The notes beneath the pieces are model-generated. The model ran no database searches, had not been told where the DNA came from, and was given only the letters and a program-made list of their open reading frames with translations. A DNA stretch of 64,000 nt from Enchytraeus crypticus. Its lineage: Eukaryota > Annelida > Clitellata > Enchytraeida > Enchytraeidae. Of the stretch, positions 1 through 64,000 are shown piece after piece. Location of the stretch: assembly GCA_905160935.1 (NCBI GenBank), contig CAJHZI010000379.1:161001-225000 (forward strand), given 5' to 3'. Position numbers and translations under genes: made by a program. Position 1 is the stretch's first letter, and the number at the start of each line of letters is the position of its first letter.

Positions 1-1339
1 ACCATCAACATGTATAGCAGATTCGTCTTTATTTCGTTTAGTGAAATGTTATATTTTTCATTTAATTAAAAGTTTTCGTATTTACATTCAATTTCATTTG
101 CGTTTCACGCAGAATTCTATAAGTTCGTGTATTCGGCAGAATAATGCAGACTTCAGGTTTGAAAGTTGAACGAAAAACAGGTTCTAAACTCACGAGTTCA
201 TGTTATCATAAGAATAATTACACTTTCGCAGCGTACGACATCTGCAGCCACAGACTTTCATTATATCTGTCCTCGTCTGCAACAGCAACGTGAATATCAA
301 ATGTATTTTCAAGATTTATCAAACCAGTCGATCACGATCTCTAGGACTTCTCATAACGTCTGAGACCTGTGAGTTGTTACTGGTCCGTATTTGATAAGTA
401 AAGAGCAATTTTTAAGGTCTGACATATCATAGATGAATAATCAACGGCAGCCCAATGGAGGAAGTGGGCCTAAGTTTGTATATTTTTTGTCGAAAAGACC
501 AACAGATAAATTAAAACTTGAGAAATATAAATAAAGTCTTACAAATATTTATAATTATAAATTGAATTAAATAAATACAGATCTAAAAAAAACTAACTGT
601 ACTATACTAAACTTCTCAACAACTGTCTCCATACAATAAATAAAGGCTAACACTATACATTGTATATTGCAAATATTTCCAAAGACTCTATTTTCCCAGG
701 TTATAGGAAAACTTCATTAAATTACTATAATATAGAGCCTCAGTTTCGATGTATCTATGTGTAATATTATTAGAGATTATGCCCGCCAGCCGATTATCCT
801 CCATTCACTAACAACAACAACTAAATAGCACGAGCTTAACAAAACCTGGAGTTAAGCGCTAGTGTTGGGTAATTTAGCGCCTCTCTACCGGAAGTAGTGA
901 GGAACAGAAAGAACCAAAACTAAACTCAATGAGGAATCGATGTAAAGCGCTGAAGTCGCACCCGGAGCAAAATCAGTGCAAATTCATTAGCGGCTAATTG
1001 ACAAAGCAGAATGTCAGAACGGAAGAATGAGAGTCTGGCAGAAAGCATTGATCGACTAGCGGTAGAAACCTCACGAGTTCAGGTTTATTATTGATTTGAC
1101 GACACTTCTTATACGGCTCTGTTCTGTAAGGCATCTTGATCGATGAGAGTGCTACGTGGGTCCTATGGAGGACTCATGCTAATAGCAGTGAAACAAGAGT
1201 CGACTGCAGGCAATATGTAGATGCTGTTTCACAGTTAGAAATAGAGAGATTAAATAATTTGATAAAGCTTGGTTAAGAATAGAAGGAGCAATTATCCCTC
1301 TAATTTTGATTGCCAGACTGATGTAGGCAGGGCATTGTG
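1..1339. other. non-coding stretch, no gene seen
   Basis: AT-rich sequence with only short unconvincing open frames. A faint trace of repeat family E may lie near 480-510 but is too degraded to call. I see no domain, splice-matched exon or RNA gene. Confidence 0.5.
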
Positions 1340-1716
1340 CAGCTGCCTGATTACAACAGTCTGTTTACAGTAGTCTAAACAGCTGCCTGACTGATGTAGA
1401 CTATCAGCTGCCTAACTGATGTAAACTATCAGCTGCCTGACTGATGTTGATTATCAGCTGCCTGACTTATGTAGACTGTCAGCTGCCTGACTGATGTATA
1501 CTATCAGCTGCCTGACTGATGTAGACTACATCAGTCAGGCAGCTGCCTAGACTATCTGCTGCCTGACTGCTGTAGACTATCAGATGCCTGACTGATGTAG
1601 ACTATCAGCTGCCAGACTGATGTAGACTATCAGATGCCAGACTGATGTAGACTATCAGCTGCCTGATTGATGTAGACTATCAGCTGCCTGACTGATGTAG
1701 ACTATCAGCTGCCTGG
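1340..1716. repeat. 25-bp E-box minisatellite
   Basis: About 15 tandem units with a 25-bp period, seen from unit starts at 1380, 1405, 1430, 1455, 1480 and 1505. Each unit reads CAGCTGCCTGACTGATGTAG plus a short ACTAT spacer. Most units carry the palindromic E-box CAGCTG; some have drifted to CAGATG or CTGCTG. The first copy at about 1340 is separated from the regular array by a diverged unit. One unit in the middle is inverted (see 1505-1545). No coding potential. Confidence 0.93.
1505..1545. repeat. perfect 20-bp-arm hairpin inside the minisatellite
   Basis: The left arm CAGCTGCCTGACTGATGTAG (1505-1524) is followed by a single A and then its exact reverse complement (1526-1545). One repeat unit has therefore been inverted next to a direct unit, giving a 41-bp near-perfect palindrome. 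Confidence 0.93.
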
Positions 1717-2257
1717 CTTAATTTACTGCACTAAACATATGTGTCATATCCGTGATGTGTCCGGGCCATTTAAAAATATACCAACAGTAGAATGCACGTG
1801 TCGTAAAATTCGGCTAAAACATGATTGAAGAATGCAAAGGGAAACCACCGCACATCCCATATTGTTTCTAGCTAAGCTATGTTAAATATTGAAAAAGTCA
1901 TAATCTTTGTGAAGTGTATAACCTGCCGATCGATTGAGCAGATTGATTTCTCGAAGCTCCTTGAAGCTCGAATTCCGACTTTAAGCAGAGATAGCATACT
2001 GCATGGATGCGCAGTCTATTGATATCACAGCTTCCTATTACTAGTTTTCTTTACATAACTTTAATGCAATTAAAGATCTAGTGGCAAGCTTAGGAAGCGG
2101 CGTTCAGAAGCAGTGACTTCACTAAAAACCAGGCAACTTTTTCATTGTTATTAAAGCGTCAGGTTTGAATCGCTCTGCTGGATTTACACAACTTCGCACA
2201 CGAAAAGAGAGATTTTTGGAGAAAAATTTAAGCATGGTGGGACAAAGATTATCCGTC

Positions 2258-2260
<3 letters not shown>
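1717..2260. other. non-coding spacer
   Basis: No gene, RNA or repeat recognised between the E-box minisatellite and the GA tract. Confidence 0.5.
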
Positions 2261-2313
<53 letters not shown>

Positions 2314-2336
2314 TAGAGAGAGAGAGAGCGATAGAA

Positions 2337-2390
<54 letters not shown>

Positions 2391-2436
2391 ATAGAGAGAG
2401 AGAGAGAGAGAAAGAGAAAGAGAGCAGAGAGAGATG
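2261..2436. repeat. (GA)n microsatellite
   Basis: A long GA/AG tract with a few C, T and A interruptions. The Arg-Glu and Ser-Leu open frames across it come from the dinucleotide repeat and are not genes. Confidence 0.97.
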
Positions 2437-3596
2437 AGAGATTTGGACAGACGGTTCGACTCTCACGCTGATTTATATGACTGGCCGTGAAGGCATGTAG
2501 CGCTGAACGTCGCCACTCGTGTCAATTGAATTCACCCCATCTCCCTCGTTCCGGCGAAATTGGACTTGACCTTTGAGCTTTGCAGCCGTAGCTTGGCCCT
2601 GGTTTCTAGAATTCCTTTATAGAATGACAGAACAGCGTAATTTGAAATGCGCTGGAGAAGATAACTAGAAAATCTTCGTCGAATACAAAACAGAATCATT
2701 TAAATTTCGAGTTGTAGTCCTGCGCTGCGTCTTTCGAAAATGATCTGCTTGTAGGCTGCTAATTGAAAGAAGTTAGCGATATAATTCAAGAATAAAACAA
2801 TATTTCACATCAGTAATCTGTTGTCAGATATGAATTGACATTAAAGAGAAAAGTCAATTACTCTTTATTAGTTGTTCGCCACTGTGCTTTATGCTCAAGG
2901 TACTTTTGAAGCATACATGCACTAAACCTAAATCTGTTTTCCATAATTTAATTAACAATATAAAATAATATAATATCAAACCTTCTATTTTAGCAGTTGT
3001 ATTTTTCTGGATGTTTTGGATCACTGACAAGCAGTCCAATGGTTCCTTAATATTATAGTCTAGAGATGATGAAATAAAGTTTAATATTTTCTCCGTTTTG
3101 TTTAATTTAAGAAAACTATGCAAAACGTTTCAAACTCTTTAATCTATATATACCGAATATCTTGTGGATTTTCTACTTTTTGTTGGTATCTAACTTTTTT
3201 GAATATGATATAAAATCTTTCGTTTCATACTGTAGACACACATTTAAATGCATTTTCTTCCAATTATAGAATCTATATTTCATGAATATATATATATAGT
3301 AACGCATTAATTTTTGAACTTTTTAAATGTTAATCTGAAGAGATGAATTTTCATACGTTTTACTTGGTGTCTAAATTTTATTTAAATTTAGGGCCTACTT
3401 ATTTTTCCCTAAAGCGTTGGTAAACAAATTAGTAATAAACGGTGGCCTTAATTCAGGGTAAATAAAAACATATTAGCAGGTCCAAATATTTCAGAATTTT
3501 AGAGTCCGACTACAGCAGATACTGAATGGTATTTAGTTTTGATAGTTGACAGCAAACAGAATATAACGCAGACGTCGAGATTGCGCATAAAATATA

Positions 3597-3601
<5 letters not shown>
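2437..3601. other. non-coding stretch, no gene seen
   Basis: AT-rich. The 89-codon minus-strand frame at 2854-3123 has no recognisable domain, and its composition is what AT-rich DNA would give. Nothing else supported. Confidence 0.5.
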
Positions 3602-3658
<57 letters not shown>

Positions 3659-3687
3659 AATATATATATGTATATATAATGTGTGTT

Positions 3688-3738
<51 letters not shown>
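3602..3738. repeat. (TA)n microsatellite block
   Basis: Two long (TA)n runs (about 3602-3655 and 3691-3738) separated by a TA-rich interruption that includes an inverted copy of the SINE A 3' end. Confidence 0.95.
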
Positions 3739-3741
<3 letters not shown>

Positions 3742-3754
3742 AACACACATTATA
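3675..3754. repeat. 80-bp palindrome made of SINE A tail and (TA)n
   Basis: TATAATGTGTGTTTAC (3675-3690) and its exact reverse complement GTAAACACACATTATA (3739-3754) flank a 48-bp (TA)n run that is itself self-complementary. The right arm is the 3' end of the SINE at 3739-3972; the left arm is an inverted copy of that end. Confidence 0.9.
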
Positions 3755-3967
3755 GTGAAATGATCAACTATGTTGATATCTATCACTTTTTATACTACAT
3801 GTTTAAACCGTTAGGCAATTTAGACCATTTTCCGTATAACCAGTCCAGTGAATGTCCGAGATTTTACTCTCAGATCAGCGCGACTGGGATTCGAACCCAC
3901 GAGGGTTCAATTCACCTCAGGATCTGTCATTTAAAATTGCATGACGTTACCCCTACGCTATTGAGAC

Positions 3968-3972
<5 letters not shown>
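3739..3972 (-). mobile_element. SINE family A, copy 1 (tRNA-derived)
   Basis: Read on the minus strand, the element begins with a tRNA-like head. The head has an A-box-like AGCGTAGGGGTAACGTCATG and a good B box, GGGTTCGAATCCC. A body shared with the copies at 28361, 30325 and 48774 follows (words such as GACATTCACTGGACTG and GATAGATATCAACATAGTTG), ending in ATAATGTGTGTTTAC. (TA)n tracts border it on both sides. The promoter boxes and shared tail support a Pol III SINE. The family name is mine. Confidence 0.85.

Positions 3973-4036
<64 letters not shown>
3970..4036. repeat. (TA)n microsatellite
   Basis: Pure TA run abutting the 5' (head) end of SINE A copy 1. A short GA tract follows at about 4084-4120. 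Confidence 0.95.
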
Positions 4037-4038
<2 letters not shown>

Positions 4039-4062
4039 CACAGATGGAGGAAGTGAGCTAGA

Positions 4063-6566
4063 CAGCGATAGATAGATAGGTACAGAGAGAGAGAGAGAGA
4101 GAAAAAAAAAGAGAGAGAAGGAAATAAGGAGAATTTTTAAAAATTTAAATGATAACTACTGAAAGTTTTTTACTAGCAATTAGTTACGTCTAATTTGTTA
4201 TTAATTAGAACACCTTTTACTTAAGATAAGATCATATTGATTGTACGGCGTAAAAGTACTTATAGGAACATTAAAGAACGTTTGCAACGGACTAGCGGGA
4301 ATATCTACCGGTAATTTTAAGATACCGATCTTCTGCACGTAATAGGAAATGAAGCAGCTCCTGTGAATCCGTCCCACTCGCAGCCATCAGTGCCATGTGT
4401 AATGTAGATTTAGCATTCAGTCAGCGTCGTAAGTCAGGTTAAAGCCACCGGCCCTTCCCGAGGCAATCTGACAAAAAGTCACAATCGTATATTCTACGCA
4501 AGAGTTGTTCCAGTCGTGCCGAGAAATCAGGAGAGCGCGGAATGTTTTAAATAGCCAGAGTCAACTGCCAGCCAAGTCTGAATACAGACTAAAAGACTTT
4601 AGCCTACTAGAAAAGATTAAAAGACTTTAGCGACTAATGTCTAGTTTAATTTCAATTTTCATTTTGAAACTTGTGTGTCTGTAATCTCAGTTAGGGGTCG
4701 ACACTTAACTACTTATCCTCAGTTAGACATTCTAACAATGTTTCATGTTATACTTGAGAGCCTGGCGTGGATAAACATTAAAACAGCTAAGAAAGGATTA
4801 GATGCAGGATTGGGCTACTATAGGTGCTTATTAGAACATTAAGCTAGTATTGACCAAGCTACTGTTGAACAAGGAAATAGTACGAAAATATAACGAAAAA
4901 TAAGCAAAGAACGAGATTAATGAATCAGATGAATTTGTAGGTCATTCAGATGCATTTGAGCAAAAGCAATAGAAGACATACTGTAGAATGTGAAGAGGAC
5001 AGTTGACATAACTCAGCCACTAAACAATGCGTTCGAGCAAGGGAAACTGGAGTGATTTACAAAAGCGTGACCTTATGAAAATTTTGCCAGCTATGCTTAT
5101 CGTAAACATTTGTCAAATTTAAGAGTTTAATTAAGCCTTAAACTTTTTTATTACAATAAATTACTTCTTATTTTGTTTTGAATACCACTTCTCTTAAATC
5201 ACATTGAGTGTTCAGCCAAGTGGCAGATCCAGGGTACATATTCCTATTCACAGTTTGCTGTCATGCTTCTTAATGGCCCTCCATCGCTCAATAAGTTAAT
5301 TCCATCTAAAAGGCATTGCCTTATCCAAACTAGCATATAGCCTAAAGCTTGGTCCTAACGTCTTCTGAGGTAGTTTCTCCTTGCATTCCTAAGTCCTTGC
5401 TTAGTCGCCATTTGCGACAAGTGCAATTTACATTTGGTCCATTTATATCTGACCCGGAAAAAACACGGGATCCAATTAAACTTCTTCTAATTATACAGTA
5501 GGCCTATTACAATTAGATACAAGAATGCTTATTTCTGTTTGCTGCGCTATTATTATGTAAGCACAGAATTTTGAAATGCAATTTAAAAATTTGATTGAAG
5601 AATTAAAGATAGGATCAATGAAATTAGACAGAATTCAGTGCAAATCTATGAAAATATATGACTCTGGAAAGCTTTTGCTATTGCCTGCGTACTCTTAGCT
5701 AGTAATAAAATAGTGAACAATATATTATTGTGCTTTTTAAGCATACTGTTTGAGTCAAAGTACTGAATTTATAGCTGTTACAGCGTTTGGCTCTCCTTTG
5801 ATTAGTTTGGGCAATAAGTTCAGTCGATAACTGCGATAAGCCATAAGCCGGGAACTAAGTTATCATCCGATAAGATCAGTCGATGAGTTCATCGAGAAAT
5901 GAGAGCAAATAACATTTTCTGCTAAAAATCAACGCTATAACCGTGTAACTTAGATCTCTTCAAGTGTTCTGAAATAGGAACGTTCAGTGCACATATTTTC
6001 ACATAGAGACTAGGCTGTTGCCATATTTCAAAAGAGTCACTCCATCAATCAATAACTTAAGCCCTGAAGATAAAATGCTATGCCTAAACCATATCTTAAT
6101 TTGGCCTTTACCTGAAGAAAAATAGCTTTTCATATTGTTTCCCTATAGGTTCATCTGTTCTTCTTTGGTCGCTTTTTACGACACGTGTAGTTTAAGATAG
6201 ATCAGTTCTTCTTAATCCTTTCTTGCATTGGCGCAACACAAGAACTACGATGAATATTACAGTCACCATCTGCTGAACTATGTGTAAATCATGCGAATTA
6301 AAATATAATAAATTGAATGACATGACCATGGCGACACAACTCGACATTGTCACTATAAAAATAGGATTCAAGAAAATATAGCATAGCAAAACAAGAATAC
6401 ATTACAATGCCATGCCATATATTATAATTCACGTCATTATTATTCTGTAGTACAGAAGACAGAACACAACATATAATTTGTATATAAAGATATTAATCGC
6501 TAGGCCTAGTGGCCTACCGTGGCATATAGGCCTATGATGTAGCATATATCGATTTTAAATATATAT
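4063..6566. other. long non-coding stretch with traces of repeat family E
   Basis: No coding signal seen. Two degraded pieces of repeat family E are the only structure: about 5346-5470 (TTGCGACAAGTGCAATTTAC, then TTGGTCC) and a weaker one at about 6164-6243. Confidence 0.45.
5346..5470 (+). repeat. repeat family E, degraded copy
   Basis: Shares the order of words found in the better copies at 39256 and 47029: CGACAAGTGCA, then TTGGTC, then a (G)GACNNNACACG end. Here the end reads GACCCGGAAAAAACACG. Divergent, so boundaries are approximate. Confidence 0.45.
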
Positions 6567-6581
6567 GTATGTATATATATG

Positions 6582-6641
<60 letters not shown>
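6567..6641. repeat. (TA)n microsatellite
   Basis: TA run with occasional ATGTAT interruptions. Confidence 0.95.
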
Positions 6642-6642
<1 letters not shown>

Positions 6643-6816
6643 GTATTTATCTTTTATTGGAGCGTGAAAATTAGCATGTGAGTTGGAATATGAACCTTGA
6701 ACCAGAATAAGCAGGCACGTAGCAGAACGTTAAATAAACATTATACGTATATGCAATATACATATATGCATATGTACTGGTATATAGTGGGATGCAGTGG
6801 TAGTATACAGTGACTA

Positions 6817-7018
6817 CAGGGCGAGTAAAACAATGATTACACCTGTAAAAAGTTTGAATATCTCAGGCTATTGTTAATATTTTCCAATAAAACTTTTAAC
6901 AATTACTAAAAGACTAATTTCTGATGGGGTGGCCAATTTTCATCCATTTTGGTACACAAATTGGCCAGTTATGCAAGTTTCAGCAGAGCAACCCCCCATT
7001 ATTACCTAAAAATGGCGT
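6817..7018 (+). repeat. left terminal inverted repeat of the mariner-like element
   Basis: Matches the reverse complement of 7361-7561 with scattered substitutions. Shared words include TGATTACACCTG, GAATATCTCAGGC, TTGTTAATATTTTCC, GGGGTGGCCA and GTTTCAGCAGAGC. Confidence 0.88.
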
Positions 7019-7400
7019 AAAGCACTTCCTGCAGTTCTCTCTTGTTGTTAGGCTTCGGCTGATGTCTCCGATAGAGATGCAGCATGGTTCCCCAGATATG
7101 ATAATCCGGAGGATTATGATCGGGTGAGTTTGGAGGCCATTCATTCTTCTTGATGAAATTCGGGTTTCTCTCACTGATCCATTCCTGTGCATAACGAGAT
7201 GCATGAGCCGGAGCACCATTCTGCTGAAAGATGAAACCATTTGGTAGAAGAGCATAGCAATCATGTTCAACAGCTCCGCAAGCAAAGTATTGACGTAATA
7301 CTGAGAGTTTACCTTTACTTTCTCGTCAATTAAGTGCAATCTGCCCTTATCGTTGTAGCAAACGCCGTTTTTAGGTACAAATGGGGGTAGCTCTGCTGAA
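7019..7400 (-). pseudogene. mariner transposase core, frameshifted
   Basis: On the minus strand one frame gives GVCYNDKGRLHLIDEKVKVN and YYVNTLLAEL. After a one-base shift near 7270 a second frame gives GFIFQQNGAPAHASR, then EWPPNSPDHNPPDYHIWG and KPNNKRELQEVLYA. These are the conserved blocks around the second and third catalytic residues of mariner transposases. The usual D of QQDGAPAH is N here, which should abolish catalysis; the later D of NPPDYH is present. The first catalytic D region and the helix-turn-helix domain are absent. The longest open frame on this strand reads partly out of phase. A dead fragment inside the element. Confidence 0.85.
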
Positions 7401-7561
7401 ACTTTCATAACTGGCCAATTTATGTAACAAAACTGATTAAATTTGGCCACCCCGTCAGAAATTAGTCCTTTAGTAATTAGAAAAAGTTGTATTGGAAAAT
7501 ATTAACAATCGCCTGAGATATTCAAATTATTTGCAGGTGTAATCATTTTTTACTCACCCTG
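7361..7561 (-). repeat. right terminal inverted repeat of the mariner-like element
   Basis: Partner of 6817-7018. It ends CTCACCCTG followed by the TA duplication. Its inner end runs into the transposase reading frame. Confidence 0.88.
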
Positions 7562-7749
7562 TATAGTAAGAGGAATTTCATGTCATGTGCGATCCTGTGC
7601 CCTTTAATTTTAGGCAATAGAGGTCCCGCGACAATTTCACTACATTCGGATTATTATAGATAACTAGGAGTCCGGAATGAATTTTAGAGGCCCGGGGATT
7701 TTTCATATCCAAAAACTGAAAATGTTTACTGTAGCCACTACGTATATAA

Positions 7750-7751
<2 letters not shown>

Positions 7752-7812
<61 letters not shown>
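7752..7812. repeat. (TA)n microsatellite at the 5' edge of a LINE
   Basis: A TA run that stops exactly where the LINE reverse-transcriptase frame begins (TATGAGAAGGCC at 7814). Confidence 0.95.
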
Positions 7813-7816
<4 letters not shown>

Positions 7817-8859
7817 GAGAAGGCCTTTGACAGGATTGATTGATTGGATAACGATGATGAATATCTTAAAAAGAATAGGAATTTACTGAAGAGATAGACG
7901 ACTAATTTTAAACTTGTACATGAATCAAAGAGCAGTAATCAAAATCCAACAAGAATACTCTGAAGAAAGTGAAATAGGACGTGGAGTAAGACAAGGTTGT
8001 AGCATTTCGCCGCTGCTGTTTAACATTTACGCTGAGGTAATGATGGAGGAAGCCATGGAAGACTTGGAAGAAGGCATAAAAGTAGGAGGGAATTTGTTAC
8101 AAGATGTACGATTTGCAGATGACCAAGGAATGGTAGCGGGCAGCGAGATTGGATTGCAGAAGATAATGGATAGGCTGAATGATACGGCCCTAAGATATGG
8201 CATGAAGATTAATATAAAAAAGAACAAGGTTATGAGTGTCCAATAATAAAAGTGAAGTTAATATCACAATAAATGGTACGAAATTGGAACAGGTAAGGAG
8301 TTTCAAATATTTGGGTCATACTATAACCGATAATGGGAAATGTGAGACAGAAATATGCAGTAGGATTGCACAAGCTAAAGCGGCCTTTGGTAGTAGAAAA
8401 GAACTATTAACAAAAAGTCTAAAGAAAGATAAAATATAAAGATAGTGAAAACTTTGGTTTGGACCACGCTATTGTATGGATGTGAAACATGGACCTTGAG
8501 AAAGGAAGATATTAGGAAATTGGAGGCATTGGAAATGTGGATTTGGAGAAGAATGGAGAGGATTAGCTGAACTCAAAAGGTTACAAATGAGGAAGTCCTG
8601 GAGAGAGTTGGCACAGATAGACAGTTGATAAATGTATTAAGAAATAGGAAGAAGAGATGGATAGGACACATTCTAAGGGGGAAAGTCTATTAAAAGAGGT
8701 CATAGAAGGTAGAATGGAAGGAAAAAGAGGCGGGGGCAGGCCGAGATTAGGTATGTTAGAAGATTTACAGACCCACTCATATGTGGAAATGAAGAGGAAG
8801 GCGGAAGACAGAGAAGAGTGGAGGCATTATGTACCATGGACCTGCCAGTAGGCAGTGCA

Positions 8860-8862
<3 letters not shown>
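7813..8862 (+). pseudogene. non-LTR retrotransposon reverse transcriptase, 5'-truncated copy (LINE family 1)
   Basis: The longest + strand copy of the main LINE. The translation begins in the RT palm (YEKAFDRIDW) and hits a TGA near 7888 where a W is expected. It then reads GVRQGCSISPLLFNIYAE, the catalytic box FADDQGMVAG and MKINIKKNKVM, and in another frame NGTKLEQVRSFKYLG and ICSRIAQAKAAFGSRKEL. A C-terminal tail ends PWTCQ. These are the motif blocks of LINE-type RT, with the catalytic Asp pair intact in this copy. At least one internal stop and two frameshifts make it dead. The 5' half (endonuclease and start) is missing. It is sandwiched between (TA)n tracts and ends with the family's 3' hairpin (about 8847-8860). 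Confidence 0.9.
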
Positions 8863-8915
<53 letters not shown>

Positions 8916-8926
8916 ATATATATATA
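8863..8926. repeat. (TA)n microsatellite at the 3' end of a LINE
   Basis: Begins directly after the LINE end ...GTGCACTAA. Most other copies have (AG)n in this place. Confidence 0.93.
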
Positions 8927-10433
8927 CAGCTATATGTTTGTATACAGTATACATAATGTTGAATGTGTATATGCACATATGCTGTCTATACGAGTATATA
9001 TTACACGCCTTGTATAAGTGCCACTGACACCATCGACATTGCGATGTATTTCTCCGGAGAAGTAGACATATTGGATATAGGACATACTGTAAGTTTAATC
9101 AGAGCGCTAGAACGAATAAAAGGCAAGCCAGCATCGGAATCTATAATGAGAATAAATCGACTCTTTGGGGTTAATTAACATTCAATATACTCTGGTGACT
9201 CATCGACAGTTCTTGCACACACATTATCTAATCTGTCGTCTCACCATTTACATAATTAGATATTCCATCAGATTAGAGAAACCCCCGCAAATATTCTGAA
9301 CTCAATTAACTCGTTGTCGGCTTGACACCCAGTGGAACTTCTTTTATCCGCCAAAGTGATTACGACTGTAGTGTGTGACCTGCCAACAAGTAGTGAATGC
9401 ATGAAATGTTAGACGTTACATAATACACAAGAAGTAATTATAATTCTGGAATGACACCATGATAAATCTGAGCTAAGAATTTCGATTGATAATTTCGTCC
9501 ACGCAGAGATAGGAACAACTTCTATGAAACTTGTCTCACACCATGTCGCGAATTCGTATGCTTCATTATTATGATTAGTTCATTCAACATTGTCAGTTTA
9601 GCTACATGCTATGGTTGTTGTTATTATTGTTATTATTAACGACTTTGCTTAATTAACTGTTTTAATGATTTTATTAATTAAAAGAAAGATTTAAAAGAAA
9701 TTTTTAATATCATCCCTACACTCTGGAAAGCCACATTCGCCAATGTGCCACGAATGCAGACTGCATTAAAGCGCAGGAGTGCAATAGACAGGCGTTGTCA
9801 CAGAAAGGATTTTTAATCTTTAACTATTTTTATTTATATACTATTATTATTATTATTATCTTCTACTTATCATATAAATTTCGACATAAAAAATATATTC
9901 TCTAGAATAAGGAGACAATAAAGTGTAAACCTTCTATATACATGTATTACAATCTTATTTTCACTAACAAGAATCGAACAAGAACAGCTAGTTGCAAGAG
10001 ATTGGTGTAACCTCTAGGACGAGAATGAGGCGTTGAGACTTCACCTCAGAATCATATCTCTTCATTTAGAAGAATAAGGCTCATAACGAAATGTAGGAAA
10101 TGTTTAGAGTTTTTTAATGGGAAAAATAGTTGTGGATGCTCATTTGTAGGCGACTTTACGACTAAGCGTAAGATAATTGATCTGGTAATCTTTGAAACAT
10201 GGTGACCCCTGATAAAAGCACTATTCGAAGCGAGATCCAAGTCGAACGCGAATGCCAAATAGCAAATGCAGCTAAATTAAGATTTAGTGATAAAGTCAGT
10301 GGTGTTGGATTCAATATTCAAGCAGATGCTTATCACCCGTACTCCATCTATAGGCTACGAGAATAGCTGACTAATGTAATCTATTAGGCGATGTAATGTC
10401 AATTCAAATCATCCGATGTCGCATAAACGCGTC
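8927..10433. other. non-coding stretch upstream of engrailed
   Basis: No recognisable gene. The open frame at 8963-9178 has no domain I know and starts inside TA-rich sequence; I do not call it. The rest is AT-rich with no visible repeats and may include distal regulatory DNA. Confidence 0.4.
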
Positions 10434-10605
10434 TACTTACGCTAATTGCGTAATGCTTCTAATTAACTGCAAGGTTTCCGTGTAAGATCTAATCTCAGCT
10501 ATAATTAGAAGACATTCAAGGGAAATCGAGTGGATGAAACCTTCGCTAATGCCCTCCACTACAGCTGGAGCTAATTGTCTAATTACCCCGCAGCTTTAAT
10601 CGGCC
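10434..10605. promoter_or_regulatory. cluster of TAAT homeodomain-type motifs upstream of engrailed
   Basis: CTAATTG, TCTAATTAAC, ATAATTAGAA, CTAATTGTCTAATTACC and TTTAATCGG fall within about 170 bp, roughly 250-400 bp upstream of the TATA-like box. TAATTA/TAATTG is the core site of Q50 homeodomains, including engrailed itself. AT-rich DNA yields such words by chance, so this is only a candidate enhancer or autoregulatory module. Confidence 0.3.
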
Positions 10606-10846
10606 CGTCTTTCTGTTGAGAATCGCTTAAGCGTAAACACACTCGACCAATGAAAAGAATGTTAGCCGTTGTCAGATTAAATCGATGACATATTTAATCG
10701 AAGCACATGTTTGTAGCTGTCATTAACTTCACACAAAGTTGCACGTACATCGTGCTGGTGTTTCAGTTCGGCATTAGTCAGTGGATTGTAAATGTGAGCT
10801 TAGCTTTTAGACTTAAATTAGTCCATTGTGGAATAACGTAGTAGTC

Positions 10847-10855
10847 TATATAAAA
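10847..10855 (+). promoter_or_regulatory. TATA-like box of the engrailed gene
   Basis: TATATAAAA lies about 115 bp before the ATG at 10968, giving a plausible transcription start near 10880 and a short leader. TA-rich DNA makes chance matches common. An acceptor-like TTTGCAG at about 10943-10949 leaves open an upstream non-coding exon instead. Confidence 0.35.
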
Positions 10856-10967
10856 ATTAGAGAAAGAGGGACTTAAATAAATATAGGTAATCGTAGTGTG
10901 ATACGAACTGCAGTGAATTTTAAGCCCTAAAACGTCGCATTATTTGCAGAAAGCGTCATTTTTCAAA

Positions 10968-11127
10968 ATGAACGGCCTACGTACGGTCTTAGGAGACGTT
11001 ACACACAATTCAGAAGATAAACCTGGATTTCGAATCGCCGACATATTGAGTCCAGACTTTGGATACAGACGCACTGAGGAGAAGAATTTGGCGATGTATA
11101 AACTCTTGCTTCAACTTCACTATCCAG
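10968..11127 (+). CDS. en: engrailed exon 1 (EH1 repressor motif)
   Basis: The start is ATG at 10968 with A at -3; upstream in-frame codons reach back only to a TTG. The exon encodes 53 residues and one base. EH1 is F21..I23..I26 L27 S28 P29 D30 F31 G32. The donor is CAG|GTATTT. Confidence 0.85.
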
Positions 11128-12898
11128 GTATTTAACCACATTTACTCCCATCCAATGTAACCATAGAGTGGCTCACATATGCAGTGGACATGTAAGAAAC
11201 GTCTATTCCTTATTGTGTATGTTCATAAACTAGTTTTCTATACAGTGAAAGCGATCCCTATGTAGTGTGGATCACAGTGGAATATACCAACCGTAAACTG
11301 TAAGAGGAACTAACGGCAGGAACTAACGACGGTAATGGGAAACATCTCAGACATTTACAGATATGCTGTACATCAAGGTTAGATGAAGGCTTAGATTTCG
11401 TGATGGGATCATTTATTGATCAGTGTCATACTGCGCGCGAAAGTAAAATTTGAATATGATTAGTTGAAAATTGTATTTTCAATTTTGTAGGAATCTAAAT
11501 TTAGTAGAAATTTAAAGAAAGCGAACAACTGAGAGATATAATAAGGGACACATGCACATCATGAACATGTAGACTTTGCTGAGTCCCATTCAAGTATCAG
11601 CAATATTGTTGAACAGTTCTGATTAATAAAGGTTCAAGTGAGGGTCAGTTTGGATGAAGTTTGGATTGGTGGATAGTAATTGAAGGTTTTCTTGATTGAT
11701 ATCAGATATCTTGTTTGATACCAGCTATCTTTTTCTTGACTGATATCTGATATCAAGTATCTTGAAGACTTAACTATTTCTTGATTAAAAGCTATTAAGT
11801 GCACCAATAATAAGATTGATACATTTTACTTCAGAAATTAATATTGGAATTTTGACGATCATTATGTATATTTTTCGCTGTTAAATTCTATAGTTTTGAG
11901 GATAATAAATAAACAGAAATGCAGATTATTTTTTACTGCCCTTCTTGAAGAAACTCGAACTAAGCAATTAAGCATCAGTAAAAATAATATGTATTTAGAT
12001 GAAAAGGGATTTGGCGCTTTGAATTCATTAGACGAATTGATCGATGATCCGATCATTACTGAACGTGACAATTGCATCAGAATTAATGAATTTTTTCGTT
12101 AGGCCTGACATCTGATAGGGAAAGAGGAGGTAACAGATTTTATTGTTTAATTATGTACATCACTACTGTAAAATTGGAATATATTGCACAATTCCTATAT
12201 CATTTGAAATCTAATCTAGTTTGCCCTAATCAATTTATTTTATCAGAAATATAAAATCTAATGCGATAGTTGTTAATGATTTTACAGGTAGACTATTCTC
12301 GAGCGACTCGAGGCCATTAATCAGTGATCCAAGAAATAATAATCTAAGCGAGGGTCTGTGTATCCCAGAAGACCACAAGAAATATCTCTCCGGAAACCTT
12401 CAGCACCTGGAAAGCTCTCCCTCCCATCCCTCCCCTTCTTCCCCTGAGGAATACTCCTGGTTAAAATCTACCAGATACTCCAGCAGGATTTCATCTAGTA
12501 AGTAGGGCGCTCATTCACTTTATAGAAGCTTAATATTGCGTATGAATAATAATAGTCTCAATTTCCAAAATGTATAATATTTCTTTTGATAGCATTTTTA
12601 TATTTTAAAATTATTACGGAAAAAAATGAAGATATCTCTCTCTCTCTCTCTCTTAGTGCACTGCCTACTGGCAAGTCCCTGGTATATAACGCCTCCCCTC
12701 TTCTTTGTCTTCCGCTTTTCTCTTTCATATCCATATTTTTAGTGGGTCTTTAAATCATCCAACATACCTAATCTCTGGTTGCTTCTGCCTCTATTTCCTT
12801 CCATTCTGCCGTCTATGACCTCTTTTAATAGATTTTCCCCAACATATGAAGATATACAGTATGTGTATATATTTAGAAGAGTTAATTATGTGCAATTC

Positions 12899-12934
<36 letters not shown>

Positions 12935-13957
12935 AGAGAAAGAAAGAGACAGACTGACAAAGAAAGACAGAGAGAGAATATTTTACACTGAATAATTAGA
13001 ATATTGCATTTTGTTCATGGCATCCAATGTGTTGAAGAATTACTGGTTCGTAGGAGACTATACAGAAACAGTTACTCCACACACATGTGAGATTTCATTT
13101 TTACAAGATACTCTACATAAACAATCTTTATCGTCTTCACAGTACATAATGAATAAGTAATCAAATTCACCAACATCTTCAAAGTCGCCTCTGTTAATCA
13201 AAATCGATTAGAAAGTTTGGAAAATATTAAGCAAATGCGTTATTTAGCTAACTTCTGCGAAACTCTATTTTCAATTAACGTATGTTTATTAATTAAATGA
13301 TAAATAAATCATAGTATTACTTAATGTTACCTTAAGAGCAATTTAAATAAATAAAATCATCTGGTATGGAAGATATAGGAGCTGTAAAATTAACGTCTAA
13401 GTTTAACGTCTGTTTCTGTTTCGCAAGGGATACTGTCAGAGACGGCTGAGATTCAAACCCATGGTCCCCTGTTTCTCAGGCAAGAGTGCCATCCATTCGG
13501 CCATCCAACCATATAAAGCATACTTTTGACTATAAACAATTAAAAAATGATAAAACATGTACAATTTTGCCATTGTCTAATTTTAGAAACTAAACATCGA
13601 AAATCGAAGCGAAAACTCTCCTCTGGGTTGAATTCTCCTCCGGTTTCAATTTCTCCACCTGATCTCACTGGAGCGGAGGTATTTGATCGTGCTGGAGTCT
13701 TAGCAGAACATGAAACCTGTGAAGACAGAAGACACAGGACGGCTTTCACTTCCGAGCAGCTCTCTCTTCTCCATCAGGAATTTATCCGCAACGCCTATCT
13801 TACCGAAGATCGCAGGCATTACCTTGCAGGCAAACTAAATTTGACAGAAACTCAAATTAAAATCTGGTTTCAGAATCGAAGAGCCAAGTTAAAGAAATCG
13901 ACGCCCGCCTGGGATGCGAACTCTCAGGGTCTAAATTCATCGATACTTTCAATGTAA
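10968..13957 (+). CDS. en: engrailed-class homeobox gene, three exons, divergent
   Basis: The CDS joins 10968-11127, 12288-12497 and 13587-13957 (741 nt, 246 residues). Both introns are phase 1 with good GT/AG sites. Engrailed is a nuclear DNA-binding repressor used in segment, neural and shell/skeletal patterning. In order the protein has EH1 (about residues 20-35, [16 protein letters not shown]; the Groucho-binding motif); EH2 (about 111-123, [11 protein letters not shown]; the Exd/Pbx contact); a basic KHRKSKRK stretch; and the homeodomain (170-229) with R5, W48, F49, Q50 and N51 all present. The [12 protein letters not shown] and AKLKKS blocks match engrailed. The intron after EH2 is where engrailed genes are classically split. 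Differences: position 52 is R instead of the typical K, the linker is short, and EH5 is reduced to a weak SQGLNSS. It could be a fast-evolving orthologue or a second paralogue. Class call secure, orthology less so. Confidence 0.9.
11128..12287 (+). other. engrailed intron 1
   Basis: 1160 bp, GT...TTTTACAG, phase 1. Includes imperfect repeats of TTGATATCAGATATC type at about 11690-11765 and no mobile element. The overlapping short open frames at 11862-12102 on both strands have no support. Confidence 0.8.
12288..12497 (+). CDS. en: engrailed exon 2 (EH2 motif)
   Basis: 210 bp, open throughout in the frame set by exon 1. Encodes a Ser/Pro-rich linker, then [16 protein letters not shown], which aligns with EH2. 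The donor A|GTAAGT is near-perfect. Confidence 0.87.
12652..12840 (-). mobile_element. LINE family 1, 3'-end fragment
   Basis: On the minus strand this covers the last ~190 bp of the LINE (GGGGAAAATCTATTAAAAGAG through the CTGCC/GGCAG hairpin to AGTGCACTAAG), followed on its 3' side by (AG)n, seen here as (TC)n at 12635-12651. It lies inside engrailed intron 2, antisense to the gene. Confidence 0.88.
12902..12975. repeat. (GA)n microsatellite
   Basis: GAGA tract with A- and C-containing interruptions in engrailed intron 2. Confidence 0.93.
13430..13517 (-). mobile_element. SINE family C head (tRNA-like), copy 1
   Basis: On the minus strand GGTTGGATGGCCGAATGGAT holds an A-box-like TGGCCGAATGG, followed by GGGTTTGAATCTC as a B box. 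The same GGATGGCCGAATG head recurs at 40452. The body is short and diverged. It could instead be a degenerate tRNA pseudogene. Confidence 0.5.
13587..13957 (+). CDS. en: engrailed exon 3 (EH3 and homeodomain)
   Basis: Acceptor TCTAATTTTAG|AA. Begins with [11 protein letters not shown], then a Ser/Pro linker, then the homeodomain starting DRRHRTAF and ending AKLKKS, and a 17-residue tail ending SSILSM and TAA. Recognition helix [18 protein letters not shown]. Position 52 is R where engrailed proteins typically have K. Confidence 0.93.
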
Positions 13958-16900
13958 TTTACCACACTTTCTAATTTTGATAAAGATTCCGTTGTTTATG
14001 TTAATTATGCCCAAATGAATTGGATGATTAATATACAACAATCATAGTGAAGCGTACACACTACTAGTATTAATTATTAAATAATCGTCATACTAGAACT
14101 TGAATTTGTCTAGTTTTTGGAACAAATTGATCAGACCCAATTGTTTAAGGAGTTATTTTAGGTTTCATATTATGAGGTAGACTAATTGTCATGTTATCTG
14201 CTGTTTTAAAAATTCAGTACAAAGTCTAATATATTATCTATTTGGTTGATTTTTAAATAGATTCTATTTAGGTTCCATTAATAGTAGATGTATAATAATA
14301 ATTAATAATAGAGATATAATAATAATTGAAATAGATCCTTATGAAGCATGTCTACTAATGATTTAGTACAAGAAATCGCTAACCACAATTGTGTACAACT
14401 GAAGAATTGGTTTGCTCCATGCAGTGTTAACGCTAGAGATGTTTAGATATGAGTAATTATATTTAATTGGCAAGTTGTTTGGCCAGAAAAAACAGCGTGA
14501 AATAGAAAAAGATGGTAATTGTTATTTTAAAAAAGTTAAATTAATTTCACGAAATTGTCTTGCTTGGTTATATTTGTTCCATCTCTGCACTGCTCAGTAG
14601 GCTTCTTACAATAAAGTTAACATTTGTTGACATTGACGCATGATTTACGACAATAATGTTTAATAGTTATGGCATCTCGATAATACAATAAAGAATGCAA
14701 GAAATAAGTATATTTAGCACTACTGCATAACGAAAAGCGACGTTGTATATATTTATATATATGTGTAATAAAAATGTTACACACATTCACACACTGTTAT
14801 TTCTCCATGGAAATACTTAAAAACCTCTCATTTTCTGATCGCAGTTTTTGGAGATTCACTATGAAATTAACGCAGTTTTTTCTCAGAGGTGGTCGAACCC
14901 CTTCCCAACCCCCTTTCCCCGCAAATTCAACCCCTGTCTTAATAGAGAACATTATAATTTTATTTGTATAAGGTAGTCAAAACCTGATTCATTAAGTGGC
15001 TAAGACATTTTGCTATGCTAATAGTATTGATGTGTTTAAATTTGCATAGCTGATAATTTTGAACCACTGAATTGCCTTTTCATAATTAAGTCTATAGTCT
15101 ATTTACAATGTAAGTTAAATGAAAGAATGTGATATGATATAGATCAATATCATCAATGTTAATGCTCTAGATTTAATTTAACGTCCAATATTAACTTTTC
15201 ATGATATTTTTTCCTATTTCTAGAAAGATTATAAAATGTTAAGATGGCTAATATTTAAATATTAGACATAATAAAATTGTAGAAAATTGAATATTTTAAA
15301 ACTATAATTAAATCATAATTTAACAAATTTACAGTTTAATATCTTATCTAATACATCTTTTAAAAGTTAATTTTTAAAATGTACATTTTATGTCAATAAC
15401 TAATAAAAAATAGTTTTCATTAGCCTACTTATCTCACTCGTCTTTGCGATTTGTTATTTCTGAAGTTCCATTTAAAGCATGCAGCATAGTTTATTATATA
15501 GGTTAAATTGTATGGAATTATATAAGGATATGTAGTACAATATACCATTTACGTTGGCATAAAGAAACCTTCAAATCTTGTAAAATAATTAAGACTCTTA
15601 ATGGCGTTCACACTTCATGAAAAATATATGAACGGTTTTGTTTTAGAATTAGAAACTTCAATTTATAACTGCTTTTCAAAATCCACTTAATATTTCATTG
15701 TGCCGTGGACCTGCCAGCTAGTTACGATGTTTCTTGACATATTTTAAAACAATAATAATAAAACAGGAACGCTTATAGTTATAGGTAACGCTTGTAGTGA
15801 AATCGTATACTCATCGAACTTTAATTATTGCCATTGTGACGTGAAGCAGACCTCCCATGCTGTCATTATGGGCTCGAGCAGCTGTATAACAGCTGTACCT
15901 CTATCAATCATAATTAGCCCAACAATCGACGGTTATTAGTACTCATCAGTTTTCACTAGGACGCATTAAGTACGTATTCACACAACTTGTACCATTATTC
16001 TTGAGTCAATCTGACTAATATTTGTCAAGGGGAGGACTGGGCGACCCCTGAAATATGGCCCATTTAACAATTTGAAAACGCAGAATGCCATTGCAATGGA
16101 CAATATTTTCTAATTATTTTGGGTTTACCATTTGATATGAACGAACTATTTCAAACGCAGAATTTTATTTTCTGCTCTGTTAATTTGTTGACTTTAAAAA
16201 ATATTTTGTGTGATATTTTGAACGCCCTTTATTAAAACTGTTCGAATAGCGCCAAGATGATCGTCGATAAAGAACTTAAGGAGCCGTAATGAGCTTTATC
16301 TTGAGATCCTTTGAACGGTTTCAACTTGCCGATTATATCTTTGCAGAATCTATTGAGAAAGGAGAAAGCTCCCATGTCTAATCTATCACGTGTTGAGCCA
16401 TTGAAAGCGTTGCACTAAATTGAAAGGCATTTTGTCACGAACATGAAACCTGTAATAATCACTTGAAGATAATTCATCGTACTGGGAAAGTGCTTAATGG
16501 GGCGGCAGGGCTCTCTGTTGTGTCACATCCAATGTGTTGTTATGTGAGCCGGCTGGATACATACAATTAGAGACTCCCAAGAACTAATATCAGTATCAAT
16601 TTATTGCTAATTGTTTGTTTATTTGAATAATTTTGAAGTTTGTTGAATGAAGATTAGGCTACATGTTTGCACAAAATAACTTTTATTAGGTAATATGCAT
16701 TACCTAATGCATTATCCCTTACACGATATGCGCATATTTAATTTAGGTCTATTTCTTTTAAGCTAATGAAAATTCCAATCTTGCATGGCAAATATGCAAA
16801 TTAAACAATTGAAATCTGTGCATCTAACGTCATAGTACTTTAAATTCACATTTTAAACGTTACAACTTTATACTGATTTCAATTGTCAGCAGTGTCTCGT

Positions 16901-17347
16901 GACTCTAGGCAATAGGAGTCACAGTTCCTTTCATAACTTCTTGTTTAAGTTTCTATTTATTAACTATAATTAAACGAATCAGTTTACACAAACGTACATT
17001 ATCCTATATTAAAATAATATTGATTTAATCGCTTCCATATAATTATGGCTAATTGAATTCTATACACGAAGAAGCTATTGCTTTTTGAATGAAGTTATTG
17101 GGGATATAGATTTCTTGACATCATTATTGATTAAGTAATGAACTATAAATCGTTCTCTGTTTGCAATCCAACATCCAGATCTCTTAATATTTTGGCAAGG
17201 CTTATTAAATTTACCTGAATACACCTTCTATTCCAAAATACACCTAGCTTATCTAAGGCCTAACTAGAAGTCTAATTAAGAAATTAAATGAAGAGTTTAG
17301 TCGTATAGGCATAGACATTAGACAGTGTAGACACGTAGCATCTCTCA
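13958..17347. other. 3' flank of engrailed and long non-coding stretch
   Basis: AATAAA words at 14610-14615 and 14687-14692 are candidate poly(A) signals. The frame at 14774-14971 has no domain. A short LINE-3'-like word at about 15700-15720 is too brief to call. No other structure seen. Confidence 0.45.
14610..14615 (+). terminator. candidate poly(A) signal of engrailed
   Basis: AATAAA about 650 bp after the stop; a second AATAAA lies at 14687. Common in AT-rich DNA, so weak evidence. Confidence 0.25.
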
Positions 17348-17541
17348 ACGATAGGCACTAGTATAACGATATGCACTAGTATAACGATAGGCACTATTAT
17401 AACGATAGGCACTAGTATAACGATAGGCACTGGTATAACGATAGGCACTGGTATAACTATAGGCACTGGTATAACGATAGGCACTGGTATAACGATAGGC
17501 ACTGGTATAACGATAAACACTGGTATAACGATAGGCACTGG
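17348..17541. repeat. 18-bp minisatellite
   Basis: About 11 units of GGTATAACGATAGGCACT with few substitutions (CTAGT for CTGGT in the first units). An 18-bp period keeps both strands open; the minus-strand frame of Val-Pro-Ile-Val-Ile-Pro repeats is a by-product. Confidence 0.93.
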
Positions 17542-17925
17542 AAATATCGAAAGTATACTGGGCATAACGACATACGTTTCAAGTCGGTTATTTAACTGGA
17601 GGTTTATTACACTTAATTTTTTAAACCATATATTATTTTAAAAGTCATTAATCATTCTGCCACTCACGTAAAACAGATGAAGTTCCAATTAATGTGTGAA
17701 CAATTATGTTAAAATATATGAGAAGCCAATATTTTCTGATAGTCACTGCATTGCACAAGTTGGAACTGACTTTAAAAGCTACGGTCAAGTTTAGTCAATT
17801 TTCCGTCTCGAAAGTATTCAATGACGGGCGAATACTGCATTTGAAACCAGCATCTACTTATTCACAGTGGGACAACTTAGCAACATGCTACCGGTTCAGC
17901 CCATAATTATAACGAATTAAGTATT
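17542..17925. other. non-coding spacer
   Basis: Nothing recognised. Confidence 0.45.
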
Positions 17926-18036
17926 GACTGGAGCCAGTGGCGAAGTCGATAAGTTATTCGACCGCGAACCAGTACGTGCGAGGTTCAAATCCTTGGCTCG
18001 CCCGTCACTGACATTTAACATTAGCTTTACCAGCTT
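17926..18036 (+). mobile_element. SINE family B, copy 1 (tRNA-derived)
   Basis: Head GAGCCAGTGGCGAAGTCG (A-box-like), then B box GAGGTTCAAATCC, then GGCTCGCCCGTCACTGACAT and the tail AACATTAGCTTTACCAGCTT. Shares order and wording with copies at 21449, 22981, 32651 and 51763. Internally deleted relative to them: CGCTTTCGAGTGAGG is missing. Confidence 0.8.
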
Positions 18037-19873
18037 GCATTAGATTATGTATTTAGTTATACTTAAAATATTAATTAAACATAATTAATTTTATGTGCTT
18101 TTACAAAAGAGTTTTAGGAATGACAGTATGAGAATTTTAGTTTTAGATTTTTCGTTCAACAAGATTAAAAAAATATCAAAGCACCGTAATGGTATTGTTT
18201 CACTGTTTCAATTTTTGAAATTTTTTTCATTATGATAAAGAATTGCCATTGGAATATGTGCATTCTTATTAGATTGTTATGCAACTTTTCGCATTAGTCG
18301 ATACTTCTCATTAATACATTCGAGTTTAATTAATCATCATCGATGTAGATCCATAATACGCTATTAGTGATGACTTGTCGGTGACTAAATAAGTATCAGA
18401 ATTTGCCGACATTTCAAAGTTTTGAGGAGAAAGTATAGAATGACTTATTACCAAACCCATTAATATTTAATGAGGGGAGCAGAATGGGATTGCTGTCAAT
18501 GTTGTAAGCACGACGCATTAAAATTACTCACACTGAATCATTAATTATCAAGTTGACAAGATCAGACGCCAGCGCCGCCAGCGGAGCTTTTATGTTTAAC
18601 TTTCTTTAAAAGGGTCGTCTTTAATTATTATACTTTTCACTTAGGTAGTTTGCACTAATTATGTCGCAGTAATCATTAAGCGTTCTAAATACCGTCATAA
18701 CTGAGAAATGCATTGCTAACTTTCTTGTGTCGTTTAAAGCCCATAGAATCTGCACTTACAATCGACACGGCAGTTTTGCACAACTTCTCATCAACCTGGA
18801 GAAATTAATACCATCACTTCATCAAAATAAATGTCGTTTTTATATCAAAATATTTCTTTGTTATTATAAGATTACACCCTGTGTAAACTGATTATAATAT
18901 TTTGCTAACCAAATATGCTTGTTAACTTACGTCCATTTAAAACCAATTAAAAACATATTTAATTTAAAATATTTACTTGTATCTTAAAATTGTACGTATT
19001 GACTTGTCTATTAAAATATTGTAAAAGTAAATATTTAATAAAATTTTAGTTCCAATACGTCTAATTAACACTATATTTAGTTAAGTCAACTTATCTCGTT
19101 AATTAATTTTTTTATTAAACTTAAAAAATATGTAATTAGATGAAAAGAAATATACTTAATTTATATGTTTATATTTATTATTATTATGTTATAGTAAGCT
19201 TATAATAAAATATTGTAATAAATCTGTAATACCATTAGTTATATTCATATTAATATCAACATTAATTATTTTAATATTAGGCCTTTTTATTTGTATATAT
19301 TACTTGTCATTAACTTACATTGAGTTGCCGAATACACGCAGGCCTGCCTGACTTCTATTAATAAAAATGCTTATAATTAGCAATATAATTATTCAGTTTT
19401 GAGCCTTAATTTGGTTAAACAAATCTATACATAATAACAATTAGTCCTTTTTAACCAATATAATTAATTATCAGTTCTCTAATCTAAACGGTGTAGTTCG
19501 GTGGTGTCGATATATGAAACAAATAAAATTATTGCATAGTATTGTGAGTGCAGTACTGGCAGTGCTGCAACTAAGTGTTCATAATTTTAATGATAAATAA
19601 GTGTGTAGTTTGCTCTATTTCAATAATTACCTACAATATGTCTTTCTTTACCTCATAATCGTCACTGGAAATGTTATTTTATCTGGACTAATGACAGATA
19701 GGATACTGAAGATAAATTTGAAGGAATATTCATGTTCTTGGAGAAAAGATTAATTTTGACAGAGGTATAAGTAGGCCTATTTGCTTTAGATTGGTATTCA
19801 AGTTTGCAAAGTCTTTTAGTAAATATAAATTTTTGGGATAGCCTAACAAAGATATTCTTATACTACTAATATA
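18037..19873. other. long AT-rich non-coding stretch
   Basis: Very AT-rich; no open frame, repeat or RNA recognised. Confidence 0.5.
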
Positions 19874-20505
19874 CAGTGGCGGATCCAGGGGGCCAGGGGA
19901 CCCGGGCCTCCCCCCCTTAGGCCCGACGATAAAAATTTTAAACTATATTTTCATTGTTTCTATGGCAATTGCAATGTGTCAGTATGTTTGTAAGGATATG
20001 GGACTAGGGGCCCATATTTTGTATAATAGGAGCCCTGTAAATGGAAGGGGGCCCGAAAAATGTTGACCGTTTCACTAGCTCTCAATTTTCGCTTTAACCA
20101 CTGCATAAGAGGAAAAAGGGTGCTAGTAAAAAATGTTAACTCTGTCCCGCAGCAGTGATGCAAGCAGCCTTGGCTGGGAGGGGCTTAAGCCCCCCCTCCT
20201 ACCGCCATAATTAGGGCACTTTTGCAATTCGTCCAGATCCGCTGAGTTTCTTCATAGATGAAAAAATTAACCTACTTTTTCCATAATAAATGTAGGATTT
20301 TAGGCAATTTAGGTTTTCCTCTCATTTTAGTACTGGTATGAGTGGTTTCTTTTTTCCGAGCTCAGTAGTGAAAACATTTTGAGCCCACCCCCACAGCATT
20401 TTTCTGATTGCATTACATGTCCCGAAGAAAGCGGGCGTAAGAAAAAATGTGTACATTCTCAAAAAAATTTCGGGCCCCCCTAAAAATTTCATGGATCCGC
20501 CCCTG
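19874..20505. mobile_element. hAT-type non-autonomous element, copy 1
   Basis: Begins CAGTGGCGGATCCAGGGGG and ends GGATCCGCCCCTG as an inverted repeat. The flanking 8-bp direct repeat CTAATATA (19866-19873 and 20506-20513) is exact. An 8-bp duplication with CAG...CTG ends is the hAT signature. It is 632 bp long with no transposase frame. It is a clear relative of 45324-46060, lacking about 100 bp of that copy. Confidence 0.92.
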
Positions 20506-20513
20506 CTAATATA

Positions 20514-21448
20514 TATTCTGACTGAGAGGCATTTTATCTATGAACTACTTTTGAGTTAAGCGCGGGATTTAAGGAACTCAGTTTAGCTATGGGTTCAAGG
20601 TAACGAAGTTAAGCTACAGCGCGCCCGGTTAATACTTTATGGGCCGCCACTTTGGACTATATAGACCGACCAGACTTTTCCAATATCTTTCATATATAGG
20701 AGATTATTTTTCCGAAAGTCTTCTTAGCCTGTGCAATTCTACATTTTATTCCGTTTCACATCATCTGCAATGGCGTGGCCCAAATAGGCTACTTAAAGCT
20801 TCTTTCCCTGCTATATTACATAGATCGAATAAAATATATTTTTTATAAATACAAAATACTCTAAATTATTATCAACGTGGTCACCAGATGTCGGGTTCGA
20901 AAGTATCTGGTAGCGCGGTAAAGATATTAGTATTTATTCACCAGATGACGACAGCTATTAAGCAACTAAGCGATTATTTAAATTTTCTATCTACAAATCA
21001 ATGTATTCAGTTATTAATTAACAAGTGTATAAAGGCCGGAAAATTCCTGTAAAATGTAAAGCTAAATGGCATGACTAAAACAGCTGGATTTTGAAGCAGT
21101 GCTGCTTATCAGGAAAAGTTGCTAAAATCAGAGTTATTCAATAATCGCTGAATATAATCGGTACCATAACGAAAATAATCGGAATCAGAATCGTGTTAAT
21201 TTCATTTCAGGTAGAATTGAGCATTCACAAGAAATACACGTAGAGAAAGAGAAATTGGTACACAAGGGCCCGAAAGAACTGGCAGCGCCCTTCACATAAA
21301 GCAAACCACTAAAATTCTGAAATCAATGAAGATTTTGTAAAAGATCAAGACATTCAATACTAGCATTGCTACACGCGAGTTTGTACAGTAAAATACACCC
21401 CTAGGTACCTCACACACTAGAATATACAGATGCTCTGATATATATCTA
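20514..21448. other. non-coding stretch
   Basis: No gene supported; the frame at 20639-20848 has no recognisable domain. Confidence 0.45.
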
Positions 21449-21572
21449 CGTGTAAGATATTCGACCGCGGATCAGTAACTCAGTATGCTCAGGGTTCAGA
21501 TCCTGAGCTCGTCCGTCACTGACATCGCTTTCAAGTGAGGAAACTGACGCTAACATTAGCTTTACCAGCTTT
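21449..21572 (+). mobile_element. SINE family B, copy 2
   Basis: TGTAAGATATTCGACCGCGG, then CAGGGTTCAGATCCTGAGCTC (B box region), CACTGACATCGCTTTCAAG, and the tail GCTAACATTAGCTTTACC. The 5'-most head is replaced by unrelated sequence. Confidence 0.8.
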
Positions 21573-21827
21573 TTTATATATGTATTCAATTAACAAAATA
21601 TACTAAAAAGATTAAAAACAGCTGCATATACAACGCTTAAACTATTTTATGGAGATACTGGAGTTATTATTGCAGTAGTAGGCTAACTAATAAAATCTTC
21701 ATGATCAAATAATGCTTCAATATTCTAGATTAATCACACAAGAACTCTTTAATGATGCAAAAATTATATTTTACCGAATTTTATATCGATTATTTACTTA
21801 TAAAAATTTCACATAATATTTTAGCTA

Positions 21828-22530
21828 ATGTGCGTACTGATGACTAAAACAAATCACCTCCAAAATCTAAACCGCCATCAAGCCACAGGGGCACCCACAA
21901 TGGGCCACCCCATCCAGGAACACCCATTCCTGGAGCTCACCCCGCCACTGGGGCATCCTACTGCCCCGGGGCACCTCCACCAACAGGGTACTCCCCACCC
22001 CAGTAGCATCTCCACCAAAAGGCAACCACCACTGGGGTCTCCCACTCAATGTGTGTCACCATAAACCCTTGGACAACAAGAGACAACCAGCCCAACGCAC
22101 CTCAAGTCAAACTTATAGCGGTACGGCTCATGCTCCAGTACACCAGGAGTTGGGAATTTCATATCTCAGCAAACAGGACTTGCCAAGCCCTGAGAAGCCC
22201 TGACAAGCCCTGACTAGCCTTGACAAGCTCTGACAAGCCCTGAAAATTCCTATCCAAGTATATTGCCCGCTTTATACTCCGGTATAACCGTCATTCCTAA
22301 GTATTTCCCGAATTAGCGAGCCGAAGCTCGCACCACCGACCAGGGACGAGACCCCTCGAGATCGGCAGTCAAGCAGAGGAGGGATTGACCGAGATCAGTC
22401 CCACAGGTCAGTCCGAAGTCAGACCGAGGTCAGCCTTCCTCTACAGTAAGAGAGCCATGAGCGGTCACCTGTTATCGTCTCGGTGAACTGATGACAGTGA
22501 TTTGCTAGCACTCAGGAACTGGCCTTTTAT
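21828..22530. other. GC-rich island with short tandem repeats
   Basis: An abrupt change to C/G-rich sequence within AT-rich DNA. 21828-22064 has an open + strand frame of 78 codons rich in Pro, His and Gly with a loose repeated pattern (GHPxxxHP, GHLHQQGTPHP). A TTTTAG acceptor-like word sits just before it. 22176-22246 repeats a decamer of GCCCTGACAA type. 22310-22450 repeats GAGGTCAG-like words. This could be an exon, a gag-like fragment or a collapsed minisatellite; I do not recognise it. Confidence 0.35.
22176..22246. repeat. 10-bp tandem repeat GCCCTGACAA
   Basis: About seven imperfect units (GCCCTGAGAA, GCCCTGACAA, GCCCTGACTA, GCCTTGACAA, GCTCTGACAA). Confidence 0.8.
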
Positions 22531-22906
22531 GCTGCCTCAGACAAGGGAACAAAGCAATATTAAATTTTGTATTTTAATATAAAATTTTAAATATCAGAAA
22601 CTCTATTTAATATTCTTGCCTTTAATTAAGCCTATATTATGTATTACAAATATTTATATTATAATATATTATTTACTTATTTACCTCTTGATTACTCGGC
22701 TCCTATTAACTAATTTATTACTTTTCAATTACTTATCTGTTATCTAATGCAGATTAACTTGATACTGTAATGCAATAATGGAGGGAATAAGGTTAGTGGA
22801 AGAGTGAAACTTGGGCACTAAAATTTAAAAACTATAATTAAAACTGTAACTATAACTTGCAGTATATAACTATTCTGTAATGATGGAATTTTTTTCTGAA
22901 TTACGC
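22531..22906. other. AT-rich spacer
   Basis: Nothing recognised. Confidence 0.45.
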
Positions 22907-22953
22907 TATGGACCTACCTATCAGATAGACAGTACACTGAAAGAGAAAAAGAG
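22907..22953 (+). mobile_element. LINE family 1, tiny degraded 3' end
   Basis: CTATGGACCTACC, then AGACAGTACACTGA and an AGAG-rich tail, resembling the family end CCATGGACCTGCC...GCAGTGCACTAAGAGAG. Short and diverged. Confidence 0.5.
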
Positions 22954-22980
22954 TATATTTTCATATCTAAGACATATAAT

Positions 22981-23118
22981 GGTAAAGCTGCTAAAGCTAA
23001 TGCTAACTTCAGTTTCCTCACTCGAAAGCGATGTCAGAGTCGGGCGAGCATAGGTTTTTAACCCCGCACAAACTGATCCGCGGTCGAATAACCGCTATCG
23101 ATAACTAACCGGTGGAGA
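22981..23118 (-). mobile_element. SINE family B, copy 3
   Basis: Minus strand: head near 23110 (CCGGTTAGTTATCGATAGCG), CGACCGCGGATCAGTTTGTG, a damaged B box (GGTTAAAAACC), CGCTTTCGAGTGAGGAAACT, then GCATTAGCTTTAGCAGCTTT. It ends 28 bp before the pogo transposon. Confidence 0.78.
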
Positions 23119-24332
23119 TGTCAAATTGTAGAAAATTCAGGAACTAGGGTCGAATGGGGTAAGATGGACAGCGGGGTATGTTGGACATGGGATATAAAAT
23201 TAGAAATATCACATTTTGCGGATGTCCATGTTGCCCCATGCAATGTGTAAGATGGACACATAACATTACTGTAAACGAATTAATTTGAGGCAGTGTAACA
23301 GACTACCGGAAGGGGCGTGGCTTCGGAAAGATTGTAAACACATACTGAAATCACGTGTTGATAGAAAATCAACTTAAGAAGGTACGTACAACGCCTAAGG
23401 ATTTTTTGAAACTACTTAAAGTGGAATTAAATTCATTTCTAATATAGTGTACATAGGTAATCTTTGTTGTTTAAAATTAGTTAGTAAGCTAGGCGTACAT
23501 GACCATCTCGCTTCACGACAGCTATATTATGGGTCATGGTAGGAATATTGTCCATCTTACCCCGTCATGATGGAAAGCGTCCGTTTTCAATAATAATTAT
23601 AATATCATATAATTACTGTTTATCGAGTTATGGGCAATAGTTGCACTTTTAAAAATGCTAATAGCATGACAGCCAATAACTGAGATGGTAAAATATGCAC
23701 TATTTCACAGGTGTCCATCTTACAAACGTACTACCACTCGCGGAGATTGGTCACCAGACAACATGGAACAGGCTTTGCTTGCTCTTGATGAGGGACAGCC
23801 TCTTCTGGCCTGCGCAAGGAATTTCGGTGTGCCATGTAATACGCTGCGACGACATTGGCTTAAGAAATTAAAGAAGGTTCCAAGTTCTCGCCACCTCGGT
23901 CGTGACTCAATTCTTGGTCTTGCTGTTGAAACTGAACTTGTTCAGTATATCTTGAAGCTAGAGGAGAGAGGTTTCGGCTTGACTCCAACAGATGTTCGGG
24001 AACTGACTTACGAATATGCTGAAAGGAACAGCATCCCCCACAAGTTTGATCGAGAATTGAAAGTAGCGGGCAAGGACTGGTGGGCTGGATTTCGCCTTAG
24101 GCATCGTCAGCTGCTATCTATCAGAAAGCCAGAAGGTCTCTCACTGGCACGAGCCTCTGCCATGAATCGACCAGCTATAGAGAAGTATTTCGGCATCCTG
24201 GAGAAGGAGGTGAGACGTTTGGGTCTTACTGAGAAGCCTGGCTGGATATACAATTGCGATGAGAGCGGGTTGAGTCTGGTACCGGAGACGAGCAAGATAG
24301 TTGGACGCAAAGGGAAGAAGAATATATACCAG

Positions 24333-24646
24333 GTAGGCTAATCACTGTTAGTCTATGATCAAAGCATAGGTCCAAATAGATCTACTAATCAAAATGTAAG
24401 CATAAGAAGCATAAATGGTTTGGCATAAGAATCCTCTCTCTCTCTCTCTCTTAGTGCACAGCGTAGGCCTACTGGCAGGTCCATGATATATAACGCCTCC
24501 ACTCTTCTCTGTCTTCCGCTTTCCTCCTCATGTCTATATATGAGTGTCCACACATAAGAAGCCTAGGCTAGCCTATGCTATATATTTTGCTTTCAATTAA
24601 ATTCATATTGAAATTTGGTTAAATGAAGTTTTGTTGTCTTTAACAG
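24333..24646 (+). other. intron of the pogo transposase gene
   Basis: CAG|GTAGGC...TTTAACAG|GTT, phase 0, falling between KKNIYQ and VTSAERG, a junction continuous in related transposases. It contains a LINE fragment at 24451-24550. Confidence 0.8.
24451..24550 (-). mobile_element. LINE family 1, 3'-end fragment nested in the pogo intron
   Basis: Minus strand: GGAAAGCGGAAGACAGAGAA, TGGACCTGCCAGTAGGCC, then GTGCACTAAGAGAG, with the (AG)n tail seen as (CT)n at 24433-24450. Nested within the transposon, so it arrived later than the transposon or was carried with it. Confidence 0.88.
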
Positions 24647-25257
24647 GTTACCAGCGCAGAGCGTGGAATCCTCACAACTGTCCTGCCTTGTTTCAACATA
24701 ACAGGATACTACATGCCGCCCATGGTCATCTTCAAAGGCAAGCGACTCTCACCAGGCTTAAAATCAGATATGCCACATGGTACTCTTCTAACCGTATCTG
24801 ATACCGGCTATATGAATAAGGATCTGGCTTAAGCATTTCAAGGAGCACCTAAAATACCCAGAATTACCAGCTCTTCTGATTCTTGATGGACTTTGCTCAC
24901 ATGTCAAGGCTATTGATGGACTCCTATATGCTGAACAAAATGGCATATCAATCATATGCTTGCCCCCGCACACCACTTACTGGACTCAACCACTGGATCG
25001 CAGTTATTTCAAGCCTCTCAAGTCTCATTATGGCCACGAATGTCGTAAATTTATGCGCGAGCATCCGGGTAGAGCCATAACAAGATACGATTTTGGGAAG
25101 CTGTTCACCGCTGCCTATATGACCACATCAACCATGGCTATATCTGTGCAAAAGCTTCCGAGCTACAGGCATTTACCCTCTCAATGAAGACATATTTGTG
25201 ATGAGGTGCTGATCGTCCATTGCCTCTTGCTGGTGACCAGAGAGAGATTAATAACGG

Positions 25258-25500
25258 AAGTGTCGCTGTATCGGATCCAACGGGAGGCGGGAATCAAGAA
25301 CAGTGTCAGACTGTGGCTGTCAATGATGCAGGACAAGAGTAGACTAGTGGTGGCGGTGTTGGAGATGGTGAAAAGGATGATATTGGTGGCGAGACTAGTG
25401 GTGTAGCTTCATCGGGTCCAGCGGGAGGCGGGAATCAAGATCAGTGTCAGACTGTGGCTGTCAATGATGCAGGACAAGAGCAGACTAGTGGAGGTAGTGG
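25258..25500 (+). repeat. tandem duplication in the transposase linker
   Basis: About 140-bp period: GGGAGGCGGGAATCAAGA occurs at about 25280 and 25424, each followed by CAGTGTCAGACTGTGGCTGT and GATGCAGGACAAGAG. The first copy then has TAG where the second has CAG. Confidence 0.88.
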
Positions 25501-26431
25501 GGAACAGAGTGGAATTGATGGAGAGCGCAAAGTGTCCAACAGATTTGAGTTGATGAAGCCTGTGCCAAAGAAAGTGTTCTGCGAAAAGAAAGTTAATGCA
25601 AAACGTCGTGCAACAACATCTCGTCTGCTGACTGGGGAGAAGCACATAGCAAGTTTTCAAGAGGAGCTTCGATTGTCTGCCGAAAATTCCAAAGAAAAAA
25701 GCAACCAGCCTATCAAGAGTAGATCTCTGTCAGTGGTAAAGAAGAATGCGCTGGACACCGGGAGAAAGAGAAAGTTGACATGCAGAGAAGACAAACCAAG
25801 AGGTAGAAAACCTAAACCAGCGATGGCAGTACCGAAAATAAAGAAAACAGTGAAAGAAAAAGAAAAAATGAACAGGAGTGCTCTGGTGACACCTGAAGTC
25901 ACTGTTTGTTGTGCAGGGTGTGGAGTGCCAGAAGATGAATCGGAAGAACCCTGGCTTGGTTGCTGTATATGCTAAACATGGTATGAAGTATCTTGCGCTG
26001 GCATGCTGGGGAAGCCCAAAGAAATCCAGGATGCCTTTGTCTGTATGGACTGTCAGTAGTGTATAGGCCTATTGTGAAACATCAAGTTTTTAATGCTCTA
26101 TGTCCGACTTTACTTCAACCTATAATTGTAGACTATGCAGGCGCATAATGCTAATAGGCTAACAATATTCATAATATATGTCCGTCTTACCCTGTTATGA
26201 TGTCCATCTTGCCCCTTTGGTCTGTCTAAGATGGACACTGTTAGTAGTTGGTTATAAACACTAATATGATATGCATGACATTATAGTGGCTACTACGGAT
26301 ATTATTATTTGTTTTCATACACTAGTATTAAATATATACGTGTAACATAAAATAGTTCAATTTGATTGAAAATTACTCGTAAATTCATTAAAAAGAAGCT
26401 TAGAATGTCCATCTTACCCCACCCTACCCTA

Positions 26432-27130
26432 ACCCTTCATATTTTCTTCAGGTGATCGGAAGCACACATGGGTAAAAACATAAGTTATAAACACTTTTAA
26501 AAGTCCATAATTCATTCAAACATAACCAAGTACTTCAAATAAAAGAAGTAAGTACCATATAGTCACATTTCCATCAATATTTAAAAGACTGTAAGTGATG
26601 TGTTGATACTAAGTAAATAATCATATTTAAAAGCAATTATTTAGTAAGCTATAACTCATTTTAGGCTATTGTTGCAGCGGTTGTTTGATTAGACAGCTTG
26701 CAGAGTAAACAATGTTCAGCAGGAGGACACAAGTTCCAATCTCACCCGAAACTGTTTCTGTTATTATGTATGTGATAAAAACGCAGAAATTAAAATTATT
26801 CTTTCATTAGCTACCTGCTATCATTCTTTCTCAAATGTTGTTGGCAGATTTCTGGACCAGATGCCCCGGATCCAAGCAATCCTTAAGACTTGCTTTAAGA
26901 TTAAGCGGTCACTAAACTCACGCTTACGTGTTTCCGTTTTCTTGCAATCCTGCTATATTTGCCGGTTGGATCCATTACTTATACCTCTATTGATTTTAAA
27001 TTGTTTATTTCTCTTTATAAATTAATATAAAAATGTTTGACTAATATTTCTTAGTATAAAAAGAGCAAACAGATAAGGATTTTATTAGAATGCTAAATCA
27101 ATAATGAATGAGAAACATGAATTCATATGT
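26432..27130. other. non-coding stretch
   Basis: A weak tRNA-like word at about 26730-26760 is not enough for a SINE call. Nothing else seen. Confidence 0.4.
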
Positions 27131-27966
27131 TTCTCTCTTAGTGCACTGCCTACTGGCACATAACGCATGTCCCATGGTACATAACGCCTCCACTCTTCTC
27201 TGTCTTCCGCTTTCCTCTTCATTTCCACATTATATGAGTGGGTCTTTAAATCATCTAACATACCTAATCTCGGCCTGTCCCTGCCTCTTTTTCCTTCCAT
27301 TCTACCTTGTATGACCTCTTTTAATAGACATCCCCCTTAGAATGTGTCCTATCCATCTCTTCTTCCTATTTCTTAATACATTTATCAACTGTCTATCTGT
27401 GCCAACTCTCTCCAGAACTTCCTCATTTTTAACCTTTTGAGTCCAGCTAATCTTCTCCATTCTTCTCCAAATCCGCATTTCCAATGCCTCCAGTTTCCTA
27501 ATATCTTCGTTCCTTAAGGTCCATGTTTCACATTCATACAATAGCGTGGTCCAGACGTAAGTTTTCACTATCTTTATCTTTGTGTCTTTCTTTAGACTTT
27601 TTGTTAGTAGTTCTTTTCTACTACCAAAGGCCGCTTTTGCTTGTGCAATCCTACTGCATATTTCCGTCTCACATTTCCCATAATCGGTTATAGTAATACC
27701 CAAATATTTGAAACTCCTTACCTGTTCCAATTTCGTACCATTTATTGTGATATTAACTTCACCTTTATTATTGGACACTCTCATAACCTTGGTCTTTTTT
27801 ATATTAATCTTCATGCCAAATCTTAGGGTCGTATCATTCAGCCTATCCATTATCTTCTGCAATCCAATCTCGCTGCCCGCTACCATTCCTTGGTCATCTA
27901 TCTGCAAATCGTACATCTTGTAACAAATTCCCTCCTACTTTTATTCCTTTTTCCAAGTCTTCCATA
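27131..27966 (-). pseudogene. non-LTR retrotransposon reverse transcriptase, 5'-truncated (LINE family 1)
   Basis: The longest open copy of the family: a 204-codon minus frame (27302-27916) followed by a second frame to about 27130. Motifs in order: IDDQGMVAG (catalytic box, shifted), MKINIKKTKVM, NGTKLEQVRSFKYLG, ICSRIAQAKAAFGSRKEL, then LYECETWTL, LEALEMRIWRRM and RKKRWIGHILRG. The C-terminal block [11 protein letters not shown] leads to the 3' hairpin. A 4-bp insertion falls in the FADD box (GCAGATAGATGACC against GCAGATGACC at 7813). The start and endonuclease are missing. Near-identical wording with the copies at 7813 and 50455 suggests fairly recent activity. Confidence 0.92.
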
Positions 27967-28360
27967 TATGTACACGTATGATAATTCATATGGTATGGTA
28001 ATTCATACGTACACGGAAATTATTCTCAAGTTAAGACGCTTCAGACATGGCGGACAAAATTAAACTGACCATATATCAACTTACAGCTAATTTTACACAA
28101 GACATATTTAGGTCAGCAGTAAAGTCTCTCAACATTTCATTTCCGCTTCCTCACTCCATTAAGACGTACTAGTCAAATAGGTTAGACATAGTGTACGAGT
28201 ATAATTATTCGGTCATGATCTTTCCAAGCCTTCATTGTAACGCATAATAGAATTCTAATTGTAGAGCTTAGCTACATGTATAAATACAATACATGCATAT
28301 GACATACGCACATTGTGTACTGAGCAAAATTACTATTCTTGATCTCTGATATAATGATAG
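27967..28360. other. non-coding spacer
   Basis: A short direct repeat of GATAATTCATATGGTATGGT type lies just 5' of the LINE (about 27979-28012). Nothing else seen. Confidence 0.45.
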
Positions 28361-28594
28361 AATGTCTAAATAGCGTAGGGATAACGTCATGAAGTTTTAA
28401 ATGACAAATCCTAAGGTGATTTTAATCCTCGTGGTTTCGAATCCCGGTCGTTCTGATCTGAGAGTAAAATCTCTGACATTCACTGGACTGATTATACGGA
28501 AAATGGTCTAAATTGCCGAACAGATTAAACATGTGGTTTTAAAAGTGATAGATATCAACATAGTTGCTTATTCACTATAATGCGTGTTTACTTT
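28361..28594 (+). mobile_element. SINE family A, copy 2
   Basis: TAGCGTAGGGATAACGTCATG head, B box GGTTTCGAATCCC, GAGAGTAAAATCTCTGACAT, GATAGATATCAACATAGTTG, and the end ATAATGCGTGTTTAC followed by a T run. Same order as copies 1 and 3. Confidence 0.85.
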
Positions 28595-29364
28595 AACTTT
28601 TTTTTGATAGCTTGAAATTTGTAGTGTTAATGCATTGTAATACGGAAGCGGACGTTAATTTTAGCTTCATAGCTCTGTGCAATACCTGCATTTCATATGC
28701 AATAGATCGACGACCTCTTTCTTTGCCCGTATTATTGACTACTTCATGCAGATAGAAACTAACTTTACTACTTCGTGCTGCTTCGAGACTTGCAGGGTAG
28801 GACACAGTTGACGAACGGGCTATTTCGAGTCTTCTTAGTTAGGCATGACACTTTAATATTTTGTATTGTCAATTTATCGAACTTCATTATTCCTCAAAAT
28901 TTCTTTTTTGTTGTATTGATATCTTGCCTTCAATTTCTGTTGTAGGATTAAAATACTTTGTTTCTTATTCTTATTGAATTGATAAGTAGCTTAACATATT
29001 TAGAAATTGACCAGAATGTTTCAAAATGGATAAAAAAATCAGCATAAATATTATGCAGTACATATACTTTTCTGCTATATAGTTCTGCTACGCAGATTTA
29101 CAGATCTGCACACTAATATATACGATCTTGCTTAAATATCATGCTATATTATTAGAAAATATATATAAGTTACAAAAATAGTTAGTAAATATAAAAAGTA
29201 GCCTAAATGCAGTTAATATGAACATTTCCTTTCTTATTTCTTTGCAACTTACTTGCAGACAATAATTTAGTCATTGTTGAGATACAATCTAAAGTTAATT
29301 AAAATCTCCTATGAATAATAATCAATTATTTCCGTCAGAGCGCAACAGAATAAAACACAATGTA
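28595..29364. other. non-coding stretch
   Basis: AT-rich; the minus frame at 28593-28805 begins at the SINE edge and has no domain. Nothing supported. Confidence 0.45.
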
Positions 29365-29374
29365 CCTTCATCAG

Positions 29375-29419
<45 letters not shown>

Positions 29420-29470
29420 ATTCCTCTTCCCTTTAATACCAGCTTAACTAGGGTCGGTATTAGACAATTT
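29365..29470 (+). repeat. (CAT)n tract and head of repeat family E
   Basis: (CAT)n at 29368-29419 is followed by TTCCTCTTCCCTTTAA and CTTAACTAGGGTCGGTAT, the start of family E. The rest of the element is not recognisable. The His-run frame here is an artefact of the trinucleotide repeat. Confidence 0.7.
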
Positions 29471-30324
29471 TGCAGCATTTTCTTTTTTTTAGCAAAATGT
29501 ACCTCTATCACAAGATTATCTTTAATTAAAATAAAATTTTCAATAGATGAGACGGAGCGAATGCCCTGATGGTCTTGATGTGATCTGGTTTTATAAAATA
29601 AATTCACATATCACATGGCTAAAAACCTAGTATAGCGTTAGTAGCCTCTCTTCACAGTATCTCGTTCAGGCTGAGAATAATGGATCTACATGACAAATCC
29701 TCAATCGAACGACTTATCGGAACTCGCTCCACCTAAAGGCCAAATCTGTCAATAAGTTTAATATGTTAATAAGTTGACTATCTACTACATATCGTCCCTG
29801 TAAGGATGAGGATGTTTGTGAGCGAACTGCTTTTTGCGCTTCATACGATAAATGCATGGTCAGTCATGAAATACTAATAGAAATAAAACTTCAATAGACG
29901 CTTAGCCGCTTCATGGATCAGTTTAAATCAGTCTGGACTCATAGAATTAGACTGTTTCATCAATGAAGCAATGGTGCCAGCCTTCTACGAAAAATTATAT
30001 TTCTTTAATGGTTTTTCATAGCCTCATTTGAACTTGAAATTGTCAGTTCATACAAATGGTCTGTAAATATCTGTTGGATTCGTAAATTTTATTTATCCGA
30101 AACGGTAAAAGATAAAGACATCTATAACTCACATATTAATTTTGTGTTAAATATTTTTAAAATAATTTAGAATACGTTGCAACAGATTACGCTGCTGTTT
30201 CAGACTTGAACATCGGCTTTAACAAAAACCCAAGCTGTGATTTTTTTTTACTTGAGGAATTAGGCATACTTGCTTAAGTCCATCGCTGCTTTATCCATCG
30301 CCATCAAAATCCATCGTTGATTTG
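29471..30324. other. non-coding stretch
   Basis: Nothing recognised. Confidence 0.45.
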
Positions 30325-30562
30325 AATGTCTTAATAGCGTAGGGTTAGCGTCATGAAGTTTTAACTGACAGATCCTGAGGTGAAGTGAACCCTCGTGGGT
30401 TCGAATCCTGGTCACTCTGCGCTGAGAGTAAAATCTCGGACATTCACTGGACTGGCTATTTTGAAAATGGACTAATTTGCCTAACGGATTAAACATGTGA
30501 TGTTAAAATGTGATAGATATCAACATAGTTGATTATTTCACTGTAATGCGTGTTTACTTTTT
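30325..30562 (+). mobile_element. SINE family A, copy 3
   Basis: TAGCGTAGGGTTAGCGTCATG head, B box GGGTTCGAATCCT, GAGAGTAAAATCTCGGACAT, CCTAACGGATTAAACATGTG, and GATAGATATCAACATAGTTG to GCGTGTTTAC plus a T run. Confidence 0.87.
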
Positions 30563-31074
30563 ACTTCGATTGCGCAATCAAATTGCGCCTACGTCCATTA
30601 CTGTGATTTCCTGTGCAAATACACTGCAAACTCCTAAAATTGAAATTGGCTAAGCTTCCAATGATTGAATAGGTTGGTCTACTTCTTAGTATAATTATTT
30701 ATTTATTAGGGCCTATATGAATTTTAAAGTGACTATTTATTTGCTCTAGATTAATTGCACTAGAAATTTTATAAATGGAAGAAGTCCTTCAAATGTCAAA
30801 GTGCGTTAGATTTGGGACAACGATTATGTATTTTGCATTACTTAGTCATCACCTTAGAGTGCTAATTGCTGGATAGTTAAACTTCAGCCATAATATTTAC
30901 AGATGATTGATTATTTGCGATATTCTACTCATATAAAATCTGGTCGTTTGAAGATAAAAGTACAAATAAATATAGCCGTAACACATAAAGTTCAAAGCTT
31001 ACATGAAGCAAAATTAAAGAAAACAGCTAGGTTCAAATTCAGTTCCTGTCTCGTATAATTATATAGTAGTGACT
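30563..31074. other. non-coding stretch
   Basis: Nothing recognised. Confidence 0.45.
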
Positions 31075-31150
31075 GCGACAACACTGGATTTGAACCCTAC
31101 ACCTACTGATCCTCAGCATACAAATTTCCAACAAGCCACCGGCTCAGTCC
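31075..31150 (-). mobile_element. tRNA-like SINE head, possibly family B
   Basis: Minus strand: GACTGAGCCGGTGGCTTGTT, then GATCAGTAGGTGTAGGGTTC with B box GGGTTCAAATCC. Only the head is recognisable. Confidence 0.5.
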
Positions 31151-31350
31151 GAATACATTTTATTCGTAAGATAAAAGATTAAAATTAGAATAAAGTTTGC
31201 CAACACATACTCGAAAAATTTATAATAGTTTCACATTATTTTAGTAATTGTTTTAATTTTAGTGAATGCTGTTAGTTAACCTAACCATAGAACCTCTATG
31301 GCAATCAGAGCACCCGTGTTGAGCCTATCTATTTTGTTTTAAATCACATT

Positions 31351-31632
31351 CTCTCTCTTAGTGCACTGCCCAATTGCAGGTCCATGGCATAAAACTTCAC
31401 ATTTCTATTCTCTGCTTTTCTCGTCGTAGCAACAGACGAAGTAGAACTAGTTATCACAACATCCAGCTTTTCAAGTCTCGGCCTTCCTCTAATATTATTT
31501 CTTTCCATTCATTTTGCTCTTTTAGTAAACCATTCCCTCTTAGGACATGCCCCATTCAATTCATCTGTTATTCCTTATGATATTTATTAATTGTCGATTT
31601 ATGCCAATACTATTTTGCACTTCATCATTTAA
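31351..31632 (-). mobile_element. LINE family 1, diverged 3' fragment
   Basis: Minus strand: GGAATGGTTTACTAAAAGAG, TGGAAAGAAATAATATTAGA, GGCCGAGACTTGAAAAG, TGGACCTGCAATTGGGCAG, then GTGCACTAAGAGAG. An old copy with many substitutions; the last hairpin is altered but still pairs as GCAG/CTGC. Confidence 0.8.
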
Positions 31633-32650
31633 AATTTAAAATGGACCAGTACAGAACGCACGTTCCCCTAAACTGTATTTCACTCAATAACCCAAGCAGT
31701 ATCACTTTATGCCTCTTGTTGCTCATAGGGATGCAAAATTTCGACGGTTATCGATCCATAAACTATGCATACATCGTATGATACAAGTATATGTTTAATC
31801 TGATAATTATAAATGCATGTTTCAACAACATGTGTTCTAACAGATATCCTACGCAACAGTATCCTCTGTGTTGGATAATTCCGGTATTAAACTTCTACAT
31901 AATTTCACCTGAGTGTAGCACTGAAGAGATATTGATTTATGTCATAATGAGAATGTGAACTCAGACACACAGAATGATAAGCGTGATAAATCAATGACGA
32001 AGCAGTCACGAGAATTAACGCCGTTAATTCTAAAGTCTTTCATCTAGTTACGCCCCCATTTACTAGGAATCTGCAGTCTTAAAGGTCATGTAAAAATTGA
32101 TACGGATGAGGAAAAAGATGGTTTCATTATAGATAGACAAGGTTATTTAAATTTTCAATGATTTTCGAAAACTCTCTGATTATAAACTTTAACTTTGGTC
32201 CAGTTTCTAATGCTAGTGATAACCACAGGAATATATCAGGAAGCGAATATGTGAATTTAGCTGTAGCCTTCTGCTCAGCAGAGCAAATGACGACAAAATT
32301 AGTTAGATTTTCTCAATTTGAAGCTCACACAATTAATTCTAGCGACTCTGTCGGCTGCGGTTTTTATTGAATGTTTAAGTTACACGTCAGTTCTTAATTC
32401 ACGGTTTAAAATTAGCGTTTAGTTTTGTGATTAGTATCTGGTGTATTTAATGCGGTCTTAGCAGGTCAATGCTAGAAGGCAATTAAAGAAGTATTAATGA
32501 GGAGAATTTTTATAAAGGGCTTACATTGTTTCCAGTTTATAGTTTAGAAAATTTTTCAAACACTTTTAGTAACAGAAATTCACAAGATTCATTAATAGAC
32601 AGAGATCAGGTTATAACAATTCTCAATGAGCAAATAGCAAAAAGGGCATA
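31633..32650. other. non-coding stretch
   Basis: The 70-codon frame at 32158-32370 is not low-complexity but has no recognisable motif and no matching splice partner. Nothing else supported. Confidence 0.4.
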
Positions 32651-32790
32651 TAAAGCTGGCAAAGCTAATGTTAACGTCAGTTTCCTCACTCGAAAGCAAT
32701 GTCAGTGAAGGCCTAGCCCAGGATTTGAACCCTGCACATACTGATCCGCGGTCGAGTATCTTACCGACATCGCCACAGGCTCCAGCCAGC
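32651..32790 (-). mobile_element. SINE family B, copy 4
   Basis: Minus strand: GGAGCCTGTGGCGATGTCGG, ACTCGACCGCGGATCAGTAT, B box GGGTTCAAATCC, TTGCTTTCGAGTGAGGAAAC, then TTAACATTAGCTTTGCCAGC. A good full-length copy. Confidence 0.87.
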
Positions 32791-33448
32791 TTATGTTTAA
32801 GAAGCTACCTATGAGAATGAAACATTGCAGGCTAGAGCAATAATATTAAAACACAATCAATGTGCCAAGATTTTATTTCATAAAATTAAATGATAGAATG
32901 GCTATAAGAAAGATTAGACGCACGATCATACTGCATCAAATTGAAACTCCATAGAATGAGAAATGAATAAACGCTTGATATATGTGGACGCTACATCAGG
33001 TGGATATAACATCCTTGGGTCCACTCTTGATATTCAATTAGTGACGCTGATTTGCTAAACGTCTCGCAAATCAATCAAAGAAGAAAATATTCGAGTGGCA
33101 TCGGTGGAGCCTCTCCAACTTGCCGTTTCGTTGAACAAATATTTGATCAGTTAGTGGCAATTTTCATCAGACGGAAAAATAATGAAATCTAAGGTATATT
33201 TCTGTAGTATTTGCGTGCTAGTACGACGATTGAACAAATTGCACGTGTAAAAAATTGCACAATTTAAGAGCTTTAGACAGTCTAAATATATACTGAAAAT
33301 CAAATTATATAAGATTTTCTTAGTGTCAATTAATAAATTGAAATAAGTGAATTAAGTTATATCGATTTCACTCAATGACCATTAAACTATTGATATTTAA
33401 CTTTACGATTGTGTTGACTAAATAATTGATCGATGTGTGTTGCTCCAC
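32791..33448. other. non-coding stretch
   Basis: Nothing recognised. Confidence 0.45.
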
Positions 33449-33536
33449 TCAAATGTGGACATGAAGAGGAAAGCGGAAGACAGAGAAGAGTAGAGGCGAT
33501 ATATATCATGGACCTGCCAGTAGGCAGTGCAGTTAG
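33449..33536 (+). mobile_element. LINE family 1, 3' fragment, + half of an inverted pair
   Basis: ATGTGGACATGAAGAGGAAA, AGACAGAGAAGAG, ATCATGGACCTGCCAGTAGG, then CAGTGCAGTTAGAGAG. Confidence 0.87.
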
Positions 33537-33587
33537 AGAGAGTGTTTCACATATTCTCTCTCTCACTCTCTCTTTTTTTCTCTCTCT

Positions 33588-33705
33588 CTTAGTGCACTGC
33601 CTACGGACTAGTCCATGGTGTATAGCGCCACTACTCTTCTCTGTCTTCCGTTTTTTATCTCCATGTCCACATAGATTAGGTCTTTAAATCAACTTACATG
33701 TACAT
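33588..33705 (-). mobile_element. LINE family 1, 3' fragment, - half of an inverted pair
   Basis: CTTAGTGCACTGCCTACGGA, TCCATGGTGTATAGCGCCAC, TCTTCTCTGTCTTCCG, then CCATGTCCACATAGATTAGG. It faces the + copy tail to tail across an (AG)/(CT) tract (33536-33590). Confidence 0.87.
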
Positions 33706-35674
33706 ACTTATATGCTATTTATTCTTGGGAGTTCTGCTGGTGGCGAGGTGGGTTCCTATACCTTCCTCAGCTTCGACTAACATTCATTTGGAGGTTCGTC
33801 ATTCCTGAAAAACTATCTTGCTTTACGTCATAGCAATTAGCAAACATTACATTTATAGCTATCTAATAAGACTATAGTCTACTGTGTATTGTATAGATAC
33901 ATTGTATAGCTTGAATCACTGGATGGGAGAGTGGAAATTCCTCTTAACAGTCCCAAAATTCCTGGAATAGTTTCAAATGTTGTGAATTGACACTTATAGG
34001 GCATTTTTCTCTAAAGCATGGTCCTCCAGTAGCTTTTCTGATTCGCATCCCTTTATTAGTTCTGTGTTGCTCTGCTAGATGACAAGTGAAAAAACATACA
34101 ACCTGACTTTCCTTAGGCTTATACATTAATCAATCAATTTGCCGTTAGCAATTTGATTCCGTGCTCTGCAAGAGATGTCACTGACATTTCCTTATGGCGA
34201 GGAACCCGACGTTAAATTCTTGTTGATTGATTGATTCCAACAGCAAAATCGTCATAAATCATATTTAGATTTTCTCAATTAACTTATATGCTTCAATTTC
34301 ATTTTTCTTGCCTTTGCAGTATAATAATGCACTAGGAGGCTCGTTAAGCATAATCATTTGTACTAATTTTAGCTTTCTCACACTCATCACGGGAAACTGA
34401 ATCACTATCCCTTATTATAGCAGTAGTCTATATACTATAATATTATAGAAAAATATATATTCCCGGAGTCTTATTTAAGAGAGTTAAGCGAGCCTAATAT
34501 ATGTTTAACTACAGCATCCGTCCAATAGATGATGGACTGGTACTAAAAACTGAATAAATGCTAGCGATGCATCAAATGAAGCCAATAATGATATAGGAAA
34601 CATTGCTAGGCTACACTGTAGAACAGTATACGTAGTTGACCCACACATTCATTGTGCAAGTAAGTGCTTTGAACGACTGGCATTATTGTACCCAGAAACA
34701 ACCTAGTAAGTGAGCTAATATTTATATAAGTGAAGTAAAACGCTGCATAAAATGATTTTCTCTTTTTGCGCTCCTTTATGCACTGATAATGTTTTCAAGC
34801 AACTGAAAGCGTCGTTATATTGCAAGTCTACTCCTATTTCCGCCTTGTTTCAGCGAAACCTTGAAATATCCAACACAGTCTCTTTATCAGTTTGCTAGAA
34901 CATCTGAAGTTGACGGTGAGAACAGCAAAGTGCCATAGTAACAAAACCCTTCACTTTTGCTGCTATAAATTATAAATATGATTGACATGTAAATGTACAT
35001 GCTTGTGTACCTTACATGTAAATGTGCATGTAAATGAATATGTAAATGTAAATTTAGGCATAGACCCACTGAGTGCGCAAAGCCTAAAATAATGATATAC
35101 TTATCTGTCTGAACTAACAATATGCTCCCAGGTTGTCTGGTGTTACTTTTTAAATTAAAACCCGGAAAAATGAACATAAAATCAGGAAATTGTCATGCAT
35201 CTCTCATTAAATAGGCCTCTACCTCTATGCAGCGATACAAATTTCAAACAAAATCACAAGTATGGTTAGTGAAATGTATTGCTGCATAATCATTTTTGCT
35301 GAGTCGTTTTGTCGTTTAGGCTAGGCTCTATATGTTTTCTGTTAATTTAGACGTTTAGGCTATAGGCCTATGTTTTCTGTTAGTTTGTACATGTAGTTTA
35401 TAGGCCCATAATTTCTGTTACTTTGAGTATTAATTAGTTACACTTAACAATTATCATTTCCTTATTGCCCAATGGAATAACTCTTAGTTGTTACTACAGC
35501 TTACTCTTGAACGTAGGCTAACTATAAAATATCTGTCAACCAACAATTGAAAAATTCGCAATGCACATTGTACAAGGTTGTAAATTGATGCCAATTGGAA
35601 AACAACAATAACGTTGTATAATTCTTTGCTTTTAAAAGAACATCTCAAGATTCACGAGGGAAATTATTTACAGC

Positions 35675-35678
<4 letters not shown>
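33706..35678. other. non-coding stretch
   Basis: No gene supported. TGTAAA-type hexamers recur at about 34975-35055; TATAGGCCTATGTTTTCTGT-like words recur three times at about 35325-35420. Confidence 0.4.
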
Positions 35679-35744
<66 letters not shown>

Positions 35745-35845
35745 CTTGAGAACCGAATGACCGCAAAAGATTAAAATCTCACAATAGTAAGTGTTGAATT
35801 AATTTTCTACCGGAAATCAAATCTCACAACATACGTGCATTATAC

Positions 35846-35911
<66 letters not shown>

Positions 35912-35921
35912 AATATACATG

Positions 35922-35966
<45 letters not shown>
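35679..35966. repeat. (TA)n and (TG)n microsatellite block
   Basis: (TA)n at 35679-35741 and 35845-35966, the latter with a (TG)n core near 35897-35911. Confidence 0.95.
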
Positions 35967-35969
<3 letters not shown>

Positions 35970-37839
35970 TACACAAAGGCTATATACACATTTAAGTAAT
36001 AAGTGTCTCAAATATTTGTAAACAATCTGCCAGAATTTCAACACTTTATTTTATTATAATTCAAATTTGATCTTGATTTATATGCAATCTTTATGTGAAT
36101 TTCAGAATGCTACTATAGAACTTTTTTCTCCTTTACGTTCATCTTACCCATTCATATCTGAGCACAAAAAAGTCCGTTCTCTCACATTCCTGCACCCGTC
36201 CAACATAAATTCATAGCATGCGCTGAGAAGTCTTCATCATCGTACTCGCTAATTTTTGCTTAAGCAAATATCTATCCTCGTCAGAATATTTGATTCTTAA
36301 ATCTAGCGCTGTATAGAAGCTTTTCTGAATGGCGTTCATATTCTCCTAACACTGTTTCAATGCAGCACCTTTTAATAGATATTTTGGATTAAATTCACGG
36401 TCGGTGCGATTAATTGAATTGCCTGTATTTTGCCGAACAAGTACACTGAAGACAATTTCATGTAAAAGAAAAAACAAATACTTAATACTTTATAACAAGA
36501 TCACTCCAAATTTTTAGCCATTACTGGAGGTGACTGAATTCTGAAGTAATGGACACTTAGTTGATTGACTTTCTCGTGTTTTCTAAATATCTTTGGTAAT
36601 AGTTTGCCAGCTTCAACTGTTTATATTCTAGCATTGGGATTATATTGGCAAAATTTTCATTAAACTTGTTGATTTCTAGCACTTGTCTGCTTTGAACCAC
36701 TGCTAGTCAGTACAAAAACTTAAGAGGGCCTTTTATCAGAGTTCTACCAACACTCGCCATTATCTTTTAATCTTAGGTTGTTTAGGTTGTGCTTTGTTAG
36801 TTCGCTGACCATGCCGCTAAGTTATAAGATGTACACTTTGTAATAACTTGGAGTTTACATAGATTCGCATTCTAATATCGTAAACTTGTGAACCAAAATC
36901 AAGCGCAATCGGACAAATGAGAAGCTAAATATCCTAGGTTATACGAAGTAAAAGAGTAGGACGAACGAGCTTGATGTCCCGCAAATGTTCTAAGCTTTTT
37001 TGTACCATACGCTCGAGAACTCATTAATTTATTTACCTATTTTTTAACCCTATTTGTCATTCGACCATCAACGGCTTCCAGAAAAGTTTCTAGAAAAGAA
37101 GCAAGAAGCGTTGACTCGGTGTTATTGACACACCTTGAATTCAGAATAATTATCAAATACCATCCGCTAGAACCACGTAACTCTGAACAACTACATCTTA
37201 CCATACCATGTTGACATTTTATTCTTATTTTTTTACGGGGATGAAACATGGTTTACTCAGGTTTACTATTGGTAAGTGTTACGATTAGAGTGATGAGATT
37301 CTCATATATAGTTTAACAGTTAGTAAAGGTTTAGAACAATGACATGCTGCAATGAACTGCTGCATTGTGAGCGAAACTACATAATTTTGTTCTACTTTGG
37401 CTGCTATATCATTGCCCTAGTTTACGTAATACTTTTACTGATAATCCTTCTAATATTTTATTATATCTGTTTAACATAAACTGTTACCGTCATATATTTG
37501 CACGTACATTTTAAAAACTTTGTTATTGTTCGTGAAGATGTGTGTTAACCTACATTTGCTTTTTGCAACTAAAATGTCAAAAATATTATTTGATTTCTGT
37601 CTTCAAATTATTCACCACTGATCGATAGTTCATAAAGACTATGCTACATAAAGTTCAAGAAAAATTTTAACAATTATTTCTTTATATTTAAAAAATTACA
37701 AATTACGGCTAAACAAATATTTGCTATAGCGCTTAGTGTTTTTTCTAATTGTGAAGCTTAGTACATGTAGAAGCTTAGTTTGTCAAGCCTCTGGTTTATC
37801 AAGCATTCGATCACTTAACGACTCTGCTATAATCAATCT
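35967..37839. other. long non-coding stretch
   Basis: Nothing recognised; the frame at 37037-37249 has no domain. Confidence 0.45.
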
Positions 37840-37950
37840 ATCAATCATTCAATCAATCAATCAATCGATCAATCAATCAATCAATCAATTAATCACTCAA
37901 TCACTCAATTACTCACTCAATCGATCAATCAATCAAACAATCAATCAATA
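37840..37950. repeat. (AATC)n microsatellite
   Basis: About 27 units of AATC/CAAT with interruptions (ATTC, CTCA). The Ile-Asn-Gln-Ser frame across it is a by-product. Confidence 0.95.
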
Positions 37951-39149
37951 CGTATTATTATAAAGTGTCGCTCTCTGCTAAATGTCAACGAAGCGCTGAA
38001 TGAACAGTGAAGATCAAGTAGCCCAGTGGTATAAGTCACAATTGGTGTAACGACTTGAGTCTGGAGTATGAGCGACCAATTGGTATAAAATACAGAAATC
38101 ATCACCTCGTGGCTACAAGTTTCATCGCTGTCATATCACAATAAGATATGAAAGTAATAAAGTCAAAGCCATCTTCCTCAAAACCTGAATGTGTTTATCT
38201 ACGATGTCATTAACTGGTTGTTCTATATATTATGTTTTGCAGTTTGATGCCTGAATTTATTCTCCTTCACACGAATAAGCGTCATTTACAGCATAAATCG
38301 ATGAGACTTCTATAGTAGTACGTGGGGACTGTTAAAAACAACTGGAAACTACCTCAGATGCCATTAGGGATGACAATAAAAAGTGTGATGAGAGCTCAGA
38401 TATCGAAACGGAAATTTGGATAGTCATTCAAGTAATCACTATAAGAATTTATAGAACTTATTAAATTATAAAGGCTTTTCATTCATCCATGTGTTGTTAT
38501 ATTTGAGCGATATAGTTAAGGTAGTTAAGGTAGAGTTGAAACTGAAAATTGAAACCACCATCTAAACATTTGAAATGTGTCCAAAAGAGAAATAAAAGTA
38601 GAACCATATATTATAAATGCATCGCTAATTCCCTAGGAAAATACACGATTCTTGTTATAGAAAATTCAGTAATGTTAAAATAAAATGCAGAAAATGTTTT
38701 GGATAAGAGAAATAATTGCATAGGCTACATGAATAAATGATGCTTAGTGCATAAGTATTAACCAACTACAGAATAGAGAAAAAGTCTTTATAGGTCTCTT
38801 CGGGAATTCAGTGAGAATTTAAAATTTTGAAAAGTCATAAAGTTTTCATTTGCATCATCTGCAGTGCATAGTTTACGCTCTGAGAGCTACTGCTGGCTTT
38901 ATTCAATTAAGCTTCTCCGAGGTTCTTTCATGAATCGACTGAAGTAATCGAATGATTGTCTGCAAGCAGAGTATTGTGAATGTGACAGATGAAAACATCA
39001 CCGTTTTGCAATAACGTTTGTACTGGTGTATTGCAACCAGCTAGATAAAATTTTGTTACAATCCAGACAATGAAATTGAGGACTATAACTATTTACTGCT
39101 TCAAAAGTCGCTTGCCGTATTTGTAAGTAGCAATTATTAAATGCTAGGT
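37951..39149. other. non-coding stretch with one tRNA-like word
   Basis: AGTAGCCCAGTGGTATAAGTC at about 38018 resembles a tRNA A box, but no B box follows. Nothing else seen. Confidence 0.35.
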
Positions 39150-39255
39150 TATACGACATCGCCACTGGCTGGAGACAGTGACCACCAGATAGGGCCCGGC
39201 TGGGTTTGAACCGTGGCCTCATCGTTGCCATGAAAGCTACTCCGCTGTAAGCCGC
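39150..39255 (-). mobile_element. tRNA-like SINE head (separate family)
   Basis: Minus strand: GGCTTACAGCGGAGTAGCTT, then GAGGCCACGGTTCAAACCC (B box), GCCGGGCCCTATCTGGTGGT. Different wording from A, B and C. It abuts repeat E at 39256 and may be its head. Confidence 0.45.
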
Positions 39256-39475
39256 ATTCATCGTCATCTTCTCTTGAATCTCAGTTTAGCAAATGTGGGA
39301 ACTTTAAAAATCGTCCATTCATTGTAGAAACTTCTGTAGAAATGTCTGGATCCCAGATGTTCACTATCAGAATGCCCTTTCTGACGTTGGTTTGTATCTT
39401 AGTGCATTGACGCCTTTTACGACAAGTGCAGTCTGCGGTTGGTCTATTCTTCAGCAACTTGGACACAACACGCTA
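39256..39475 (+). repeat. repeat family E, near-complete copy
   Basis: Starts ATTCATCGTCATCTTCTCTT and continues with GGATCCCAGATGTTCACTAT, CCCTTTCTGACGTTGGTTTG, GACAAGTGCAGTCTGCGGTT, GGTCTATTCTTCAGCAACTT and GGACACAACACGCT. Same order as at 43803 and 47029. Confidence 0.8.
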
Positions 39476-40451
39476 AATGCTATATTATTTAAAAAATCGA
39501 TGTTCACAATTTAGTACATGCTTCAATTTTAGACATAAAAAATTAGAAATAAAAATATTTACACAGCTAATATCCATTTGTTTCTACATCAAATTTAAGA
39601 GCACATTTAATTGATCTCTAGCTCTATTTTTAGTCTTCTCTCAATGTGAAACATTTTATTTTATCGAAACTTTTAAGCTACAATGTGACTTTGTGAAGTT
39701 CATCATACTGTTTTGACATTACGCTGCATTCGTGCGACGAATATTTGTTGTTTGAGTTAATAAATGACACGGGTGATATCAAGATCAAGTGGACTAGAAC
39801 CGACCGCTGGATGTTCGATATTAAACGAGGAAGAATATTTATTCGATATCGATGTGTTCCCTATCCCGCATCATTGGCCCCACGTCGATTCCACTGACCG
39901 AGTATTAACCTCGGACTGATGTAATGTCGCGTAAACGAGGCGTACTTCTGCTTCCTTTTCCCACTTCCTGTTGTTCCCTAGCGTTTTTCCTGATAATATC
40001 ATCTTATTCAAAATTCTAACTAATTAAGTTTAAGAATTACCTGTACTTCAGGACAGAAGTGCTATAAGCGTGTAATTTACACAACTAGTTGCAATACTAA
40101 CAAACAGTAGTCGCACAACGGTTGGTGGTTTATCATATGCAGTATATATGAAGGTTTATCTTAAATATATAAATTAATCTCGTAATAATAATAAACCGTT
40201 GTTAATCGCAAGTGTGTGAGCTTAGGACGGGTATCGGAAGTAGTTAGACATATGTTTACGATAAATCTCTGAGGAAGTTGAAATTCTCGTTAAAATTAAA
40301 CACTACCCGTGCCTTTGTGAAAATATTCGCTCTAATCTTTGTACAGGAAAAGAGAGATTATCAGTCGAAAATGAGAGATAAACAATCTGGAGATGATCTT
40401 GCTTCTAGAACCCAAATCCACCGTATACTAAACCATTTTACGGTACTCTAT
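39476..40451. other. non-coding stretch
   Basis: The 64-codon frame at 40278-40472 has no domain and runs into a SINE. Nothing supported. Confidence 0.45.
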
Positions 40452-40575
40452 GTCAGCTGGATGGCCGAATGAATAGCACGCTTTCTGATAAGTAGGAGGT
40501 TATTTGTTAAAATCTCAGCAAGATAGTGTATGACAGTAAACTACTTGTTAGGGACAAGACGTTAAATTTCCCATT
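40452..40575 (+). mobile_element. SINE family C, copy 2
   Basis: CAGCTGGATGGCCGAATGAAT head, a degraded B box (TTGTTAAAATCTC), then AGGGACAAGACGTTAAATTT. Head shared with 13430-13517. Confidence 0.5.
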
Positions 40576-40629
40576 ATATAATATGCAAGTGGTGATGCAC
40601 TGTGTTGTACTGCTCTATACATGTATATA

Positions 40630-40688
<59 letters not shown>

Positions 40689-40757
40689 TATATATAATTA
40701 TAAATATAATATGTATATAATTATATAATTATATATACATGTACTGTATATACATAC
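40571..40757 (+). repeat. local duplication, copy 1
   Basis: TTCCCATTATATAATATGCA through GCTCTATACATGTATATAGT and a TA-rich part ending near ACATGTACTGTATA. Repeated at 41157-41336. Confidence 0.87.
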
Positions 40758-40809
40758 ATATATATATACATGTATATATATAATAAAATATATATTTATA
40801 TTATATATA

Positions 40810-40856
<47 letters not shown>

Positions 40857-40858
<2 letters not shown>

Positions 40859-41022
40859 AAGAATATCAAGTTTGTTCTTCCAAGAGGCTCAAACTTTTGA
40901 CCTATGAAGAAATGAAGGTTTAGCTTGCACAGGAAAGTTATTATACAGTTACAAGATCGAAGATCATTTGGCAGTGAGTTCCATATTGTCGAAGCCTGAA
41001 ACATAAAGGAGTGTCCGACAAA
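40857..41022 (-). mobile_element. CR1/L2-like LINE, C-terminal fragment
   Basis: A minus frame gives HSFMFQASTIWNSLPNDLRS and ITFLCKLNLHFF. The xxWNSLPxxLR block is the hallmark just after the RT in CR1/L2-like LINEs. (TA)n lies immediately 3'. It sits between the two copies of a local duplication. Confidence 0.72.
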
Positions 41023-41156
41023 ATAGATAATAAATATATAAATAAAATAAATATCGATAAATATAAAACTATTGGTTTGAAACGCAGTCGGGTAGTCACT
41101 GACAGTAGCTTCTTCGACAGTTTCTTCTCTGACAGTCGCTTCTCTGACAGCATTTC

Positions 41157-41336
41157 TTCCCATTATATAATATGCAAGTGGTGATGCACTGTGTTGTACT
41201 GCTCTATACATGTATATAGTCTATATATATACATGTATATATATATATATATATATGCATATATATGCATATATATATAATATGTATATAATTATATAAT
41301 TATACATACATGTACTGTATATATATATACATATAT
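41157..41336 (+). repeat. local duplication, copy 2
   Basis: Near-identical to 40571-40757 over the first ~65 bp; the TA-rich half differs mainly in repeat number. Confidence 0.87.
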
Positions 41337-41859
41337 TAAGTTTAACCCATAGGTTAAACTTAAATTTCATTCTAGTTGATAATTTGGGTTTGATTTGGGA
41401 TTCATATCAAATGCATTTGTATAAATTCAGTGTAAGAATATTAAAAGTAAACGCTACATTATAAGCTTCTAAGCTTGTTTATATTGGCATAATTTGATAT
41501 ATTTTTACAACAAATTAATGGAGCCAGAGTCATAGATATTGTGACGCTTGTTCTCATTGCTTTTCATTGCTCTTATTCTCTGCTAGAGCATTACATGCAG
41601 CACGAGCTCTCTCGACAGCTCGGGAGATTCACACGTAGCAGAGTCGCTCTCTATCGTTGAAACCTTCGAGTAATTATAAGCTGAAACACCAATATACGTA
41701 GCCACATCGGAAGTCCTGCAGGAGGAATATGAACACCAGTAAAAATATTAATTCAAAGTGGAAATTAGAAGGCACGTTCTAACAAAGGGAGATTGTTGTA
41801 AACGATATGTTAACAGCGAAGAAGGATCCGAAAAATATGTGCTGAAGAGAAAGAAAAAA
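41337..41859. other. non-coding spacer
   Basis: Nothing recognised. Confidence 0.45.
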
Positions 41860-42745
41860 TCTTAAACGGTGCCGATTCGGTGATAAAAAACAGTTAGGCA
41901 AGATGAAAAAGTCTATGGCGCGACAACCTACAACGGAAAGTGGAAGTAGTAAAAGATGAGAGAAGATCAGGAGGCAGAGCGTTCCAAACAGTAGGACCTG
42001 AAAAAGAAAACGTATGTCTATCTAACAAAATGAAAACATTAAGAATTTTGAGAAGTTTTTGCATCGGAAAGACGACGCTTGCGATAAGTTTGATATTGGA
42101 TTAGGAGATCAGAGAGGTAAGACGGTTTACCAAAGAGAAGTGTTTTGAAAGTTAACAGAGCAATTTTATACATAATTCTTTGAACCACTGGAAGCCAATG
42201 AAGATTATTAAGCAAGGAACTAGAGGAGGCCTGCAGCCTAAAGGATCGACAGACAACACGTGCTAGAGAATTCTGAACCTTTTGCAAACGCATGAGAGAA
42301 GAAGGTAGGCCATAGAGCAATGAACTACAGTAGTCAAGTTTAGAATGAATTATGAGTTATCAAGAATTATGGATGAATCTTTATCAAGGAATTATCGTAT
42401 CTGTCTGAGTTGACGGAACTGGAAGAAAGATGAACGACAGACAGATGAGATATGAGATTTGAAGTCATGATTTTTCCTCAAATATGACACCACGGTTTTT
42501 AGCCTAGGGAGGAGGTGTGAGAGCAAGATTTTGAAAATAGATGGAAGAATTGTCTACTTTGGTTCTTTTCTGGGGTGTGGCGATTAAAGGATATTCGGTT
42601 TTAGAAGGATTGACAGTGACACGATCGCAGTAAGACCATGAATAAACTTTGGCAAGAACAGATGAAAAGTGTTGAAATTTCTGATAATAATCTGAGCTAG
42701 AAAATGAGATGTACAGCTGAGTATCATCAGCATAGTGAAATTTAG
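41860..42745 (-). pseudogene. CR1/L2-like LINE reverse transcriptase fragment
   Basis: Minus strand, in order across several frames: FHYADDTQLYISFSSSDYY (catalytic box), VNPSKTEYPLIATPQKR, KAKNRGVIF, then LLYGLPSSLMRLQKVQNSLA with LHWLPVVQRIMYKIALLTFK and PSYLSDLL. It closes with PTVWNALPPDLLSSF. This is the standard order of the RT palm, thumb and C-terminal blocks of CR1/L2-type LINEs. Frameshifts and stops separate the blocks (for example near 42480 and 42040), and the 5' half is missing. It is a different family from LINE 1: the RT box is YADDTQLY rather than FADDQGMV. Confidence 0.85.
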
Positions 42746-43010
42746 AATAATAATACCTGTATGTTTAGAAAAATAATAAACTTAAAATTTAATATTAATA
42801 TACAGGCCAAATATAACTTTAATATATATAAACCATATATTTTAATATCTTTAAAATATATATATAATATATATTATATAAGATATGTACATGTAGGCCC
42901 TATATCATATACATGCATATACAGTACAGTATTATATATTTACATATATATATATATATATACTATATAAATATACATATATATATACATGTATATATAT
43001 GTATATATGT

Positions 43011-43043
<33 letters not shown>

Positions 43044-43045
43044 TT
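42746..43045. repeat. TA-rich tract
   Basis: AT-rich with TA runs at about 42947-43043. Confidence 0.7.
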
Positions 43046-43700
43046 GAATGATGCTTAAGCTATATACTAGACTTTACTCTATAAACTGTTCAATCCGCTC
43101 AATTTAAGATCCGGGGTGGACGCTGTTGACAACAAATCTTACAGTCTGTATCAGACGTGACAGCGTTCTAGTGGCGAGCTATAAAAGTCTAGAGTTTCTG
43201 TAAACTTTGATAGTTTCGTAGTTCTGCTCAGTTTTAAGTGTAAAATATAGCGTATTCTAGGTATAAAACATATTTCGGTGACAGTTATTTAAAACAATTA
43301 TTTAAGACAGTTATTTAAGTGTAAGACATAGAGGATTTAAGTATTAGACATAGAGGCTTAGGATAAAACTTATTTTCTACGGGTAAATTTTTAAAATTAA
43401 ATTATAAGCTCTAATGAACATGTAGGTCCAATGAAGAGAAATGCAATGTTGTAATGCTAGATTTATAATTGCTAATAGATAAAAATGTTAACTTATGAAG
43501 AATATAAAGACTATGGGAAAATTAGTTCCTTCAAACACTCAAAAACTTTTTCAAAACTCCATATAGATCTACTATCAAAATTTCTCAAAGTCTTCAGAAG
43601 AAGAAATTTTGCAAATAAGACTTCAAACTAATCTAAATGTACATTATAATTTTTGAAAGCTACAGCATTCCAATAAAAAATAAAACTATGTTCTACTAGG
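43046..43700. other. non-coding stretch
   Basis: Short direct repeats (GACAGTTATTTAA, GACATAGAGG) at about 43278-43350; nothing else. Confidence 0.4.
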
Positions 43701-43702
43701 CT

Positions 43703-43707
<5 letters not shown>

Positions 43708-43750
<43 letters not shown>

Positions 43751-43795
43751 TATATATATATATATATATATACTGTATATATACATATGCACAAT
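43708..43795. repeat. (TA)n microsatellite, palindromic
   Basis: TA runs arranged as a palindrome: TATATACAGTATATA...TATATACTGTATATA (43741-43788). Confidence 0.93.
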
Positions 43796-43802
43796 ATATA
43801 AA

Positions 43803-43975
43803 AAATCATCATTGTCATCTTCCCTTGAACCCCAATTTAACTGGGGTCGGGAATAGAAAGTATTGTATCAATTTGTGGCGATTAGGCGCCCATCAACCAA
43901 GCTACCTTTCTGACGTTGGTGTGGATCTTAGTGCTTTGTAGGTTTAAAGACAAGTTCTTTTAGCATTTCATTTAC
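43803..43975 (+). repeat. repeat family E copy
   Basis: ATCATCATTGTCATCTTCCC, TTTAACTGGGGTCGGGAATA, CCTTTCTGACGTTGGTGTGG, ATCTTAGTGC, then it degrades before the usual end. Confidence 0.78.
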
Positions 43976-45323
43976 AGGTAGATCAATAGATAGTAAAATG
44001 CTTTAAATTTACTTATTTATAAATTTGTTAATTTTCTCGAGAACAATACGTAGTCCTATGTGAAAGTAAGTTTTGATTTTCTGTTATGAACAATTGCATT
44101 AAAAATACTCATTACAAATTGTCTTAAATGTAAAGTAGGCCTATATCAAGTTACCGGCATTTACGATAAATCTTTTATATTGAAAGTTTTTGCGCTAGAT
44201 AAATTAATTTTTTTCGGAATTTGTTATACTAGACTACCTTGTATAGCCGTAAGTAGCTAACGTTATAGTTGCTACATTTGTTAAAATTAGTGTATACCAT
44301 TTTTACATTTTAGTTAAATTTATCATCTCACCATTTTTATGCCATAAAAATGAAACGGAAGTCTACATCATTTATCTGTTGATATTTTAAGGCATGTATC
44401 TTAGACCAATTTCCTTTTGTATGTGGGTCTGTTGTCTACTCACCTTAATTAAACATAAAATAAATGTGTTAAAAAGCTATTTAATAAAAACAAAACTTCA
44501 GGGAAAAACTTAAAAACTTAAAAAAACTTAAACTGAACAAAACTGTACGTGAATGAGCAAGCTAATTGGCTGAGAGAAAATTTAGCCTATTCGAGGACTA
44601 GATGATACACATAACATTTATAGATACTAGTAAGCATTTTTAGCCAACAGCAGCCTATAGCTATATTTATGTCATTGTCGACAATTTTCAAGTAGACATT
44701 TAGCTAAAGGATGTATAGCCTACGGTATACTGTTGCTCTAGGACAGTTTGAGCTATGAACATGATAGGTTCTTGTTGAAGTCCTTTGCGTTAAATCCCCG
44801 AGGCTTGATAGAAGTCGTCATAAGCGCGAAATAGTATACAGTGACATCCTCAATGGTATCTCTTAATTACAAAGCTACGAAATGTCATATCATGTCATGT
44901 CAGAAATTCTATTCGCTTTTAAATTCACGAAATATTTTCTCCGAACAGAAAAGCGATATACTTGACGAACAAGAAGTATCATTAATATATTATTATAATA
45001 ACTTGTTTTGAACTTCTTTCTGCTTTTATTCATCGTAAAAATAAGTTTTTAATTATTATTTATAATCTATGTGTAAATTACATTGCTTTTATTTGCAATA
45101 CTACATCATTATTTCCAGGAATTTATTGTAACTATGTTCGTATGTTCTGCATCATATGCTCGTATGTTATCTATCTGTAATTGTCAGAGTTTTGAAATAA
45201 ACACATATATTTTCATGTTTATTATTCTAGAAAGCAAATAACAGTTTAAATAACTATTCGTAAACTCTTAATAATAATGAACCATAGTTAATCATAGTCA
45301 AGCCTGTTGATAAGTGATATAGG
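43976..45323. other. long non-coding stretch
   Basis: Nothing recognised. Confidence 0.45.
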
Positions 45324-46060
45324 CAGTGGCGGATCCAGGGGGGCCCAGCCCCCCCCCCTTAGCCCCGACGATAAAAATTTTAAAACTAGATTTTCATTGT
45401 TTCTATGGCAATTTCTAGTGTCAGTATGTTTGTAAGGGTAGTGGTTAGGGTGGGGGGTACGAGATGGAAATCAGTTTTACTAGATCAAAATTTTTTTAAA
45501 TATGCGACTAGGGGCCCATATTTTGTATACTAGGAGCCCTGTAAATGGAAGGGGGCCCGAAAAATGTTGACCGTTTCACTAGCTCTCAATTTTCGCTTTA
45601 ACCACTGTATTAGAGGAAAAAATTAAAGGTGCCAGTAAAAATGTGATCTCTGTACCGCAGCAGTGATGCAAAGAGCCTTGGCTGAGAGGGGCTTAAGCTC
45701 CCCCCTACCGACAAAATTAAGGGCACTTTTGCAATTATTCGTCCAGATCCGCTGAGTTCCTTGAGAGGTAAAAAATTAACCCGCTTTTTTCCAAAACAAA
45801 TGTAGGATTTTAATTAGGTATTTTAGGTTTTCCTCTCATTTTAGTGCGGATTTGAGTGATGGAGGGGGGGGGGGGGGGGGTAAGATACACTCACTCTACT
45901 AGCTGAGCACAGCAGTGAAAACATTTTGAGCCCCCCCCCCCCCCTCAGCATTTCTGATTGCGTCACATGTCCCAAAGAAGGCGGAGTTTAAGCAAAAAAT
46001 GTGTACATTCTCGAAAAAAAATTCGGGCCCCCCCTTAAAGAATTCCTGGATCCGCCCCTG
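45324..46060. mobile_element. hAT-type non-autonomous element, copy 2
   Basis: CAGTGGCGGATCCAGGGGGG...TGGATCCGCCCCTG ends. The flanking 8-bp repeat differs at one base (GATATAGG against GATATAAG). 737 bp. It keeps a ~65-bp segment near 45437-45503 missing from copy 1 and has long G and C homopolymers (about 45865 and 45933). No transposase frame. Confidence 0.92.
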
Positions 46061-46068
46061 GATATAAG

Positions 46069-47028
46069 CCTAATTCAGTCTTCGACATTTTCCTTGTGGT
46101 TCTTAAACTGCGTTTAACTTATCTCTATTGTTTTATGATGTGTCTATATTAGATATTTTATTTCATTAAATATCCCTTATTTGATAGATAAGCGTTAAAA
46201 TAGAGTTCATGTTAATTCTAATCTGAACAATAGAGAACACTCAAAGGATGAACATAATATATACATTATTGAAACGGACTAGAAAAAAGACACAAATAAT
46301 AATAGCTATAACCACTAGAACATCTGCATGCCATATCATTACCAATATTTAATTTTCAAGAGATTTTGTGGTAGTTTCAATCTTATCGACGCTAACAAAC
46401 GCTCAACTTTGCTTTTTTAGTCTTTAACAGATTTTTGAGTAAACCATAAATGTTTACATCCATCATCGAGGTTCAAGCTGTCTCTATGCCCTCTGATAGT
46501 TTAACTCATTGCTCGCTGATTTCTTTTCAATTCCATGAAGCGATGCTTATCAAGCGCCAGAATGAAAGATGAATGGACTGTTCACTGCCAGTTCTTAACA
46601 AAGTCGCTAAATAGCGTTAACATAACCTCCAGTGATAGATGCCCCCCTCGTGTCAGAATCTGCCATTATCAGTGATTGTGGAAGAGCAGAGATAAATATT
46701 AAATTCTCAGAATGTACTTAAATGTGATCTTGATGAATGAAATCTTTTAGTGCCCGGGAACCTACAGTGCAAATAGTTTTCTTTACGTGTTAGATATTGG
46801 TTGAAATAAAATTGCCAAAATTGTGGCAAAATCGTTCCTTGCTAGTTTAAAATTTCAATCTTATAGGCGATAGTCTTCGATTTGTAGAGTTTAGTGATAT
46901 CGTTTATTCAATATGTTCCATGAATACACTTTCAAAGATGATCTTTAAATGTTTTATCACAAAATTGCATGCTTTATCTGATTATGGAACAGTAACTAAT
47001 ACTTTAGTTTTTTATATTGTAACTTAAG
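46069..47028. other. non-coding stretch
   Basis: Nothing recognised. Confidence 0.45.
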
Positions 47029-47263
47029 AGTCCTCCCGTGTTGTCTCCTGGTTGCTTGAAGAATAGACCAACCGTATAAATATAAAAGTGTAATAAAATC
47101 AAGATCCAAACCAACTGTAGAAAGGGCATTCGGCTGGCGAGCCCTTAGGCTCCAGAAATTGTTGCAAAATTTAAACGAATGGAAAAACTTCAAAAGAAAG
47201 TCCATTCGTATACCGACCCTAGTTCAAATGGAATTTAAGGGAAGATGATGATGATGATGATTA
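47029..47263 (-). repeat. repeat family E, complete copy
   Basis: On the minus strand: ATCATCATCATCATCTTCCC, GAACTAGGGTCGGTATACGA, a central AT-rich part, GAATGCCCTTTCTACAGTTG, GTTGGTCTATTCTTCAAGCA and AGGAGACAACACGGGAGG. The most complete copy, about 235 bp. Confidence 0.82.
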
Positions 47264-47305
47264 TAATGCTACTTTTTGTACGGTCTGTAAGTAAGGTCTT
47301 TTAAG

Positions 47306-47366
47306 TCTCTCTTAGTGCACTGCCTACTGGCAGGTCCATGGTATATAACGCCTCCACTGTTCTCTA
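47306..47366 (-). mobile_element. LINE family 1, tiny 3' end
   Basis: TCTCTCTTAGTGCACTGCCT, CTGGCAGGTCCATGGTATAT, AACGCCTCCACTGTTCTCT. Only about 60 bp, with the hairpin intact. Confidence 0.85.
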
Positions 47367-48773
47367 AGTAAGCTCTTTAAGTGAGGTACTTAAATTGGAA
47401 GTCTGTTAAGAAAAATGTTAAATTAGCTAAATTTAAATAATTAAATGAAAATTTAATATTATGGGCTTAAGCAGAATACGCAACCGCAAGGAGTTTAATT
47501 TCTCTGGAAAGTACTTATTAAATTCCAGATTGAAGAAACTGGCCAAAACTGATACTCCTGAAAATAATTGAATATTTATATAACTGTTCCAAATTTCTTT
47601 TAAAAGTAATTAGTTGTTCTCCAGCTAGTAACGAATATGCTACGTATTTAGCTGTTTCAAGATAACCCCTGAATGACTGTTCCACAATTTCATTTGTTTC
47701 ATTCCAAGAACATAATATGTTTTGAAAAGACTCTAGTTGCGCCAAAAACCTTAAGTCACTTAATTGAAATATCTGTTGATATTTTGCCAACAATGCTTCA
47801 TGTCAACAGCTTTTACTCAAAATTAATCAATACAAATTTAAAATTCTGTGTTTTTGTAAAAAATACTGGTACATCATTTCAAGAATTTGGAAATTTTGCG
47901 ATAACTTTTAACTAGTTTAAAATTTAATATCAAAACTAATTTATGTAGACATATTTCATCAACATATGTCCATGCCCGTAATAACAAAACCAAATCTGAA
48001 ATTTTAAAGAGATTTTTCTTAAGGGATGTAATTTTGTCATACTGAGCAGTATTCAATAATTGAAATCCTCTCACTAATTTATGTCCTTTCGTTGCATTGA
48101 AATATTATACACCGTTGTATAAAATGATTGAAGTCGACAACTTCTAGATGAGCCTGCATCAACATATACCCTCATGGGTCGATGCTGACATTCATTATGG
48201 ATTAACCCGAATAGACATCAGCTCATGGCCGCAGTGCAAAATCTCTGTGAGAATCATAACACGCGCTGAAAACACAAGTCTCTCATTGCGCAGTGAAAAC
48301 GAATTTAGTAACCAGAATGTTTAAATGTACTATTGAATAGAGAAGGAATTAACAATCCCCTTTTGGTTTATAAAGATAACAAAAGAGAAAAGTGCATAAT
48401 TTGCAACCGACCGGTTTAAAGTGAACTTTTGAATGGATAAAATAAGTTTCATTAACATATTTCAGAGTTGTTGTGATTTTTAGATATAATCTTCTGAGAA
48501 AAACTAATGTGATAAATATATAGCAGTATTAAAGAATATGGTAACAAACTTAATTAATAAATATGGAAGAAATAGGTCCGATAAACTTCCACTGCAAAAG
48601 AAAATTAAGTGTAAAATTTAACTATACTGGCATCTATTGAAATAACAAGATCAACGAAAGTCCATAGCTTTCAACGAATTAAATTAAGGCAAACCATCCT
48701 ATCTTCATGAATCTGACCTGTTATCAATCTATAAACCCTCTCGTAGTCTTCGCTCCTGCATTAAAAATCTTAA
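47367..48773. other. non-coding stretch with unresolved open frames
   Basis: A 91-codon minus frame (47518-47793) and a 66-codon minus frame (47874-48074) lie close together, with an 80-codon + frame between. Their composition is not simple repeat, and they may be remnants of one old coding element, but I recognise no motif. Confidence 0.3.
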
Positions 48774-48916
48774 AAAGTAAACACGCATTATAGTGAAATG
48801 ATCAACTATGTTGATATCTATCACTTTTTAATACCACATGTTAAACCGTTAGGCAATTTATTCCATTTTCCGTATAACCAGTCCAGTGAATGTCCGAGAT
48901 TTTACTCTCAGATCAG
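48774..48916 (-). mobile_element. SINE family A, head-less copy
   Basis: Contains the body and 3' end (GTAAACACGCATTATAGTGA ... GAGATTTTACTCTCAGATCA) but stops before the tRNA-like head, so it lacks the Pol III promoter. Consistent with 5' truncation at insertion. Confidence 0.85.
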
Positions 48917-50454
48917 CTTACTATCCCCAGTATACCGGTCATTAGATGATTAGATCTGACGTTGGCAGACTCACCTTCATTTCTTCTGCTCCAATATTAT
49001 GACATTCTCTATCACAAGATCTCTGATCTGGTAATTGTATTAACACTTTCCTGTGCAAGCTAAAAACTTAACTGCTTCCATTATTCATCAATATGACGCT
49101 CTTGCCTTGGATTTGCACCGTCTTTAGATCGCTTTCGGATCGCTTCATACTGTTGCATTGCAAGGCAGTACAATACTGATTTATCTGTTTTTAAGAGTGG
49201 AAGGCCGGTGTATATATCTTTAGGTTCCACTAGGGAACGCAGTGGTGACAGACAAAATACTATTTCTATTATAGTATTTCCAATATATCAGAAGAAAATA
49301 ATTTTTTTAAATGACGAAACACTTCTAGGTTATACAGGTTACATACAGGCCGCCTTACTTTACGTAACTTTCTATGTCGATTTTACAAGGAACCTGGTAT
49401 TCAGTATTAAACAGAGTTGCTAAATTCTGAGCAGGTTTGAATAGAAGAGCGGAGAATTGCACGATATATAAATATATTTGTCCAGTTACGGACTGCTTTA
49501 CAGTCATTTTTTAATATTATGTTTGTTAAATAATCAAATTGTTGGTTTATTAGCATTCATTCATACACGATGTAGCAAACTACGATTAAAATGTGTTAAT
49601 TAGATCTTTTAATTGGTATATTTGATTTATTGTATTCAAACGAAATTTAATTTTCAAATTAATGATATGAGATATTCAGTTTAAGCTGCTTGTAATGTTA
49701 AAATACACTGAATCATTCATCATTTCTGTTTCTCTAAGCTCCGGGAACGAACTGCCTGACTGTTAGTTTAGCCGGTGCTTGTTTTTGTCGTTCCCGGTAA
49801 TAATCTGCCATTAGTCCGAGAAACGTCAGAGAGAAGTAGTGACCAAGATTGACTGATGATGATCTATTCATCTACTCTACATATACGTCCTACTGTTCCC
49901 ATTTCCTTGAAGGCTAGAAACCACTAATAGGCATTCAGGCTAGGATGCCTGGTTTCACGTACATCGTAAATCATAACGAGATACTTAAAGTCAGTGTCTC
50001 AGAATCCTCTGCTTGTTAAGTTCGGACGATAAATGAACCCCAATTGTATCGTTCAAATGACTTAAACATCAAATTCATTCACGAAAATGTCATTAACCAG
50101 TCCTAAGATGAATTATTTGCAGTAGTGCTATCTGAGAGCAAAATCTTGAATAAACTGGTGTATTGAAAATTAAGTAAACTAGATCCAAATAATTTGAGCA
50201 CTTTATATTAAAGTTTTAGAATTTTAGATTTATAAACCGCAAAAATCGTTTTTTTATTTGTTTCTTTATTCATTAGGCCTATTGGTTTCTTAGCAGTAAC
50301 ATTTTACTAGAGGCAATAAAAATGACAGCGTTGAATCCTGCTGCAATATAATTGGTACAGATGCAGACTCTAAACGGTTATGCTTTAGACATTAAGATAT
50401 ATGGAAGTAGTAAATAGCCAATATGAGATATTGGAGAATATTAGTTAATAATTT
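48917..50454. other. non-coding stretch
   Basis: Nothing recognised. Confidence 0.45.
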
Positions 50455-50910
50455 GATCAAGATAAAGAGAAAGATAATGAAAATTTTGGTTTGGACCACA
50501 CTATTGTATGGATGTAAAACATGAACCTTAAGGAAGGAAGATATTAGGAAACTGGAGGCATTGGAAATGCGGATTTGGAGAAGAATGGAGAGGATTAGCT
50601 GGACTCAAAAGGTTACAAATGAGGAAGTTCAGGAGAGAGTTGGTACAGATAGGCAGCTGATAAATGTATTAAGAAATAGGAAGAAGAGATGGATAGGACA
50701 TATTCTTTGGGGGAAGGTCTATTAGAGAAGTCATAGAAGGTAGAATGGAAGGGAAAAGAGGCAGGGGCAGGCCGAGATTAGGTATGTTAGATGATTTTAA
50801 GACCCACGCATATGTGGAAATGAAGAGGAAAGCGGAAGACAGAGAAGAGTGGTGGCATTATATACCATGGACCTGCCAGTAGGCAGTGCACTAAGAGAGA
50901 GAGAGAGAGA
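50455..50910 (+). pseudogene. LINE family 1, 3' portion of the ORF
   Basis: Translates in mixed frames to LEALEMRIWRRMERISWTQK, GTDRQLINVLRNRKKRWIGH, then RMEGKRGRGRPRLGMLDDF, MKRKAEDREEWWHYIPWTC. The hairpin and (AG)n follow. The catalytic RT part is missing. Closely similar to 8450-8862 and 27131-27600. Confidence 0.9.
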
Positions 50911-51059
50911 TTTTGATCAGTTATGCTGGATCGCAAACCTTCTGATGGTCGGCTAATGGATCGTTCGTGTCTAAAACTCATTTTATTTGTTTGTCTTACG
51001 TGGACGAAATGTAGACAACTTCTAGAGACCGGTATCACAAACCGATATCAAAAGTGGCA

Positions 51060-51290
51060 TCAAGAACAGCAGTAACAGTTAGATAACAAAAACAGAAGTC
51101 ACAGTTAGATAACACAAACAGAAGCCACAGACAGAGATCACAGATGAATAACACAGACGGATAACACAGATATGTAACAACGACCGACATCACGGAGATA
51201 ACATAGCCAGATAACACAGACAGAAGCCACGGAGAGATAACGCAGACAGATAACTTAGACAAATAGCGCATAATACGCTGGCCGTTTTTC
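51060..51290. repeat. degenerate tandem repeat AGATAACACAGACAG
   Basis: ATAACACAGACAGAAGCCAC-type words recur about 13 times at irregular 13-26-bp spacing. The minus frame at 51035-51271 follows from the repeat. Confidence 0.75.
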
Positions 51291-51762
51291 CAGACAGATA
51301 ACGTTACATGAATGTTACGTGTCTACGCTATCCGGCTGTGTTATTTGTCAGTGCTTGACTGCTTGTGTTATCTGCGGATGGCCGATTAGAAGAGGATAAA
51401 CATCCATATAGTCATAACGCTCTATTCAAAGCGCAATTGTTGCTGTTTAATTAAGCGAAAGCGAAATGTATAAAAACATAAGAATTAGGAAAGCAAATAT
51501 TGTTGACATGGGGTATTGTGTAAAATAAATTGAATAATGATTTGTATATAACACAAATATCCATGGCTACCAGATCATCTTTAGAGATGATGAACTGTGT
51601 TATTTTGTGCAAAGTGGCGTCGACAGATAGCTGCACTGACGTTAAATCTTCGGTGCATTTATATTTGCAAATGTTTTAGATCATTTTTGTTTATTTATGT
51701 TGTTGTTTATATCTGTATATTTATGCTATTATATACATTATATATAAATATATATAAACATA
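51291..51762. other. non-coding spacer
   Basis: Reverse-complement echoes of the preceding repeat (CTGTGTTATTTG, TGTGTTATCTG) occur at about 51338-51378. Nothing else seen. Confidence 0.4.
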
Positions 51763-51898
51763 TGATAAAGCTAATATTAACGTTAGTTTCCTTACTCCAA
51801 AGCGATGTCAGTTAGTGACGGGCGAGCTCAGGATTTGAACCCCGCACATACTGTTCCGCTGCCGAATATCTTACCGACTTTGTCACTGGCTCCAGCCA
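51763..51898 (-). mobile_element. SINE family B, copy 5
   Basis: Minus strand: TGGCTGGAGCCAGTGACAAA, TATTCGGCAGCGGAACAGTA, B box GGGTTCAAATCC, GAGCTCGCCCGTCAC, ATCGCTTTGGAGTAAGGAAA, then AACGTTAATATTAGC. Confidence 0.85.
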
Positions 51899-52435
51899 TG
51901 AGATCATGATTGTGCTGAGACTATGAAGTTTTACAAAGTTTTAAACCGCACTAAGGATATTTATTTGTAAAAGTTACATGTTAGCAGGACATTTTTTAGC
52001 ATTCAAACTGGAGGGGGGAGTGAACAAGGAGTCGAAGACTCGCGCTCCACACACGCGCCACAGATTGTCTCCTAGTCATTATGTCTTAAAAAGGCCTTGC
52101 ATGTTAGTGCCTGCAGGCCTTTTTACTCCATTTTTACTTTCTCTAGGTGTGTTTCTTGTGTATGATTGAATTATAACTAAAGTGAATTAGATATGATTCT
52201 AATTTTGATTCTAATATTTATCTTTAATTTGGTATAATTATGGACGCTCTATATTATACATTGAAAGAATAACCATCGTACAGAAAACTTAGAATAAACG
52301 GGTTTGAAGCTAAACCGTTGAAGAATCTAAGTTATCAGTTAAAATAAGACTAATTCAGTTTTCCTTTGATAGAATTAAGATTTTTAGAAAGATAAAGGAA
52401 AACTACACACAGTTTTTGTGGTCAGAAGCAAGAAA
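51899..52435. other. non-coding, 5' flank of the secreted-protein gene
   Basis: The open frame at 51978-52169 has no domain. No clear TATA box near the exon at 52436. Confidence 0.4.
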
Positions 52436-52523
52436 ATGGATCGATTACAGAATTTAATGGATACTATCTCCTGGCTCAAGTCTTCTGTTTTAGTATTATT
52501 TCTGTGGATGTTCCTGTACAATG
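52436..52523 (+). CDS. secreted protein exon 1 (signal peptide)
   Basis: ATG in AGAAAATGG context; 29 codons plus one base; donor AATG|GTAAGA. Confidence 0.65.
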
Positions 52524-55500
52524 GTAAGACGCAATGTATAACTATAATCTAACCATAATCTGGATTTTAATGTAGGCCTATATGATGCGGCAGGGCTTCT
52601 AATGATTTAATTTACCAAGCTCAGTCATTAAATTTATTAATTAATTGCTTAATCAATTAGTTAATCAATCATCACTTAATCAGTCAAAACAAAAACAATC
52701 AATAGCTCATATATTCACATGTATATTCATTCATTAATTTTTGCATCTCTATCCTTTTTACGTGTTTATCTGGTCGTAACATCAATAAGTACAAACATAC
52801 TTAACTAGCAAATAGAATAATAATCAAGAAGAATAAGATTACCACAAAAGGGCCTTCTCACTCGTTTTAATCTCTTTTGATATCGTTTCCTTTCAATTTT
52901 TATGTTTGTTATATGTGCAAATATTAAAAGAGTAAATAAACCTGCATGCTCCTCCGCGAAGTTATTCAAGTTCTGCTTAATTGATGAAAAATAGAGTTCA
53001 ATTTTTCGCCTTTAATGCAAATTTTTATTATTTATTTATAAAATCTCAGGAATGCTGACTCATTCACATATTGCGTTGTCTATGAATTTAGTTCAACCAT
53101 CTGCCTAATGATGTAAAAAGTATTCCGAGAATATTTTTGTCACACTGATATCATAATAATTTAGATCGCTAAAACCTGAAAGCTTTTGAGTCATTGGAGA
53201 CAAAATGCTACAAAAATGTCAAAAATTGAATTAATCCTGAAAATTCGCTGCTGAAATATAGTTGCCTTCGAGAAAATTTCTGTAGAAGTGAAATAATTCC
53301 CAATAAGTGGATACAGTCCAGATACTGTCACTATCATATAACATCAATTTAAGATACAACAAAAATTCCAGCTGAAACATTGTCTGTATCGAGAAAATCT
53401 ATTTACTAATTTGCTCCTTTCAAATGAATTCCACTCATTTAATATACGTGCAGAGTATGCCATTGTTCTTGACAACGTACTCGAAAAGTTTGATTTCAGA
53501 ATTCATTTAGTTTGGGTTTTTATGCAGTGATTTAGAGTTTGCAGTATGTGGACCGTTTAAGCTGATAGCAATATTAATCGTACCTGAACAATTTTATACC
53601 AATGCTTAACAACGGCGAGTACAATAGGTTTCATAAGGCAGCAACTCTGCACCCCTCAAGATGAAACATTGAATTAAACAAGCTCTGATTTCTAAAACTA
53701 GTTTGTTACCTCTGGATCACAATGTTATAGTGGTTCTTAACTTCTAGCTATTCTCGCTTTTAATATTGCATTCATATTATCGTTAGTCAGTTTATACTGT
53801 GAAATGATTAAATTTTCCACAATTTGTTTATCTCGAAACTTAAATAATAAATTGTAATACTATGCATCAGCCGGTTAGTTTTGCAGTTTCTACTATTAGG
53901 CCTATACCTGAACCGTCTTTGCAAAACATCTCTTCTACCTTCAGAATGTTCATAATTGCAGTTTTCAGGCGTGATATTGACATATTCCTTCTTCATTAAC
54001 AGTTTCATAGGCTGTTAAAGACTTTTCCCTTTGATCGCTACTAACCACCCACGCAGTGTACTTGAATTGAGGCCAACAATAGAACAGTGGTTTAATAGAA
54101 CTCAATGTTGTCGTGGACAACAGTAGCACTAAAATTTCGGTGTTGATGTTTTTGTTGTTATATTGCATACCAACATTAGAACCAACCCTTTCATTGTGAA
54201 AATGCGAACGCTTTACTATGTAACAAATTAATGATGATGGTTACAAATTTGTTTTATAAATCGTGCAAATATTATTTGTAGTCAATCTAAAATTTAATAG
54301 TGTACTTATGGTATCATAGTTTGAATTTGTAATGATGAAATGTTTTGTAATGGTGCCAAGTTAAATTTATAGCTATTATTAAGTACTTTTCTAGTGTAAT
54401 AGGGTATATTTTAAGACAATCATTTAAGACAATCAGCAAAAAGTTAAACGTGAAGATTTTTAATTAACCAGGTAACCTTATAGAAAGCAACTGTAGCCAA
54501 ATTTCTAGTGTAATTCATAATGTTATGCAATTTTATGAACATTAAAAGATGATTTAAGATATTCAAAACTCACTCTGAAATTCCATATAATTTGTTTACA
54601 TACTCAGTTAAAAAGCTAAAAATTAATTTTAATATTTAAATTAAGTTATACTTATTTTTTTAAACTGAGACACTCGAGTAAAAATTATATTTACTCCTAT
54701 TGGAAGAGTTTCCATCATAGTTTTAAAGAAAGGCTGCTGTGTTTTACTATCAAAAGAAAATCAAGGAATTGACATTTTCTAGGATGTTTACTGCTTAGCT
54801 CAACAATCGAACGTTTTAAATTGTTTCCAAATCAATTTATCGAAGAGGATTTCAAATGGAATAAAAGAGACTGACTTTTCAGTTTTCTCTGGACACAGAT
54901 CACTAACATCAACTGAACGTAAATACTTGTAGCTCTTTTATCATCCCAAAGAAATCATGAGCGTTTAATTTAAGCACTTCCTTCTTGGTATTATTAATAC
55001 TAATTATAGTAATACTATGAATTATTTTGTGTATTGTCTCATTCAACACCGAGGTTTATAGCTTATGTAATTTTTAAAAATAAAAAATAAGTAGTTTAAT
55101 AATTTCTTATTTTTACTATTACCATTTGGAAGCTAATAGGCTAATGTTATTTTGATAAAATCTAATAAAATTAAAAAATTATATTGCTGCAATTGGCTTT
55201 ATTTCATAAGTTATTAATCATACTATAGTCATGAATGTAGTTTAATGTTACTTGACTACGCAGTTTCTTAGAGAGAGCAGCCTATTAGACTAACATTTTC
55301 CAAAATAAGCTATTTTCTATCAATAATTAAACTAAACCAACCTACAATTGAATTATGCAAGCTACATCCATCAACCATCGCTTAATCATACAGACGGGAT
55401 CAATGAGGATATTGTAGCTTATTGATATCATTACAGCCTTATTATCCATTTTATACATTTAACTAAAAACGGATATTTTTGGTCTGCTTAATACGGTAAC

Positions 55501-57992
55501 CACAGACAGTTAATTTCACCTACACTGGAACTCATAATTTAAATACGAGATAGCAAATTGCCTTGTTGAGTTTATTTAAAATTCAATTAAATACTTTCGT
55601 ATCAGCTTGGATTCGTTAAGTAGGCTTGGTTCATTTATTAGAGATATCTAATTTCACCTTTTAAATTGTTAAAAACAAAATAATTAATAATTGGGTTTGA
55701 TTTCTAAAACGAATGATCCTGATTCTATGTAGCAGCAGTCCTCAACATTTTCTTCATTTACTTTTATTTCAGTATTTTATGCTTATTTTGAAACTTCTAG
55801 AATTATTTAATAATCTAGCTCTGTTGATTTTTTCATGTAGGCCTATTATAATTACGATTTACTTCTAAAGTCTAACACAATCTCTTATGGTGTACCACTA
55901 ATGATGTACCTCCGATGATGTAGAATCTGATGATGAACATCCGATGATGTAAAATCTGATATATGATATACCTCTTAAGAACATCAAAAATTCTAGCAAC
56001 TACAGGTATATGCTTTGTGGAGAATGTTTCATTAAGGTTGTGTGTAGTATGGCGATTTGCGCAATAATACGACACTTATTAATATTATAATTCGTGATAT
56101 TTTCAGTAGCAATAATGAGTTTTCAGTTTTGTGGTCATGGCTTGTTTCTGCAGGCTACTGGCAATCTCGACTTAATAGTTCTCACGTAATTATTGAACGC
56201 CTATAGGCCTATGTAAAACTTTTGTTTAGAATTCTTAGTTATTTACATATTTGAATATAATATTTAGCGTTTTGACACAATTTTGAACCATGACTACAAG
56301 ATGCAATCATGCAATCTAATTAGTGCAATCCAATCTGTAGAAAATAAATTCAGAATAATTATAAATATTTGATAAATGCTTTGAATAGTCACTGGCTGTA
56401 ATGATGCCCAGCTGAATTCCCAGTCTCGCATTCTACTGTGCACCCATCAGCCTTGCACTCTCCTATGAGCAGTTCTATAGGCAGTTGAAGACCTACCGTT
56501 TCAGTCTAGCTTTTCCATCCAGTGACCATGAGTTGCGACTAGCACGTAAACCTCCTTTTCTTTAGTTCCCATTATCATTGGACTGTTTTGAAATTTGCAC
56601 CGTTTTTGGAGTTTCTTTTGCTACCGAATTGGATTTGTATGAATAGAGCTCGATCTTGTCATTGATGACGGTAGCACTTTAATAATTGCTTTTATATTAT
56701 GTTATAGAAACTGTGGATAAATAGCTTTGACCTTGCTGTTTCTGATTTCTTCTCAGATGTCTGCACTATTTCGGCGTGTAATGTCAATTCCTGTTATAAT
56801 GAAGTCCATGCATCTCGATCTTTCAAGCAGATGTCTGAAGATGGAGTTTTCTTTCCGAGATGGAATGATACAGATTTGAAAATTCTTTGTCGGTAAGCTA
56901 CTTATGTTAAATTATGTTGTAAAACTGACTGATGGCATATTTGTAAAAACATAGTTGTAATGGGGTGTCTCATTGTCTACTTTATTAATAATAAATTATG
57001 ACAGTATATTTTAAATTTTTATTTTTTGTGCGTAAATCATACCAGAACTGCTTTAAGAATAGCATATGTTATGCAGAATTACTTTAGATAGTTGTAAATA
57101 CTTTATGATATTTGGGTTAAATATTGATAACTTTTGAAGGCCATTTTTCTCTTTAGAGGGAGGATAAAGCTGCTGATGAATTCGTGTAGTTGTCGAGTCA
57201 TTGTTGCAAATCATATTCACTTATAAAGGCCTTAAATTATAGCACTATATTATATTATAATAAAATAATTATAATAATATAATAATATAATATAATAATA
57301 TAATAATAATATAATATAATATTAATAATTATAATATAAGGATTACGTTATACAGGACTTATATTGACTTACATATTGATTTATATAAGCCTAATCACGC
57401 ATGTAAATGTCTCGCTATTTGTAAATTTAAGCGTAGGTATATTTGTTTGAAAATTTATATTTTAAATTAAATAAACTTCCGATCGGCTATTGTAGAAAAA
57501 GAAGCATAATGTATCCGAACACCTGTCTGTAACTATGGAGATGGAGAAAATGTTACAGTTTGCTGTGAATCTATATTTGATGTAATTCAATAGCGTTAGG
57601 CATTTATTGCTTTCCTTGACCTGACCCCTCCACTTATGCTTGCCAATCCCACACTTCAGTAAAAATTTCTTAATCTGTCTCCCACTTTAAATTTGACAAA
57701 TCCAGGAATGCATACTTGAACGATTACAGTATATATATATATATATATATAATATACAGGCCTATATTATAGTCATACTGTATATATTATACTGTACATG
57801 TATTTTTATATATAATTATATATATATGTATAATTATATACATGCATATATAGCCAGTATATATATGTAACGATAATTTTCATTGCTTGAATTGTATTAA
57901 CTCTCATAAGTTCGATGTTACCGTGTTGTTTCCGGGTTATCCGATATGCGTCCTGGACGTTGAAGAAAAGACCAACCATAACTGCACGTGTC

Positions 57993-58035
<43 letters not shown>

Positions 58036-58735
58036 TATATATATATATATATATAAGAGACGACTGATCAAGAACTGAGGAAGTCAACGGGAAACGACCT
58101 CAGAAATCATATTATTCCCAAGCCTCATACATTAAAATGTGTATAAGGCATCGCCTTTTGTGAAGGGCTTAACTCGTTGATCGATGGAGTGCTCTTTATG
58201 GAGCGTTAAAAGCAGCCAAATGAGTAGGAATATATACTTTGGATCTTCCATTTAGCAGAAAACTGGAGAGAGTAAAATTCGACGTTCAGCGAAGCAGACC
58301 AGATAATTTAATTTCAGACATAAACAGGAACGGTAAATGGATAGTTATATGTCTTAAAAGTGACGAACGGTGTTGTGGATGATCATTGTAGGCCTACAGT
58401 AAAGTGTTTGATCTTTAAATCACTCTGGCGTTACCGAAGTATAATATAGTTATAATGTGCAATAGAGGGAGATCCCAATTTTATTCTTTAAACTTCTTTT
58501 TGGATCCATGAAAATTGTTTTTGTCGATGTCATTTACATTACAGTAGAGTTACAGTACTAATATCTTCCAATTTTTTGACACATTATTTCCCTAGGGTAA
58601 TCTATAAGGACGTCTTGTTGAAACTGCAAAAAAGACAGACCCTAAGGGTATAACATCAATGACGCTATCCGCCATTCGAAAAGACTCTAGCCATTTCTAA
58701 CCTTCTTGTAGTCCTACTCTCCCTCACTATATCTC

Positions 58736-58775
<40 letters not shown>

Positions 58776-59799
58776 TCACTAGCTCTCTTACTCTTCCTCA
58801 CTAGCTCTCTTACACTTCCTCACTCATTAACCTTCCTTTACTATCAGTTTCTCTTAAGAGTATTACAGTGTTAGGCCAGTGAAACGTGGAATCTGTGCAC
58901 ATCGTAAGGTGAATTAAATCTTCACCAGAAACGAGCAGCTTACATCATTACAGGTGGACAGCTCAGAGATTTAGGAGCTCAGATGCGAGCATTGCAATAA
59001 AATATAAGTAACCAGCGAATGCGCGATACTTTAGATATTTGTAAACGTTGGTTCATAATAAGTGAACAATTGATCAACTGAAGGGACATTCATTCCATAC
59101 TTTTAAGAGAAAACAATAAAGGCACTGATTGGAAGAGCAATGACTTATATATGTATCAGATCAATTGGTTCATCAAAGTTTAGGACTATAGGTCCTATAG
59201 CTTATGTGTAATAGCAGCTAACGTTATTGTAATTGCAGCGTAAAGCATAATTCTAAACTATGTCTGCATTTAATGAAGCCACAAAAACAACACCAATTGG
59301 AATTCTGCTGTCGTTAACGACAACATCCAACACCATTGAACCAATTACATTGATCCAAGCCGATGAATAAAAATTAAAAGGGTCCAAAAAGGTACACAAT
59401 CTGCAATACAGAAAATCATTCCAATTTAAGATAGAAAGTTTTAAACGAGGCTTATATTACATGTACATGTATGTTGATCGCAACTTATGAATACTAGCCC
59501 GATAGGACATCGTAAATCTCCAACTAATTGATTTATTAAGCGACTGAATGATTTACTAATATTTTGAGTAATTGTTCTGCAGTTCTGTACAAGAGATATA
59601 AGCTTATAACATTGTGGCTTATCCTCATCCAATAAACGACCAGTTAATAAATAAATCAATACTTGTGTTTGTGATAGTGTAACCGTTGAAGCGGAAGCCT
59701 GTGTTCAGAACATGAGCAGTGTCTGCCCTAACGTCACTCAACCGTCCTACATGGGCTCTGAGGCAGTCATCTCGTACGTCTGTGGAGCTGGCCGTCAGG
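52436..59799 (+). CDS. secreted cysteine-rich protein gene, at least three exons, 3' end not found
   Basis: Joins 52436-52523, 56757-56892 and 59678-59799, with intron phases 1 and 2 matching on both sides and a phase-1 exit after exon 3. Exon 1 encodes MDRLQNLMDTISWLKSS then the hydrophobic VLVLFLWMFLY, a typical signal peptide; Met8 is an alternative start. The mature part begins DVCTISACNVNSCYNE and continues to DLKILCR, then EACVQNMSSVC and SYVCGAGRQ. Seven cysteines are spaced roughly C-x4-C-x4-C-x33-C-x8-C-x7-C-x20-C. Two N-glycosylation-type motifs lie near the end (NMS, NVT). The pattern recalls small secreted eight-cysteine proteins of invertebrates (DUF19-like), but I cannot assign a family. 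The final exon with at least one more cysteine is expected downstream. Confidence 0.65.
52524..56756 (+). other. intron 1 of the secreted-protein gene
   Basis: 4.2 kb, AT-rich, phase 1, acceptor TTTCTTCTCAG. Apart from a possible LINE C-terminal remnant near 56395-56560, no repeat, RNA or exon is recognised. Confidence 0.6.
56395..56560 (+). mobile_element. possible LINE C-terminal remnant
   Basis: Reading across frames gives EFPVSHS, then SYEQFYRQLKTYRFSLAFPS, resembling the WNSLP...FKRQLKTxLFxLAF end of CR1/L2-like LINEs. Degraded; a chance match is possible. Confidence 0.35.
56757..56892 (+). CDS. secreted protein exon 2
   Basis: 136 bp, good acceptor TTTCTTCTCAG and donor CG|GTAAGC, open in the phase set by exon 1. 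Four cysteines and a central FKQMSEDGVFFPRWNDTDL. Confidence 0.7.
57916..57991 (-). repeat. repeat family E, end fragment
   Basis: Minus strand: GACACGTGCAGTTATGGTTG, GTCTTTTCTTCAACGTCC, then GGAAACAACACGG. Only the distal end is kept; it is flanked by (TA)n. Confidence 0.65.
57995..58054. repeat. (TA)n microsatellite
   Basis: TA run with two small interruptions. Confidence 0.93.
58741..58772. repeat. (CT)n microsatellite
   Basis: Pure CT run, followed by looser TTCCTCACTAGCTCTCTTAC repeats to about 58825. Confidence 0.93.
59678..59799 (+). CDS. secreted protein exon 3
   Basis: Acceptor TTTGTGATAG, donor CAGG|GTAACG. Three cysteines (EACVQNMSSVC, SYVC). Phase-1 exit, so another exon is needed. 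Confidence 0.65.
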
Positions 59800-61654
59800 G
59801 TAACGGGCTTTAATTTCTTATTAATCTAGCGATCAAATAGTCTATCAATTATATTATGTTTGCATGTTCATATTATCAGAAGTACCATAAATTTGTCATT
59901 GACTCATTATCGCACAATTAGTTTGACAAAGATGTCAAATTCGGAAAAATTAATTTAGAAACTAGATAGATAAGCGTAATTAATGGCGATTTTAGCATAA
60001 AAATGCAAATGCATTAAAGCATACGAATCGGAGATTACGGGTTTTGTTAATTCGAAACAGTCAAATATTTTTGCGATTTTACGACGATAAATACACGACG
60101 GTGAACAAATCTACGGCAGCGAACATTGGCGTCTTTAAGTTAAATTAAGATCCTGTCAACTACTGCTAGCCAAAGAGATGTTATTTTTTATGAGAAACCA
60201 CTGACGGTATTATTACAGGAATTTAACAAGAATTGCCAGACGCCGAAAAGTCGGGTTAGTTTTAAAGTGTTAACATTTTTATTGAAGTATCGAAAGCTAA
60301 GCGGTAACTGGACTTTGGCTGAAATCAATTTAAACGTTACTGGCACATTCGAAATAACACTTACCTAATTCTTCGCAGTGTAGTATCGGGCGTTAAATCA
60401 TAAGAATTGAGAGCGTTGTGCTCTCGAGTGCCAGTGACCAAATGAAGTTCAGTTTAGTATGAGACCTCTAACACTGAATCTGATTCTACGCAGTTCTCTC
60501 TGCTTTCGAAATAAACTCAGTCGTTCTGGAAATAGGAAATGAAAATTTCTCAGCAGTAGTCCAGTTGGCAAATATTTGCTCTCCTGTTTATATGGATGTA
60601 ATTTTGGTGAAGTAGAAGTGCACACAAGTGCAGTTGCGCAGTCCAGCCCAAACTTCTGCCGCTATGATTGTCGTCGGCTGTCAAAAACTAAATTTTGAAT
60701 AGTGGGATTCCAGAGGGGTTCGTCTGACGCCATTGATTCTACAGCTTTGTAAATAGCTGTATACAGACGCAAAGCTCCACAAAAATAAAAAATATATTTA
60801 CTGATAGTGCAAAATTGAAGACACTGACGCTATTTTAAGGAGCTTTTTTGCATAGAATTTGAGTTCAAATATGATCTTATACTGACTGCCATGTTCTGTG
60901 GCCTTTTGAGCATGAAAAATCTGAAAGGCAGTTGGTTGGTTATGCTAATTGGTCATATAACATTAATAGCAGTCATGCATTAGCTTGCGGTTAGGTGGTT
61001 GGGTTTAGTATAGTCATATATGCAACAGTCGTGCATTAGCTAGCATTTTGTTAGCTATGTAAGCAACATGTAAGAAACAGTAAGGCACCAGCTAGTGGTT
61101 TTGTAGTCATATAAGCAACAGTAGTTGTGATATGCGTATGATAAATAAACAAGTAATGTATATTAGTAATTGAATATGAAATAACGTAGGCCTACAATCT
61201 ATATCTTTTGTTGAATAATGCTGTGAAATTAATATCATGCGTGCTTATTAGGAAGGATATTGAGGATTTTGGTTTCAGGTCAAGTCTCTAACGTGTACGT
61301 TTAGCAACCAAGAAGACTATATACCCAACAAATTTTGCAAACGTAGCTTTAGATAAATATCTCAAGTCATGCAATTGAGAGATTCATATCGCAAACCACA
61401 AAACGGCATTTAATTTTTAAAACTAGCTCCTAAATAGATAGCTGAATACTACACATATACTACAGATAATATTATTAACTATTGATAAATGCTATTCACT
61501 GTTAAGCTCTATATCGCACAAGCTGTTAGCCACATCTTGCTTATCATGATCAATCTTATGTACAATACAGACATTTCAAATCGCCGGCACTCTTCAACCA
61601 TAAAGAACACATAACAACAACTCAATGTTGCTGGCCTGTACTGCGCCACTAACC
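59800..61654. other. non-coding stretch 3' of the last identified exon
   Basis: Probably intron of the secreted-protein gene. A loose ~70-bp repeat (TAGTCATATAAGCAACAGT, GTGCATTAGCTAGC) occurs three times at about 60945-61130. No phase-matched exon was found with confidence. Confidence 0.4.
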
Positions 61655-62150
61655 CGGTCCATTAACTTAGCCCCCTCCCCCACCACGGATTTTTAAAAAT
61701 CAAATCACATCAGCGTTTTGGGCTCGTTTTGGGCTGAAATGTGCCGTTGAAAAAATTCGTTTTGGGCTAGTGCGGTTCCAGAGATAATCGCATTTGAAGT
61801 TCTGGGGTCAGCCCCCCCCCCACCAACTACGATTTAAGTAAATCTTATACCATCGTTTTGGGCTCGTTTTGGGCTGAAATGGGCCGTTGAAATTTCGTTT
61901 TGGGCTAGCACCGATTCGGAGTTATTCAGGATTATTTGGTGTGGGCTAGCATTAACTCAGCCCCCCCCACCATCTCCGATTTCAATTAAACTTATGCCGT
62001 CGTTTTGGGTTCATTTTGGGCTGAAATGGGCCTTTGAAATTTAGTTTTGAGCTAATGCAGTTCAAGAGATAATCGCATATTAAGTTCTGGGGTAAGCCAC
62101 CACGACACCCGTTTTCAATTAAACTTATACTGTTGTTTTGGGTTCGATAT
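61655..62150 (+). repeat. ~140-bp tandem repeat with nested GTTTTGGGCT words
   Basis: Four units: CGTTTTGGGCTCGTTTTGGG starts at 61714 and 61854, a variant starts at 62001 and a truncated one at 62134 (spacings 140, 147 and 133 bp). Each unit has GGGCTGAAATGGGCC, GAGATAATCGCAT or equivalent, a run of C (GCCCCCCCC), and CGATTT...AAACTTAT. Within a unit GTTTTGGGCT itself repeats about three times. Confidence 0.9.
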
Positions 62151-62612
62151 TTATTCAGTTTGTTGATTGCCGTGGGTATGGATAATTTTAACGTGTCAAT
62201 CTAAGCCAACTCATTAAGTGGACGCTTAGATGAGTTAAGTTTTGCAATGTAGCGTGAAGATTCAATCTCAATCATTAGATATGTCGACGCTGCAGTGTGA
62301 TATTGATGATATGCAGTGATTACCTTTCAACAAACTAATTCAAATCTTTATTTCCCCTTCTATGTTAGCAGCTTTGAATTTTCTTTCCGACAGTTAGCCT
62401 ATGTCAAATTGACTCATCAACTTTTCATTTAAATCTAAGCCATACACCGAAAAAAGGAGCTCTGTTTATGCGAATTTTTATTGTGAGTCCTTCGTTTGAC
62501 CATAGTCAGCCATAATTATTCCTGTTTTCAAATACGGAGATGTAATGGCTTCGAGTGCGCCAGTGGAAAGTAGTTTCAATGATTTAGAAAATAGAATTTT
62601 GGTCATAAACAG
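62151..62612. other. non-coding spacer
   Basis: Pyrimidine-rich AG acceptor-like sites occur at about 62370 and 62392, but no convincing exon follows them. Confidence 0.4.
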
Positions 62613-62945
62613 GTGTCACTCAGAGTGGATGATTTCTTGATGACTCACGTAACCGCAATTGATGGTGCAATGAAACTATCTGCAGCTCGAAATTTGCGCA
62701 CACCCAAGATTTCTACTGCTGAACTAAATCTTGCCAAACTTTCTTCACGAGGCGGATATACAGTCAAAGAATATCAGAGTCATAGTGAAGCAATATCTCC
62801 TGCTCGCCAAGTTCCAGATGCAGATGACGATGTAGAAGGAGATTACTGTCCCAGTAAAGTAATACATCCTGATCCCCGGATCATACATGCAGACGACGAC
62901 ATAGAAGATGACAGTCCTACAGGGAGTCCCTGGATCGAGTTATAA
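62613..62945 (+). CDS. possible terminal exon, acidic C-terminus, unknown protein
   Basis: Open for 110 codons to TAA and begins exactly at an AACAG|GTG boundary, just after an in-frame TAA at 62607. There is no ATG, so if real it is an internal or terminal exon entered in phase 0. Composition is protein-like, not simple repeat: VDDFLMTHVTAIDGAMKLSA at the start and two related acidic segments at the end (DADDDVEGDY and HADDDIEDDS). I recognise no family. It does not join in phase with exon 3 of the secreted-protein gene. No canonical AATAAA follows closely. Confidence 0.35.
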   Translation: MSLRVDDFLMTHVTAIDGAMKLSAARNLRTPKISTAELNLAKLSSRGGYTVKEYQSHSEAISPARQVPDADDDVEGDYCPSKVIHPDPRIIHADDDIEDDSPTGSPWIEL

Positions 62946-63432
62946 AATATTATTTGCAAAAATAGTGAAAGTTAGCAAACTGTGAAATAATATTCTCTAT
63001 ATATACTGCCCCACAGGCAGTCGTTCAATCAATATTTTACTGTTAGTTGTTTATTTTCTGTTTGAAATTGTATACTGACTTATCGCTATTAACTACTAGT
63101 GTTTTCTACGTACTAAATTATCAAGATGTAACATTTCTATAACACAATCCATGTTAATTAAGCATTTCATATTCAGTTGGACGTATAGGTCTCTTACTTC
63201 AAAGTTTGTCTAAAAGGTAAATCTGGTAGAAAACGTAACAAAGTAGAACATAAAAAAAATATCTAAGGAAATTGTATTTCAATTCTGTGTCTACAGAAAG
63301 ACATATATTGTATCTCTATTGGGTTCTGTCAAAATGCAGTCTTAAAAGTACATTTAAATATACAAACTCCGAGTCTGCTTTCGTACTCTGGAAACAACAA
63401 TCAACATCTCAACTAGATATCCCTTTCTTCAA
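62946..63432. other. non-coding stretch
   Basis: Nothing recognised; the frame at 63272-63517 overlaps a family E remnant. Confidence 0.4.
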
Positions 63433-63530
63433 ATGCTGCGCTAAGTCATGGTGGCTTCCCGTTGCCTTACTCAGGTTTACTGCACAATCGGTTAACGGTT
63501 GGTCTATTTTTCAGTAATCCGGACATAACA
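63433..63530 (+). repeat. repeat family E, degraded end
   Basis: GGTTAACGGTTGGTCTATTT, then TTCAGTAATCCGGACATAAC and AAGCG, matching the distal end of the family. Confidence 0.6.
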
Positions 63531-63625
63531 AGCGTTATGTATGGTATCAATTGCAAGTAGTCTGTTATTAACCGCCATTTATTGAAAAGTAATTTTCCAG
63601 TGCTACATCTACAGCTATACGTATA

Positions 63626-63629
<4 letters not shown>

Positions 63630-63680
<51 letters not shown>

Positions 63681-63969
63681 TATGTTATATATATATCTGT
63701 ATATAAATATATATATATATATTATATATACATGTATATATAATATATATATACATATACATATATATATGTTTATGCTATATATATATCTGAATATAAA
63801 TATATATATATATTATATATACATGTATATATAATATATACATACATACATGTATATATACCGCATATACACTATATCTAGGCCTACGCATATATATATT
63901 TATATTTATATATATATTTCTATATATATATATACATATGTTTATATTTATATATATGTATATACATAT
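63630..63969. repeat. TA-rich block with internal ~92-bp duplication
   Basis: (TA)n plus two copies of a longer word set (ATATGTTTATG, TATATATCTG, ATATAAATATAT, ATACATGTATATATAAT) starting near 63675 and 63767. Confidence 0.85.
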
Positions 63970-64000
63970 GCTCTACCTAACGGTAGGTCCATGGCAAATA
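63970..64000 (-). mobile_element. LINE family 1, 3' end running off the window
   Basis: CTACCTAACGGTAGGTCCAT then GGCAAATA resembles CTGCCTACTGGCAGGTCCAT then GGTATATA of other copies; it is entered from a (TA)n tract. Too short to be certain. Confidence 0.5.

Follow-up and report, generated by a model that had tools for sequence, protein, structure and literature searches.

A diverged but apparently intact engrailed-family gene predicted to act as a repressor

Positions 10968-13957 on the + strand of the window, the whole 64-kb stretch of DNA analyzed here, most likely hold a complete, intact, fast-evolving engrailed (En)-family gene that would act as a repressor. We give family membership and mechanism, taken jointly, a probability of roughly 85%. 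Engrailed is a conserved developmental regulator, a developmental switch protein. The gene found here is real and probably functional. It encodes a 246-aa protein from three in-frame exons, with phase 1 at both junctions. A sequence-only reading of this DNA had proposed a divergent but intact engrailed gene, and this is still the best reading, given the ranking of PDB chains, the homeodomain tree, the EH1 and EH2 motifs upstream of the homeodomain and the in-frame splice sites.

Coding exon 1 (10968-11127, +, 160 bp) holds EH1 and supplies 53 full codons plus one base of codon 54, ending at the donor CAG/GTATTT. The start ATG at 10968 is the first ATG downstream of an in-frame stop and has an A at -3. 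Intron 1 (11128-12287, +), which lies between EH1 and EH2, is a phase 1, GT...AG intron of 1160 bp with a GC content of 0.322. Coding exon 2 (12288-12497, +, 210 bp) begins after the acceptor TTTTACAG and ends just past EH2 at the donor CTA/GTAAGT. Intron 2 (12498-13586, +; 1089 bp, phase 1, GT...AG, GC 0.333) follows directly after EH2, which may match the classical position and phase of the engrailed intron. A literature search found no statement of engrailed intron phase. Coding exon 3 (13587-13957, +, 371 bp) begins after the acceptor TCTAATTTTAG and contains an EH3-like basic block, the rest of the linker, the homeodomain, a 17-residue tail and the stop. In the reading frame used, the only stop in exon 3 is the last codon, ending at 13957, and the other two forward frames have six stops each. 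Coordinates, splice sites and the length of 246 aa all confirmed the earlier proposal of three exons joined in frame with phases 1 and 1.

The choice of splice sites was compared with the alternatives. Within the scanned ranges, the frame stays open with 12 donor/acceptor pairs at intron 1 and six at intron 2, counting those chosen. Judged by eye, the chosen pairs have the best consensus and the other in-frame pairs are poorer. The alternative pairs for intron 2 would delete the basic block after EH2. GC content is 0.44-0.47 in the exons compared to 0.32-0.33 in the introns. The chance of 246 stop-free codons comes to 9e-9, a figure that makes the case look too strong because the exon ends were picked to stay open. 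A TATA-box-like sequence at 10847-10856 (+), some 120 bp before the start codon, is a candidate core promoter by pattern match only, and candidate poly(A) signals are located at 14076, 14610, 14687 and 14767. A bacterial promoter scan was also run and has no meaning for an animal gene.

The homeodomain (13721-13903, +) was assigned to the engrailed class using Pfam (PF00046, E=1.6e-21, residues 171-227), the PDB search, the tblastn span and the tree. Homeobox_KN and HTH_NDX also matched the protein, both below their Pfam cut-offs, while no engrailed-specific model was matched in the Pfam scan of the 246-aa protein. NCBIfam, a prokaryotic library, gave no match, and no relatives of the engrailed-type protein were found among viral contigs. 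Among the best 60 of 138 phmmer matches in the PDB, the best chains were engrailed. The top match in these 60 was a two-domain engrailed construct with 117.3 bits in all, and single-domain engrailed chains ran from EN2 (71.6 bits) and fly En (67.5 bits) down to 58.6 bits. Below them in the same 60 matches were dualENH (57.1 bits) and the best protein of another name, Hox-A9 (55.7 bits); one 44-residue engrailed fragment ranked lower, at 46 bits. When the ORFs of exon 1 and exon 2 were used to search the PDB, no En chain was found, and each gave one unrelated match (E 0.0042 and E 1).

A maximum-likelihood tree was built from 35 homeodomains: the query, two from the PDB and 32 other references, with Nedx and Ro not included. 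The query and four En sequences were split from the rest with 100% UFBoot, and the query was placed outside the four. The AU test on the homeodomain alone, which is weak both ways because a constrained tree may still keep En nearby, rejected one of eight alternative groupings, NK1 (p 0.017). The groupings it did not reject were NOTO/EMX/VAX (p 0.40), PRD (0.233), EVX (0.216), GBX (0.109), Hox/ParaHox with MNX, EVX and GBX (0.082), Hox/ParaHox (0.073) and MNX (0.056). A homeodomain phylogeny had been suggested as a check on the sequence-only reading. The placement of En among homeobox subclasses has been reported to be unstable (PMC2211742).

Individual residues of the homeodomain point in both directions. 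Diagnostic columns were defined as those invariant in four En sequences (vertebrate and fly) and shared by at most 4 of the 30 others. Only one of these eight residues, E28, is kept, and P4, R15, K17, Q32, E37, N41 and K52 are lost. This loss is the strongest point against filing the gene as a plain En. Since the columns rest on four En sequences only, the seven losses were read as divergence and not as exclusion. Among all columns invariant in the four En references, 33 of 42 are kept. Fifteen contact or core positions were listed, and 14 of them are as in En, including R3, R5, I47, Q50, N51 and R53; the exception is K52R.

The exons upstream of the homeodomain add two motifs. Their scores are only indicative, the profiles having been built from seven motifs for EH1 (one row dropped) and four for EH2; the simulations were 15 first-order Markov sequences of 64 kb. 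An EH1-like motif of 13 residues (11025-11063, +) has the core FxIxxIL in the form FRIADIL, and would bind Groucho. It is the top match in the window, scoring 38.3 compared to 23.7 for the next best in the 64 kb and 29.1 for the best of the 15 simulations. An EH2-like motif of 16 residues (12449-12496, +) is the top EH2 match in the window, with a score of 34.0 compared to 31.8 for the next and 32.5 for the best of the 15 simulations. Taken alone, it is a modest match with a narrow margin over the simulations. The motif has the correct strand and the expected place, with EH1 upstream and the homeodomain downstream, and its end coincides with a splice donor. It has one tryptophan, and canonical EH2 has two. 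The elements follow each other as EH1, EH2, basic block and homeodomain, which is the canonical engrailed order. The motif scores and the in-frame splice sites agree with the earlier claim that EH1, EH2 and an engrailed-type homeodomain stand in the right order. The assignment to En rests on the homeodomain, EH1 and EH2 together, because the homeodomain alone is not decisive by the AU test and the diagnostic residues.

The spacing between these elements was also considered. The stretch from EH1 to EH2 is 75 residues, which is short compared to canonical En. The sequence-only reading had described a short, diverged linker and tail. The tail after the homeodomain, at 17 residues, is indeed short next to that of canonical En, but the linker from EH2 to the homeodomain is 46 residues and long compared to the roughly 16 residues found in vertebrate and fly En. 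The tail contains NSQGLNSS, and its likeness to the core of EH5 is in QGL only.

The window is about 34% GC and contains transposon remnants and AT/AG microsatellites; its introns and homeobox mark it as probable animal DNA. A tblastn search with 35 homeodomains (the query and 34 references) found no other homeobox gene in the 64 kb with a match below E 0.16; the remaining matches were short stretches with E 0.16-0.97. No RNA families or tRNAs were found in the window, ARAGORN having been run with the bacterial code. The ORF list (minimum length 55 aa, entropy above 3.7) has 172 entries, of which 117 were scanned against Pfam, giving one weak match (E 0.009). The other 55 were omitted by eye and were mostly low-complexity, transposon-like, overlapping or part of this gene. 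A separate Pfam scan covered ten long ORFs, mostly drawn from those 55. Four matched, all to transposon domains, and six had no match. The domains were RVT_1 twice (one below the cut-off), HTH_Tnp_Tc5 just below the cut-off, and DDE_1, together with a further weak match below the cut-off.

Several mobile elements and repeats can be described. Remains of a pogo/Tigger-like transposon are found at 23670-25975 (+), with a Tc5-type DNA-binding domain (just below the cut-off) followed by DDE_1. By eye, they appear to be interrupted at about 24350-24560 by sequence like the 3' end of a LINE family present in the window. Three fragments, apparently of this one family by eye, are at 7890-8848 (+), 27088-27934 (-) and 50525-50879 (+); the first and the second match reverse transcriptase, the latter below the curated cut-off. 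A piece that by eye is like the 3'-end repeat of the same family lies inside intron 2, at 12561-12749 (-). No relative of the LINE protein was found in the genome contigs, viral contigs or plasmids searched, and none of the pogo-like protein in viral contigs. ORFs at 41897-42764 (-) resemble by eye a reverse transcriptase end from another LINE, distinct from the first, with no Pfam match at 42039-42356. An open stretch at 7005-7325 (-) resembles by eye the end of a mariner-type transposase and had no Pfam match. A minisatellite at 1380-1715 consists of 13.4 copies of a 25-bp unit and also shows longer periods, at 151 and 176 bp. At 17347-17541, an 18-bp unit is repeated 10.8 times with 93% match; both strands read through it, each giving a repeat of six residues. 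A 116-aa open stretch at 62595-62942 (+) has an acidic repeated segment and no Pfam match, and may represent an exon or a remnant of an old transposon.

If the gene belongs to the engrailed family, its likely action can be outlined from known proteins. The homeodomain would bind TAAT-core sites through R5, I47, Q50, N51 and R53, as in engrailed, and its DNA preference should be the same as that of engrailed. EH1 would recruit Groucho/TLE, and the targets would be repressed. Groucho-dependent repression is the likeliest mode because the EH1 core FxIxxIL is intact. FxIxxIL has been described as the core of EH1 (PMC4262259). Repression by fly En is carried by EH1 through Groucho (PMC4901127), and the role of EH1 in known En is also described elsewhere (PMC1310626). 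In known En, EH2 confers the interaction with Pbx1 (PMC4901127). The partnership with Exd/Pbx is probably weakened in the present protein, because its EH2 keeps one tryptophan instead of two.

Two explanations would place the gene outside the functional engrailed family. It could be a member of another ANTP-class family, such as Nedx, Ro, EVX, GBX or NOTO, with EH1 present by descent or convergence and the EH2-like motif by chance. The seven of eight non-En placements that the AU test leaves open, the loss of seven of eight En-diagnostic residues and the small margin of EH2 over simulation would all fit, and EH1 is common to many homeobox families and not specific to En (PMC1310626). We nevertheless consider this improbable: En leads the PDB ranking by about 12-16 bits among the best 60 of 138 matches, the tree joins the query to En with 100% UFBoot (in a reference set without Nedx and Ro), and the gene has EH1 with an ILxPDFG extension and EH2 in the engrailed order, the latter followed immediately by an intron. 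A decaying engrailed pseudogene that stays open by chance is very improbable. Although the diagnostic residues are lost and the linker and tail have diverged, the 246 codons contain no stop or frameshift, all four splice ends are usable, the EH1 core is intact along with 14 of the 15 contact or core positions, and GC content is higher in the exons than in the introns.

Taking the gene as an engrailed, the balance tips slightly toward a diverged second En copy of a kind so far reported in lophotrochozoans alone, in which case the same genome should also carry a canonical En. This reading gains in likelihood because a diverged, lophotrochozoan-only En paralogue has already been published (PMC5322547). 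Lophotrochozoa are reported to have several En paralogues, one of which groups with the En of other bilaterians (Paps et al. 2015, PMC5322547). The second paralogue was confined to lophotrochozoans, and the simplest origin proposed for it is a duplication within that group followed by divergence; in oyster, expression of en2 peaks in the early gastrula, when the shell gland appears (PMC5322547). That work does not settle the relationship among the lophotrochozoan En copies. A second En copy may not be general, since a brachiopod engrailed paper makes no mention of one in its main text, by term search (PMC4999882). Another explanation, which competes with the paralogue part only and not with En membership, is that the gene is a fast-evolving orthologue with no other engrailed in its lineage. 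Short engrailed proteins do exist, as shown by oyster Cgengrailed-1 with 229 aa (PMC7793958). The window also lacks a second homeodomain at the tblastn threshold given above. En is strongly conserved among animals, however, and the known diverged second copy fits better, so we regard a sole orthologue as somewhat unlikely. Quite improbable, in our view, is an ancient second engrailed that extends beyond lophotrochozoans and is uncoupled from its cofactor, keeping Groucho and DNA binding while the Exd/Pbx partnership is largely lost. The lost EH2 tryptophan and the long linker would be the signs of that uncoupling. If the host were an arthropod or deuterostome, the duplication would be older than the protostome or bilaterian radiation and would have been widely lost since.

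A second copy that keeps its DNA contacts and repressor motif, while its diagnostic residues and cofactor motif erode, would show which parts of engrailed are dispensable after duplication. The intron positions and EH motifs reported here are also characters that could help to resolve the relationships of lophotrochozoan En copies.

Compared to canonical engrailed (fly en/inv and vertebrate EN1/EN2), the gene has 38-39 of 61 homeodomain residues identical. It differs in the loss of the first EH2 tryptophan, in the 46-residue linker, in the 17-residue tail with QGL only, and in having an intron between EH1 and EH2. We know of no intron at that place in vertebrate or fly engrailed genes. Oyster Cgengrailed-1 (CGI_10012208), with 229 aa and a homeodomain at 141-203, is near in size to the 246 aa found here (PMC7793958). 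It is reported to cluster with other mollusc engraileds (PMC7793958) and may be either the en1 or the en2 of Paps et al. The lophotrochozoan En paralogue represented by oyster en2 (PMC5322547), compared by description, is a diverged second En copy, an account that the present gene fits.
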